IMG/VR virus record: IMGVR_UViG_3300031885_000034
Coordinates: 1-45,285 of that record
DNA from: a virus
Strand: one strand, 5' to 3'
DNA: 45,285 nucleotides
In this document: piece after piece, positions 1 through 45,285 of the stretch
How the letters are laid out: every line of letters starts with the position of its first letter
How positions within the stretch are numbered: position 1 is the stretch's first letter
The notes under the pieces: model-generated
The model's input: only the letters and a program-made list of their open reading frames with translations
Databases searched by the model: none
What the model was told of the DNA's origin: nothing
Program-made: the position numbers and the translations under genes

Positions 1-132
1 TGTCACGTTTGAGTCAGGGTCGAGTAATTAGAGTCGGTGTTCCGTCGGTTCCATAGGAGGGTGTACGTGTACTCCTACTAGCTGCAAACCTAAAAAAGCT
101 AACCGCGTGGAGGAGCAGGACCTCATCAAACC

Positions 133-227
133 CACCTTGTACTTTCATGGAGAAATGAAAATCTAACTGATGTAGTACATAGATGCTGTAATCACCTGCT
201 TTCTTTAGGAACTCAAAGGAACAAGGT
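133..227 (+). ncRNA. Repeated structured RNA-like element, copy A
   Basis: An unassigned element that recurs at 29907-30002. It is closed by a perfect 7-bp stem, ACCTTGT (134-140) with ACAAGGT (221-227). Inside is a hairpin TTTCAT (143-148) / ATGAAA (155-160) with a GGAGAA loop. The 3' part contains a 19-base block GAACTCAAAGGAACAAGGT (209-227) that is identical in copy B. Spacing between the shared blocks is the same to within one base. One stem pair differs between copies in a compensatory way, which favours RNA structure. Strand is inferred from the location: both copies would lie at the 3' side of plus-strand genes. Function is unknown. It could also be a recombination or protein-binding site. 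Confidence 0.5.
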
Positions 228-268
228 TTTACAAGGGAGTATATCAAACATCTAGTGAACGTTAAATG

Positions 269-277
269 TTATATATA
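269..277 (+). promoter_or_regulatory. Archaeal TATA-like box
   Basis: TTATATATA in a locally AT-rich stretch matches the archaeal TATA consensus. A start about 25 bases downstream (near 300) would produce an RNA that runs through the tandem hairpins at 411-506. The box is nearly symmetric, so its direction is uncertain. Confidence 0.35.
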
Positions 278-410
278 CCCCACCCTCATGGAAGGCGAAG
301 AACTAGTGATATGGTATAGACTATTACCAATCCACCGTACCCTCTTAAACAACAACGATGACTGCTCTCTCTGATGTGATGTCGATTCGATGTATGTACG
401 TCTGTTCGAT

Positions 411-506
411 GTTACGTCCCATCCCTCTTAAGGGATGGGATGTACGTAACGAGAGAGAAGATGTTACGTCCTAATCCCCTCCTCTCCTTCGGAGGAGGGG
501 ATTAGG
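411..506 (+). other. Two tandem GC-rich hairpins sharing a 5' lead motif
   Basis: Hairpin 1: GTTACGT (411-417) plus CCCATCCCT (418-426) pair with AGGGATGGG (431-439) and ACGTAAC (444-450), leaving the small loop CTTA and a 4-base bulge. Hairpin 2: CCTAATCCCCTCC (470-482) pairs perfectly with GGAGGGGATTAGG (494-506). Both are preceded by the same sequence GATGTTACGTCC (409 and 461). The shared lead with different but equally well-paired stems suggests a duplicated RNA element, perhaps a terminator-like or leader structure. No long U-tract follows, so a classical intrinsic terminator is not supported. Confidence 0.5.
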
Positions 507-638
507 ATAGGCTAGGAGAGAAAGTTAATGCTGACAAGTTCATCTCGGGTTTACGGAGAGGAGGAGGGAAGGACGTTCACACATCGTTTCCTGTAGGACC
601 ACGGGAGATGCTCTCTCAGCAGGTGACCAAACCTTTGT

Positions 639-669
639 CCAACCTATATCGTTTATATACCAACCTATA
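639..669 (+). promoter_or_regulatory. Probable late promoter with operator-like direct repeat
   Basis: TTTATATA (652-659) fits an archaeal TATA box. It is bracketed by two exact copies of CCAACCTATA (639-648 and 660-669), 21 bases apart, about two helical turns. A regulator bound there would cover the TATA box. Transcription would begin near 685 and leave a leader of roughly 275 bases before the terminase small subunit gene. The box and repeat are seen directly. The regulatory role is inferred. Confidence 0.45.
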
Positions 670-961
670 CTCCCCCTTCATCTGCGTTAGTACTACGGGA
701 AGAAGCGCAACGTAAGTCCTGACCCATAAACTGGGCGGAGGCAACACGACTTCTTCCGTGTCGACGTTGTTCAACCGAACGACGTCAGACAGAATCAAAT
801 CTCCGATATGACTGCCCTCAGCGGACAGAAATATCGGATTAACAAAATATACCGCGTCGGGAATCCGTACGAGCGGACGGCCCGACACCCGGTGAGGAGG
901 TCTCGGGACGCTGAGACTAGAACTCGTAAACCCTCACCGGGATTAATAACACGAGGGTAAG

Positions 962-1435
962 ATGGGACGACCGAGTAAATTAACGCCAGAGTTGCAGGAG
1001 CAGCTCTGCGCAGCAATTGAAGCAGGTGCACACCCAGAAACAGCTTGCAACCTCGTGAAGATTTGCATTCCGACTTACTACAACTGGCTCGCTGAGGGAC
1101 GAAAGGAGAGCCGCGAGGATTATACGGAATTTGCGCTAGCGGTTGATGCGGCTAAGGCGAGGTGCACGCAGCGTAAGTTACAGACGATTGAGAACGCCGC
1201 TGCGTCAGGAACGTGGCAAGCTGCCGCATGGTACCTTGAACGCACGCAGCCGGATAAATACGCCCTTAAACGTGACATCAATATACACTCATCCCACGAA
1301 CCACTTCAAGTGGAGGTGAAAACCGTTGAACCCAACGCAGACCGAATTGCCTCCATCCTCTCTGTACTCGCCACAGTGGGTGTCGTCCCTACCGAAGGAG
1401 AAATTAAGGCAGCTGGAACAAATTACCACGCCTAG
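962..1435 (+). CDS. Terminase small subunit
   Basis: 157 residues. Terminase small subunits bind viral DNA at the packaging site and deliver it to the large subunit. The N-terminus opens with GRPSKLTPEL and continues into a helix-turn-helix region (about residues 8-45: an EAGAHPETAC segment followed by IPTYYNWLAEG), typical of phage TerS. A helical middle follows (AKARCTQRKLQTIENAA). The ATG is preceded by GAGGGTAAG. It overlaps the large subunit gene by 110 bases, an arrangement common for TerS-TerL pairs. The call rests on the HTH type, the size and the adjacent TerL. Confidence 0.8.
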   Translation: MGRPSKLTPELQEQLCAAIEAGAHPETACNLVKICIPTYYNWLAEGRKESREDYTEFALAVDAAKARCTQRKLQTIENAAASGTWQAAAWYLERTQPDKYALKRDINIHSSHEPLQVEVKTVEPNADRIASILSVLATVGVVPTEGEIKAAGTNYHA

Positions 1436-2660
1436 GATGACGAAGTACATCAAAGCCGTCCCAACTCCTAAACAGGCTGCGCTGATGCTTTATAACGGAC
1501 GCGAAGCATTTTATGGTGGAGCAGCTGGTGGCGGTAAGAGCATGGGTCTCTTGATGTGCGCGCTCCAGTACGTCGACCAGCCAGACTATAGCGCGCTGCT
1601 TCTTAGACGTACGTTCACGATGCTCAACCAGTCGAACGGGCTTATTCCAATGTCAAAGGAATGGCTGATGGAGACTGATGCTAAATGGAGTGAGATGGAA
1701 CGGCGCTGGGTGTTTCCAAACGGTGCGATGCTTTCGTTCGGATATTTGGAAAGTGAGAATGACAAATACCAGTACCAGGGCGCACAGCACCAGTTTGTTG
1801 GCTTCGATGAGCTTACACAGTTCACCGAAAGTCAGTATGAATACCTATTCTCGAGATTACGAAGGTTGAAAGATTCCGTGGTGCCCATCCGCATGCGTTC
1901 TACAAGCAATCCTGGTGGAGTTGGGCACGAGTGGGTAAGACAAAAATTCGTGAAGCAGCCAAAATCATTGGACCGCATATTCATTCCAGCCGGGTTAGCA
2001 GATAATCCGTACCTGGACCAAGCGGAATATATTCTCGCACTCAAAGAACTCGACCCTGTCACACAAGCCCAACTGCTCAACGGTGATTGGGACGTTAGGC
2101 AGGGCGGAGACATTTTCAAGCGTGAGTGGTTGAGGTATTATGACGAAATTCCCGGAGACCTTGAACGTGTAGTTCAGGGCTGGGATTTAGCTATCACGCA
2201 AAGAACAACGGGCGATTATACCGCTGGCGTAACACTCGGCGTCAAGGAAGGTAAGTGGTATGTGCTGGACATTTTCCGTTCACACGTAGACTTCCCAACA
2301 GCGTTAAGGATTATCAAGTCCAAGGCTGAACAGTTCAATCCGGAAGCTATTGCAATCGAAAGTAACAGCTACCAGTTGGCTGTTGTACAGGAATTAAGAA
2401 GGAGTACAAGCCTTCCAGTTGTGCCTCAAATTGCGAAGACTGATAAGGTGCAGAAGCTGATGAGCTTGGGTGCATTTTTCGAAGGCGGAAGGATTCTTCT
2501 CCATCACAAGATGCAGGAGTTTGTTGGGGAATATCTCGAATTTCCAACCGGCGGGCACGATGATATGCTTGACGCACTCTGGTATGCAACTGAACGACTG
2601 AAGCACAGAGGCATACGTTCGACGAACATCAACATCGATGATTTGGGGGCGATTGTGTGA
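1326..2660 (+). CDS. Terminase large subunit (ATPase and nuclease)
   Basis: 444 residues. This is the motor that pumps DNA into the prohead and cuts concatemers. ATPase domain: Walker A GGAAGGGKS at residues 64-72, Walker B VGFDELTQF with D161 and E162, and a coupling motif STSNPGG at 192-198. RNase H-like nuclease domain: D287 in GWDLAI, E345 in AIESN and D412/D416 in HDDMLDAL. I chose the TTG start at 1326 because GGAGGTGA sits 7 bases upstream. An internal ATG at 1437 has no comparable site. It overlaps the TerS end by 110 bases and the next gene by 4. Confidence 0.95.
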   Translation: MNPTQTELPPSSLYSPQWVSSLPKEKLRQLEQITTPRMTKYIKAVPTPKQAALMLYNGREAFYGGAAGGGKSMGLLMCALQYVDQPDYSALLLRRTFTMLNQSNGLIPMSKEWLMETDAKWSEMERRWVFPNGAMLSFGYLESENDKYQYQGAQHQFVGFDELTQFTESQYEYLFSRLRRLKDSVVPIRMRSTSNPGGVGHEWVRQKFVKQPKSLDRIFIPAGLADNPYLDQAEYILALKELDPVTQAQLLNGDWDVRQGGDIFKREWLRYYDEIPGDLERVVQGWDLAITQRTTGDYTAGVTLGVKEGKWYVLDIFRSHVDFPTALRIIKSKAEQFNPEAIAIESNSYQLAVVQELRRSTSLPVVPQIAKTDKVQKLMSLGAFFEGGRILLHHKMQEFVGEYLEFPTGGHDDMLDALWYATERLKHRGIRSTNINIDDLGAIV

Positions 2661-2884
2661 ACTGGAAAGCGTTGTTCGGAAAACCGCACACGGAAGAACC
2701 GAAAGACACACCAACATCGGTTAAGACGGTTTCAGTGTGCTTTATCTGCGGACGTGTGTTTACAAACGAGGATAAAATCCCAACGCATCTATGCACAAGA
2801 ACTTTCTATGCACGTCATGAAACGTGCCCCGAACGAGCCGAAGAAACCGCTACGTTCACAATTGACATGGGGGAACCGAAATGA
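2657..2884 (+). CDS. Small zinc-finger-like protein
   Basis: 75 residues, GTG start overlapping the terminase stop by 4 bases. A CFICGRVF segment (CxxC) is followed by HLC and then HETC, which could bind zinc. I do not recognise a family. It lies in the head operon between the terminase and peptidase genes, so it is co-expressed with packaging proteins. Confidence 0.6.
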   Translation: MNWKALFGKPHTEEPKDTPTSVKTVSVCFICGRVFTNEDKIPTHLCTRTFYARHETCPERAEETATFTIDMGEPK

Positions 2885-3069
2885 TGTATGATGAGGGAAT
2901 CACGTTCGGAAACTCATTCACTTATCCGCCAGCTCAATGGCAGACACATATAGTCTACTGGTATTATGCTAGCTGCCCGGTTTGCGGATATGGCGCATTT
3001 TGCCCGAACGGCGTTCTTCCCATCCATTCATGCATTCCATGTGACCGCGCGGAGGAGTTGTACCGATGA
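2881..3069 (+). CDS. Small cysteine-rich protein
   Basis: 62 residues, ATG start overlapping the previous stop by 4 bases. It has CPVCGYGAFC and a later HSCIPC, a possible four-cysteine zinc site. The C-terminal CxxCDRAEEL resembles the CPERAEE end of the preceding protein, so the two may be diverged paralogs. Function unknown. Confidence 0.55.
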   Translation: MMYDEGITFGNSFTYPPAQWQTHIVYWYYASCPVCGYGAFCPNGVLPIHSCIPCDRAEELYR

Positions 3070-3815
3070 GACTAGGCAGACTCCCAGCAAGGGTGGATAA
3101 GAGGACATTGAAGCTTACAAACATTCTCAACGTTGCAGCTCTTCCGCCGTTACCAGGTCAGTTTGATGTCGATTTCAATCTTCACGCAGACATCCTGCCA
3201 CAGATGTTCGGCAACGATACGTGGGGAGACTGCGTTATCGCTGGTCGAGCTAACTGGACGCTGAGGGCGGAGTATTTCGAACAGAAGATAATCCTTCCAA
3301 TAACGACCGCCGAAGTTCTTAAAGAGTATTGGATAGAGCAGGGCGGCGGATGTTGCAGGCATCCAGATAACGGGCTTGTGATGCTTGATTCGTTGAACGA
3401 TTGGCGTTCATACGGCTGGAAGACTGCAAAGAACGTATACGCGATATTTGCGTTCGCAGGTATAGACTGGAAAAACCATGACGAATTCTGCTATGCAACA
3501 TTTCTTCTGGGCGGCGGATACATTGGCATCGACGTACCGGAATCTGCGATAACACAGTTCAACAAGGAGCAACCTTGGACTGTTGTTCCGGATTCGAACA
3601 TCGTCGGCGGTCATTGCATCTACATTGTTGCCTATAACAACACTGGCCCAATCTGCGTAACGTGGGGCAGAAGGCAGCAGATGACATGGGAATTTTTGGA
3701 TACATACTGCGAAGAAGCATATGCTATCGTAGATAAGCCAGACAGGTTTGTCCAAAACAGCCCGGTAGACCTTCCGAAGCTCGTCGAATATCTCAACATT
3801 CTGGAGGCGCTGTAA
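3066..3815 (+). CDS. Papain-like cysteine peptidase family protein
   Basis: 249 residues. The N-terminus RLGRLPARVDKRTLKL and the block GNDTWGDCVIAG (residues 49-60, C56) match a family found in many tailed phages, in which GNDTxGDC carries the presumed catalytic cysteine. A GGHCIYIVAYNN block places the candidate histidine at 183, followed by VTWGRRQQMTWEF. The fold is papain-like by family knowledge. Substrate is unknown. It lies between TerL and the portal, so a role in virion protein processing is possible, but a separate prohead protease is encoded at 6883. It overlaps the upstream gene by 4 bases. Confidence 0.7.
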   Translation: MRLGRLPARVDKRTLKLTNILNVAALPPLPGQFDVDFNLHADILPQMFGNDTWGDCVIAGRANWTLRAEYFEQKIILPITTAEVLKEYWIEQGGGCCRHPDNGLVMLDSLNDWRSYGWKTAKNVYAIFAFAGIDWKNHDEFCYATFLLGGGYIGIDVPESAITQFNKEQPWTVVPDSNIVGGHCIYIVAYNNTGPICVTWGRRQQMTWEFLDTYCEEAYAIVDKPDRFVQNSPVDLPKLVEYLNILEAL

Positions 3816-6353
3816 GTGGCTACGCTGAGAGAACGCTTCGCAGATTTCATCACAAGCGGTAGCTTAACGAAAGCTCGTAAGGGTATGGCCGGGTATGAAA
3901 TGTTCACGAAAGCCGGTCGTGAAGCTGCTGGTAGACCGCTTGCAGATGTTTATCGGGCGGATGAAGATTCGAAAATTCAAATCCCAAGATATCCACAATC
4001 AGTAGATGAGCTGTTCGCAATCATGCGGGACTGCTCAGTAGCGGCAACGTGTAAGAAGGAGCTACGCAATCAAATCTTCCGACGCGGATGGGAATGGTCG
4101 GAAATCTTTAGCGCGAAGTGTCTTCTTTGTGGGAAGGAGTATGACAATCTAGACCCGGATAAGAGTGTGTGCGAGGAATGTGGCGGAGATATGGAACCGC
4201 CACCGCAGAAAGAAACAAACTTTATGGATGCGCTTTTGCGCTCTTGTAACGAAAATCATCAAGACATCACTGCGGTGTTTGGAGAGATTGAAGACGACAT
4301 GAACACCGTTGATGACGGGTATATGATTGTTCGCCAGCGCTATCACCAAAACAACGATGGTTCAATCGAAAAGCGCGAGATAGTTGAGATTATCAGCGGT
4401 GACCCGCGTGTGATGAGGATTGTCGCGGATAACACGGGTAAGAGAGGCGGGATGCTCTTTACGTGTCTCCAACACCGCGAAGTGTTAGAGAAAGATAAGA
4501 CGAAGATGTGCCCGAAGTGCAATCTTCCCTTGTTCGACGTTCATTTCATTGCCGAGAAGAGCCGAACCGCGACGCTTGGGGGCGGAGATATCGGACAGGC
4601 GTTCGTCGAAGGAGAGGTGTATCACGTAAGCAAGTACCAGCCAAGCCTGCTTTATGGTCAAGCACCGCCAGCTGTTATTCTCTGGAATGAAATGGCTGCG
4701 CTTGTGTATATGACAAGATGGCAACGGGCTCTTTGGGAGAAGGGACGTATGCCAAAAGGTATCGGTGTTGCTTCAACGATGAATCCCGATAGCTTTTATG
4801 CTGTTTGGGCTGCAGAGATGGAGAAGGTTCGCACCGACCCACAGTACATCCCAATCATCACAGTCGAACCAGCTACTTCGGAGGGTAAGGCGGGATTGGA
4901 GTTTGTGCCGTTGATGCCTGATATGAAGGAGATGGAATATAGCAACACACGCGATGAGCTCAGAGAGCGTATATCAGCGTTCTTCGGTGTGAGCAACGTA
5001 TTCCTTGCCGATACAAGTTCAAGCGGAGGTTTGAACAACGAAGGTATGCAGGTTCTCGTCACGAACAGAGCGGCTGAGAGAGGCCAATATCCGTACAACA
5101 AAATCCTGTTCCCAGCTATCTGTCGCATCCTCGGCGTAACAGGACATCAGCCTAAACTCTTACCGCCTGAAGAGCAAGATGAGATGCGTGCACTTCAAAG
5201 AGACCAGATGAAGATTCAAAACGCCCAAGCGATGAAATCGATGGGCTTCGAAGTCACGCTTGATGAGTATGGTGATTTCGAATATAGCCGTGCACCTATA
5301 CCCGAACCAACAGCGGTACCAGCAGCGGGGCAGTTTGAACCCAGCCCTCCAAACGAAGCTAGAAACGTTCAGGGACAAGGTGGCTCATCACCCGAGCCAA
5401 CTGGTGGAGCTGGTGCACCAAGCGAAGGTGGAACACCAACGAAGTCGAGCCGAATCATCCAAGAAACAGTGTACAAAGCTCCGCCAACAAATCTCGAAGC
5501 ATGTATCAACAACGAGCTTTGGTTCAACGAAGGCATGGAATATGACGAAGCGAAGCAAATCTGTTATGAGTTGATGGGCGGAGAAGAGTATTTCGGGAAA
5601 GTAGAGAAGGCGGGCGGTACGCTTAACGTAGCTTATGATGTTACAAAAGCCCTTGAAAAAGCCATCGAAGCGGTTTGGGAAGCAGCAGAACCAAGATTCT
5701 CTACACAAGACCGAACCGAGTGGATACAAGAAACAAGCAAGGCGATGGAAGAGGGCTTGAAACGAGCGGTTGAAACAAACCTTCGATATGCTCTGGATTA
5801 TGGCTACAGACACACAAGTGCTGTGACAAAAGCATATGTTCCTCCGCCCGATGAAAAGTACATCAGCATGATTAACCGCAGCCCAGTTTGGGGTGCGTTC
5901 AAAGACTTTCAGAAAACGCTGAGCGACAAGTTGAGCCAAGCAGTGAAAGACGTTCTGTCGAGTACGGAACCAACCGTTGACAACATCGTTAAAGCGATGC
6001 GTAACATAGTGAACGGTGAGCGATATAAGCTAGAACGTATCGCCAGAACCGAATCGCACTCATTCGTTTTGTCCGGACGAGAACTTGCATTCCGCCAGAG
6101 TGACCCGAAGAACAACTGGCTGTATGAATGGGTCGGACCAAACGATAATCGCACATCAGGCGTTTGCAAGCTCATCAAAGAGCGTGTGAGTAAAGAAGGA
6201 GAAGGAAACGGTGTTCCTCTCGAAAGGCTGAAGACAATCATTAAGGAGGAATCAGTGAAGTTCAACAAAGCAGGTTGGCAGTTCAGAGACTGGCAGCCAC
6301 ACATCAACTGCAGACACACAGCAGTCAAAAGCGGGAGCATGAAAAAGCGATGA
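3816..6353 (+). CDS. Portal protein fused to a MuF-like head morphogenesis domain
   Basis: 845 residues. Portals form the dodecameric DNA channel at the capsid vertex. The portal domain covers about residues 1-490, with the conserved region ERISAFFGVSNVFLADTSS (384-402). Two zinc-ribbon-like inserts are visible: C102/C105/C119/C122 and C217/H220/C232/C235. A Pro/Gly-rich linker (495-545) leads to a peptide IIQETVYKA (547-555), a cysteine-bracketed helical motif (C563-C583) and a C-terminal MuF/SPP1 gp7-like domain with IARTE (742-746) and HINCRH (829-834). The GTG start has GGAGG just upstream, and the gene follows the peptidase stop directly. The portal-MuF fusion is known in other phages. 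The zinc inserts are unusual. Confidence 0.9.
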   Translation: MATLRERFADFITSGSLTKARKGMAGYEMFTKAGREAAGRPLADVYRADEDSKIQIPRYPQSVDELFAIMRDCSVAATCKKELRNQIFRRGWEWSEIFSAKCLLCGKEYDNLDPDKSVCEECGGDMEPPPQKETNFMDALLRSCNENHQDITAVFGEIEDDMNTVDDGYMIVRQRYHQNNDGSIEKREIVEIISGDPRVMRIVADNTGKRGGMLFTCLQHREVLEKDKTKMCPKCNLPLFDVHFIAEKSRTATLGGGDIGQAFVEGEVYHVSKYQPSLLYGQAPPAVILWNEMAALVYMTRWQRALWEKGRMPKGIGVASTMNPDSFYAVWAAEMEKVRTDPQYIPIITVEPATSEGKAGLEFVPLMPDMKEMEYSNTRDELRERISAFFGVSNVFLADTSSSGGLNNEGMQVLVTNRAAERGQYPYNKILFPAICRILGVTGHQPKLLPPEEQDEMRALQRDQMKIQNAQAMKSMGFEVTLDEYGDFEYSRAPIPEPTAVPAAGQFEPSPPNEARNVQGQGGSSPEPTGGAGAPSEGGTPTKSSRIIQETVYKAPPTNLEACINNELWFNEGMEYDEAKQICYELMGGEEYFGKVEKAGGTLNVAYDVTKALEKAIEAVWEAAEPRFSTQDRTEWIQETSKAMEEGLKRAVETNLRYALDYGYRHTSAVTKAYVPPPDEKYISMINRSPVWGAFKDFQKTLSDKLSQAVKDVLSSTEPTVDNIVKAMRNIVNGERYKLERIARTESHSFVLSGRELAFRQSDPKNNWLYEWVGPNDNRTSGVCKLIKERVSKEGEGNGVPLERLKTIIKEESVKFNKAGWQFRDWQPHINCRHTAVKSGSMKKR

Positions 6354-6883
6354 TAGAAACGTTGGTAACGCATAGCGTGGACAAAAAGATGATGGCCAAA
6401 GTGACAAAATGGCTTGGTCAAGCTCTTTCAGACACAGCTTTCGACGGACAGGCTTATGCAGTGAAAACGCTTATCGCTCACGACAACGTAGACACCGGTT
6501 TTCTGATGGATAACATCAACGTTGATTTGACGCGTATCCCGAAAGGCGAAACGCGTGTATACACACAAGTGCCATACGCTCCGCCCGTTGAATTCGGTGC
6601 GGGGCCATCAGGTGAACAGCCAACCGGAGGTTGGTGGCCGCCTGAAGCACCAATCAAAGCCTGGGTTGCAAGAAAACTTGGTAAAACTGGCAAGGATTTG
6701 GATAAAACCACTTGGGCTATTCGAAATGCAATCCATAAGAGAGGTCTTGTACCAGCTCCGTTCATGCGACCAGCAGCAGACCACATGCGAAAACAACTTG
6801 CAATTTACGCAGAAAGAGCTATAGGCCGAGCATTCAAAGAAGAAACCGGCCCGCTCACCATAGTATCGAAGGAGGCACACTGA
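6350..6883 (+). CDS. HK97 gp10-like head-tail protein
   Basis: 177 residues. The segment VDTGFLMDNINVD followed by YTQVPYAPPVEFG is typical of the HK97 gp10-like family, which contributes to the neck or tail completion. The C-terminal RGLVPAPFMRPAADHMRKQL also fits this family. The ATG at 6350 overlaps the portal stop as ATGA, so I prefer it to upstream in-frame starts that would lie deep inside the portal gene. Its place next to the portal instead of beside the connector genes at 19 kb is unusual. Confidence 0.75.
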   Translation: MIETLVTHSVDKKMMAKVTKWLGQALSDTAFDGQAYAVKTLIAHDNVDTGFLMDNINVDLTRIPKGETRVYTQVPYAPPVEFGAGPSGEQPTGGWWPPEAPIKAWVARKLGKTGKDLDKTTWAIRNAIHKRGLVPAPFMRPAADHMRKQLAIYAERAIGRAFKEETGPLTIVSKEAH

Positions 6884-9800
6884 TGCCGTTTGCAGGGTAT
6901 GATGATTTCGACGATTGTGTAGCACACAACCAAGATAAAGGCAGTGGCAAAGAAGCATACTGCGCAGAGATAATGCACAGAACAGCGTCTCCTTCATGTG
7001 GTGGAGAGAAAGCAATTAAGTCTGAATGTCCTAACTGTCCGGATTGCGGCTACGCGATGCAATATGGTTTCAACGACAAAGAAGCTTGGTGTTACTGCGA
7101 GAATTGTAACCGCTCGATGCCGATGAAGAAGGGCAACGGTATCCAGACATGCGCAGAAGAAGGATGCAATATACCAGCCACTAAAAGAGTTTTCATCCCA
7201 GTCCTCGGGACCGTTTGGTCCCTTTGCGACGAGCATGCTCAACAGGAAATACGTCAACGGGGTGGAAAGATGCGTGGAACAATCGGGCAGGATAATGAAC
7301 GCGAAACAGGTACTTGGTCGGAGAAGGCCGAGGAAGCCTCCACCGGAGAGAATTACGGATATGGTGAGGAAGAGGCAACCCGACCGAATTCACAGAGATG
7401 GCAAAATAGAACACGCCAGATGCAGGAGTGTATCAAGGCTAAACGAGCAGAGGGACTCAGCTTTGATGAGGCTTACATAGCGTGTATGGAATCCCGCACC
7501 GAAAAGACTTGGACAGAAAAGGTTGAGAAAGTCCTAATTCCGAACATCAAAGAACTTACCTGGACAGAAAAAGCAGAGATAGCTTTCAAGGCGGAACACG
7601 GTGAGAAGGTATTTGCTGATGCCGATGTGAACGTTACCTGGGTGGAGAAGGTCGATGAGCCAACTACAAGAGAAGAATTTATAGCAAGGGCGCAAGAAGC
7701 GAGTCGAGAAAACCGACTTTATGATGCCGCGTACTGGGATGCTCGTGCCGCCGGCAAGGAACCCGCTGAGGCGGGGAAAATAGCAGACCGTATAGCAAAT
7801 CCTTCGAGAAGAATTAGTTCAGAGAAAGTTGATTCCCCAACCCCTGGTGCCTTCGCCTCGGCTTTCCCGGGAAGAAAACCGAAGAATGCTTCACAATGCT
7901 CCGGAAAAGAATGCCCTGATTGTGGCTCCCCTCTGGCGTTGAAGAACGGAAAATGCGTTTGTACAGGATGCGGCTGGGTTGAGGGTGAACCGTTCGGCGA
8001 ACCCATGGGATACAACGACGAAGCGAGAAACAGATATCTGCAACAACAGAAAAGTTCTGTGCAAAAGCAAGACACCGGTGAACGCAAGTTCTGTGGATGG
8101 GGAACTGTTAGCATCGTAGATAAATCCGGCGAGAAAATTTCGGCTCAAGACGTTGCAAAGCGTATGCCTGAATACCTGGAGCGGGGTGCGCCGGTAACGC
8201 TCGGTCATACAAACAGGGTAATTGGGAAGATTGATTCATGGAAACTCGAGAACGCCCCATCCGGTGCAGAAGGCATACATATCTGCGGACATATCTTCAA
8301 CCACTACGACGTAGACGGTAAAGTTTGGAAAGCAATGACATCTGGCAAGCTTGCAATGCTTTCAATCGGTGGAGACATTTCCAACCGAGAAGCAAAATGT
8401 GAAGGTGGAAGGTGTCACATCGATTTGAACGACCCACAGCCATACGAGTTTGCAGTTGTTCCTAGCGGAATGAATCAGGAAGCTAACATCGACTACGTGA
8501 ATAGAACAGCGAAGAGCGGGGAACAGGAAATTACGTTTGCAATTTGGCCAACAGTAGACAAACAACATCACTATGGTGGTGATACCGGCGAATATCTAAG
8601 AGACGTCGCTCGCCGTCCGGGGAGACCGCAACCAAAGCCTGGTTCCGGTCCGTCCGGTATGTTTTGTAAGGACTGCTGGAACTATCGGATGGATTCGGCT
8701 TCGGGAGAAAAACTGTGCAATAAGAACATCGACTTTCCTGCCGAAGACAATACACCGTCATGCCAGCTTTTCAAGCCGAGACACGGAACAACGAAAGCCG
8801 TTGCAACCACCCTCCCTCCGGCTGTTGCAAATTGCATCGATGAAAAGGCGAAAGAAGGAATCAACTTCGACGACGCAAAGTATCTCTGTATCGAAGAGAT
8901 GCAGGAACCGGTGAAACCAATGTATGCTGAAAAGGCTAACCCAAAGTGTCCAGAATGCGGACGTCCGCTGTCATCGTTCACCGAACATCCGGGGTCTGAT
9001 TTCGCGGAAAAACACTACTACTGTAACCACTGTCAGATTGAGTATGGTGTTGATGATGACAGACTTACAAAAGCAGCAGGACCGTGCGGTGACTGTCCCA
9101 ACTGTGGCGTCCAACTAAAGCCTGAACGCGATTCACAAGGAAACAGCTTTTGTGTTTGCCCCGAATGCGGTTGGGATTCATTTGAAGGCGATGCTTCGAA
9201 GTGCAGCCATGGAAGGAAGAAGCAGATGGCCGGACACCAAGATGAACCAAACGTGTGTGCAAGATGTCCTGAATGCGGTTCGATGAACACGCAAGGTTAC
9301 GGATATAGAGACCAAGGTCCCGGGAAGCTGAGAATTGCAACCGAATGTCGGTGCAATGATTGCGGGCACATCGAACACCTTCGGGAAGAAAAGAGCGAGA
9401 GTAAGATGAACATCAAGGTCAAGCAGTATTTCGACGAGCGCAAAGCAAGCAATCATCCTCGTCCAGATGTCTGGACGATGATAAAGAACTGCGTCCATTG
9501 CAGTGAGTGGGTAGAAGATTACGTGAAATCAGGACGCGGGAATCTTGTGAAAGCTGTAGCAGCGCTCGACAAAGAACTTGACAATCTCTATAATGCGGAC
9601 GGTTCGTCCGCAGGAACAAAGGAGAAAGCAACTATGGTAGAACCTCAAAAAAAGGAAGGAGACCCTTTGACAACCATGGTTAAGGAGATGGCCGTGAGAC
9701 TCGATGCCATAGAAAAAGCGTTGGCAGAGAGAGCTCAGAAGGACGTTGCTCCAACACCCGCTCCCAATGAGAAGGCGGAGCAGGAATGCCCACCGGGGAT

Positions 9801-10086
9801 GAGTTGGAACGCGGAAGCTGGAAAGTGCGTAGAATCGCAACCAGCGCCAGCTGAGCAGAAGGCGGCTGAACCCGAACCGAAGGCGGACCCAATCAAGATG
9901 GAGCGCTTGATACAGGAAACTGTACACAAGGCTCTAGCTGAGAGGGGCGTCATCGTTTCGGAGACTCCAAGACCAGAGCTTGCAAAGGTGGAGCAGGACA
10001 AGTTAGTATCTAGTGGCGAGAGGATACCAACGCAGAAAGAACTCGCTGAACAGAGAACAAGGAGGAGAGGAAATGCCCTCATTTGA
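6883..10086 (+). CDS. XkdF-like prohead protease/scaffold fusion with multiple zinc ribbons
   Basis: 1067 residues. Prohead proteases cleave scaffold and capsid during maturation. The protease core is about residues 400-535: FCGWGTVSIVDKSG, a candidate histidine H442 in LGHTNRVIGKI and a candidate serine S494 in MLSIGGDI. Around it lie zinc-ribbon-like CxxC pairs, near residues 49-76, 344-363, 595-627, 689-717, 735-762 and 792-827. Cysteine-bracketed helical motifs occur at C12-C27, C183-C201 and C651-C669. A motif W-[STV]-E-K-[AV] recurs near 145, 210, 227 and 253. The C-terminal 150 residues are charged and coiled-coil-like (scaffold-type), with LIQETVHKA at 1009-1017 resembling the portal peptide. 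It ends 14 bases into the capsid gene. Length and zinc content are far above the family norm. Confidence 0.8.
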   Translation: MPFAGYDDFDDCVAHNQDKGSGKEAYCAEIMHRTASPSCGGEKAIKSECPNCPDCGYAMQYGFNDKEAWCYCENCNRSMPMKKGNGIQTCAEEGCNIPATKRVFIPVLGTVWSLCDEHAQQEIRQRGGKMRGTIGQDNERETGTWSEKAEEASTGENYGYGEEEATRPNSQRWQNRTRQMQECIKAKRAEGLSFDEAYIACMESRTEKTWTEKVEKVLIPNIKELTWTEKAEIAFKAEHGEKVFADADVNVTWVEKVDEPTTREEFIARAQEASRENRLYDAAYWDARAAGKEPAEAGKIADRIANPSRRISSEKVDSPTPGAFASAFPGRKPKNASQCSGKECPDCGSPLALKNGKCVCTGCGWVEGEPFGEPMGYNDEARNRYLQQQKSSVQKQDTGERKFCGWGTVSIVDKSGEKISAQDVAKRMPEYLERGAPVTLGHTNRVIGKIDSWKLENAPSGAEGIHICGHIFNHYDVDGKVWKAMTSGKLAMLSIGGDISNREAKCEGGRCHIDLNDPQPYEFAVVPSGMNQEANIDYVNRTAKSGEQEITFAIWPTVDKQHHYGGDTGEYLRDVARRPGRPQPKPGSGPSGMFCKDCWNYRMDSASGEKLCNKNIDFPAEDNTPSCQLFKPRHGTTKAVATTLPPAVANCIDEKAKEGINFDDAKYLCIEEMQEPVKPMYAEKANPKCPECGRPLSSFTEHPGSDFAEKHYYCNHCQIEYGVDDDRLTKAAGPCGDCPNCGVQLKPERDSQGNSFCVCPECGWDSFEGDASKCSHGRKKQMAGHQDEPNVCARCPECGSMNTQGYGYRDQGPGKLRIATECRCNDCGHIEHLREEKSESKMNIKVKQYFDERKASNHPRPDVWTMIKNCVHCSEWVEDYVKSGRGNLVKAVAALDKELDNLYNADGSSAGTKEKATMVEPQKKEGDPLTTMVKEMAVRLDAIEKALAERAQKDVAPTPAPNEKAEQECPPGMSWNAEAGKCVESQPAPAEQKAAEPEPKADPIKMERLIQETVHKALAERGVIVSETPRPELAKVEQDKLVSSGERIPTQKELAEQRTRRRGNALI

Positions 10087-11227
10087 ACTAAGAACACTGA
10101 GCGACTACATCGCCGCGTACGGTGATGAAGAGTTCGGCAGGCGGGCTTACCTTGGCCTAGGAGCTCTAGATGGACCAGCAGGTACGGACATCGCGAAGAC
10201 AAACTACCCACTGTTGACCGGCACATCCGGTGGATACAGCGCAATCTACGGTCCGGAGCTTTGGGCTAACATAAACCTGCGTGCCACAGTATGGGCGTCG
10301 ATGCCTAAAGTGCCCTATCCGAAGAAATTCGGTTGGAGAGCATTCACAGCTTCGCCGACGAACAAGGCGATTGGGTCAGCAGATGCTGGCACGATTGCTG
10401 ATACCGAGATTGGAACATTCGTGCAAGTCACGAAGACGCCAACCATCATGTACAAGAACTTTGATGTTGGTCTGCTCCAGCAATATGCTTCCGAAGGCGG
10501 ACAAGCGATTGACTGGCAGACATACAGAGACCTTCACGGAGACTTGTTCGCGAAGGGGCTGAATGGTGCGCTGTTGACCGATGTTGACACGGTTGCAGGA
10601 AACAACATCGAATCTATCGACAGGATAGTATCCTCATATGGTGAGGTTACAAACTGCGGTATCCACGCAAACGACTCCGACATCTACGCCATCGACAGAG
10701 ATGCAGGTGCAAGTTGGGCAGATGCAACGGTTATCCACAACAGCAACGTGGACAGAGACTTTGACCTCAGCTTGGTCAACACTCTGAAGAGAACCGTCGA
10801 CCAGACTTGCGGTCTGGATGACATGGGAACCACGTGGTGGCTCACGAAGCATGACACCTGGCAACGATGGTCTGAGTTCTTGCAGCCACAGCAAATGTTC
10901 ACCGAAGCTACATTCAGCACGAGCGCTGAGGGTGGACTTACGTCTGCATCCGGACAGGCTGGCGGGTTTGCCTTGGGCACATATATGGCGCACCCAATGA
11001 TAACAGACGCCGATACTCCAGCAGACACGCTTGGTAGAGTATACTACCTGAACACGAGATACCTCAAGATGGGTGTCGCTGTTCCAGTGAAGTATGTCGA
11101 GGTTGGCGGTGGGAATGAGACAACGTTGCTGCTGAACAGATTCTCAACCGTGGGAATGTTCTGGATGGCAGGTCAGCCGTTGACTACAGCGTTCTTCACG
11201 CTGGGCAAAGTCAGGGACATGAAGTAG
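10073..11227 (+). CDS. Major capsid protein
   Basis: 384 residues. It follows the protease/scaffold immediately and has the size and composition of an HK97-fold capsid protein, with long beta-rich stretches and a C-terminus rich in aromatic residues. I have no single diagnostic motif, so the call rests mainly on position and size. The ATG at 10073 is preceded by GGAGGAG at 10061-10067. An in-frame GTG 60 bases upstream is less likely. No zinc motif is present, unlike most neighbours. Confidence 0.8.
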   Translation: MPSFELRTLSDYIAAYGDEEFGRRAYLGLGALDGPAGTDIAKTNYPLLTGTSGGYSAIYGPELWANINLRATVWASMPKVPYPKKFGWRAFTASPTNKAIGSADAGTIADTEIGTFVQVTKTPTIMYKNFDVGLLQQYASEGGQAIDWQTYRDLHGDLFAKGLNGALLTDVDTVAGNNIESIDRIVSSYGEVTNCGIHANDSDIYAIDRDAGASWADATVIHNSNVDRDFDLSLVNTLKRTVDQTCGLDDMGTTWWLTKHDTWQRWSEFLQPQQMFTEATFSTSAEGGLTSASGQAGGFALGTYMAHPMITDADTPADTLGRVYYLNTRYLKMGVAVPVKYVEVGGGNETTLLLNRFSTVGMFWMAGQPLTTAFFTLGKVRDMK

Positions 11228-11239
11228 GAGGGAAATCCG

Positions 11240-11494
11240 ATGGCGAAGGTTACCTATATTGGTCCGGGACCCGCGGAGGTCTTTCCGTACATGTATGTCG
11301 TCAAATCAGACGGCGGCACCCTCGTTAAGGGTTGGGGGCACACGCTGCTCAACTATGGCGTTCCCCTGGAAGTAAAGGAGCCGGAGAATCTGGCAACCTT
11401 CCTAAAACGTGACCGTGCCTCCGTGAAAGTTGAAGCAAGCAAAAGCGAGCTGGCAGCGGTTGAGGAATATCTCAATCCGCCGAAGAAGAAGTGA
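11240..11494 (+). CDS. Small structural-operon protein of unknown function
   Basis: 84 residues, preceded by GGAGGGA and 12 bases after the capsid gene. It begins MAKVTYIGPGPAEVFPYMY and ends with a charged KKK tail. The short beta-rich N-terminus and position suggest a head accessory protein, but I recognise no family. Confidence 0.6.
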   Translation: MAKVTYIGPGPAEVFPYMYVVKSDGGTLVKGWGHTLLNYGVPLEVKEPENLATFLKRDRASVKVEASKSELAAVEEYLNPPKKK

Positions 11495-11506
11495 GGAGGA
11501 ACAAAC

Positions 11507-11824
11507 ATGGGAAATGTAACAGTAACCATGGATGGGTCAACCACGGGTCTCAAGATATTGGGAACCAAGCGTGTGAGAACGGGCACTATAACGATGTCCT
11601 CCTCATACGCCACCGGTGGTGATTCGATACCGGCGGCCAACCAGAAGTTCGGTCTTCAGTACATCGAAAAACTCCTCATCTACCCGCTGCTGGGATATTG
11701 CTTGCAGCCAGACAGCCAGACCGCCCCAACGAAAATACTGAGTTACACGAGTGGTGGAACGCAAACAACGTCCACCACGAACCTGAGCACGGTTGTAGCC
11801 CAGTTCATCGCAATGGGCAGGTGA
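11507..11824 (+). CDS. Capsid-associated beta protein, copy 1
   Basis: 105 residues with GAGGAG before the ATG. It is paralogous to the next gene: both share GTKRVRTG/GNKRITTG, a GGDSIPA/GGDTIPA segment, KFGLQYIEKL/KFGLGSLERL, APTKIL and the ending AQF(I/M)A(M/V)GR. Such Thr/Ser/Gly-rich proteins directly after the capsid gene are often decoration (cement) proteins, which is the inferred role. Confidence 0.6.
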   Translation: MGNVTVTMDGSTTGLKILGTKRVRTGTITMSSSYATGGDSIPAANQKFGLQYIEKLLIYPLLGYCLQPDSQTAPTKILSYTSGGTQTTSTTNLSTVVAQFIAMGR

Positions 11825-11839
11825 ACGGAGGGAACGTAG

Positions 11840-12166
11840 ATGGTAACACACTACGTAACCGTAACGTTGGATGCTCAGATGCAACAGCCGAGAAGGGCCG
11901 GCAACAAACGCATTACAACCGGAGTGATAACGATGTCGGCTTTATACGACACCGGCGGTGGGGACACTATCCCCGCCGGATTCACCAAGTTTGGTCTTGG
12001 CTCGCTTGAGCGGTTGTACATTTGGCCACGTCTAGGGTACAAGCTGCAGCCGGATGTTGCTGGGAGTGCACCAACGAAGATATTGGCTTATATCTCTGGT
12101 GGAACAGAATCCACTAGCGTGGATTTAAGCGGCGTCAGTGCGCAATTCATGGCAGTAGGAAGGTGA
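11840..12166 (+). CDS. Capsid-associated beta protein, copy 2
   Basis: 108 residues, tandem paralog of the gene at 11507 with a divergent N-terminus (VTVTLDAQMQQPRRAGN). The conserved core and the terminal AQFMAVGR show common descent. Two different decoration-type proteins could occupy different capsid sites. Preceded by GGAGGGA. Confidence 0.6.
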   Translation: MVTHYVTVTLDAQMQQPRRAGNKRITTGVITMSALYDTGGGDTIPAGFTKFGLGSLERLYIWPRLGYKLQPDVAGSAPTKILAYISGGTESTSVDLSGVSAQFMAVGR

Positions 12167-12171
12167 AGAAA

Positions 12172-12519
12172 ATGGACCAAGGACTAGCAGCGAGGATAAT
12201 CGCGGCAGTGGTAGCGATAGGCGCCTTTACGTATGGAGCTACGCAGGGTGACCTTATCAACCTGGGAGCAGGTCTCGGCGCAGCAGTCGTAGCCAGCGTT
12301 GGCATCTATATCATGCCACCGGTGTCCACAGGCTTCGCCAAGCTAAGAGACCATCTTTTGCTAAGCGTTCCGATAGCAGGACTCAGCGTCGTATCCGGAG
12401 CGGTTATACTTTATACGGATGCATCGGGACTCAACGTAGCAAATTTGATGGCTCTCATACTAGGGCTACTCGTGCCAGCGAGCATACTCGAACAACGGTT
12501 GATAGCATCGGGAGGGTAG
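12172..12519 (+). CDS. Small integral membrane protein
   Basis: 115 residues with three or four hydrophobic segments (about residues 8-24, 31-48, 62-80 and 86-105). The ATG has AAGGTGA upstream. A GTG 9 bases earlier overlaps the previous stop and is an alternative start. A membrane protein among head genes could be a holin or an internal virion membrane-active protein. Nothing in the sequence decides this. Confidence 0.55.
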   Translation: MDQGLAARIIAAVVAIGAFTYGATQGDLINLGAGLGAAVVASVGIYIMPPVSTGFAKLRDHLLLSVPIAGLSVVSGAVILYTDASGLNVANLMALILGLLVPASILEQRLIASGG

Positions 12520-12522
12520 ACC

Positions 12523-12996
12523 GTGCGTATCATCTCTCTCAGACAGGTGCAAACGGATAAAGACACCCGTTTCACCACCGAGCTGATTACGAACGCCGGT
12601 GAGGATGAAGACATACCAACAGGACTCGAATGTAAAGAAGTCGGGCTTGTTGGAATCGAGATAGTCTCGAAACAGAACCTCAGCTGGGAGATTTGGTTCT
12701 CAAGCCAACCGGTTACGGGCAGTGGCATATATTTCGGGAACACGAACATGGATTTGGATGGTTATCTTGGCAGGTATTATTTCGTCTCAACGGACGGAAA
12801 GCTGACGGGTGATACGGTAACAAGCTACTACTACAGCAAAGAGTTGCCGAGCCCTATGATGCTTAGAGACGATACGACTGCTGATACGAAGTTTAACCTC
12901 CACATGCGTCTTGTAAACCGATATGCAACAACGAAGCTCGCAACACCGGATGGCGACCTAATCATACGACTAGCGCTTGATACGGGGGAAAAGTAA
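12523..12996 (+). CDS. Beta-rich structural protein, tandem paralog 1
   Basis: 157 residues, GTG start 4 bases after the previous stop. It shares with the next gene the N-terminus MRIISLRQV, an ENLSWEIWFSSQ/QNLDWELWFSSQ-type core, the DLDGYLGRY motif, SYYY(S/N)KEL and the end FNLH(M/I)RLVNR. This high conservation shows a recent-to-moderate tandem duplication. Probably a virion surface or neck protein, judged only by position. Confidence 0.6.
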   Translation: MRIISLRQVQTDKDTRFTTELITNAGEDEDIPTGLECKEVGLVGIEIVSKQNLSWEIWFSSQPVTGSGIYFGNTNMDLDGYLGRYYFVSTDGKLTGDTVTSYYYSKELPSPMMLRDDTTADTKFNLHMRLVNRYATTKLATPDGDLIIRLALDTGEK

Positions 12997-13458
12997 ATGA
13001 GAATAATTTCGTTACGCCAGGTCAAAACGGGAAAGACCGTTCAGTTCACCGGCTCAATAGCTCAGAACGCTGGAGAGAACGAAGACTTTGCCAGCGGACT
13101 CATGATGAAAGAGGCCGCGGTGGTTGGCATCCAAATCATTTCGGTTCAAAATCTGGACTGGGAGCTTTGGTTTAGCAGCCAAACGTGTACGACGTTTGGT
13201 AACGCAGACCTAGACCTCGACGGTTATCTTGGAAGATATCTCTTCGCTGTAGCAGATGGTAAAACGAGTGGAGACACCCCGACTAGCTATTACTACAACA
13301 AAGAGCTTTCGAGTCCGCTGATGATTCGTGACGACACGACGACCGATAGCAACTTTAACCTCCATATACGGTTAGTGAACCGAAACGCTTCGGCTAAGAA
13401 TGCTGGCGTAACAGGCTATATAGTCGTGAAGCTAGTGTTCGATGTCGGGGAGAGATGA
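12997..13458 (+). CDS. Beta-rich structural protein, tandem paralog 2
   Basis: 153 residues, ATG start directly after the stop of its paralog at 12523. It keeps WELWFSSQ, DLDGYLGRYLF and RDDTTTDSNFNLHIRLVNR and differs mainly in surface loops. Function unknown. It ends 4 bases inside the next gene. Confidence 0.6.
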   Translation: MRIISLRQVKTGKTVQFTGSIAQNAGENEDFASGLMMKEAAVVGIQIISVQNLDWELWFSSQTCTTFGNADLDLDGYLGRYLFAVADGKTSGDTPTSYYYNKELSSPLMIRDDTTTDSNFNLHIRLVNRNASAKNAGVTGYIVVKLVFDVGER

Positions 13459-13637
13459 CGATGTTTGGCTCGCCGAAAAGAAAACTCAAAACACCGGCGG
13501 GTAGTTCCATTCTCGGAACTGTACCCGTCGGTCAGATTTGTTTAGCGTGCCGGGAGCGCTTCATCACCGAAAAAGAATATCTGCAACATCGCTGTAAGGC
13601 GAAATGGGGATTAACCCCGACCGAGGTTCGAGATTAA
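13455..13637 (+). CDS. Small zinc-finger protein
   Basis: 60 residues, ATG start overlapping the previous stop as ATGA. ICLACRERFITEKEYLQHRC has the C-x2-C-x12-H-x2-C spacing of a C2HC finger. Possible nucleic-acid or protein binding. Unknown role. Confidence 0.6.
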   Translation: MTMFGSPKRKLKTPAGSSILGTVPVGQICLACRERFITEKEYLQHRCKAKWGLTPTEVRD

Positions 13638-13648
13638 GGAGGTAGAAT

Positions 13649-13849
13649 ATGGACTACTTAAAGAGATGCGCACATTGCGGCAAAAGAATCTGGTTTTGGC
13701 AGAAGCTCGAGATTTGGGCAGTCCCGAAAAGGATACGCATACACAGTGACAATATTCACGATAAAACAGGTAAATCGTGCGCTGAGAATTTCAGAGAATC
13801 GATGAACTGGCCAGCAGTAATAGTACACGAGGGAGGGAAAATAAGATGA
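13649..13849 (+). CDS. Small cysteine/histidine protein
   Basis: 66 residues with AAGGAGGTAGA just upstream of the ATG, a strong ribosome binding site. CAHCGKRIWFW gives one CxxC pair, with later histidines and a cysteine (HDKTGKSC), consistent with one zinc site. Family unknown. Confidence 0.6.
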   Translation: MDYLKRCAHCGKRIWFWQKLEIWAVPKRIRIHSDNIHDKTGKSCAENFRESMNWPAVIVHEGGKIR

Positions 13850-14250
13850 CAGCATTAGACCTAAGACCAAACGGAGACTTGACACCATTGAACTGGACGT
13901 CAACCAATACAACACATTCTACGGAGATAGACGAAGATGTAGACACGCCCAGTACTGCGGATAAGATTAGCTCAACAACAAACGCTCAAGTAGACGCGGT
14001 TTCGCTGGATAACAAACCCGCGGATTACGGGTCGAGCAACACCGTGACTTTGAGAGTTAACGGCAAAGCATCCGCAGATATCGGATTCGTCGCAACGCTG
14101 AGGAAGGCGGATGAAACGGTATTAGCCACCGTAACATTCACGAAAGCTGTTGACACTTCCCAGACAACGAAAACAAGTGGTGCGCAAGCTGTGTCTCTAA
14201 CACCAACCGAAGTAGATGGTCTCAAGATTGTGTTCACAGCAGCGACATAA
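13846..14250 (+). CDS. Ig-like beta-sandwich structural protein
   Basis: 134 residues, ATG overlapping the previous stop. The Thr/Ser/Asp-rich sequence with alternating strands (NTVTLRVNGKA, ATVTFTKAV, DGLKIVFTAA) resembles small phage Ig-like or decoration domains. Likely virion-associated by composition and neighbours. Confidence 0.55.
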   Translation: MTALDLRPNGDLTPLNWTSTNTTHSTEIDEDVDTPSTADKISSTTNAQVDAVSLDNKPADYGSSNTVTLRVNGKASADIGFVATLRKADETVLATVTFTKAVDTSQTTKTSGAQAVSLTPTEVDGLKIVFTAAT

Positions 14251-14276
14251 ACGCGGCACGAGGTAACGAGGAATGA

Positions 14277-15671
14277 ATGGCGACAACACTTTACTTCCGC
14301 AACACAACGGCTGCCGAGCCGAAGCCCAATGCGAAGCAGGCGGGCACCACAATCACCCAATGGCTTACGAGTACGCTGGGCGGCGGTCAGGACGGTTCAT
14401 CGACCACCTATCCTTGCGATATGTCCGTGACACCGGGAGCATCAAATGTAACCATCGGGACTTCTCTCACAGAAACGGGCGCGGCGCACTATGCTTGGGT
14501 GAAGCAGTTCGTCTCCCCAGCTCTCACGGCTCAGACGATAAGCGGGACATTCTCCCTATCTTGCGACTTCAACGAAGGGAACGGCCTTCACAATATGAAC
14601 CCGCATATCCTCATTTATGTCTGGAAGGCGGACGATTCGGGTTCGCGAGGGACGCTCTACGCGGCGGCAACATCGACTCTGGAAGCGGATACGACCAACG
14701 GGTCGCTCCAGACATTCACATTCGCGTCTTACACACTTTCGAGTCTCGCGGTGTCGGCAGGGGACCGAATAGTCGTGGAGTTGATGGCCTACGACAACAA
14801 CACCAAGACATCTGCCTACGACCATATCATCGGGCTGAACGGTGCAACATCGAGCGGGTACGAGAGCAGTATCACGTTCTCGATGAACCTAGCATGGAAC
14901 TTGGCCGCGTGCGAGGCATACGCGGCGGAGGCGATACTTGACTATGTCGCTCCTACAGAAGCATATGCCGCGGAGGCCATCCTCGACTATCTTATTCCTC
15001 CGACAGAAGTCTACGCAGCAGAAGCCATCCTTAACTATGTTGCTCCAACAGAAATCTATGCAGTTGAAGCAATTCTCGATTATCTCATCAATCCATGCGA
15101 AGCATATGCAGCCGAGGCTATTCTTGATTATGTTCCCGGCGCAGTTGCAACGGAAGTTTATGCAGCCGAAGGAATACTTGATTACGTTGCGCCCACGGAA
15201 GTTTATGCAACAGAAGCTATCCTCAGTTACGAAGTGCCTCCCTGTGAGGTTTATGCAGCTGAAACCATCCTCAGCTACGTTGCACCAACCGAGGTTTATG
15301 CTGCTGAAATCATTCTCAATTATGAAATTAACCCGTGCGAAGTCTACGCTGTTGAAGCTATTCTCAACTACACCGCACCAACCGAAGCGTATGCGACAGA
15401 AGCCATCCTTAACTATGAAGTTCCTCCCTGCGAAGTCTACGCTGCGGAAGCCATTCTGGACTACACCGTGGCCCTCGCAAGCTGTGAAGCTTACGCGGCT
15501 GAGGCCATACTCGACTACAACATATTCGCCGCCTGTGAAGCATATGCGGCAGAGGCTATTCTCGATTACGAAATCAATCCGTCTGAAGTTTACGCAGTTG
15601 AAGTCATTCTCGATTACATTGCAACAGTTGCAGCCGAGGAAGAGGTTAGCGGCGGATGGTGGTATCGGTGA
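14277..15671 (+). CDS. Fibre-like protein with a beta-sandwich head and 15 tandem repeats
   Basis: 464 residues. Residues 1-211 look like a jelly-roll type domain (TLYFRNTTAAEPKP at the start, later HILIYVWKADD and GDRIVVELMAYD). Residues 212-455 are fifteen copies of a unit with consensus [CT]E[AV]YAAEAILDY plus a 3-6 residue linker, often VAP, INP or VPP. The unit starts with Cys in some copies and Thr in others. Codons differ between copies although the protein is conserved, so the array is maintained by selection. The C-terminus ends GGWWYR. It lies among fibre and spike genes, so a virion surface appendage is likely. Confidence 0.7.
   Translation: MATTLYFRNTTAAEPKPNAKQAGTTITQWLTSTLGGGQDGSSTTYPCDMSVTPGASNVTIGTSLTETGAAHYAWVKQFVSPALTAQTISGTFSLSCDFNEGNGLHNMNPHILIYVWKADDSGSRGTLYAAATSTLEADTTNGSLQTFTFASYTLSSLAVSAGDRIVVELMAYDNNTKTSAYDHIIGLNGATSSGYESSITFSMNLAWNLAACEAYAAEAILDYVAPTEAYAAEAILDYLIPPTEVYAAEAILNYVAPTEIYAVEAILDYLINPCEAYAAEAILDYVPGAVATEVYAAEGILDYVAPTEVYATEAILSYEVPPCEVYAAETILSYVAPTEVYAAEIILNYEINPCEVYAVEAILNYTAPTEAYATEAILNYEVPPCEVYAAEAILDYTVALASCEAYAAEAILDYNIFAACEAYAAEAILDYEINPSEVYAVEVILDYIATVAAEEEVSGGWWYR
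14910..15632 (+). repeat. 15-fold coding repeat, 45-54 bases per unit
   Basis: Each unit encodes E-[AV]-Y-A-[AVT]-E-x-I-L-[DNS]-Y. Units begin with Cys or Thr (one Ser), and spacers vary in length from 3 to 6 residues. DNA identity between units is much lower than protein identity because synonymous codons vary, which argues against recent slippage. Confidence 0.85.
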
Positions 15672-15949
15672 GCGTTGACACGAACATAGAGACGAAATTG
15701 GAAATGAAGATTGAAACGATGCGGTTAGAGAACAACATCGACCACAAGGAGATAATCCAAAAGCTCAACGTTCTCTGCACAAAGGTCGCCGTCACCGAAA
15801 CCAAGGTGCACACACTCGAGGGATGGAAAGGTGAGCATACGAAAGACCACGAAGGCGATTCCAGGGCCCGGATGGGGTATATAGTTGGCTTCATCGTTCT
15901 CGCGGTATCGGTAGCGGTGTCAGTTTTAATCACGGTTTTGGGAGGGTAA
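15656..15949 (+). CDS. Holin-like coiled-coil membrane protein
   Basis: 97 residues. A heptad-rich N-terminal half (IETKLEMKIETMRLENNID to VTETKVHTLEGWK) is followed by one transmembrane helix (about residues 74-95, YIVGFIVLAVSVAVSVLI). This layout matches XhlA/hemolysin-type phage proteins that work with holins or anchor to membranes. The ATG at 15656 lies in the end of the repeat gene. A GTG at 15668 giving a 4-base GTGA overlap is an equally good start. Confidence 0.55.
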   Translation: MVVSVSVDTNIETKLEMKIETMRLENNIDHKEIIQKLNVLCTKVAVTETKVHTLEGWKGEHTKDHEGDSRARMGYIVGFIVLAVSVAVSVLITVLGG

Positions 15950-15954
15950 CAAAC

Positions 15955-17202
15955 ATGGTAGATTACACGGATGGAATGAAGCTCTTCGACACAGACATGG
16001 ACGCCATAGAGCTCGGCATTCAAGGGATTGGCGTTCTCAGCGGGTGTGTTTGTTCAGCTACTGGAAGCGATACATCGGTTTCATGGACGGTTGGGATTGT
16101 CAAGACCCGGACGATAACAAGAAGCATCGCAGCCAGCTCGCTTAACCTGTCAAGCCTTCAGAATTCGACTTACTCCCGAAAGGTGATTATCTACGTTGAT
16201 GATACCGACGGGAATGTTAAAGCGGAAGCCGGAGCCGCTGCTGCAGCTTATCCGGTGGGTAACACGGGAAGAAACACCTGGCAACCAGCACCACCCGATT
16301 TCTCAGGTACATTTGCTATTACGGAAGACGATGTCGTATTGGCTGAGATTTGGCTGAGCAAAATTGGAACCGTTATTGCATCAAACGATGTTTCCAATCG
16401 TAGAGTTGAAATAACAAATCCTCATATCATCAGCGATGGTTTGGCAACAGAAATTACACAAAAAATCACCGGTGCCAGTGGTCAGACGGCAAATCTGTTT
16501 GTCGTGGAGGTGTACGGTGGGACCGACAAGTTCGTGATTGATTCGGACGGAGATGTTACTGTTACGGGTAATTTTACACTTACCGGTTCGCTGGCGTACA
16601 CTGGCGAAATGGTTATCACTGGTGATACGGCTGCAACTATCACGCTCAAGATAACCGGCGCTAGTGGTCAGTCTGCAGACCTTTTAGTCGTTGAACAGAA
16701 CGATGGTACAGATAAGTTTAAGATTGCGGCGAATGGCGACCTAACGCATACAGGTGCGCAGACGCTCACCGGGGCCATCGGACTGACTGGAAACTTGACG
16801 CAAACGGGTTCCCAGGCTGTGACGGGCGAGGTCCAGATAACTGGCGACACGGCGGGCACGATAACGACGAAGATAACGGGCGCTTCGGGGCAAACTGCCG
16901 ACCTGTTCGTCGTGGAAAAGAATGATGGAACGGACGCGTTCAGGGTCGATAAGGATGGAAAAGTCTATACCCCTCTTTCCGGGGCAGATGGTTCGGCTAC
17001 GGTGACGGTCACGAATACATATGTCGTGGTAACTCACGGCTTAGCGATTACGCCCACATTAGGAGACATACAGATAACCCCGCAGGGAAACCTACTCGGG
17101 AGAACTTTTTGGGGGTCTGATGTGGGAGCAACAACTTTCAGGATAAACATAAGCACGAGTGATACGATAGACCATGTGTTTTCATGGTCGGTGGTGATTT
17201 AG
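15955..17202 (+). CDS. Tail-fibre-like protein with internal repeats
   Basis: 415 residues. The N-terminal part contains a segment RKVIIYVDDTDG and DVVLAEIWLSKIGT, which resembles LIIYDVSAGT and DIVLAEIYLPQTAG in the fibre at 28796, so an anchor-type domain seems shared. From about residue 165 a unit with KITGASGQ(T/S)A(D/N)L(F/L)VVE and DGTDKF recurs three times, separated by ITGDTA strands, as in triple-stranded fibre shafts. Preceded by GGAGGG. Likely trimeric fibre. Confidence 0.7.
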   Translation: MVDYTDGMKLFDTDMDAIELGIQGIGVLSGCVCSATGSDTSVSWTVGIVKTRTITRSIAASSLNLSSLQNSTYSRKVIIYVDDTDGNVKAEAGAAAAAYPVGNTGRNTWQPAPPDFSGTFAITEDDVVLAEIWLSKIGTVIASNDVSNRRVEITNPHIISDGLATEITQKITGASGQTANLFVVEVYGGTDKFVIDSDGDVTVTGNFTLTGSLAYTGEMVITGDTAATITLKITGASGQSADLLVVEQNDGTDKFKIAANGDLTHTGAQTLTGAIGLTGNLTQTGSQAVTGEVQITGDTAGTITTKITGASGQTADLFVVEKNDGTDAFRVDKDGKVYTPLSGADGSATVTVTNTYVVVTHGLAITPTLGDIQITPQGNLLGRTFWGSDVGATTFRINISTSDTIDHVFSWSVVI

Positions 17203-18903
17203 ATGGCAGCAGTTGGAGTGAATGTAAATCAGCAGGGTGCATCATACATCATCGGGAAAGATGATACGACGTATTACGCAATTAATTGCGCAACTGGAAC
17301 AATCGCATATTCGGGAACTGATTATGCCACCGTATATGCCGACGCGCTTGCTGCAGCTGGGAATGGCATTGTTATCGATAAGACGGGGGGAACAACCACA
17401 CCCAATCATCTACAGATAAAGGGCACAGACCCTAATGTAATCACGCACGAAGTCGTCGCGGCTCCGGGTCAGGCAGAGGACATCGCGGAATACAAGAAAA
17501 GCGATGGGACAGTCACATTCAGTTTGAACAAGGATGGTGCGGCATCCATATTGACGATGGCCCCAACGGTCAGAGGTGGTGTGAAACCGGACTACATCGT
17601 TTTCCCGCAGGGAGAATCTTACTATGCCAAGGACGGAGTCACTGGAACCATCATCAAGACTGACACAGACGCAGGCGTGGTCATCAACTACTGCATCGAA
17701 CTGATGATAGCCACTGGAGGTTCAGTTCACCTGACCAGTGGAATCTTCAACATCAATCACCTGACTCACTACAATCCTGAAACATGGGTTGATGTGTACT
17801 ATGGCATCGGAATCCCAGGAGTGCTCACAGGGAATGTCTATGGCCGTTTCTCCATTGAGGGGAATGGTGCACCTACATGGCCGTCATTCTATGTGCCCGA
17901 ACCGATACCTACGAATGGAACCATAATCAACATCACCGCAGGAGCGATGGCAGAGGTTCCCAATGGAAAACTGATTGCTGGTATCTATTGCAGATGCCCT
18001 CCAGACGCATTCATCCATGGAACCTATGTGGCCCTCAGCGACCTTGGTGTTCGCTTGGGGAACATCCTGAGCCCACTGACTCATGGCATCGACTTGTACT
18101 ATGCAGCCGACATGGAGATGCACTATGTCAATGTGGACTTCGACACGGTGACCACGGGCAACTTCGTGGTTCCGATTGCGACATCCACAGGCGTTGTGAC
18201 CATCCGACCCAATATGTTCTCCACCAGAATGGACCATGTGTTTGCCACAGGATTCATGTACGGGTTCGATTTCCGTGGGGAACACGTGATATGTGCAGAT
18301 TGCCAGTCGGCTCACTGTGTGTATCCATTCGTCCTTGGAGGGGAACAACCACCAAACTGGCCTGTAACCATCAACAAGTTCATCGAGTGTCAGTGCAAGC
18401 GCAGCCCCAACATCGCCACAAAGCCTGGGGCACTTCTTCAGATTGATGCGTATGGGCTTGAGTACACGAACAGCGGCATCTGGAACAGGCTTGGTGGGGC
18501 CACGGAGGGCTATCCAGGCGCACCAGGGAATGCCCGTGGTCGTGTGAACTACGAATCGGTTGAGGCGGGAGTCGGGCCCGGCGACATCCCGTTCTGGGAA
18601 CCGTATGATGGTGGCGACTGTGGAAAGAATGTCATCACCACTAACACATACATTGTGAGGGAGAAACGCGGCATAGCGACGGTCCTCAATGGTCAAGCCT
18701 CCGTCACGTTCACCACTGGGTTGGGACTGACCGCAGAAGTCGTGACCCTTGGGGCCATGCACGCTGAGGTGGCTGATGCCATCTGGTCAGCCCCGAATGC
18801 AACGCAGATAACGATAACCGTGCCCTCGGTGGTGACGGCAGACAGGACAATCGCATGGTACGCATGGTGCAAGTATTCGGTCTATGCGAGGGCCTTCATG
18901 TAA
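17203..18903 (+). CDS. Tail-spike-like beta-helix protein
   Basis: 566 residues, ATG immediately after the previous stop TAG. The N-terminus repeats fibre-shaft features (AEYKKSDGTVTFSLNKDG resembles VVEKNDGTDAFRVDKDG in the preceding gene). The middle (about 150-440) has a parallel beta-helix appearance, with GGSVHLTSGIFNI typical of pectate-lyase-like spikes. The C-terminus forms a compact domain (RGIATVLNGQASVTFTTGL). Enzymatic residues cannot be identified. Possible role: binding or trimming cell-surface polysaccharide. Base composition in the second half looks more GC-rich than the neighbours, a hint of modular exchange. Confidence 0.7.
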   Translation: MAAVGVNVNQQGASYIIGKDDTTYYAINCATGTIAYSGTDYATVYADALAAAGNGIVIDKTGGTTTPNHLQIKGTDPNVITHEVVAAPGQAEDIAEYKKSDGTVTFSLNKDGAASILTMAPTVRGGVKPDYIVFPQGESYYAKDGVTGTIIKTDTDAGVVINYCIELMIATGGSVHLTSGIFNINHLTHYNPETWVDVYYGIGIPGVLTGNVYGRFSIEGNGAPTWPSFYVPEPIPTNGTIINITAGAMAEVPNGKLIAGIYCRCPPDAFIHGTYVALSDLGVRLGNILSPLTHGIDLYYAADMEMHYVNVDFDTVTTGNFVVPIATSTGVVTIRPNMFSTRMDHVFATGFMYGFDFRGEHVICADCQSAHCVYPFVLGGEQPPNWPVTINKFIECQCKRSPNIATKPGALLQIDAYGLEYTNSGIWNRLGGATEGYPGAPGNARGRVNYESVEAGVGPGDIPFWEPYDGGDCGKNVITTNTYIVREKRGIATVLNGQASVTFTTGLGLTAEVVTLGAMHAEVADAIWSAPNATQITITVPSVVTADRTIAWYAWCKYSVYARAFM

Positions 18904-18915
18904 GGATGTGAGAAC

Positions 18916-19080
18916 ATGGGCAGCATAATCGACTTGAACGGGGGAGCGCACACGATAACTGATGGAACTGAAACTTACTTCACATTCACGGATTCGGTGG
19001 GTGGCGGGACATTGGAGTCCGGGTGTGCTCGTCTGGGATGCACAACAGAATTCGTAAGATGGAGGGGATTCATAATTTGA
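18916..19080 (+). CDS. 54-residue protein or fibre-gene remnant
   Basis: A short frame beginning ATG with a preceding AAGGATGTGA. It encodes a beta-like start (SIIDLNGGAHTITDGTETYF) with a GGG turn and two cysteines, then stops with TGA. The next gene's TTG overlaps this stop. The N-terminus resembles the start of a larger virion protein, so it may be a truncated remnant. A genuine small protein is also possible. Confidence 0.4.
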   Translation: MGSIIDLNGGAHTITDGTETYFTFTDSVGGGTLESGCARLGCTTEFVRWRGFII

Positions 19081-19757
19081 CATTAGGCGCAGAAGACGGA
19101 ACTTTGGGCGGTCCAGGATTCCTTTTCGACGGAAGCAACGGATATTGCACAGCAGATGATGTTGCCGTTCTTCTGGAACAGGATTGGACTGGAGCAACAA
19201 AACCAACACTAGATTCCATCCAACTTCTAATAGTCCAAGCCACCGAGATGATTGAACAAGAAACGAAACATGCTTGGCGAGCAGTAACAGTTGTGGATGA
19301 ATATCATGACTCCCGTTGGCTAGCATTTTCCAGGGGTTTCTGGGGTTGGGAGGTAGCAATCAAGCTCAGACACCGTATGGTGCGGTCTGTTGCAAAGCTC
19401 GAATGGTGGACTGGTTCCGCGTGGACGGATTTCATCCTCACCGAAACCGAAGGACGGGATGCTGCCTGGTGGGCCAACTATAGCACGGGTCAACTATTCC
19501 TCCGCACGCGTTTCCCACTCACCTCTGTTGAGTCGGTTCGTGTAACTTACGTCTACGGTGAAACAGCGGTACCAGGCGACATTCGTCTGACGTGTGCAAA
19601 GATGGTGGCCAAGGAATGTGCACGGGGAGAAAACCGTGTTGAACTCCTCACAGAAGGTTCCAGCCACCTTACATGGGGCGACAAGATAAACATGTGGGAC
19701 AAGGAGATTGAAAAGACGCTGGCAAGACACAGAGAGATGACGGTGGGAATGATTTGA
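19077..19757 (+). CDS. Head-tail connector (gp6-like adaptor)
   Basis: 226 residues. CTADDVAVLLEQ followed by DSIQLLIVQATEMIEQETK is the usual N-terminal pattern of HK97 gp6/SPP1 gp15-type adaptors that sit under the portal. The rest is beta-rich and aromatic. I prefer the TTG at 19077 because GGAGGGG (19060-19066) lies at suitable spacing and the TTG overlaps the upstream stop. In-frame alternatives are ATG 19059 and ATG 19038. The position far from the portal gene reflects the fibre block inserted between. Confidence 0.7.
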   Translation: MTLGAEDGTLGGPGFLFDGSNGYCTADDVAVLLEQDWTGATKPTLDSIQLLIVQATEMIEQETKHAWRAVTVVDEYHDSRWLAFSRGFWGWEVAIKLRHRMVRSVAKLEWWTGSAWTDFILTETEGRDAAWWANYSTGQLFLRTRFPLTSVESVRVTYVYGETAVPGDIRLTCAKMVAKECARGENRVELLTEGSSHLTWGDKINMWDKEIEKTLARHREMTVGMI

Positions 19758-20179
19758 CGACAGATTACACACAAGCAGTCATTGACGCCCTGAACACGGG
19801 TTGGACTAAAATCAACACATCAGACCGAAAACCAACCATCGTCAAGATTATCACGCTCACCGACTTCAATCTGTCCGGAGGAGACTTTTGCGGCGTGTAT
19901 GCAGGAGATGAAACCGATGAACAGAGGTTCATTGGCTACCCAGCCGTGAAGGTTACGCGGGCAATATCATTCAATCTTAGCACAGCAGTCAGTCATGCAC
20001 ACCTGATTGCAATGAAAGAAGAAGCTCGAAGGGTTGCGCATCAGCAACGCAAGACGCTGATTACGGGTGGACTATGGCACTGGAGACGAGCGATAGACGT
20101 CAGCGATAAGAGACGCGGAACGTTTAAGTACGTTTGTGACACAGTTGTGGAAATACAATCTGAAATGCTGGTGAGTTAA
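19754..20179 (+). CDS. Neck or tail-terminator candidate
   Basis: 141 residues, TTG start overlapping the upstream stop as TTGA. It has DALNTGWTKINTSDRKPTI at the start and a central VKVTRAISFNLSTAVSHAH. Size and place between connector and tail tube suggest a tail terminator or stopper, but there is no diagnostic motif. Confidence 0.5.
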   Translation: MTTDYTQAVIDALNTGWTKINTSDRKPTIVKIITLTDFNLSGGDFCGVYAGDETDEQRFIGYPAVKVTRAISFNLSTAVSHAHLIAMKEEARRVAHQQRKTLITGGLWHWRRAIDVSDKRRGTFKYVCDTVVEIQSEMLVS

Positions 20180-20181
20180 AA

Positions 20182-20805
20182 ATGACTATAAAAGGAGGTC
20201 ATCCCACTGCTGAAGCGAGAGAAAGGATGCACCAGTCTCATCTCGGAAAACGTCACACTTTCGAATCAACAGAAAAAACGCGCCAAGCCAATTTAGGAAG
20301 GCATCATACCTCCGAATCAATAGAGAAGATGCGTCGGGCTAAGCTAGGAAAGCATCACACTCTCGAAGCGAAAGAGAAGATGAGTCGAACTCATAATACT
20401 CCCGAAGTAAAAAGGAAGCACAGCGAGTGTCTTAAACGACTTTACGAAGACCCGGAATTTCTCAAGAAGAAGTCGAAAGGCCTTCGCTCGAAAACCAAAC
20501 CCGAAAAACATCTCGAAAAGCTTCTTCAATCGCTGTATCCAAACGAATTCAAATACAACGGCCGATATGATTGTGGCATCAGCATAGACCGAATGATTCC
20601 TGATTTCGTTAATGTCAACGGTAGGAAGCAAGTAATTGATATGCACGGCTCATATTGGCACAAGGGTGAAGATGCAACAGTTCGACAAAAGAGATACGCA
20701 AAATACGGCTACTCCTCGCTCATCGTCTGGGAAAACGAATTAGAGAATGAAGATAAAGTTGTTCAGAAAGTTGTTGAGTTTGTTGGGAAGGAGATGATAG
20801 TATGA
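20182..20805 (+). CDS. Free-standing homing endonuclease with NUMOD3 motifs
   Basis: 207 residues. The N-terminal third has three or four NUMOD3-type DNA-binding units (LGKRHTFESTEKTRQANLG, LGRHHTSESIEKMRRAKLG, LGKHHTLEAKEKMSRTHN). The C-terminal domain reads as an EDxHD/Vsr-like nuclease: PDFVNVNGRKQVIDMHGSYWH followed by RYAKYGYSSLIVWENEL, with Asp, Asp/His and Glu in the expected order. Such genes insert between phage genes and spread by cutting alleles that lack them. It interrupts the neck/tail operon. Its AAA-rich codons differ from the neighbours, consistent with transfer. Confidence 0.85.
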   Translation: MTIKGGHPTAEARERMHQSHLGKRHTFESTEKTRQANLGRHHTSESIEKMRRAKLGKHHTLEAKEKMSRTHNTPEVKRKHSECLKRLYEDPEFLKKKSKGLRSKTKPEKHLEKLLQSLYPNEFKYNGRYDCGISIDRMIPDFVNVNGRKQVIDMHGSYWHKGEDATVRQKRYAKYGYSSLIVWENELENEDKVVQKVVEFVGKEMIV

Positions 20806-21128
20806 GTCCGTTAGAAATACCGAAAATACAAGCCAGGCGCATCGATGAAAACTACGTCGACCATTCGGATGGTTTTTTTGTGAAGCCCTTCCATCCATTC
20901 AACCAGCTTTCACACGACGAGCGACTGAAGATGCGGCATGGTGAAACAAAGCGGTGCGGATATTGTGGAGAAAATGTTCAGATGAAGGACTGGGACGCAC
21001 ATAAGCGCTACTGCTGGTTTGGCGGTGGACCGCACCCGACTTGGTTCAACGGGGCGTACAAGCATTCAAAGAAACTGAGAATTATCGACAGGCAGTGGGC
21101 GCAAGGAGATAGGGATGTGAGACGATGA
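20802..21128 (+). CDS. Small C2HC zinc-finger protein in the tail operon
   Basis: 108 residues, ATG overlapping the endonuclease stop. CGYCGENVQMKDWDAHKRYC gives C-x2-C-x12-H-x3-C. The region after it is rich in aromatic and basic residues (WFGGGPHPTWFNGAYKH). Function unknown. Confidence 0.6.
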   Translation: MSPLEIPKIQARRIDENYVDHSDGFFVKPFHPFNQLSHDERLKMRHGETKRCGYCGENVQMKDWDAHKRYCWFGGGPHPTWFNGAYKHSKKLRIIDRQWAQGDRDVRR

Positions 21129-21322
21129 CGGATACGACAATAGTGGCAGCCAGAGATGTGACGCTAGTAAACGTTTACGGTACGACAACGCTCACAAGCG
21201 GGCAATCAATCACTGTTTCATCCGATGTAGCGGAGTCGCTTTTGGGTTCAGGGAACTTTAATCGCGTAACAGGTACTTCGGTCGAAATCAGGGAACAGAA
21301 GAAGAAAAGGAAAGGTGAATAA
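21125..21322 (+). CDS. Small protein before the tail tube gene
   Basis: 65 residues, ATG overlapping the previous stop. Beta-strand-like (VTLVNVYGTTTLTSGQSITV), with a basic tail KKKRKGE. Possibly a small tail or neck component. No family recognised. Confidence 0.5.
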   Translation: MTDTTIVAARDVTLVNVYGTTTLTSGQSITVSSDVAESLLGSGNFNRVTGTSVEIREQKKKRKGE

Positions 21323-21324
21323 AG

Positions 21325-22494
21325 ATGCCGTTTATAGCAGAGAAAGCCCAAGTAACTTATGGAGAAGAGGCCTACGGCGCATACGGTACGGTAGCAACAG
21401 CCCGGGCTCGAAGCCTCGGCTTGGTGCAAACGGCTGATGTCCCTGGGCCTGAGAACGACCTAATCAAGCTCTACACGATAGGTGGAGGGCGAGACCCGAT
21501 AGACGTTATCGTTGGAGCGCAGAAGAACGATGGGCTATCAATCAACATGATGGTTCAAAACATGCGGTTCTTTGCCCAAGCGATGGGCGCGGTCGCAGAC
21601 ACTGGAACTGATTCTCCCGCCGGAGGGGGGTCAACGTTGAACGGAGCAACGATTGTTGGAGCAACTTCGGTAATTCTAGCCGACTCAACCGGATACGTTA
21701 CAAACGATTACGTTCAGATTGATGTTGGCGCAAATGCTGAAGTGAGGAAAATCACCAACGTTGTATCACAGACTCTAACGCTGGATGAGCAGCTAAGGAA
21801 ACCACACCTAACTGCTACGGCTTGTAACGAAGTTATCGCGCCGTTTACACACACAATTACAGGCGGTAACTTGATGGTTGACGGTAAGAACCAGTTCAGC
21901 CAGTCCATCGAAGTTGGTTATGCTGAACTCGGAACAACGGATTTCGGGCTGCAGTTTCTCGGATGTATGCTTGACTCGTGTGACCTGAGTATCGAGGCAG
22001 AGAAAGAGCTCACCGCCGGTCTCACGTATAATTGCGCCCAGGTTCTGAAAACCGTTTCACTACAGACAGTGTCGATAGCTACAACGAGCCCGTATCTTTA
22101 TTCGGTTGGTGAGCTTATGTGGAATTCATCCCCGATTGCACGAGTGGGAAGTTGCAAGCTCAGCGTTGTAAACAACGGTGGAACGAAACGGTACATCCGA
22201 AGTACAGGCGGACGGTATGGGTTTGAATATATTCCCGGTAAGCGGGAGTTAAAGGTTTCCGGAGAATATATAGCCGATGATGCAACGATAATTGACGATT
22301 TCATCGCCGGAACACAACGAGTTCTATCGCTAACATTTACGAGAGCTGCAAGCGATACAATGACTCTTACCGGAACACTTCAGCCGGGTAAATTAACGAT
22401 GAGCGTTCCAGCTTCGGGAGAAATACCAGCATCATTTGAAGGCGTTCTAAAAACGCTGACGTGTACAGTGGTTGACAGTATAGACCACTATTGA
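21325..22494 (+). CDS. Major tail tube protein
   Basis: 389 residues, located directly before the two assembly-chaperone genes and tape measure gene, which is the canonical place of the tail tube. It starts with PFIAEKAQVTYGEEAYG and contains a central insert (about residues 88-150, GGSTLNGATIVGATSVIL) that looks like an added surface domain. The C-terminus (TLTGTLQPGKLTMSVPASGE) is strand-rich. Hundreds of copies would form the tube. The conclusion rests on context and composition. Confidence 0.7.
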   Translation: MPFIAEKAQVTYGEEAYGAYGTVATARARSLGLVQTADVPGPENDLIKLYTIGGGRDPIDVIVGAQKNDGLSINMMVQNMRFFAQAMGAVADTGTDSPAGGGSTLNGATIVGATSVILADSTGYVTNDYVQIDVGANAEVRKITNVVSQTLTLDEQLRKPHLTATACNEVIAPFTHTITGGNLMVDGKNQFSQSIEVGYAELGTTDFGLQFLGCMLDSCDLSIEAEKELTAGLTYNCAQVLKTVSLQTVSIATTSPYLYSVGELMWNSSPIARVGSCKLSVVNNGGTKRYIRSTGGRYGFEYIPGKRELKVSGEYIADDATIIDDFIAGTQRVLSLTFTRAASDTMTLTGTLQPGKLTMSVPASGEIPASFEGVLKTLTCTVVDSIDHY

Positions 22495-22508
22495 ATGGAG
22501 GAGTAGGA

Positions 22509-22838
22509 ATGGTAATACCACAAGTAAGTGAGTCACGAAAAGAAGCCTCCATCGACTTTGAAGACAAGACGTACAAAGTTACGTGGAGAGAACTAAGCTA
22601 TGCCCAGCAAGTAGACATAGCGAATGGAGCCATGAAAACGAACCGCAAAGGCGAAATCGAGGTTAATAATGCCATCCTCATGCGACAGACGCTGCTCGCA
22701 TCAGAACCCGAAATCGACGGGGAAAGAATGACGACGGAACAATACCTTCGTCTCCCAAGCGAGTTTGGCGCCTCGTTAAGCGACTTGATAGGTTTGCGCA
22801 AGACGCGCGCCGCGGAGGAAGCCGAAGCAAAAAAGTGA
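22509..22838 (+). CDS. Tail assembly chaperone, upstream frame (gpG-like)
   Basis: 109 residues. Small acidic protein between the tail tube and tape measure genes: EASIDFEDKTYKVTWREL at the start, RLPSEFGASLSDLIGL near the end. GGAGGAG at 22498-22504 supports the ATG at 22509. It ends at a slippery A AAA AAG directly before the TGA, the layout used by lambda G/GT to make a longer fusion. Confidence 0.75.
   Translation: MVIPQVSESRKEASIDFEDKTYKVTWRELSYAQQVDIANGAMKTNRKGEIEVNNAILMRQTLLASEPEIDGERMTTEQYLRLPSEFGASLSDLIGLRKTRAAEEAEAKK
22829..22835 (+). promoter_or_regulatory. Probable -1 ribosomal frameshift site
   Basis: The heptamer A AAA AAG is in phase with the reading frame (GCA AAA AAG TGA), immediately before the stop. 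A -1 slip places the ribosome on GTG AAG CTG, which is exactly the downstream frame. This matches the canonical X XXY YYZ pattern. Confidence 0.7.
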
Positions 22839-23059
22839 AGCTGGCCATTAGGGGTGATGGTCAACGGTCGCTTCTCGACGTTGATATCATCGAATATGAC
22901 CTGGTGGCCGGATTAGGCTTGCAGCCGAGCGAAATCATGGCGATGTCGTTCAACAAAGTAATGCTCTTCCATAAACTGATGTGTGAGCAGAAGCGGCTAG
23001 AAGCGGAGAACAAGCAAGAGGAGGCTAAAGCATGGTCGCGATTGACACGCTCGAGATAG
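22835..23059 (+). CDS. Tail assembly chaperone extension (T-like frame)
   Basis: 74 residues if started at GTG 22835, or about 75 added residues if reached by the -1 frameshift, giving a fusion of about 184 residues. Contains YDLVAGLGLQPSEIMAMSF and a charged helix KRLEAENKQEEAKAW. In lambda-like tails the fusion product binds the tape measure and recruits tube subunits. It overlaps the tape measure gene by 28 bases. Confidence 0.65.
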   Translation: MKLAIRGDGQRSLLDVDIIEYDLVAGLGLQPSEIMAMSFNKVMLFHKLMCEQKRLEAENKQEEAKAWSRLTRSR

Positions 23060-24129
23060 TCGTTAAGTTGAAGGACCTGGCAACGGGCGCATTTGGCGCC
23101 GTTACAGCAAAGACGACTGTGATGGCAAAGAAGATGAGCGAAAGCTTTAGAGGGTTGCAGAAAGAGGTTAAAGCAAACCAGGTTGCTTTCGCAGCGCTAT
23201 CTGCTGGTGCAACATACATGTTCATGAAGATTGCATCCAATTCGGCCCTATCGTCTGCGGTGATGTCCCAATTCCTAGCCGTGTTAAGCTACTTCTCCGA
23301 CCTCGTAATGATGACGTTGATGCCCGCAATTCAACCACTGCTGGATATATTGTGGGATTTCACGAAGTGGTATGCTGATGCTCCGGAGGGTCTCCAGCTT
23401 GTTATCGCCGCCGTAACAGCACTCGGCTTCGCGTTTTCGGTTCTAGCATTCATCGTTGGGCCGATTGGAACGATGATTAAGATATCACTAGCGGTTGGAG
23501 GAGCAGCCATCAAAGGGATGATATGGCTCTGGGGATTGTTGTCTGACACCGTAGCAGCTATTGTTACCCCTAATATAATCAAAGCATTAGCAGCAATGAA
23601 AGCTGCAATTCTTGCAAATCAAAGCGCGCTTATAACGATGGGTGCTGCCGCAGTCGCAGCGTTTGCCATCTATATGGCTTTTACTTCGAAAAGTCCTGCC
23701 ATGAAAGCTGCTTTCTCAGCTCTCGCTGGAATAATGATTGTTTTGGCTGCAAGAACATGGGTAGCAGCTGCAGCTGCGATGGTGCATATGAGTGCGTTGA
23801 CGTTGGGTATCGCAATCGCGGCAATAGTTGCTGCATCGGTGTTCGGCTTGGCGATGTTGTATGGAGCGAAATCGAAGGCGGAAACCGCTACAACACCCGC
23901 TATGGCAGCTGGTGGCATCGTAACGAAACCAACAGTTGCGCTTATAGGTGAAGCCGGACCAGAAGCCGTTATACCTCTTGGAAAAGGGATGGGAGGCGTA
24001 ACGATAAACTACGACCTTAAGGGAGCTTACATTCTTGACCAAAACCGGTTCCAACAAATCCTGAAACAGAACGCAGATAGCATCGCTACAGAGCTTTACA
24101 GAAGAGGGGTGATATCACGACCAATCTAA
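23032..24129 (+). CDS. Tape measure protein (short)
   Basis: 365 residues. It starts with a helical KLKDLATGAFGAVTAKTTVM region, has several long hydrophobic segments (about residues 80-110, 125-150, 195-215 and 235-275) and ends with AAGGIVTKPTVALIGEAG followed by PEAVIPL, a motif highly typical of tape measure proteins. The length is short for a siphovirus. By the usual 1.5 angstrom per residue rule the tail would be only about 50-55 nm. It overlaps the chaperone frame. Confidence 0.85.
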   Translation: MVAIDTLEIVVKLKDLATGAFGAVTAKTTVMAKKMSESFRGLQKEVKANQVAFAALSAGATYMFMKIASNSALSSAVMSQFLAVLSYFSDLVMMTLMPAIQPLLDILWDFTKWYADAPEGLQLVIAAVTALGFAFSVLAFIVGPIGTMIKISLAVGGAAIKGMIWLWGLLSDTVAAIVTPNIIKALAAMKAAILANQSALITMGAAAVAAFAIYMAFTSKSPAMKAAFSALAGIMIVLAARTWVAAAAAMVHMSALTLGIAIAAIVAASVFGLAMLYGAKSKAETATTPAMAAGGIVTKPTVALIGEAGPEAVIPLGKGMGGVTINYDLKGAYILDQNRFQQILKQNADSIATELYRRGVISRPI

Positions 24130-24131
24130 CG

Positions 24132-24506
24132 TTGACGAGACACGATGCTGGAGTTTCAATGACGTTGAACTGTGACACGATAACATATGCGATGAACAGA
24201 CAGCTGATTTCAGCGCAGCTAGTATCTGCAACCGGGAGTGCCCCCCAGCTCGTTGAAGATATCGGTAAAATGGCTGAATCGTGTACAATCAAGGGAGTAA
24301 TCAAGACTCATACAGATTACGACCTCTTACTCACCGTCTGCAAAACTTGGCACGATTACGGAACCATCAAACTCACCTACACTTGGGCTGATACAACGAC
24401 GACGCTCTACGAAGGTTTCGTAGATAACTACTCGTGCACAAACTCCGCTGGAAATGTTGATTTATGGGACTTCGGCTTCACGCTCAGCGTCGGCGAGGAG
24501 AGATAA
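24132..24506 (+). CDS. Distal tail component candidate
   Basis: 124 residues. Lies between tape measure and hub. Strand-rich (CTIKGVIKTHTDYDLLL, LYEGFVDNYSC, FGFTLSVGEER). The TTG start has no good ribosome binding site, so translation may depend on coupling with the tape measure gene whose stop is 3 bases upstream. The true start may be a few codons earlier. Role by position: distal tail or baseplate hub partner. Confidence 0.5.
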   Translation: MTRHDAGVSMTLNCDTITYAMNRQLISAQLVSATGSAPQLVEDIGKMAESCTIKGVIKTHTDYDLLLTVCKTWHDYGTIKLTYTWADTTTTLYEGFVDNYSCTNSAGNVDLWDFGFTLSVGEER

Positions 24507-24509
24507 CTG

Positions 24510-25742
24510 ATGTCAGTTTACATCAAAGTGAACGGTGCAGCTGCCGACACACATCTGATAAGCATGAGCGCCGACAGCAGCGTTGCTGAGCGTTTACCCG
24601 TTGCACAAATCGTTGTCGACAACTCGGGCAACCTGGGTATTGGTCTCTATCACTCATTCGACGTGGTTGAAGTATGGTTCGGTTCCCGCGGAGCGGAGCA
24701 GCGCATATTTAAGGGCTACATCGAAGACATCGACCAAAACCACGAGCGGAGAAATATCACGCTTACGTGCCGAGGCTACGCTGTTCTGCTGGCAGACGCA
24801 ATGATTGACATCATCTCTTACAGCGGTAAAACATCGAGCTACATCGTCGACAATTTGCGCTCACTTTACGGGAAGGATGGAGATGGTGTTCAAATTATCA
24901 CCGGCACCAACATCCATGCGACAACCGACAGCATAACACGGTCAATCAAAGGTGCAGCTGCTTGGGATGCCATTCTTGACCTAGCCGTTGACCTGGGCTA
25001 CGATGCATGGGTAGACGATAATGCCGACTTACACTTCACCGTCAGAGCATTTGCTGACTGCGGTGTTACAATCAACACGAGCTCAAAGGTGTTTTCGGTT
25101 TCAGTTGGTGCGAAAGCTAGCCAAGCAATTAACAAGGTTATCGTCTACGGGGGCGGTTCGCCACAGGTTGTTGGTGTAGCCGACGACTACGCTTCCCAAC
25201 GCGACCTTGGCGCAGTAAAGACGCTCTTTCTGTTCGATGATTCATTGACTACGCAAGACTCCGTGAACACGAGGGCCGTGGCCGAGTTATCAAGAATTGT
25301 TGGAATGCCGACAAAGTATACAGTTGTTGGGATTGGTTTCGAAAGTGTTGTCGCCGGAAAGGTGGTAACAGTTGCTCTACCCAACTTCAGTATTCCCAGC
25401 GGTAAGTACTACTGCATGGAAGTGGTACATTCTGCGCCACCGAGCCAAACGACGCTGACGCTCTATGCTTACCACAGCACGCTTGAAGATGTTATACTCG
25501 ACATCATTAAGCAGCTTAGAAAGCAACGACAAGCTTCCCTGAGCGCGGCAATCAGCACAAGAGTACTTCGATTTCATGAACTGCTTAAACTGTCACCGAG
25601 ATTTCGTGTTTTCAAGAGAAGTCCGGGCACGGCATTTCTCGCGGAAGAGGTGAGCGGTTCGGCTACAGGATACGGAAGCACCGCATCACTTGGCAGAGGC
25701 GGATGCGGAAGTGAAACAGTTGTATATGACAGTGGAGCGTGA
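24510..25742 (+). CDS. Tail tip/hub protein
   Basis: 410 residues. Architecture resembles phage hub proteins of the gp27/XkdQ type: an N-terminal beta domain (DVVEVWFG, IFKGYIEDIDQNHERRNITLTCRG reported here only in part), then GYDAWVDDNADLHF, a conserved feature of this family, and a SKVFSVSVGAKASQAINKV segment. The C-terminal 80 residues are basic with a Gly-rich end (GYGSTASLGRGGCG). It would cap the tail tube and hold the fibres. GTGA overlap with the next gene. Confidence 0.75.
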   Translation: MSVYIKVNGAAADTHLISMSADSSVAERLPVAQIVVDNSGNLGIGLYHSFDVVEVWFGSRGAEQRIFKGYIEDIDQNHERRNITLTCRGYAVLLADAMIDIISYSGKTSSYIVDNLRSLYGKDGDGVQIITGTNIHATTDSITRSIKGAAAWDAILDLAVDLGYDAWVDDNADLHFTVRAFADCGVTINTSSKVFSVSVGAKASQAINKVIVYGGGSPQVVGVADDYASQRDLGAVKTLFLFDDSLTTQDSVNTRAVAELSRIVGMPTKYTVVGIGFESVVAGKVVTVALPNFSIPSGKYYCMEVVHSAPPSQTTLTLYAYHSTLEDVILDIIKQLRKQRQASLSAAISTRVLRFHELLKLSPRFRVFKRSPGTAFLAEEVSGSATGYGSTASLGRGGCGSETVVYDSGA

Positions 25743-26113
25743 TAAACTTGGTACTAACTAACAACGGATTGAACCAGCTGAGAGATTTGCTTGTCGGCGT
25801 AGCGACGACAAAAGCTGACCGCTTCAGTATGGGTACGAGTAGCACACCAGAGCTGGTAACTGACACACAGCTTGGTGCGGAATCGGCAATCACAAGAGCG
25901 GCCGGAGCTTACACAACACAAGACAAACAAGCTCTCCTGACCGCAACGGTTGGTACGTCTGACTGGACGGGAATCAATTTCAGAGAAGTTGGTGTATTCA
26001 ACGCAGCTGCCGCAGGAACGATGACAATGCGTCAGACGTTTGCTACGGTTAATAAACCAGCGAGTCCGAGTGTAACGTGGAGACTAGATTTTGCGTTGGA
26101 GCTGGGGCAATGA
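25739..26113 (+). CDS. Baseplate/tail-fibre adaptor protein
   Basis: 124 residues, GTG start overlapping the hub stop. NLVLTNNGLNQLRDLLVG followed by RFSMGTSSTPE and a GINFREVGVFN segment is a pattern seen in phage tail proteins that join fibres to the baseplate. The C-terminus TWRLDFALEL fits. It overlaps the first receptor-binding gene by 4 bases. Confidence 0.6.
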   Translation: MINLVLTNNGLNQLRDLLVGVATTKADRFSMGTSSTPELVTDTQLGAESAITRAAGAYTTQDKQALLTATVGTSDWTGINFREVGVFNAAAAGTMTMRQTFATVNKPASPSVTWRLDFALELGQ

Positions 26114-27111
26114 GAACCCTTGTGGAAGGCGATAAGGTCGGAGGATTACTTCTCGACAACCTTCTACGAGCACAGTCAAAGGTTGGTGTGATTCTCGGTG
26201 GAGACATATCAGCTGGTTCCGGCGATGCTGTCAATGTGCGAGGCGGGTATTGCACAAGACCTGGTGACCGAAAACTGTGGCGGATAGGTGCAGCAACAAA
26301 CCTGTCGCTCGGGTCGAGACATGCAACCTATACGAAGTGGGGAATCGTATGTGTAGATACTGCAAACAACGGTGCGAATGTTTCGGTGACATGGGGAACT
26401 GCTGCAGCAAACCCCGTTCTTCCATCTATCACTAATTCGGCATACCTACCGCTGGCGGCAATTAAGCTACCCCAAACTGCTGGTGGGGCGTTTACAATTT
26501 ATGACCTGATAGTCCCTTCGCCGATGCACGAAGACGGGTTTCACGAAGAATTTGCTTATAAGGATACAACTAACACTTGGACCGAATTTCTCGATGGTGG
26601 TATTGCCACCATCTATGAAGGAACGATTATGGCTTTGAATTCCGGCAATACGACTTATTCGTACTTAGTATCAAAGATTGCGTCTTATACCGTTTCGTTG
26701 GAATGGCAAAATCTCGTTCATGTTCGCGCAAGATTTAAAATGAACTCTACAGTTGACCACATCCACATCGGATTAACTTCGCTTGCCGCTACGCCTCCAA
26801 TGGCAGCAACAAATGGGTATGTTTCTTTTGAACGGGGAACCAGCTATTGGTGTCTTACAAATTGTAATGGGAGTGCCAGTTCAAGCGTACAGAGCACCGT
26901 TTCAACCGACGACTCTTGGCACACGTTGGATTTGCTGTGGTTGTCGGACAGAACGATGGTATGGTTTGATGGAGCATTTCTTTTAGAACACACCGCATAT
27001 GTGCCATCCGTAAGCACTGCCGAAAGAGTGTTTCTGCAAGCAGACGATACCATATATGGAGCATCAAACCTTTTTGTCGAATATGTGCAGGTGGTGAGCG
27101 ATTGGTGGTAG
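26110..27111 (+). CDS. Receptor-binding fibre, paralog 1
   Basis: 333 residues. The N-terminal anchor (about residues 1-150: MRTLVEGDKVGGLLLDNL, LLRAQSKVGVILGGDIS, then LAAIKLPQTAGGAFTIYD) is shared with the fibre at 28796 and partly with 27105. The C-terminal half (about 150-333) has a concanavalin A/LamG-like look (NLVHVRARFKMN, DDSWHTLDLLWLSDRTMVW, GAFLLEH). The ATG overlaps the previous stop. Likely binds a host surface glycan or protein. Confidence 0.7.
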   Translation: MRTLVEGDKVGGLLLDNLLRAQSKVGVILGGDISAGSGDAVNVRGGYCTRPGDRKLWRIGAATNLSLGSRHATYTKWGIVCVDTANNGANVSVTWGTAAANPVLPSITNSAYLPLAAIKLPQTAGGAFTIYDLIVPSPMHEDGFHEEFAYKDTTNTWTEFLDGGIATIYEGTIMALNSGNTTYSYLVSKIASYTVSLEWQNLVHVRARFKMNSTVDHIHIGLTSLAATPPMAATNGYVSFERGTSYWCLTNCNGSASSSVQSTVSTDDSWHTLDLLWLSDRTMVWFDGAFLLEHTAYVPSVSTAERVFLQADDTIYGASNLFVEYVQVVSDWW

Positions 27112-28793
27112 AAGCCAGATTCCGGGAAGGATGGTATGTTGATGCTCTGCTTATTAATCAGATTGCCAACGCGCAAGCCGGACGTGGCGTGTACCACGGT
27201 GGCGAAATACAACCTGTTGCCAGCGGCTTCGGAGGAGCACAGTCGTTTGATTCTTCACGACTCATCAATTGTGGTCACGACGCCAGATTTGATTTCACAA
27301 ACGACTTTACCCTCTCTGCTTGGATAAAGCCAACCAACGTTACTGGTTACAAAGGCATTATTTCGAAAGAGGTTGGAACAACCGATGTGGAAGGAAACTA
27401 CTACATGATGTTGATAGCAAACCATGTTCGCTTCTTTATCTACTATGGCACGGATTTGCACAAAGGTTTTGATACCGTCGGAGCGGTTCTTGCCGGGGTG
27501 TGGACACATGTAGTTGCGCGGAGAAGCGGAAGCACCATAAATGTGTTTATCAACAATGTAAAAGACGCGAATACAGACACGCTTGTTGGAACCCTTGCTA
27601 CAACGACCGATGATGTAAAGATTGGCCTTCAAGAGATTTGGCCTTCGTATTACTACTTCGTTGGTAGCATCGACGAAATACAGATGTACAACGTTGCTCT
27701 AACCGATGTCGAGGTCACAAGCCTATATCAAACTGGTTACGCCGGGACAACCGTCCCAATAGCGTGGTATGATATGGAACATACACGACTCAACAAGATG
27801 CAGAATTTTGTCGACGAATCCGGTAACAGCGATGGAACAATAACTGGATGCACAGCTAGTGCTGGTGGTGTACAGGCAGACGGAGTTAAAGCTGTTCAAG
27901 CATTCATTCGCGGTGCCGATGGCAAGTTAAAAGCATCCACTTGGACTGCTGATTTGGCTCTTCCTCCGAGACATTTAACATCCCCGAGATACAACCTTGC
28001 TTACATCAGAGCAAGTGACAAAACCCCTGCCCTCTCTTATGTGAGTCCGAGCACTTCTCCGGTCTTAGCACATCCAGCTACAACCACGGCGGACTATGCG
28101 CTTGCATCAATTTATCAGCCCGGGGTTGGGAACGGCGGACTTATTGTAGAAGACTTGCGGATGAATCCGTTGTTAGATATGACAGGCTTACGGGATTGCT
28201 TTCAAATGATTCCGGCATCAACACGGTGGGTCATAAACACAGCCGGTTCATCTTCCGTATTAGTGCTCCAGGGACTCACAGATGTATCCAGTTATGCTGG
28301 CACCTCGGACTACGCTGCAATCGAATCAAGAGTTTCTGGTAACGCCATCCTACAATGGGACATGAGTACAAACCCTCTGTTCTATATGCGGTGGCTCGTC
28401 AAAGTGGCTACGCCAACCGCAACTACCCCGAACGCATGGTTTGGTTTTGGTATAGGTGCGGCGGCGACAACCGAAGCTACATCTCACATCGCGTTCAAGC
28501 TTACAGGCGGGAGCTGGTATCTTAGCAACAATAATGGCGGAGATGAAACAAATTTGCTTCTCATGGCTGAAAACACTAATGACAGCGATTGGCATGTTTT
28601 CGAGGTTTTCCGTCTGTTAGACGATGACGATAGTGGCTACAAATCTGTTGCATACATCGACGGTGTATATAAGGGTCAAAATCGGTGGAACATGCCAACC
28701 GAAACGTTGAAGATTGGGGCGAAATGTTTGGGTGTAGGCGGCCAAGCCCATCTCATGCTGCGAAATCTTAAGCTCATCACACAGGAGGAGTAA
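27105..28793 (+). CDS. Receptor-binding fibre, paralog 2 with LamG domain
   Basis: 562 residues. After a short anchor (GWYVDALLINQIANAQAGRG, GGEI) comes a LamG-like lectin domain (about residues 45-215: RFDFTNDFTLSAWIKPTN, GSIDEIQMYNVALTDVEV). A second lectin-like domain lies at the C-terminus (NPLFYMRWLVKVATP, DSDWHVFEVFRLLDDDD, VAYIDGVYKG). The GTG at 27105 or TTG at 27102 can start it inside the end of paralog 1. The anchor is shorter than in its two neighbours. Confidence 0.7.
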   Translation: MVEARFREGWYVDALLINQIANAQAGRGVYHGGEIQPVASGFGGAQSFDSSRLINCGHDARFDFTNDFTLSAWIKPTNVTGYKGIISKEVGTTDVEGNYYMMLIANHVRFFIYYGTDLHKGFDTVGAVLAGVWTHVVARRSGSTINVFINNVKDANTDTLVGTLATTTDDVKIGLQEIWPSYYYFVGSIDEIQMYNVALTDVEVTSLYQTGYAGTTVPIAWYDMEHTRLNKMQNFVDESGNSDGTITGCTASAGGVQADGVKAVQAFIRGADGKLKASTWTADLALPPRHLTSPRYNLAYIRASDKTPALSYVSPSTSPVLAHPATTTADYALASIYQPGVGNGGLIVEDLRMNPLLDMTGLRDCFQMIPASTRWVINTAGSSSVLVLQGLTDVSSYAGTSDYAAIESRVSGNAILQWDMSTNPLFYMRWLVKVATPTATTPNAWFGFGIGAAATTEATSHIAFKLTGGSWYLSNNNGGDETNLLLMAENTNDSDWHVFEVFRLLDDDDSGYKSVAYIDGVYKGQNRWNMPTETLKIGAKCLGVGGQAHLMLRNLKLITQEE

Positions 28794-28795
28794 TC

Positions 28796-29806
28796 ATGCG
28801 CTGGTTTGCTGAAGGGGATAAGCTAAGCGCAGTTTACGTAAACAGCCTGTTAAAAGCTCAGAGCGGAACCGGCGTGGGCATCGGAGGAGAGATTGGTCTC
28901 GTTTCTGGTGACGATGTATACGTTCACACAGGAGCAGTTCTTCGAAAGCGTGCGAGTGTGTTAGAAATCATTCCATCATCAACCAGCTACTCAGGTGGAA
29001 CAAGGGACGCGACAAACCCGAGACGGAATCTCATCATTTACGATGTCAGTGCTGGAACGATTGGGAGGGTAGATGGAACCCCTGCCGTGATACCCGAATG
29101 TCCGGCTTTAAGTGATAACGAAGACATCGTGCTGGCTGAAATCTACCTCCCTCAAACAGCTGGCGGTTCGATGGTAATTTATGATGCGCGAGCTTTCGTG
29201 CCTAAACCCTGTTGCTCAACGTTTTTCGAAGAGTATGAGAACACCGACGAAACAAACCTTTGGGAGCAGAGGAATAGCACCAATCCAGGTACGTTCACAT
29301 TCAACACGAATACCGTGTTCAAGATGATACGATATAACGGGGGCGGCGAATGGTGTGCTCATATTTCGAGGTTTGCGATGCCGTCGAGTAGTATGTACTA
29401 TAGTGCGCTCTGGTTGAGAGGATTCGTTAAGTTTCACGACAACGTGAGCAACAAGTATGTTGGCTTTTGGAAAGATACCGCTGGACAACCGTATATTGGC
29501 GGTGCAGGAGAAGCTGCAGTCTTCTTTTGGCAAAATACGGATGTGTGGTCTCTTTCCTCTATCGACGGTGGAAGTCCGACCACACAGAATGGTGGAAGCA
29601 CAGATACGAGCTGGCATAAGTTTGACCTTGTGGTTTCATCTGGTGCCAGCGGACGAGCCGGTCTTTGGGTTGATGGAGTATTTTCTGTTCAGCTTACAAG
29701 CGTCTGCCCAACAGATTTCGTCAAAAAGATATGCGTAGCGGATGAGGCAGGCGGAACAAGTGGGATGAGTTTCCAGCATCTCGAACTGCTCCACAGTTCG
29801 TTTTGA
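28796..29806 (+). CDS. Receptor-binding fibre, paralog 3
   Basis: 336 residues with GGAGGAG before the ATG. The anchor MRWFAEGDKLSAVYVNSL, LKAQSGTGVGIGGEI and LAEIYLPQTAGGSMVIYD is closest to paralog 1, while the C-terminal lectin-like half is divergent (TSWHKFDLVVSSGASG, AGLWVDGVF). Conserved anchors with divergent tips are typical of interchangeable receptor-binding proteins. Last gene of the long plus-strand block. Confidence 0.7.
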   Translation: MRWFAEGDKLSAVYVNSLLKAQSGTGVGIGGEIGLVSGDDVYVHTGAVLRKRASVLEIIPSSTSYSGGTRDATNPRRNLIIYDVSAGTIGRVDGTPAVIPECPALSDNEDIVLAEIYLPQTAGGSMVIYDARAFVPKPCCSTFFEEYENTDETNLWEQRNSTNPGTFTFNTNTVFKMIRYNGGGEWCAHISRFAMPSSSMYYSALWLRGFVKFHDNVSNKYVGFWKDTAGQPYIGGAGEAAVFFWQNTDVWSLSSIDGGSPTTQNGGSTDTSWHKFDLVVSSGASGRAGLWVDGVFSVQLTSVCPTDFVKKICVADEAGGTSGMSFQHLELLHSSF

Positions 29807-29906
29807 AGAGCAAATTCGCGAATATTAGAACAACGCCCTCGTGGATGTGCGTGTCTGAATGAAATGGTCTGCACCAAATAGCATTTCTTCGGCCAGAAAC
29901 AACGGG

Positions 29907-30002
29907 CACCTTAAGAACTCATGGAGAACATGAGACAGTCTGGTGGATGTAAATTGATACTAACCGCCCCGAGTTCTTTTGTAGAACTCAAAGGAACAAG
30001 GT
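29907..30002 (+). ncRNA. Repeated structured RNA-like element, copy B
   Basis: Counterpart of 133-227. Closing stem ACCTT (29908-29912) / AAGGT (29998-30002). Hairpin CTCATG (29918-29923) / CATGAG (29929-29934) with loop GAGAA at the same position as copy A. A second hairpin GAGTTCT (29971-29977) / AGAACTC (29983-29989) is specific to this copy. The final 19 bases are identical to copy A. It lies in the convergent gap between the plus fibre operon and the minus operon, the place where a 3' end or processed RNA would be expected. No coding potential is visible in 29807-30038. Confidence 0.5.
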
Positions 30003-30038
30003 CGTTTGTCTGAGCAAAAAGAAGGACCGGAAAGAGTT

Positions 30039-30326
30039 TCAAGGTTTCGGAGATATCTTGCCGAAGTTGGCTTCGATACCTTTCACCATGCGATACAACC
30101 CGAAGACCTCTTGAAGGATGTCCATGTCTTCAGCGTTGCTTACTTCGGTACGAGGTTCAGGAACCTCTCTAAGTGCTTTCGCACCAAGATAGAGTGCTTG
30201 TGAAAGGATGAAGCTTCCTCTCTGTGACTCTAGCATGTTCATAGCGTGGTTCTTCTTCTGCTTATCTGTCATCTGGTCCCAGTTCGCTGGTTTCATGTTT
30301 TCACCACTGTTTGTCGGAACGGACAT
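30039..30326 (-). CDS. Small protein of unknown function, last gene of the minus operon
   Basis: 95 residues. ATG with GGGAGAG upstream on the minus strand. Contains MTDKQKKNHAMNMLESQRG and a helical C-terminus. No zinc motif, unlike its operon neighbours. Overlaps the upstream gene by 34 bases. Confidence 0.55.
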   Translation of the reverse strand: MSVPTNSGENMKPANWDQMTDKQKKNHAMNMLESQRGSFILSQALYLGAKALREVPEPRTEVSNAEDMDILQEVFGLYRMVKGIEANFGKISPKP

Positions 30327-30688
30327 CTGACTCTCCCAGTTCCGAGATATTCAACGCACGGCTCTTCATCATAGCTCTGCGACTCAAATGCACACCCGAT
30401 ACATTCGCATTCTCTTGGCGGGTTGTTAACCCGGGTAGTACACGAATTTATGGCTGGCTGGCTTGGAAAATCTTTTCCATAGTCTGCTGGTGGCCAACAG
30501 TGCTTCAACAGCTCACACTTTCCGCAGATGTCGTTGTTGTATGCACCCGAATGTGAGCAGTGAGAATAGACAAAATGTCTCGTTGTGTAGAGTTCATCCT
30601 GCAGCTGCTTCACCCAGACGGTCAGGTTGTTGATGCGCTCCGTCAGACTCTGGTCTAACGCTTTGATAAGCTCCGTCTCCGGCATCAT
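30293..30688 (-). CDS. Cysteine-rich small protein
   Basis: 131 residues. A helical N-terminus (ALDQSLTERINNLTVWVKQL) is followed by many cysteines (HCSH, CGKCELLKHC, CECIGC, RCPF), probably two metal sites. ATG overlaps the upstream gene's stop. Possible zinc or iron-sulfur protein. Unknown role. Confidence 0.55.
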   Translation of the reverse strand: MMPETELIKALDQSLTERINNLTVWVKQLQDELYTTRHFVYSHCSHSGAYNNDICGKCELLKHCWPPADYGKDFPSQPAINSCTTRVNNPPRECECIGCAFESQSYDEEPCVEYLGTGRVRCPFRQTVVKT

Positions 30689-30888
30689 GCCTTCGCCTTC
30701 CTGAGCGTTCTGAACGTTCTTGGCACCATCGGGTCAACGGAGTACGGGAACGGTGCAACCATCTTCATGTGACGCTCGCAGTACCACATCCCGCTCTCAA
30801 CGCTTTGATACGTTCCTTTGTCCGGACATCTGAGGATGAATGGTGGGAAGGATGTGAACACACGACTCTGGCATCTGTGCTCAATCAT
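30685..30888 (-). CDS. Small zinc-binding protein
   Basis: 67 residues. HRCQSRVF, LRCPDKGTY and WYCERHMKM give three cysteines and several histidines. Start ATG overlaps the upstream stop. The upstream gene's last codons (GHEEKVEE) carry its ribosome binding site, GGAGAAGGTGGA. Confidence 0.55.
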   Translation of the reverse strand: MIEHRCQSRVFTSFPPFILRCPDKGTYQSVESGMWYCERHMKMVAPFPYSVDPMVPRTFRTLRKAKA

Positions 30889-31184
30889 TCTTCCACCTTC
30901 TCCTCATGACCGCTTATCCACTCGTTACATTTAGGGCAATACCAACCAAAGTCCCACTCCGCCATTGGTGGTCTAGTCGCCCCGCTCCCGCACTTTGGGC
31001 ACTTCACTACGTCATCTCCCACCGTACTAACCGCGGTGCCGGTCTTCTTGCTTTCTGTTATCACTCTCTCACTCCTGTTCAGCTCAGCTGTCTTCTCCGC
31101 CAGATATTTCTCCTGCGCGTCTTGCTCTTCATCTGTCATCAGCCGCTCCAGCAGCCCACTGTATGTCGGTCGGCGATATCCCAT
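30885..31184 (-). CDS. Zinc-ribbon protein of the CPKCGS...GHEEKV family
   Basis: 99 residues. A charged helical N-terminal half (EEQDAQEKYLAEKTAELN) and a C-terminal ribbon CPKCGSGATRPP ... WYCPKCNEW ending GHEEKVEE. The same start and end motifs occur in the plus-strand genes at 37481, 37816, 41380 and 41580, so this is a family spread over both early blocks. GGTGAG precedes the ATG. Confidence 0.65.
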   Translation of the reverse strand: MGYRRPTYSGLLERLMTDEEQDAQEKYLAEKTAELNRSERVITESKKTGTAVSTVGDDVVKCPKCGSGATRPPMAEWDFGWYCPKCNEWISGHEEKVEE

Positions 31185-31188
31185 CTAC

Positions 31189-31857
31189 TCACCTTGCGTT
31201 CTGAATCTGCTCGATGATTCCCTGCAGCTCTTCATCAACCCTTGCCTGCGTGTTCTCATCCGTCTCTGCGCTGAGGTTTTCAAGCGTTTTTCGGATGATG
31301 GCTTCCTTCTCGCCGAGGTCTTGTGGTGGAAGAACCTTCGGCTCATCGCTATCAGCTGCGGCAGCACAGGCTTCAGCATAAGCATCATCTATCCCTTCGC
31401 CTATTTGGTCCGCGAGCTCCTGCTCAATCTCTTCCCGAATGGAGGTTTCATCCACCTCAACATCGATGTCTTCAAGGTTCGATATCCAGCCGTCGAGCTC
31501 ATCTATCCGCTCTTGGAGCATCTGACCCGAACTTGAAGACTCTTGTAACTGCTCAGGCATGTTCTCTAGTTTCTCTTCCTGCTCGGTCTTTAGGTCCTCA
31601 AGCTGAGACTTGATGCTTTCAAGCTCATCAACGACGTTCGTTACATCGAGCTTGTCAATCTGTTCCTCGATGTTCATGATGGTTCGCTCATACTCGCTTC
31701 CGGTGAGCTGCTGTGGCTTCGGAGGTATGAGACTAATATATGTCGGTCCGAAGTTGAACGCCCACCAGTAGTAGCTCGAGCCGGCTGGAATTTCCTGGCC
31801 GGTGAAGCTGTCCTTGTATGCTTTCCTGCTCTTCTTCACGAAGTGTGCTTGTGTCAT
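31189..31857 (-). CDS. Acidic coiled-coil protein
   Basis: 222 residues. The N-terminus (residues 1-40: KKSRKAYKDSFTGQEIPAG, YYWWAFNFGP) resembles a small phage module with a YYWW core. The rest is a long acidic coiled coil (IDKLDVTNVVDELESIKSQL, EEIEQELADQIGEGIDD). I take the ATG at 31857 because GGTGAG lies just upstream. A GTG at 31866 is possible. Function unknown. Perhaps a nucleic-acid-mimic or scaffold-like early protein. Confidence 0.55.
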   Translation of the reverse strand: MTQAHFVKKSRKAYKDSFTGQEIPAGSSYYWWAFNFGPTYISLIPPKPQQLTGSEYERTIMNIEEQIDKLDVTNVVDELESIKSQLEDLKTEQEEKLENMPEQLQESSSSGQMLQERIDELDGWISNLEDIDVEVDETSIREEIEQELADQIGEGIDDAYAEACAAAADSDEPKVLPPQDLGEKEAIIRKTLENLSAETDENTQARVDEELQGIIEQIQNAR

Positions 31858-31858
31858 T

Positions 31859-32167
31859 TCACTCACCCCCAGCTGGTTGCGAAGCCTGGTAGCACGGAGG
31901 ATTTGCGTTTAGCTTCTCGACGAGGAAGTAGATTGCTTCAGCTCGAGCCTCATCGATGTTGCCACATCGCTTTTCCTTGTACAGGTCATCCTGGATGATG
32001 TCGCCATCCTTTACCCAGTGAAGAGCGTAGCCCCAGCTCTTCGAACCGCTAACATCCATGTTCTCACGGATGAGCTTGTTTGCATTCTTCCAGCCCAGCT
32101 TTGCTCGAAGTTCCTTTTTGGCTTCCTGAAGCATGATGTGGCAGAATGCGTCGTTGACTTCACTCAT
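31859..32167 (-). CDS. Small protein of unknown function
   Basis: 102 residues. GGAGGTG precedes the ATG, which overlaps the upstream stop. Mixed helical sequence (CHIMLQEAKKELRAKLGWKN, EARAEAIYFLVEKLN). No family recognised. Confidence 0.55.
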   Translation of the reverse strand: MSEVNDAFCHIMLQEAKKELRAKLGWKNANKLIRENMDVSGSKSWGYALHWVKDGDIIQDDLYKEKRCGNIDEARAEAIYFLVEKLNANPPCYQASQPAGGE

Positions 32168-32388
32168 GCCAACACCTCCTCAACGGGCCTCACACCAGCC
32201 AGGTCTCTGAGCTCCTTTGAAACTGCTATTCCAAGGAAGAGGTATGCATCAACGATGTTGCAGAACCCTTTATGGTCAAGCTTTGCGAACTCCCTCATGT
32301 TCTTCGCTCCGCTGGCTTCCATCGCTTCGACGCCCTTCTTGAGCTGCTCAAGAACGTCGTCTCTGCTTTTCACCAGAAACATGCTCAT
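32164..32388 (-). CDS. Small protein of unknown function
   Basis: 74 residues, mostly helical (VLEQLKKGVEAMEASGAKNM, FCNIVDAYLFLGIAVSKEL). ATG overlaps the upstream stop. Could be a small DNA-associated early protein. No evidence beyond context. Confidence 0.5.
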   Translation of the reverse strand: MSMFLVKSRDDVLEQLKKGVEAMEASGAKNMREFAKLDHKGFCNIVDAYLFLGIAVSKELRDLAGVRPVEEVLA

Positions 32389-32552
32389 GCCTTCACCTTC
32401 TTGAAGTTCGTCATCTTGCCATCTGCATCACAGCAGTCATCGCACCAGCTTGCATGTCCGATGTGTTGGCAGTCACAGCACTTGTAGCCCTTTGTTGCTT
32501 CAGCTTGCATCTTGTTCAGCTCAGCCTCCGTGAACTCATTGCCGGTGCTCAT
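32385..32552 (-). CDS. Micro zinc-ribbon protein
   Basis: 55 residues. YKCCDCQHIGHASWCDDCC gives two cysteine pairs. I choose the ATG at 32552 because GAAGGTGA is placed correctly upstream and the ATGA overlap with the preceding gene matches the operon style. A GTG at 32573 is less likely. Confidence 0.6.
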   Translation of the reverse strand: MSTGNEFTEAELNKMQAEATKGYKCCDCQHIGHASWCDDCCDADGKMTNFKKVKA

Positions 32553-33007
32553 GTCTTCACCTTCGGAACCCACTCGCCGTTCTTCAGCTCGCTCTTCTTG
32601 CTGTTGCAGTCATAGCACAAGCTCCCAGGGTTGTCGCCGCTGCATATCGTTCCGCCGCATTCCGGGCAGCGTGGGCTCGAATCATGGTCTCTGTAGAACA
32701 GCCCCTCGTGGTCAAACTGCCTGTAACCGTTGGCCCACATCTCCTGCGTTCCTTCTGTAAGGAACTTTCTCTTCTCTTCTTGTTTCTCGGCGCACCTTAC
32801 CCTCCACTTGCACGCCTGGCGGTGGATGCACCCAACATCTCCGATGCACGTTGGCTCAGGGTAACCTTCTCTCATCGGTGGCGCAAACTTCTCCGTCCAC
32901 ATGTCTGTGTGCTGCTTGCACCTTGTGCAGTCCTGACAGGCACTACCCATGTAGCCATGCTTCTCAACGTCTTCGCCGTATTGGCATCTTACACACGTTT
33001 TGTTCAT
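32549..33007 (-). CDS. Cysteine-rich protein with several metal-binding sites, first gene of the minus operon
   Basis: 152 residues. Successive clusters CVRCQYG, CQDCTRC, CIGDVGCIHRQACKW, RCPECGGTIC and CYDCNSKK indicate two or three zinc or iron-sulfur sites. The CxDVGC and CKW parts resemble iron-sulfur patterns as much as zinc ones. The start at 33007 leaves a TATA-like box (33065-33074) at the right distance. The in-frame ATG inside that box is unlikely. Confidence 0.6.
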   Translation of the reverse strand: MNKTCVRCQYGEDVEKHGYMGSACQDCTRCKQHTDMWTEKFAPPMREGYPEPTCIGDVGCIHRQACKWRVRCAEKQEEKRKFLTEGTQEMWANGYRQFDHEGLFYRDHDSSPRCPECGGTICSGDNPGSLCYDCNSKKSELKNGEWVPKVKT

Positions 33008-33064
33008 TCTTACACACACTCTCTTCGAGGTCCGGAAGCTACGCTTCCCTTCACCTCTACATAT

Positions 33065-33074
33065 CATATATATG
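33065..33074 (-). promoter_or_regulatory. TATA-like promoter of the minus operon
   Basis: CATATATATG, palindromic, about 60 bases upstream of the first operon start at 33007. Transcription from near 33037 would give a short leader. Confidence 0.4.
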
Positions 33075-33154
33075 GTTCTAGCTTAATATACTCTTGTATT
33101 GCGTTATTAAGGTACAACGATGTTTCGACATACTTTAATAGGTGGTTCGCGTTG

Positions 33155-33508
33155 TTAGTAGGGCATGTATTTATTTTCAAGCAAATCGTTTATCATCTTA
33201 ACAACAACCCTATTCATCGGATGACCATGAACTGCGCACCACTCCCGAAATCGACCCAGCTGTTCCTCACTGATGTAAACGTTCATCTGCGCTTTCATCG
33301 ATACATACTTGAAAAGAGTGCTACGTTTTTCATTCGGTTTGAGAGGATGAGAATATTCGGTATGCAGTTTTACATGACAGACGCGATGCACCAAAACCAT
33401 GATTTCTGGATGATAAGATGTGTGGTGGCGAACCGCGTCTTCGGGCACAATTGGCTGTTTACAGTATTCACACATCATCTCGATGCCTCTCAAACCTTTT
33501 CCTGACAT
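33155..33508 (-). CDS. HNH-like zinc domain fused to a ribbon-helix-helix domain
   Basis: 117 residues. The N-terminal half has CEYCKQPIVPEDAVRHHTSY, then HP and a CHVKLH end (C13, C16, H28, H29, C44, H45, H49), the metal-binding pattern of phage HNH domains. The C-terminal half (MNVYISEEQLGRFREWC, HPMNRVVVKMINDLLENK) is a CopG/Arc-type ribbon-helix-helix. The fusion may be a DNA-targeted nuclease or, if catalysis is lost, a repressor. The ATG at 33508 has GGAG at correct spacing. Own promoter at 33550. Confidence 0.65.
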   Translation of the reverse strand: MSGKGLRGIEMMCEYCKQPIVPEDAVRHHTSYHPEIMVLVHRVCHVKLHTEYSHPLKPNEKRSTLFKYVSMKAQMNVYISEEQLGRFREWCAVHGHPMNRVVVKMINDLLENKYMPY

Positions 33509-33549
33509 TTTCAACTCCGCCTGTTTCACTGTCTATATACTGATGGTAA

Positions 33550-33559
33550 GTTATATAAC
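33550..33559 (-). promoter_or_regulatory. TATA-like promoter of the HNH/RHH gene
   Basis: GTTATATAAC, a perfect palindrome. A start about 25 bases downstream on the minus strand (near 33524) leaves a 15-base leader holding the GGAG site. A second box, CTATATAC, lies at 33532-33539. Confidence 0.45.
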
Positions 33560-33844
33560 CTTGTATTTGGTTAGTAAGAAGTGCACGAATAAATGCGGGT
33601 TATTAGTAAGGTTCACCATCGTGTGCTATATACAGCTACACCTCGGAACGTACGTACTACTACTACCACTATAACGAAATATGTTATTGTATGGTATATA
33701 CCCACGATTTGATACACGGCATCTTTTTGAAACCCTTGATACCGGGTGCCTGCTGTGAGAAGCAGAGATTCGTATATACTCGTATTGAAAACACTCCTAA
33801 CATCCTTCACAAACACGCGTGAAGTTATTAAACCAATACCAAGG
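33560..33844. other. Intergenic control region between divergent blocks
   Basis: No convincing gene. A minus-strand open frame across 33613-33987 has low-complexity valine-rich sequence, no ribosome binding site and overlaps the promoter at 33845, so I leave it out. Several TATATAC-type boxes occur (near 33625, 33696 and 33772), as well as a short inverted repeat CTTCAC/GTGAAG near 33805-33823. It probably holds overlapping promoters for the divergent early blocks. Confidence 0.4.
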
Positions 33845-33852
33845 TTTATATT
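33845..33852 (+). promoter_or_regulatory. TATA-like promoter of the structured leader RNA
   Basis: TTTATATT with an upstream AACCAATACCAAGG stretch fits an archaeal BRE/TATA pair. Predicted start is a G around 33874-33876. Confidence 0.5.
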
Positions 33853-33874
33853 GTTGTACCTGTTATGGGTAATG

Positions 33875-34290
33875 GGAGTAGGTGTGTAACCACTTGCTTC
33901 AGATGCAACTCGAAAGGAAAAGCGGGATACAACACCGTAACCTTCGGCAGAGATAGAACGGAGCCGGAAAGTAACTGATGTGGTCAACCGAGCAATCGGC
34001 CCGGGTGTGTGACCGTAGGGTGAAGAGCTGATGATTCAGCTTAGCGGCTGAACTGGACGCGATACGGTTTCGTTCGACATCCACCGGCAGTCGGTGCGCG
34101 CCCCGTTCCGGATTTCGAGCTGCGTTTCGCCCAACGGTAACCAAAGGGACGAACTGCACGCTGGTCATCACGGTGCAACTCCGTGCATGCCCACCATGGG
34201 CGTGTGAGGTAAGACTATCCGAACCAGAGCAACCGTAACAGTCACCGTCCTGGTTGCAACCGCTGGGCGAATCAGAGTCATAGGAGTGAG
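33875..34290 (+). ncRNA. Candidate structured leader RNA, about 400 nt
   Basis: No open frame with a ribosome binding site covers this GC-rich stretch. Clear stems in order: GGTCA/TGACC (33982-33986 with 34010-34014) enclosing CCGA-GCAA-TCGG (33988-33999, a GNRA tetraloop), AGCTGA-TGAT-TCAGCT (34026-34041), CACCG/CGGTG (34082-34096), CACGG/CCGTG (34169-34185), GCCCA-CCA-TGGGC (34189-34201) and GCAACC/GGTTGC (34229-34257). A TATA-like box lies upstream and the SprT-like gene starts 3 bases after the end. It could be an independent RNA, a long regulatory leader or a mobile ribozyme. I could not match it to RNase P, SRP RNA, or group I or II introns. Confidence 0.5.
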
Positions 34291-34293
34291 AGA

Positions 34294-35019
34294 GTGAGCA
34301 AAAATTTAGAAGGCATGAACCGAACGGAGAGCAAGCTGTACCGCTTGCAGCTCGAAGTGCTTAAAGAGGCACGCTGGAACAAGATGCTTCAGAGGGTTGA
34401 CTTTGGTAAGGAGCTCAACCCTTATGAACCGGTGCCGATAAAGCTCTTTCGAAGCAAAGCACATCTAGCAATAGCCTGGAGCGAAAGAATTGAGTTTCAG
34501 AAAGACTATGCCAAGCGTTCGGATTATACTGACCTGCTCCACACGATGAGGCATGAGATGATTCATACGTTGCTCGGGCAGAATCAAATCAGTGATTCGC
34601 ATGGTGCGCTGTTTAAGACATGTTGCTCGATAGTTGGACTCCATAATCCGAATTCGAAGGAAGCGGAATGGAAGTACAAGTACGTCTGCACCGTATGTGG
34701 CTGGTGGCAGAAACAAACGACGAAGCAAGAAAGCGTTCGTTGCGGTCACTGCTTTAAGCGGATGGTAACACAAACCGACTATGACAAGCTTAAGCAGATG
34801 GTAAAGTTGAACTGCAAGGCGTTCCCAGTTAAGCTTGAAGACTACATCGTGATGAAGGTTGAAGTTGATAACGGAAGCTGGATGAAGCTCAAGAGCGGAA
34901 AAGACGGAGGGCCAACTACTCTCGTACCTCCCCCAGAAGTACATGACGCGTCGGTTATACACACACCCTCCGTCTCCGCAATTCCATCCGTTAGTAAAAG
35001 CATGGAGGGAAATACATGA
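34294..35019 (+). CDS. SprT-like zinc metalloprotease domain protein
   Basis: 241 residues. RHEMIHTLLGQ gives the HExxH site (H87, E88, H91) and H103 in SDSHGALFK is the likely third ligand, as in SprT/Spartan. A C-terminal zinc ribbon follows: C132/C135 and C150/C153. SprT-family proteins cleave DNA-protein crosslinks or chromatin proteins in cells. In viruses the substrate is unknown. GTG start with GGAGTGA upstream. First gene of the right plus block, directly behind the structured RNA. Confidence 0.85.
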   Translation: MSKNLEGMNRTESKLYRLQLEVLKEARWNKMLQRVDFGKELNPYEPVPIKLFRSKAHLAIAWSERIEFQKDYAKRSDYTDLLHTMRHEMIHTLLGQNQISDSHGALFKTCCSIVGLHNPNSKEAEWKYKYVCTVCGWWQKQTTKQESVRCGHCFKRMVTQTDYDKLKQMVKLNCKAFPVKLEDYIVMKVEVDNGSWMKLKSGKDGGPTTLVPPPEVHDASVIHTPSVSAIPSVSKSMEGNT

Positions 35020-35129
35020 GATTTATTAACTCATCCAAAGAATTCATGTCCTCGAACATCGATTGGAGGTCAGGACTAGCTTCAACTAGTCTGGAGTGTG
35101 AGAGCGATTGGCAGAACAGCAGAACGTGA
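35016..35129 (+). CDS. Possible 37-residue protein
   Basis: Starts with ATG overlapping the SprT stop, with GGAGGGA at ideal spacing. It runs into the DUF932-like gene and ends 22 bases inside it. Sequence starts MRFINSSKEFMSSNIDWRSG. No homology recognised. It may serve translational coupling. Confidence 0.35.
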   Translation: MRFINSSKEFMSSNIDWRSGLASTSLECESDWQNSRT

Positions 35130-36187
35130 TTCAGCATGAGTCAGGGCTGCGGTTCATTGAGCCCGAATACCCGTTTGCGCGGAATTCGGGTAATGACATG
35201 AGCTGCTGGGGCGCAAGGCTAAACAACCCTCAATTTATCGACGTTGAGGGGTTGGGCAAGCGAATGAATGAACTCGACAGTGTCGAGGAACGGAGCGTCT
35301 ACATTCAGGGCAAGAACCCTCATATCGGTGTGGAAGGCTCTGCAATAGACCCGAAGCACAAGGCAATCGTAAGCACGAAGTCGGGTAAGCTGTACAGCAT
35401 CGTGAAGAAGGATTGGCAACCCATCAACGACATCGAGATGGTGAAGCCCCTGTATGACCTGGCTTTGGAAAGAAAGCTGAAGCCCGTCGGAAGATTCGAT
35501 GAAGTGGGAACCGGCAGTACACGAGGACACGTTGTTCTTGCTAACCCGGACTTCACCGTGCAGCTTTTGAAGGAGCACGACGACCCGATAATGCTCGGCG
35601 TGAGCATCCAGAACAGCTACAACACCGACTTCACATGCGGAGCGGAGATTTTCGGTATCAGGATGGTGTGTTCGAACTACTGCCTTTGGGGAGCGTTGCT
35701 CGGAAAGATTCGCTTCAGCCACAAGAAGGAGATTGACGGGATAGTAGAATCATACACCGAGCTGGTAGAGAACCTGTTGGATGGAATCCCAACCCTCTCG
35801 GACAAGGTGCAAGCTGCAATGAACGTTGTGATAGCTGAGAGCAACGTTGAAGACCTTCTCTGGGGACTCAGCTTTCCGAAGCGCGGCATCGATGAGATAG
35901 CTGCGGACGTCTCGGCATTCGAGCCGATGGTGAAGACCGTTGGTCTGAACGCATGGACGCTGTACAACGCGAGCACAGCGTGGCTGTCGTATAGGGCGAA
36001 GGGTTCAGAACGTCTAAGCTCAACGACGTACTACACGCGAAAGGCAACAGACCTGCTCACCGTAGGATACGATGCCCTGCTCGACAGAGGAATCGAAGCG
36101 CACAAGAAGTACACCGAAGCTCTCGAGCAACAGCGCAAGGAAGCACAACTGCTCAAGGAGGCAATGATTGCAAAGAAGGTGGCTTGA
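35108..36187 (+). CDS. DUF932 family protein
   Basis: 359 residues, close to the usual size of this phage/plasmid family. Family features are HVVLANPDFTVQLLKEHDDP, IMLGVSIQNSYNTDF and FGIRMVCSNYCLW. Members are common in phage early regions, and their biochemical role is not established. TTG start with GGAG upstream. It is followed without gap by the next gene. Confidence 0.75.
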   Translation: MAEQQNVIQHESGLRFIEPEYPFARNSGNDMSCWGARLNNPQFIDVEGLGKRMNELDSVEERSVYIQGKNPHIGVEGSAIDPKHKAIVSTKSGKLYSIVKKDWQPINDIEMVKPLYDLALERKLKPVGRFDEVGTGSTRGHVVLANPDFTVQLLKEHDDPIMLGVSIQNSYNTDFTCGAEIFGIRMVCSNYCLWGALLGKIRFSHKKEIDGIVESYTELVENLLDGIPTLSDKVQAAMNVVIAESNVEDLLWGLSFPKRGIDEIAADVSAFEPMVKTVGLNAWTLYNASTAWLSYRAKGSERLSSTTYYTRKATDLLTVGYDALLDRGIEAHKKYTEALEQQRKEAQLLKEAMIAKKVA

Positions 36188-36481
36188 GTGGCGTCCTCTC
36201 AGCCAGCCACTCAGCAAGATGTTACGGCGGATTCGGTGCCCGCCGTACAACTCATTTTCGGCGACATGGGACTGCAGCTAGTGCTCATGCACGTAGAAGC
36301 AGTGAAGGTTCCGAACCCGAAGTTCAACCAGCCACCAATCGAAGGATTCGACCTCACGTTGAAGACAATCGTGACGTGTGACGATTTCAAGAGCTTGGTG
36401 CAACTGCTCAGCGGACATAAGATGAACGCGAAGTTCATCAGTGAGAAGGAAGCGCTCGAAGAGCAGGGGGCGGAGGAATGA
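36188..36481 (+). CDS. Small protein downstream of the DUF932-like gene
   Basis: 97 residues, GTG directly after the previous stop. Contains LIFGDMGLQLVLMHVEAV and an acidic tail. No family recognised. Co-transcribed and probably functionally linked with its neighbour. Confidence 0.55.
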   Translation: MASSQPATQQDVTADSVPAVQLIFGDMGLQLVLMHVEAVKVPNPKFNQPPIEGFDLTLKTIVTCDDFKSLVQLLSGHKMNAKFISEKEALEEQGAEE

Positions 36482-36801
36482 CGCTGAAGAAGCATATGCA
36501 CGCATGCTACAAGTGTGAGCACTGCAGTTCTGGCGAACGCTGCAAGATAGCAGCAGTACTTCGATGCTACTACAACCCAACGGAGTTTGGTAATATCGCA
36601 CCGCTCCCACATGAACGACCACCGCTTAGGATGTTCAAGCGGAGAACGGAGCAAAGAGTGTTCCTTGCCGACTTTATCGGAAAGTTGGAGGACGGCATTT
36701 CATGTCTTGCTTGCGATGCAGTCACATCAGCAGATACACTCGTCTGTAATATCTGCGCAGCAAAGCTGGGTGCAAAGCTGGTGGAGGTGAAGGAATCATG
36801 A
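36478..36801 (+). CDS. Two-site zinc-binding protein
   Basis: 107 residues, ATG overlapping the previous stop. N-terminal CYKCEHCSSGERC and C-terminal CLACDAVTSADTLVCNIC form two cysteine clusters. The C-terminal one is a standard zinc ribbon. Function unknown. Confidence 0.6.
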   Translation: MTLKKHMHACYKCEHCSSGERCKIAAVLRCYYNPTEFGNIAPLPHERPPLRMFKRRTEQRVFLADFIGKLEDGISCLACDAVTSADTLVCNICAAKLGAKLVEVKES

Positions 36802-37289
36802 GCATGCCAGGAGGAATAGACTGGGAAAGGGTTGCAGAGCTAATCGAAAACGGTATAAAATGGATTAACAAGAAGCAACCAAAGGGCGCAATTCTCCAGC
36901 ACCACGGAATTCATGCCAGCGTGTCCGAACTGCATATATCGCTCGGAACCGGGTTTTCCCCCATCAACAGCGGTGGGGTTGTTATTGTTTTCGATATCGG
37001 CATCCGGCGGCTCTTTTCAAATAAAGCTTGCAAGAGGTTGGAAAAGTTAGTGAAAGATGCTGGCGGGGAAGTCGTGGGTAGATGGAACGGCGTAGGCTGC
37101 GGTTCATTTTCTATCGCCATTAGCAACGAGTACAGAGGGCTGAAAACAGCTGTAAACAACTACGGGAAAATGTGCCCGAAGCATAAAACCGTTTTCTGCG
37201 GTTGGCAAGGAACAACCAAGGATGAAAAGGCTTGTAACTGGTTTTCGGAGGGTTACAGGAAGGTAAAGAAACCGGAAGGGTGGAGTTGA
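36798..37289 (+). CDS. Protein of unknown function
   Basis: 163 residues, GGAGGTGA before the ATG. Mixed alpha/beta (SVSELHISLGTGF, GGVVIVFDIGIRR), with a later CPKHKTVFCGW. A second ATG lies 6 bases on. No family recognised. Confidence 0.55.
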   Translation: MSMPGGIDWERVAELIENGIKWINKKQPKGAILQHHGIHASVSELHISLGTGFSPINSGGVVIVFDIGIRRLFSNKACKRLEKLVKDAGGEVVGRWNGVGCGSFSIAISNEYRGLKTAVNNYGKMCPKHKTVFCGWQGTTKDEKACNWFSEGYRKVKKPEGWS

Positions 37290-37295
37290 GAAGTA

Positions 37296-37484
37296 ATGAG
37301 CGATGATATAGAGAAAGACCTCTTCAAAGCCCTGTCCAAAGCAAAGCGAGCGTTTGAGGAGTTCGTAGAGAAGGATGGATGGGACTTAGATTTGGAGTTA
37401 TCGTTCTCCGTTCGGGAGCTCGACTGTGAAGGAAGAACACTGCGGAGAATTACCTTAGACAACGAGGAGAAGGTGAACCGATGA
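37296..37484 (+). CDS. Small acidic protein
   Basis: 62 residues (LFKALSKAKRAFEEFVEKDG, LDLELSFSVRELDCEG) ending NEEKVNR. Its last codons contain GGAGAAGGTGAA, which is the ribosome binding site of the next gene. Function unknown. Confidence 0.55.
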   Translation: MSDDIEKDLFKALSKAKRAFEEFVEKDGWDLDLELSFSVRELDCEGRTLRRITLDNEEKVNR

Positions 37485-37591
37485 ACTGCCCCAAGTGCGG
37501 GAGCGAGATGGAGAAAGAAGCAGATTGGCCCGACGAGGAGATACATTGGCATTGTTCAACCTGCGGTCACGAGGCGAAGGTGGAACCATGA
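37481..37591 (+). CDS. 36-residue micro zinc ribbon
   Basis: MNCPKCGSEME at the start and HCSTCGHEAKVEP at the end make one four-cysteine ribbon with almost nothing else. The ATG overlaps the previous stop. The codons of the C-terminal EAKVE contain GAAGGTGG, serving the next start. Confidence 0.65.
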   Translation: MNCPKCGSEMEKEADWPDEEIHWHCSTCGHEAKVEP

Positions 37592-37698
37592 TTACTTGCA
37601 GATGTGGAAAGAAGTTTCGTACAATCGGAAGTTTCACAAAACATTATGACCGGTGTTCAAAATACCCGAAGGTAGGCGGTGAGAAGTCTGTCCACTAA
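37588..37698 (+). CDS. 36-residue C2HC zinc finger
   Basis: MITCRCGKKFRTIGSF followed by KHYDRC: C-x-C, H and C in classic finger spacing. ATG overlaps the previous stop as ATGA. A longer in-frame start upstream lies inside the previous gene and is unlikely. Confidence 0.6.
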   Translation: MITCRCGKKFRTIGSFTKHYDRCSKYPKVGGEKSVH

Positions 37699-37819
37699 GA
37701 AGGGGAAGGCGAAGCCGAATTTTCCTGAATGCTACGGCACATCGAGAGATGATGATGAATGTGAGGATTGTCCCTGGGCCGGAGACTGTCTTATGAAATC
37801 GGAGGTCGAGAAACCATGA
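37679..37819 (+). CDS. 46-residue cysteine-cluster protein
   Basis: GTG start with GTAGGCGGTG context, overlapping the previous gene by 20 bases. FPECYGTSRDDDECEDC and WAGDC give four cysteines in a C-x9-C-x2-C-x5-C pattern, which could bind zinc or an iron-sulfur cluster. The gene is inferred from tight packing (ATGA overlap with the next gene). Confidence 0.5.
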   Translation: MRSLSTKKGKAKPNFPECYGTSRDDDECEDCPWAGDCLMKSEVEKP

Positions 37820-38163
37820 AGTGCCCTAAGTGCGGGAGCGAGACGAACGACTTCTACTTAGAACGAATGTGTGTGCTTCACGGAAGACGAGATTGCATCC
37901 ATTATCGTTGCTCTTGCGGATTTGATGAAGGTCACGAAGAGAAGGTAGACAGATGCAAGGATTGTGTCAATGAGTTCATTCTCGAAGACCCAAATCCGTG
38001 TTGTGATTGCGTTCGACGCGGATATGGTAGCAACGACCATTACCGTCAAAGAGGGAAGATGGGCGGTACAGTGATTGATGCGCCCGTCCGAAAGACGAAA
38101 AGGCGGGCGTTGCTAGATATGGTCATCACCGGAGACGGATACTGGAAGAAGCGTAGGCGGTGA
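37816..38163 (+). CDS. Double zinc-ribbon protein of the CPKCGSE family
   Basis: 115 residues. MKCPKCGSETND with YRCSCGFDEGHEEKV forms the family ribbon. A second cluster CKDCVNEF ... CCDCVRRGYG follows, then a basic tail (KKRRR). The fusion suggests growth by joining two small modules. ATG overlaps the previous stop. Confidence 0.65.
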   Translation: MKCPKCGSETNDFYLERMCVLHGRRDCIHYRCSCGFDEGHEEKVDRCKDCVNEFILEDPNPCCDCVRRGYGSNDHYRQRGKMGGTVIDAPVRKTKRRALLDMVITGDGYWKKRRR

Positions 38164-38169
38164 GAAGAA

Positions 38170-38592
38170 ATGAAACTGTATCTAGCACACCCATTTAGAA
38201 GCAGAGTAGATGTTCGGAAAATTGAACTCGAGCTAGAAGCAAGGCTTGGTATTGAACTCGACAACCCATTCTACGATGTCAAGCGTCCTGATGTCGAAGC
38301 AGTAGACACCAATCAGAAGAAGGCATGGGACTGCGACTTCAAAGCAGTCGTGGAAGGCGACATCGCTAGAATTGAAGCTGCAGACGGAATTGTTGCACTC
38401 CTGAATCATGAGCTTTCAATCGGCACAATCATGGAGATTGTGTACGCAAAGATGGCTCACAAGGTCATTTTTGTCATCGACGGTCGGGGCGTAGCTGGAC
38501 ATCCTTGGGTGCGATATCACGCAAAAGCAATTTTCGACGGCTGGGAAGCGTTTGCCGAGTATATGCTGGAGAATGAAGAGAATGTCACGTAA
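38170..38592 (+). CDS. Nucleoside 2-deoxyribosyltransferase-like protein
   Basis: 140 residues. KLYLAHPFRSR at the N-terminus, a VEGDIARIEAADGIVALL segment and SIGTIMEIVYA with the conserved Glu match the deoxyribosyltransferase-like fold. True enzymes swap bases on deoxyribonucleosides, and many phage members are only predicted. With QueF in the same block a role in modified nucleotide handling is conceivable, but this is inference. Confidence 0.7.
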   Translation: MKLYLAHPFRSRVDVRKIELELEARLGIELDNPFYDVKRPDVEAVDTNQKKAWDCDFKAVVEGDIARIEAADGIVALLNHELSIGTIMEIVYAKMAHKVIFVIDGRGVAGHPWVRYHAKAIFDGWEAFAEYMLENEENVT

Positions 38593-38740
38593 GGAGGAAC
38601 CCGAGCGACAAAAGACTGGTCGATTCAAGGCGCTGAAGGTTGGTTCAACACCAATACGCTGTGGATGCGGCTGGAGCGGCTCTTCTTCAGCTTGGGCAGA
38701 ACACAGACGAACAGCACATGGTGAGGTGAAGAAGAAATGA
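38582..38740 (+). CDS. 52-residue zinc-finger-like protein
   Basis: RCGCGWSGSSSAWAEHRRTA followed by H gives C-x-C and two histidines at C2H2 spacing. ATG lies inside the end of the previous gene (11-base overlap). Basic ends (MSRKEEPERQK and EVKKK) suit nucleic-acid binding. Confidence 0.55.
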   Translation: MSRKEEPERQKTGRFKALKVGSTPIRCGCGWSGSSSAWAEHRRTAHGEVKKK

Positions 38741-38883
38741 GCGGACCAAGACCACCGGCGTGCCTGCCGACAGTGGAAGACAGAGTGTGTGAGCTAGAAA
38801 CGAAGCAGAAGATAGCGGATGAACATATGAGCGAACTCATCCAGCGCGTCAAGACGCTTGAGGCAAAAAGGGTGAAGCGATGA
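38737..38883 (+). CDS. 48-residue coiled-coil protein
   Basis: ATG overlapping the previous stop as ATGA. TVEDRVCELETKQKIADEH and MSELIQRVKTLEAK form a continuous heptad helix. Probably a small oligomer. Function unknown. Confidence 0.5.
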   Translation: MSGPRPPACLPTVEDRVCELETKQKIADEHMSELIQRVKTLEAKRVKR

Positions 38884-39629
38884 TAGTTGAAATCAGACTT
38901 GCGCGACCGAATGAAGAGAATACAATACAAGGACTCTTCAACCATAAGTGTGCGATAGCAGAGCTCGGGGGTTTCACCTTCCTTGATGCAATCAAGCATC
39001 AGGTGAGAGACAATATGTTTAAGCCATCGCTTTTCGTTGCAATTGATGACGAAGGCACAATGGTTGGGTGTGCCGAGATAGGAGGACGGAAGCAAGCGCA
39101 CGTAGCTCATCACGGCAAGGTGATGGTTCATACGGAGTTCAGACGGAGAGGAATCGGGTCTGCACTATACATGGTTCAAATTCTTCAATGTCTCCTTGAA
39201 GGACGGAGAAAGGTTCAGGACACAGTTGTCGGAGATAACCCTGTGATGCATTCACTCCTTCCAGCATTCGGGTACACGAAAGAGGGTGAATTGAAGAGAC
39301 AAACAGCAAGTGGAAAAGATATCGTGCTCTATGCAACGTATATGGATGATGTGCTACTGCTTGACAAGCAAGTTGAATTCCTCCGCAGCAGGAAGGAGAA
39401 GTTCCAGTTCCAGATTTTGAAGACGGGTTACACATTGGATTTGCTTGCGAAGAATGAGGAGATTTACCGTAAGCATGAAATTGTGTTCACGCCAACTGCG
39501 ACATCATTGATGATGAACATGCGTCTAGATGTGCGCGTAGCGGAAGGCGAGCTTATGAAGAAACCGGAGGTGAAGGAATGGAATACACCGAAAATGGAAA
39601 AAACAACGGAACAATCACACTTGCCATAG
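38880..39629 (+). CDS. GNAT-family acetyltransferase
   Basis: 249 residues. The acetyl-CoA loop KVMVHTEFRRRGIGSALY and the upstream LFVAIDDEGTMVGCAEIGG strand are clear GNAT signs in the first 140 residues. The C-terminal 100 residues (FLRSRKEKFQFQILKTGYTL onward) are an extra domain. Substrate unknown: viral GNATs may acetylate proteins, nucleotides or host factors. Overlaps both neighbours. Confidence 0.75.
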   Translation: MIVEIRLARPNEENTIQGLFNHKCAIAELGGFTFLDAIKHQVRDNMFKPSLFVAIDDEGTMVGCAEIGGRKQAHVAHHGKVMVHTEFRRRGIGSALYMVQILQCLLEGRRKVQDTVVGDNPVMHSLLPAFGYTKEGELKRQTASGKDIVLYATYMDDVLLLDKQVEFLRSRKEKFQFQILKTGYTLDLLAKNEEIYRKHEIVFTPTATSLMMNMRLDVRVAEGELMKKPEVKEWNTPKMEKTTEQSHLP

Positions 39630-39796
39630 ATGGCGGATGGATGAAAGTCATCTGGAAGAATAGAGCGGATACATACGAGACCGTGCTAGCTGTTCCGCTT
39701 GAGCTTGTTGCACACTTTGCTGCAGAAGCTATTCCAGAGGAGTACAAGAAGGAGGTAATCACGGATGGGGCAAGAGGAAAAACCACTCGTCTGTAA
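39578..39796 (+). CDS. Small beta protein
   Basis: 72 residues. ATG preceded by GGAGGTGAAGG, overlapping the GNAT gene by 52 bases. Sequence NGTITLAIDGGWMKVIWKN suggests a small beta sheet. No family recognised. Confidence 0.55.
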   Translation: MEYTENGKNNGTITLAIDGGWMKVIWKNRADTYETVLAVPLELVAHFAAEAIPEEYKKEVITDGARGKTTRL

Positions 39797-39908
39797 AGAG
39801 TGTAAGAGTTTCGTCGGATGGTACAGCAAGTATTGTATCGAGAAACAAACCCCAGTTAAACCCAATGCACCAGCGTGTGAGAAAGGAGAGAGAAGATGGC
39901 ATGGATAA
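39765..39908 (+). CDS. 47-residue zinc-ribbon-like protein
   Basis: AAGGAGGTAATC gives an excellent ribosome binding site. LVCKECKSFVGWYSKYC with a later APAC provides four cysteines. It overlaps both neighbours. Confidence 0.6.
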   Translation: MGQEEKPLVCKECKSFVGWYSKYCIEKQTPVKPNAPACEKGERRWHG

Positions 39909-40573
39909 CGGAAATACATGTGGAAGACGGACGAACCGTCAATCCAAAGGAGTATGAAAGTGCGAAAGCAAGTCGCGGGATAACCGTGCAGTTTGCACCA
40001 GGTGAACTACATTCGGAAGATGACATGAAGATTAAGATGTATCTTCAACACATCAGCGAGTTCGTGAAGATTTCGGTGGATGAAGCTGTTGGAAAGGATA
40101 ACACCGCAGGCGAAGCAATTCACGGTGCTACCAAACCTGCTCAAAAGCCAGCTGAAAAACCGAACGAGAAGCCAGCTGAAAAGCCCGAGGAAAAGCCTTC
40201 CGAACCAGCTAAGCCAGCTGAAAAGGTGCCTGAAAAGACGCCTGAGAAAACACAGGGTGGTTTCCCACCGGTATCGGAACAGACACAGCTTCCTGAACCA
40301 CCGAAAGCCCAACCAGCTCAGCCAACTAAGCCAGCTGAGCCGACGGAGGATGAGAAGTGGAAACACGGTGTACGGAAGGATAAGTTCGGAAATGTTTGGC
40401 CGGAGAAAATCACATGTGAAGTGTGCGGACAGATGCTCGAAGTCCGACCGAACAGAAACAAAGAGCCATATGTGATATGCAGCGGAACAGATGCTGACCC
40501 ACACGTAGCAAGCTTCCTGAAGCAGGATGGAAGTCTCGGGGAACCAGCACGACCAATGGGGAAGCCGAGTTGA
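39896..40573 (+). CDS. Protein with proline/lysine-rich linker and zinc ribbon
   Basis: 225 residues. An N-terminal alpha/beta part (ITEIHVEDGRTVNPKEYESA) is joined by a repetitive linker of KPAEKPxEKP units (about residues 80-160) to a C-terminal ribbon with ITCEVCGQMLEVRPNRNKEP and YVICSG. The EKP linker resembles flexible tethers of single-stranded-DNA-binding or recruitment proteins. The function is not identifiable. Confidence 0.6.
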   Translation: MAWITEIHVEDGRTVNPKEYESAKASRGITVQFAPGELHSEDDMKIKMYLQHISEFVKISVDEAVGKDNTAGEAIHGATKPAQKPAEKPNEKPAEKPEEKPSEPAKPAEKVPEKTPEKTQGGFPPVSEQTQLPEPPKAQPAQPTKPAEPTEDEKWKHGVRKDKFGNVWPEKITCEVCGQMLEVRPNRNKEPYVICSGTDADPHVASFLKQDGSLGEPARPMGKPS

Positions 40574-40577
40574 ATGG

Positions 40578-40988
40578 ATGCCGGAATCGAAAGGCATCTG
40601 TATCAGCATCAGCGAAGATGACCTGCTCACGCTTCAGGAGCTCGAAGCGTTGGGCATCATCACCAACCGTTCGGCTTGGGTATGCAACTGCATTCGCGAG
40701 CTAGCGGAAGAGTGCGGAATAGGTCAGGTGCTAGACAGAGAGACCGCTCGCTTGGAGACCCGCTTAGCGGAGCTCCATACGATGCGCAGCGAACAGCAAA
40801 GGAGAAATGTGGAGAAAGAACTCATGTGGGACAGAGTAGTGAGACAGTTCTGTCAGCGGAGAGATGGAGACCGTCAGGCTGATGTCAATTGGCTCAAATC
40901 ACGGAAGAAGGAAATTAAAGCTTGCAGACCAGGAAGGTTGTTTGAGGAAGTGCTCGAGGAGTTGCAGCAGATGAGGGATACAACATGA
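40578..40988 (+). CDS. Ribbon-helix-helix protein with coiled coil
   Basis: 136 residues. ICISISEDDLLTLQELEALG followed by ITNRSAWVCNCIRELAEE is a CopG/Arc-like ribbon-helix-helix. The remainder is helical and charged (TARLETRLAELHTMRSEQQR). The ATG at 40578 lacks a strong ribosome binding site and may be coupled to the upstream stop. Likely transcriptional regulator of the early block. Confidence 0.6.
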   Translation: MPESKGICISISEDDLLTLQELEALGIITNRSAWVCNCIRELAEECGIGQVLDRETARLETRLAELHTMRSEQQRRNVEKELMWDRVVRQFCQRRDGDRQADVNWLKSRKKEIKACRPGRLFEEVLEELQQMRDTT

Positions 40989-41383
40989 GTGAACTAACCT
41001 GGCAACACCGTAAGCACGGCGACCATGAACACGACACGATGCGCTTCATAGCTGAAAGACTCTTCGTTGAAGCAGGCTACCCGATAAAGGATACATCTGT
41101 CTTTAAGTCGCTGTACAACATGCCTTGCGAACCCGACCTTTACAGCATTGTGAAGGAGAGACGTATCATCGGTAACACAAGAACGACTGTTGACGTTCCG
41201 GTTGTTGTTGAGTTCGAGACCCACGCAACCAAGCAAGGCAACCTGCTCAAGCAGAGGCAGTACGAAGAACATGTGAAAGGAATAAGGCTATATGTTCTCG
41301 ACCTAGCCGAGTTAGATACAGATAAGGTTTGGCAGAACTGGGTTTGGTGTGAACGTTGGCTGAAGGAGAGGTTACCGCTATGA
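40985..41383 (+). CDS. Possible small PD-(D/E)XK nuclease-like protein
   Basis: 132 residues, ATG overlapping the previous stop. CEPDLYSIVKERR and VDVPVVVEFETHATKQGNLL place acidic residues (EPD, then E-x-E) in the order seen in restriction-endonuclease-like cores, although the usual lysine is not obvious. Alternatively it may bind DNA without cutting. Low-confidence family assignment. Confidence 0.45.
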   Translation: MSELTWQHRKHGDHEHDTMRFIAERLFVEAGYPIKDTSVFKSLYNMPCEPDLYSIVKERRIIGNTRTTVDVPVVVEFETHATKQGNLLKQRQYEEHVKGIRLYVLDLAELDTDKVWQNWVWCERWLKERLPL

Positions 41384-41583
41384 CTGAACCAATGAACTGC
41401 CCAAAGTGCGGGAGCGAGATAACGGTTGACGATTATCTCTACGACCGCTACAACTACTCCAATCCGAAAGATTGGCTAAGTCCGCTGGATGGTTGCGATA
41501 CTTGGATTCATTGCCCCAACTGCAACTATGAAGAAATGATTCGTTCCGTAAGAGACGGTCACGAGGGGAAGGTGAAACCGTGA
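41380..41583 (+). CDS. Micro zinc ribbon of the CPKCGSE family
   Basis: 67 residues. MNCPKCGSEITVDDYLYD, IHCPNCNYEEM and the terminal GHEGKVKP. The loop between cysteine pairs is long. ATG overlaps the previous stop. The final codons contain GGGGAAGGTGAA, the next gene's ribosome binding site. Confidence 0.65.
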   Translation: MTEPMNCPKCGSEITVDDYLYDRYNYSNPKDWLSPLDGCDTWIHCPNCNYEEMIRSVRDGHEGKVKP

Positions 41584-41699
41584 ACTGCCCCAAGTGCGGT
41601 CGTTTTATGAAGTATGGGGTCGAAACTTTTCCAGACGGCGCAACATTGGACCGCTTCTGGTTCTGCAAATGCGGTCACGAGGAGAAGGTGAAGCAATGA
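41580..41699 (+). CDS. 39-residue micro zinc ribbon
   Basis: GTG start overlapping the previous stop as GTGA. MNCPKCGRFMKYG, then FWFCKCGHEEKVKQ. It is one ribbon with the family ending, encoding GGAGAAGGTGA just before the next ATG. Confidence 0.65.
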   Translation: MNCPKCGRFMKYGVETFPDGATLDRFWFCKCGHEEKVKQ

Positions 41700-42046
41700 C
41701 AGTTGAAGTCATCCGACGCAGCGGTCAATACTGGGGTAAGATAGTCGGAGGTAGAGGGGTTGGTAAAGGCTACAAAGGTTTAATCAACGGAAAGACCTAT
41801 GTTGCGTGGAGAAAGCTTGACCAAGAATGCGGTAAGTTTAACGGCTTCGGAATCCAGTATGACCTCTTTCGAGAACTGAAGGAACGCGATGTTACAACGA
41901 TAATTATTGTCACACCAGATAATGAATACACTTCAAGCTTGTCTCATTGGGAACTCAAAGGAACAATAGCTACGATATCTTCTCATTGGGGTGAGCAGAT
42001 ATTCCTTTCGACCGGAATGCAGGAAAAGGTGATTAACCGTGGCTGA
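41696..42046 (+). CDS. Small beta-rich protein
   Basis: 116 residues. VEVIRRSGQYWGKIVGGRG and KTYVAWRKLDQECGK begin it. ATG overlaps the micro-ribbon stop, with the binding site supplied by that gene. A 17-base match to the repeated RNA element occurs at 41951-41966 but encodes WELKGT in frame. Function unknown. Confidence 0.55.
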   Translation: MTVEVIRRSGQYWGKIVGGRGVGKGYKGLINGKTYVAWRKLDQECGKFNGFGIQYDLFRELKERDVTTIIIVTPDNEYTSSLSHWELKGTIATISSHWGEQIFLSTGMQEKVINRG

Positions 42047-42392
42047 AGATGTTTGTCAAAACAATCCGCTCTGTCCATCACATCTTTACATCGCATGCAA
42101 AGACTGCCCTGAGCAAGCAGAATGCTATCAGACATTTTCATCCCGTTCAGAAAGAGTGGAATGGGAGTATGCTATCAGAAGGAGCGAGTTGACGTGGATG
42201 CTTCAAAATGTTGAGCAGCGGTATAGAGGTGCAATTCGGTTGCAGAAAGGAAGTGCAAGTCGTAGCGATTGGGATAGAGAAAAGCTTAGACTTGAAGGTG
42301 AAGAACGCGTGCTGAAATCCGTGCGTAGCGACGTTCTGTTTCGCATAAACGGCAACCGAAGCGAACGGGAACAGCAAGGTGTTTTGCTATGA
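42039..42392 (+). CDS. Small cysteine-containing protein
   Basis: 117 residues, GTG start, 8-base overlap. The N-terminus CQNNPLC and CKDCPEQAEC make a possible metal cluster, and the rest is a charged helix (SELTWMLQNVEQRYRGAIR). Function unknown. Confidence 0.55.
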   Translation: MAEDVCQNNPLCPSHLYIACKDCPEQAECYQTFSSRSERVEWEYAIRRSELTWMLQNVEQRYRGAIRLQKGSASRSDWDREKLRLEGEERVLKSVRSDVLFRINGNRSEREQQGVLL

Positions 42393-42616
42393 CAAGCAGC
42401 ACAACACGCACGAGATGGCGTTATTCATGCCAAGGGTGTGAAAGACGGTGTAGGTCAAAATCAAGCTCGAAACATGCAGAAATACCAACAACGTGTCTGT
42501 ATCAGGAGATACACAATATTGACAGTCATCCGCCGAAATGGCATCTCATCGCGGAAGGCAGCGAATACACGCACAGCGGCGTAAGCGGATTAAGGAGGAA
42601 GAGGAATGGGCGTTAA
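42389..42616 (+). CDS. Small cysteine-rich protein
   Basis: 75 residues, ATG overlapping the previous stop. YSCQGCERRCRSKSSSKHAE and TTCLYQE give a cluster of four cysteines. It overlaps the Cas4-like gene by 11 bases. Function unknown. Confidence 0.5.
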   Translation: MTSSTTRTRWRYSCQGCERRCRSKSSSKHAEIPTTCLYQEIHNIDSHPPKWHLIAEGSEYTHSGVSGLRRKRNGR

Positions 42617-43325
42617 AGATTTCCCACCAAGGGTTCAGAAATACATCAACCAGCGGATGACCAGAGAATGGGGACCAAGCGATGATTCAAGGGTTAGCGT
42701 AACAGAGCTCCTCGGGTGTCTGAGGAAGTCGTATCTCAATCGCAGGCACCCTCTTCCAGCGGATTTCAAAGGGAATGTAGCAATGTTTCACGGCATCGTT
42801 TTCGATGAACTATACACGCATCTATATCCTAGAAACCAGATACGGGTGACACACAGATTACCGAACGATAACATAGTTATCTCGGGTCGTCTCGACTTCA
42901 TCGATGACGACGGAGCGGTAGCGGATTGGAAGACTGTGGAGCAGATGTACTACATCGAGAAAGATGGCGCAAGAGAGGACCACATTTCACAGGTAATGTT
43001 CTACTGCTGGTGTGAAGCAATTCCAAAAGGGAGATTGTATTACCAGACTCTGCGCAACTGTTTGAAGATAGACATTAATCCGACACGGGAGCAGTTACAG
43101 CTTAACCTGGAGTGTTTGGAAGTTTTGGCAAAGACGTTCCATGAAGCGTTGAAGACAAATATGATGCCGCCTGTGAAGGTGAAGAAGGACTGGGAATGTA
43201 CCTATGGCAAGGGTGAGGATGCCACCTACTGCCAATACTACGACCAATGTTACGGAGGTCGAAAACATGGTAAGACCTACGACATACTGGAAGGACGGGG
43301 AGAAAAGAATAGCAATGCTGTTTGA
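42606..43325 (+). CDS. Cas4/RecB-family nuclease with probable iron-sulfur cluster
   Basis: 239 residues. One cysteine near the N-terminus (C38 in TELLGCLRKSYL), H62, GRLDFI with D97, ADWKT with D107 and K109, the QVMFY motif (Q129-Y133) and three C-terminal cysteines (C198, C209, C215) give the full Cas4 layout. Cas4 proteins are 5'-3' exonucleases. Archaeal viruses often carry solitary copies for recombination or replication. GGAGGAAGAGG lies before the ATG. No cas1/cas2 is nearby. Confidence 0.85.
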   Translation: MGVKDFPPRVQKYINQRMTREWGPSDDSRVSVTELLGCLRKSYLNRRHPLPADFKGNVAMFHGIVFDELYTHLYPRNQIRVTHRLPNDNIVISGRLDFIDDDGAVADWKTVEQMYYIEKDGAREDHISQVMFYCWCEAIPKGRLYYQTLRNCLKIDINPTREQLQLNLECLEVLAKTFHEALKTNMMPPVKVKKDWECTYGKGEDATYCQYYDQCYGGRKHGKTYDILEGRGEKNSNAV

Positions 43326-43749
43326 TGGAAAGCGAGTTCCGTGTTCAGGCTCATCAGCCGATATGAAAGGGGATGTGCTCCATGATAACTTCTTCATCGA
43401 AGTGAAGAACAGAGGTCAGGGTCAGATAAGCGTTGTCGGATGGTATAACATCGCCCGCGACCAATGTGCGAAACAGAAGTATGAGAAAGACCGACAGAAG
43501 AAAGTACTACTCGTTGTGCACGAGAAGCGACTCAAGCGCGACCTCGTGGTGCTTGATATCAAAGACTTTATCGAGTTGCTCGGAGGAATGCCGGTTGAAG
43601 AACCTGCTCCATCAAGCGTACCACCGATGAAACCGCTTACAGAAGAAGAGTGCGCTGAAGGGCTTTCAAAGCTTTTCGGGGACGATGAAGCTGAAAAAGC
43701 AGCAGAGTGTTCAGCGATGGCTCGGCGGATAATGGGGGCGCAGGAATGA
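43267..43749 (+). CDS. PD-(D/E)XK nuclease, Holliday junction resolvase-like
   Basis: 160 residues. KRVPCSGSSADMKGDVLHDN, then FFIEVKNRGQG, gives the D-x(n)-ExK core common to phage resolvase-like nucleases. VLLVVHEKRLKRDLVVLDIK continues the fold. The C-terminal 60 residues are acidic (EEPAPSSVPPMKPLTEEECA). ATG at 43267 with GGAGG, overlapping the Cas4-like gene by 59 bases. The pair may act together in recombination or genome processing. Confidence 0.7.
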   Translation: MVRPTTYWKDGEKRIAMLFDGKRVPCSGSSADMKGDVLHDNFFIEVKNRGQGQISVVGWYNIARDQCAKQKYEKDRQKKVLLVVHEKRLKRDLVVLDIKDFIELLGGMPVEEPAPSSVPPMKPLTEEECAEGLSKLFGDDEAEKAAECSAMARRIMGAQE

Positions 43750-44042
43750 GATGTGGACATTGCGGAAAGGAATTCACTCCCAACCCGCACTACCGAAGAA
43801 AATCCCCACAGATATACTGTTCCCGTCAATGTGCGTGGAATGCAAACTACATAAGATGGAATGAACGAATCAGAAACAGTCGGAGTTCTGCTTATCTTAA
43901 ACGTCTTGCGCTCTTTAAAGCGTATCGACAGAAACGCATTTTGGCGGGAGGCTGTTCGAGATGCGGAGGGAATAACGACCGAAAAAGCATAGGGTTGAAA
44001 ACCTGTTCCAGTTGCGCTGAATACGTAACCAGCCGGAGATGA
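43746..44042 (+). CDS. Zinc-finger protein with two cysteine clusters
   Basis: 98 residues, ATG overlapping the previous stop. MRCGHCGKEFTPNPHYRRK and IYCSRQC form one cluster, CSRCGG and TCSSC a second. The central helix is basic. Possibly DNA-binding and homing-endonuclease-like in composition, but no nuclease core is visible. Confidence 0.6.
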   Translation: MRCGHCGKEFTPNPHYRRKSPQIYCSRQCAWNANYIRWNERIRNSRSSAYLKRLALFKAYRQKRILAGGCSRCGGNNDRKSIGLKTCSSCAEYVTSRR

Positions 44043-44046
44043 AAAG

Positions 44047-44967
44047 ATGAAACACATCGACTTCAGAAACATGACGACAAGTGTGAGAATGGATAACGGG
44101 CGGATAGTTGCAGAAAAGCTTCCATACGCTCCGCTTCCAGAGAATTATGACCTCTATGAATTGAACGACTTCCATGATGGTAACGCAGCCATGAGCGAAA
44201 AAATGGTGAAGAAAGCGGTCGCTGCGATTGCTGCTCAAAAGCACTCGTATGTGATTCTTCAGGGAGACCATCTGGAAACGGTTGCAATCACAGATAGCCG
44301 GTACAGCATTTCTGTACACGGGAATCGTTTGACAAGATTCAATGCACAGCGCAACGACTTCATGCGGTTGTTAGAACCCATAGCAGATAAGGTGCTTTGG
44401 TTGCTCGACGGTAATCATGAGGCAAAGATACACAACATCTATCAACCGAACGATGACATCGCTGCGAACTGGAATACGGTATATGCAGATTCAACATTTG
44501 TCAAAGCTCTATTCGACAACTGGAGACTCGGTTCGTGGCACGGTGCAGGAGTTATCAACAGCAGAGCAGGTGATGAACTTCAGAGGAGAACCAATCAGCT
44601 TATCGGACTGAAACGCAACCTGAGAAACCTTCCTGTCGACGACTGCGACATTGTGACATGTGGACATTATCACCAATGTCTCTACCATCCGCCTACAGAA
44701 AAGCTTGTTCTTATCAGCAAGAGTCTTGAGCTGCAAGGGGCGTATTCTAAACCGGGGAAGATTTGGGTTGATAAAGCGAAAGGCTTATATCGTATCCATG
44801 ATGATGATAGGCACTGGATGTGTTGCGGTAGCTTCCTTCGCGCATACGCAGAAGGTATCTCAAGCTACACAGAAAACGCCGGCTACCAAGCTACGGAGCT
44901 AGGCTACGGACATATCAGAGTGAGGAAAGGTATACCAACAGTCGTTGAAGTCGTAAAGATGGAGTGA
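44047..44967 (+). CDS. Metallophosphoesterase
   Basis: 306 residues. Calcineurin-like motifs: NDFHDGN (D41, H43), LQGDHLE (D74), DGNHEAK (122-125) and GHYHQ near residue 216. The Asp/His/Asn set binds two metals for phosphoester hydrolysis. Phage members often act on DNA ends or nucleotides. Substrate here is unknown. Strong ATG context, 4 bases after the previous stop. Confidence 0.85.
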   Translation: MKHIDFRNMTTSVRMDNGRIVAEKLPYAPLPENYDLYELNDFHDGNAAMSEKMVKKAVAAIAAQKHSYVILQGDHLETVAITDSRYSISVHGNRLTRFNAQRNDFMRLLEPIADKVLWLLDGNHEAKIHNIYQPNDDIAANWNTVYADSTFVKALFDNWRLGSWHGAGVINSRAGDELQRRTNQLIGLKRNLRNLPVDDCDIVTCGHYHQCLYHPPTEKLVLISKSLELQGAYSKPGKIWVDKAKGLYRIHDDDRHWMCCGSFLRAYAEGISSYTENAGYQATELGYGHIRVRKGIPTVVEVVKME

Positions 44968-44972
44968 GGAAG

Positions 44973-45285
44973 ATGACAGAACAGTTTAAAGCACTCGGAA
45001 AGAAGGTGAGAAGGCCTTCGAAAAAGTCGTTGGAGACGTTTGCCAAGCCTGCAGACGTGACAAGAGTGACGATGGAAAGCGAAGAAGTAACAAGCCTCTG
45101 TCCTGTAACCGGACAGCCGGATTGGGATAAGGTGAGCATTCACTACAGTCCGAACAAGCTGTGCTTGGAATCGAAAAGCTTGAAACTTTACCTTTGGAGT
45201 TTCCGACAGAAGGGTACATTCTGCGAGAATTTGGCTAACTCAATTCTCGGAGACTTGCTCGACGTTCTTGACCCACTCGACTGCA
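44973..45285 (+). CDS. queF: QueF-like preQ0 reductase, truncated by the window edge
   Basis: 104 residues visible. SLCPVTGQPDW gives the catalytic Cys (C43) and Asp (D50) at the seven-residue spacing of QueF. CLESKSLKLYLWSFR matches the NADPH-site signature ESKS. QueF reduces 7-cyano-7-deazaguanine (preQ0) to preQ1 in cells. Viruses with QueF can place preQ1-type bases in their DNA. The GGAG of the preceding stop region serves as the binding site. The NADPH motif argues against the archaeosine amidinotransferase QueF-L. The 3' end is outside the window. Confidence 0.9.
   Translation, partial: MTEQFKALGKKVRRPSKKSLETFAKPADVTRVTMESEEVTSLCPVTGQPDWDKVSIHYSPNKLCLESKSLKLYLWSFRQKGTFCENLANSILGDLLDVLDPLDC

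Follow-up and report, generated by a model that had tools for sequence, protein, structure and literature searches.

Introduction

The put sites of phage HK022 occur as two similar structured copies per genome, lie near the starts of early operons and act on the bacterial polymerase. Few, if any, structured cis-acting RNAs have been described for archaeal tailed viruses, and a literature search for such RNAs in these viruses returned nothing relevant. How archaeal tailed viruses end or protect their transcripts has likewise been little studied. In archaea generally, U4 tracts serve as a termination signal bound by the nuclease aCPSF1, and a hairpin is not strictly required (PMC8716108).

Here we describe element A, a sequence of ~95 nt (~105 nt with an outer helix) present in two copies on the same (+) strand, at 133-227 and 29907-30002, of a viral DNA of 45,285 nt (IMG/VR record IMGVR_UViG_3300031885_000034, positions 1-45,285). 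This whole stretch is referred to below as the window.

Results

The window as part of an archaeal tailed virus genome

A first-pass annotation, made from the letters of the window, had taken the DNA to be viral, and protein comparisons bore this out. The terminase was closest (42%) to those of psiM100 and psiM2 of Methanothermobacter, and the portal and capsid proteins matched archaeal viruses only, including vir519 of Methanofastidiosa. Judged by these three proteins, the window derives from an archaeal tailed virus. Searches of IMG/VR with the portal and capsid proteins found no relative.

The open reading frames fall into rightward structural genes (962-29806), leftward genes (30039-34171) and rightward early genes, which begin at 34294 and reach the contig's right end. 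The window has just two long intergenic regions, 1-961 and 29807-30038, and each holds one copy of element A. Since the right end of the contig cuts a QueF-family gene (44973-45285), the contig is a fragment. This gene adjoins one for a calcineurin-like phosphoesterase, and vir519 has a tgt gene; the QueF-family gene together with its phosphoesterase neighbour suggests 7-deazaguanine DNA modification.

Two further features of the gene content were observed. The gene at 14908-15622, encoding a tail or virion protein, contains many copies of a YAAEAILDY repeat and has a 95% identical piece in locus L078. Because the terminases of L078 and the window are only 43% identical, this gene appears to have been exchanged recently between the two viruses. 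Positions 37296-37474 share 94% nucleotide identity over 179 nt with positions 3640-3818 of L076, and many short zinc-ribbon genes (CPKCG) are repeated at 30.9, 37.5, 37.8 and 41.4-41.6 kb. The early region is a shuffled one, common to viruses that probably have one host.

Two copies of one repeat

Both copies of element A were found where the annotation had put them (Table 1), and the three sequence blocks that it described as common to them were all present. CACCTT begins at 133 and 29907. TCATGGAGAA begins at 145 and 29919, a start-to-start offset from CACCTT of 12 in both copies, not 13 as annotated, whereas the offsets of 76 and 77 were right for the 19-mer GAACTCAAAGGAACAAGGT, which begins at 209 and 29984 and is exact in both. 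In all, 59/93 aligned positions were identical between the copies.

When all exact direct repeats of the window were listed, those of the element A family were the only ones of at least 16 nt outside paralogous genes; no other non-coding stretch matched elsewhere in the window over more than 13 nt. Matches to the 19-mer with at most 3 mismatches numbered 3, against 0.03 in the shuffled window.

Table 1. Coordinates of element A, its helices and associated features in the window
Feature	Position	Strand	Details
Copy 1 (CACCTT ... AAGGT)	133-227	+	Between end of rightward gene block and conserved late-type promoter
Copy 1 with outer helix	128-230	+	AAA 128-130 / TTT 228-230; 3-nt 5′ bulge CCC 131-133
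P1, copy 1	134-227	+	ACCTT 134-138 / AAGGT 223-227; G139-C222 possible extension
P2, copy 1	143-160	+	TTTCAT 143-148 / ATGAAA 155-160; loop GGAGAA
P3, copy 1	168-194	+	TGAT 168-171 / ATCA 191-194; inner GTA/TGC hairpin 175-186
P4, copy 1	200-221	+	TTTCTTT 200-206 / AAAGGAA 215-221; GGAACTC in loop
19-mer GAACTCAAAGGAACAAGGT, copy 1	209-227	+	Exact repeat
TTTT at 3′ edge of copy 1	227-230	+	Sole + strand T4 run in 1-961
Copy 2	29907-30002	+	Convergent gap, 101 nt past last rightward structural gene
Copy 2 with outer helix	29901-30006	+	AACG 29901-29904 / CGTT 30003-30006; bulge GGC 29905-29907
P2, copy 2	29918-29934	+	CTCATG / CATGAG; loop GAGAA
P3, copy 2	29942-29968	+	GGTGG / CCGCC; inner GTA/TAC hairpin
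P4, copy 2	29973-29997	+	GTTCTTTTG 29973-29981 / CAAAGGAAC 29989-29997
TTTT within P4 of copy 2	29977-29980	+	Sole + strand T4 run in gap 29807-30038
19-mer GAACTCAAAGGAACAAGGT, copy 2	29984-30002	+	Exact repeat
Partial third copy, 3′ word only (GGAACTCAAAGGAACAA)	41950-41966	+	Exact 17 nt, in frame in CDS 41696-42046

The two copies share a fold kept by compensatory change

One four-helix fold (P1-P4), with a 3-nt 5′ bulge leading to an outer helix, fitted both copies. The loop of P2 is of the GGAGAA type, P3 is variable and the loop of P4 carries GAACTC; the closing stem ACCTT/AAGGT and the GGAGAA-type hairpin recognized earlier are present in both copies. In copy 2 the four-helix fold is about the minimum-energy fold, and the sequence exceeds shuffled ones in stability (z about -2.1 to -2.4). 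In copy 1 it lies 1.1 kcal/mol above the minimum, with a stability that is not unusual (z -0.4).

A hand-adjusted alignment of the copies contained seven two-sided compensatory pairs and three one-sided changes. The T-A to C-G change on which the annotation had relied (pair 144-159 against 29918-29934, in P2) is real, but it is one of seven and not the only one: two of the six others lie in the outer helix beyond the 3-nt bulge and four in the middle hairpin. Paired cells made up 93.7% of this alignment, and 35-50% when the register was slid by 1-3 columns.

Since the hand-adjusted alignment had been made with the structure in view, we wrote a Sankoff-type procedure that folds and aligns the two sequences jointly, and realigned every shuffled control. 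With the borders of the annotation, none of 2000 realigned controls reached the observed shared-fold structural score when all columns were shuffled; when variable positions alone were shuffled and conserved columns kept, 2/2000 and 1/2000 did so. The same shuffle test was weaker with loosely chosen flanks (6/1000 and 37/1000). As a genome control, 2885 windows drawn from this same genome were scored, among which none (copy 1) and one (copy 2) reached the structural score of the pair. The reverse strand was far weaker (14/500 and 47/500 without the outer helix, 99/500 and 190/500 with it), which points to a + strand molecule. RNAalifold run on a plain MAFFT alignment of the two copies gave no signal, because a 1-nt shift in P2 throws the stems out of register. 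The shared fold thus has good statistical support, though from only two sequences, too few for the power of an R-scape-type test, being kept by compensatory change beyond what shuffled controls attain, and the case for a strand-specific common fold with compensation is stronger than originally argued.

A third copy of the 3′ word lies in a gene

The 3′ word of element A recurs once more, a copy absent from the first-pass annotation. It reads ELKGT in frame within its gene, for whose protein no homologue was detected, and no element fold was found at 41950-41966. The probability of such a coincidence was estimated from base composition at roughly 0.2-2%, and a chance origin is unlikely. A comparable coincidence, of 21 nt shared with the third site, did arise in an unrelated gene of L044 (IMG/VR) when a large collection was searched; this candidate was rejected, being a DnaB-type helicase gene read in another frame.

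The third word is the best argument for a role at the level of DNA or sequence. Element A could be a DNA site with the 19-mer as its key part, in which GGAAC is repeated at one helical turn. It would then be bound by a viral protein of replication, packaging or regulation, or serve as an origin in the form of a single-strand hairpin. The 3′ word is indeed the most conserved part of the element and recurs in a gene without an RNA fold. Copy 1 moreover has the terminase genes and a promoter close by, whereas no promoter was found near copy 2 in our scan. Binding to duplex DNA, however, needs neither compensatory changes, nor G-T pairs on one strand, nor a fold signal confined to the + strand. 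Counting all its variants jointly, we consider a DNA-level site rather unlikely.

Coding potential also bears on whether the copies are the now functionless leftover of a duplicated gene piece or of a small mobile element. An open frame that ends in SFVELKGTRSFV and a stop can be read through copy 2, and the third copy encodes HWELKGTI. The frame, however, is not kept between copies 1 and 2, because in copy 1 the word is immediately preceded by a stop codon and the copies differ in length by 1 nt. Terminal inverted repeats of the kind expected of a MITE are lacking, complementary ends extending over 5 bp only; the sequences flanking copy 1 are unlike those flanking copy 2, with no sign of target duplication. 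Pairing is kept at variable positions, as decay would not do. A functionless remnant therefore appears quite improbable.

Searches for relatives

With two copies in a single genome as its only known occurrences, element A is an orphan. Across the whole window, none of 4227 Rfam families matched above curated thresholds and ARAGORN found no tRNA or tmRNA gene. Permissive Rfam scans of both loci returned only chance-like fragments of miRNAs, U3 or plastid UTRs, far under threshold, and the ideas of a CRISPR repeat, an attC site or a ribozyme found no Rfam match for element A. BLAST against phages and plasmids gave nothing notable, a composite pattern had no match in GTDB genomes, and exact and relaxed patterns hit only unrelated coding sequences in IMG/VR. 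One pattern match there, in L003, was rejected as a homologue since it falls in a FolE2-like gene.

Two covariance models run over the window recovered the two copies and no third folded copy. Searching related viral contigs with covariance models, the check that the annotation had proposed, gave no homologue in 1.22 Mb of related loci and 34 whole records. Element A was found in none of 90 related loci searched and in none of the 80 loci found with a terminase profile. Nor was a copy detectable in L076, L078 and L132-L135, which have a tail gene in common with the window and, in one case, early genes as well. A structural match of copy 1 to an intergenic region of L076 was good relative to shuffles; it was rejected, as many unrelated windows of L076 equal it. 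The searched collections yielded no close relative of the virus, so the absence of homologues says little. The earlier description of a non-coding family used twice is apt for the two folded copies, but no member beyond them was found.

Both copies follow rightward gene blocks

Copy 2 starts 101 nt past the point where the structural operon ends (29806), at the stop codon of its last + strand gene. Copy 1 starts 77 nt past the stop, ending at 56, of a short frame that is open at the contig start and has fewer than 20 codons within the contig. A BRE/TATA-like promoter was identified at 261-275 (+), 34 nt downstream of copy 1, and a second promoter-like site at 645; they score 22 and 21 of 24. 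The scan placed no such site upstream of either copy. It does miss some promoters, the divergent gap 34172-34294 having yielded none.

Positions 238-278 lie ahead of the terminase genes and have 76% identity to positions 5859-5899 of L076, which share AGTATnTCAAACAT ... TAAATGnTnTATATAC with them and likewise stand just upstream of terminase genes; the shared segment is a candidate late promoter for the group. The early genes of L076, a related archaeal virus, are followed by one intergenic region with the matching promoter and then by terminase genes. This gene order supports the succession inferred for the window virus, in which the early operon leads to the copy 1 region.

The promoter sites bear on two further readings of the element. 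The copies could be genes that arose by duplication and then diverged, each specifying a small RNA that acts in trans, perhaps as a decoy or antisense RNA directed against host functions. Element A would suit such a gene as a structured unit of its own whose GGAGAA and GAACTC loops are conserved, and the two same-strand copies diverge in a compensatory manner outside these loops. No Rfam family matched, however, and the copies showed no promoter of their own, the scan, which is not exhaustive, having found two strong sites nearby. We regard a trans-acting RNA as unlikely. Alternatively, element A might form part of a longer RNA that controls the late operon, copy 1 lying in a leader transcribed from a promoter farther upstream. 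Copy 1 does precede a structured 700-nt non-coding region ahead of the terminase genes. Yet the strong promoters (261, 645) are downstream of copy 1, and a leader role is ruled out for copy 2 by its position opposite the ends of leftward genes. A late-operon leader is thus very unlikely.

The region downstream of copy 1 has structures of its own. Between the two promoter-like sites, 408-515 contains two strong hairpins, each beginning GATGTTACGTCC (408 and 460), whose stems, CCCATCCC/GGGATGGG and CCTAATCCCCTCC/GGAGGGGATTAGG, are rich in G+C and which have GATGT-like repeats just before them; it is a possible origin, packaging or regulatory region. Inverted repeats are present at 680-961 (e.g., AATCAAATCTCCGATAT ... 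ATATCGGATT and CACCCGGTGAGG ... CCTCACCGGG), a probable long leader ahead of the terminase genes.

T4 runs were located relative to the fold. In copy 1 the tract comes after P1, and in copy 2 it forms part of P4; by chance, a length of 961 nt should contain one such tract. Gene layout, promoter sites and T4 tracts, taken together, put each copy at the end of a rightward transcription unit, in the case of copy 1 by way of a genome closure that we infer. The annotation had located the copies at the left end and in the convergent gap. The latter holds for copy 2, but the left end is merely the end of a fragment whose right end cuts QueF, and it makes more sense to say that the copies come after each rightward gene block.

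Discussion

Element A is probably a functional + strand RNA structure. As to what it does, we tentatively favour a cis-acting 3′-end RNA element over a trans-acting RNA, a DNA site or a decayed duplication, the first two of these being serious rivals. As a structured RNA read from the + strand, of which this archaeal tailed virus has two copies, it would act in cis at the 3′ ends of two rightward transcription units. For copy 2 this unit would be the structural (late) operon ending at 29806. For copy 1 it would be the rightward early operon leaving the right end of the contig, which would continue into the left end, presuming a closed or permuted genome. The element may set or protect the transcript end through binding of a host or viral protein; alternatively, it may offer a U-tract to the nuclease of archaeal termination. 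That the copies are transcribed, that the genome is closed and that they have a 3′-end role are here deduced from sequence and gene layout.

Consistent with a 3′-end role are the common fold, the positions after rightward blocks, the lack of promoter-like sites upstream in the scan and the T4 runs touching the copies. Against it stand the differing positions of these runs, the ordinary stability of copy 1, the shortness of the frame ending at 56 and the fact that a hairpin is not strictly needed for archaeal termination. Conservation of the loop sequences, too, hints at a function more specific than that of an ordinary 3′ end. Conceivably, though we find it rather doubtful in this detailed form, a virus-encoded RNA placed once at each rightward-unit end has conserved GGAGAA and GAACTC loops that attract a protein, and mRNA 3′ ends are formed or protected in this way. 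If true, this would be a previously unknown, dedicated viral 3′-end RNA signal in archaea. With a supported fold occurring twice at matching positions, element A offers a concrete target for 3′-end mapping and structure probing, and its covariance model can be used for searching once relatives are sequenced.

Among known systems, the archaeal U-tract terminators recognized by aCPSF1 resemble element A in lying downstream of operons and in the U4 tract in or at the element, but they need no conserved fold or 19-nt word, and the copies of element A differ in the position of T4 (PMC8716108). A tRNA or tRNA-like structure has in common with it a closing helix with three hairpins, the last of which, on the 3′ side, stacks directly on that helix, whereas the loops and helix lengths of element A do not fit. 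The orphan structured RNA motifs of metagenomic viruses likewise combine conserved loops and covarying stems with no known function; element A differs from them in being known from two copies in one genome only, with no Rfam match. The HK022 put sites, with which we compare it by description only, lie at early-operon starts, in contrast to the gene-block ends occupied by element A in an archaeal virus; like element A, they are two structured copies in one viral genome, set in the same orientation relative to transcription.
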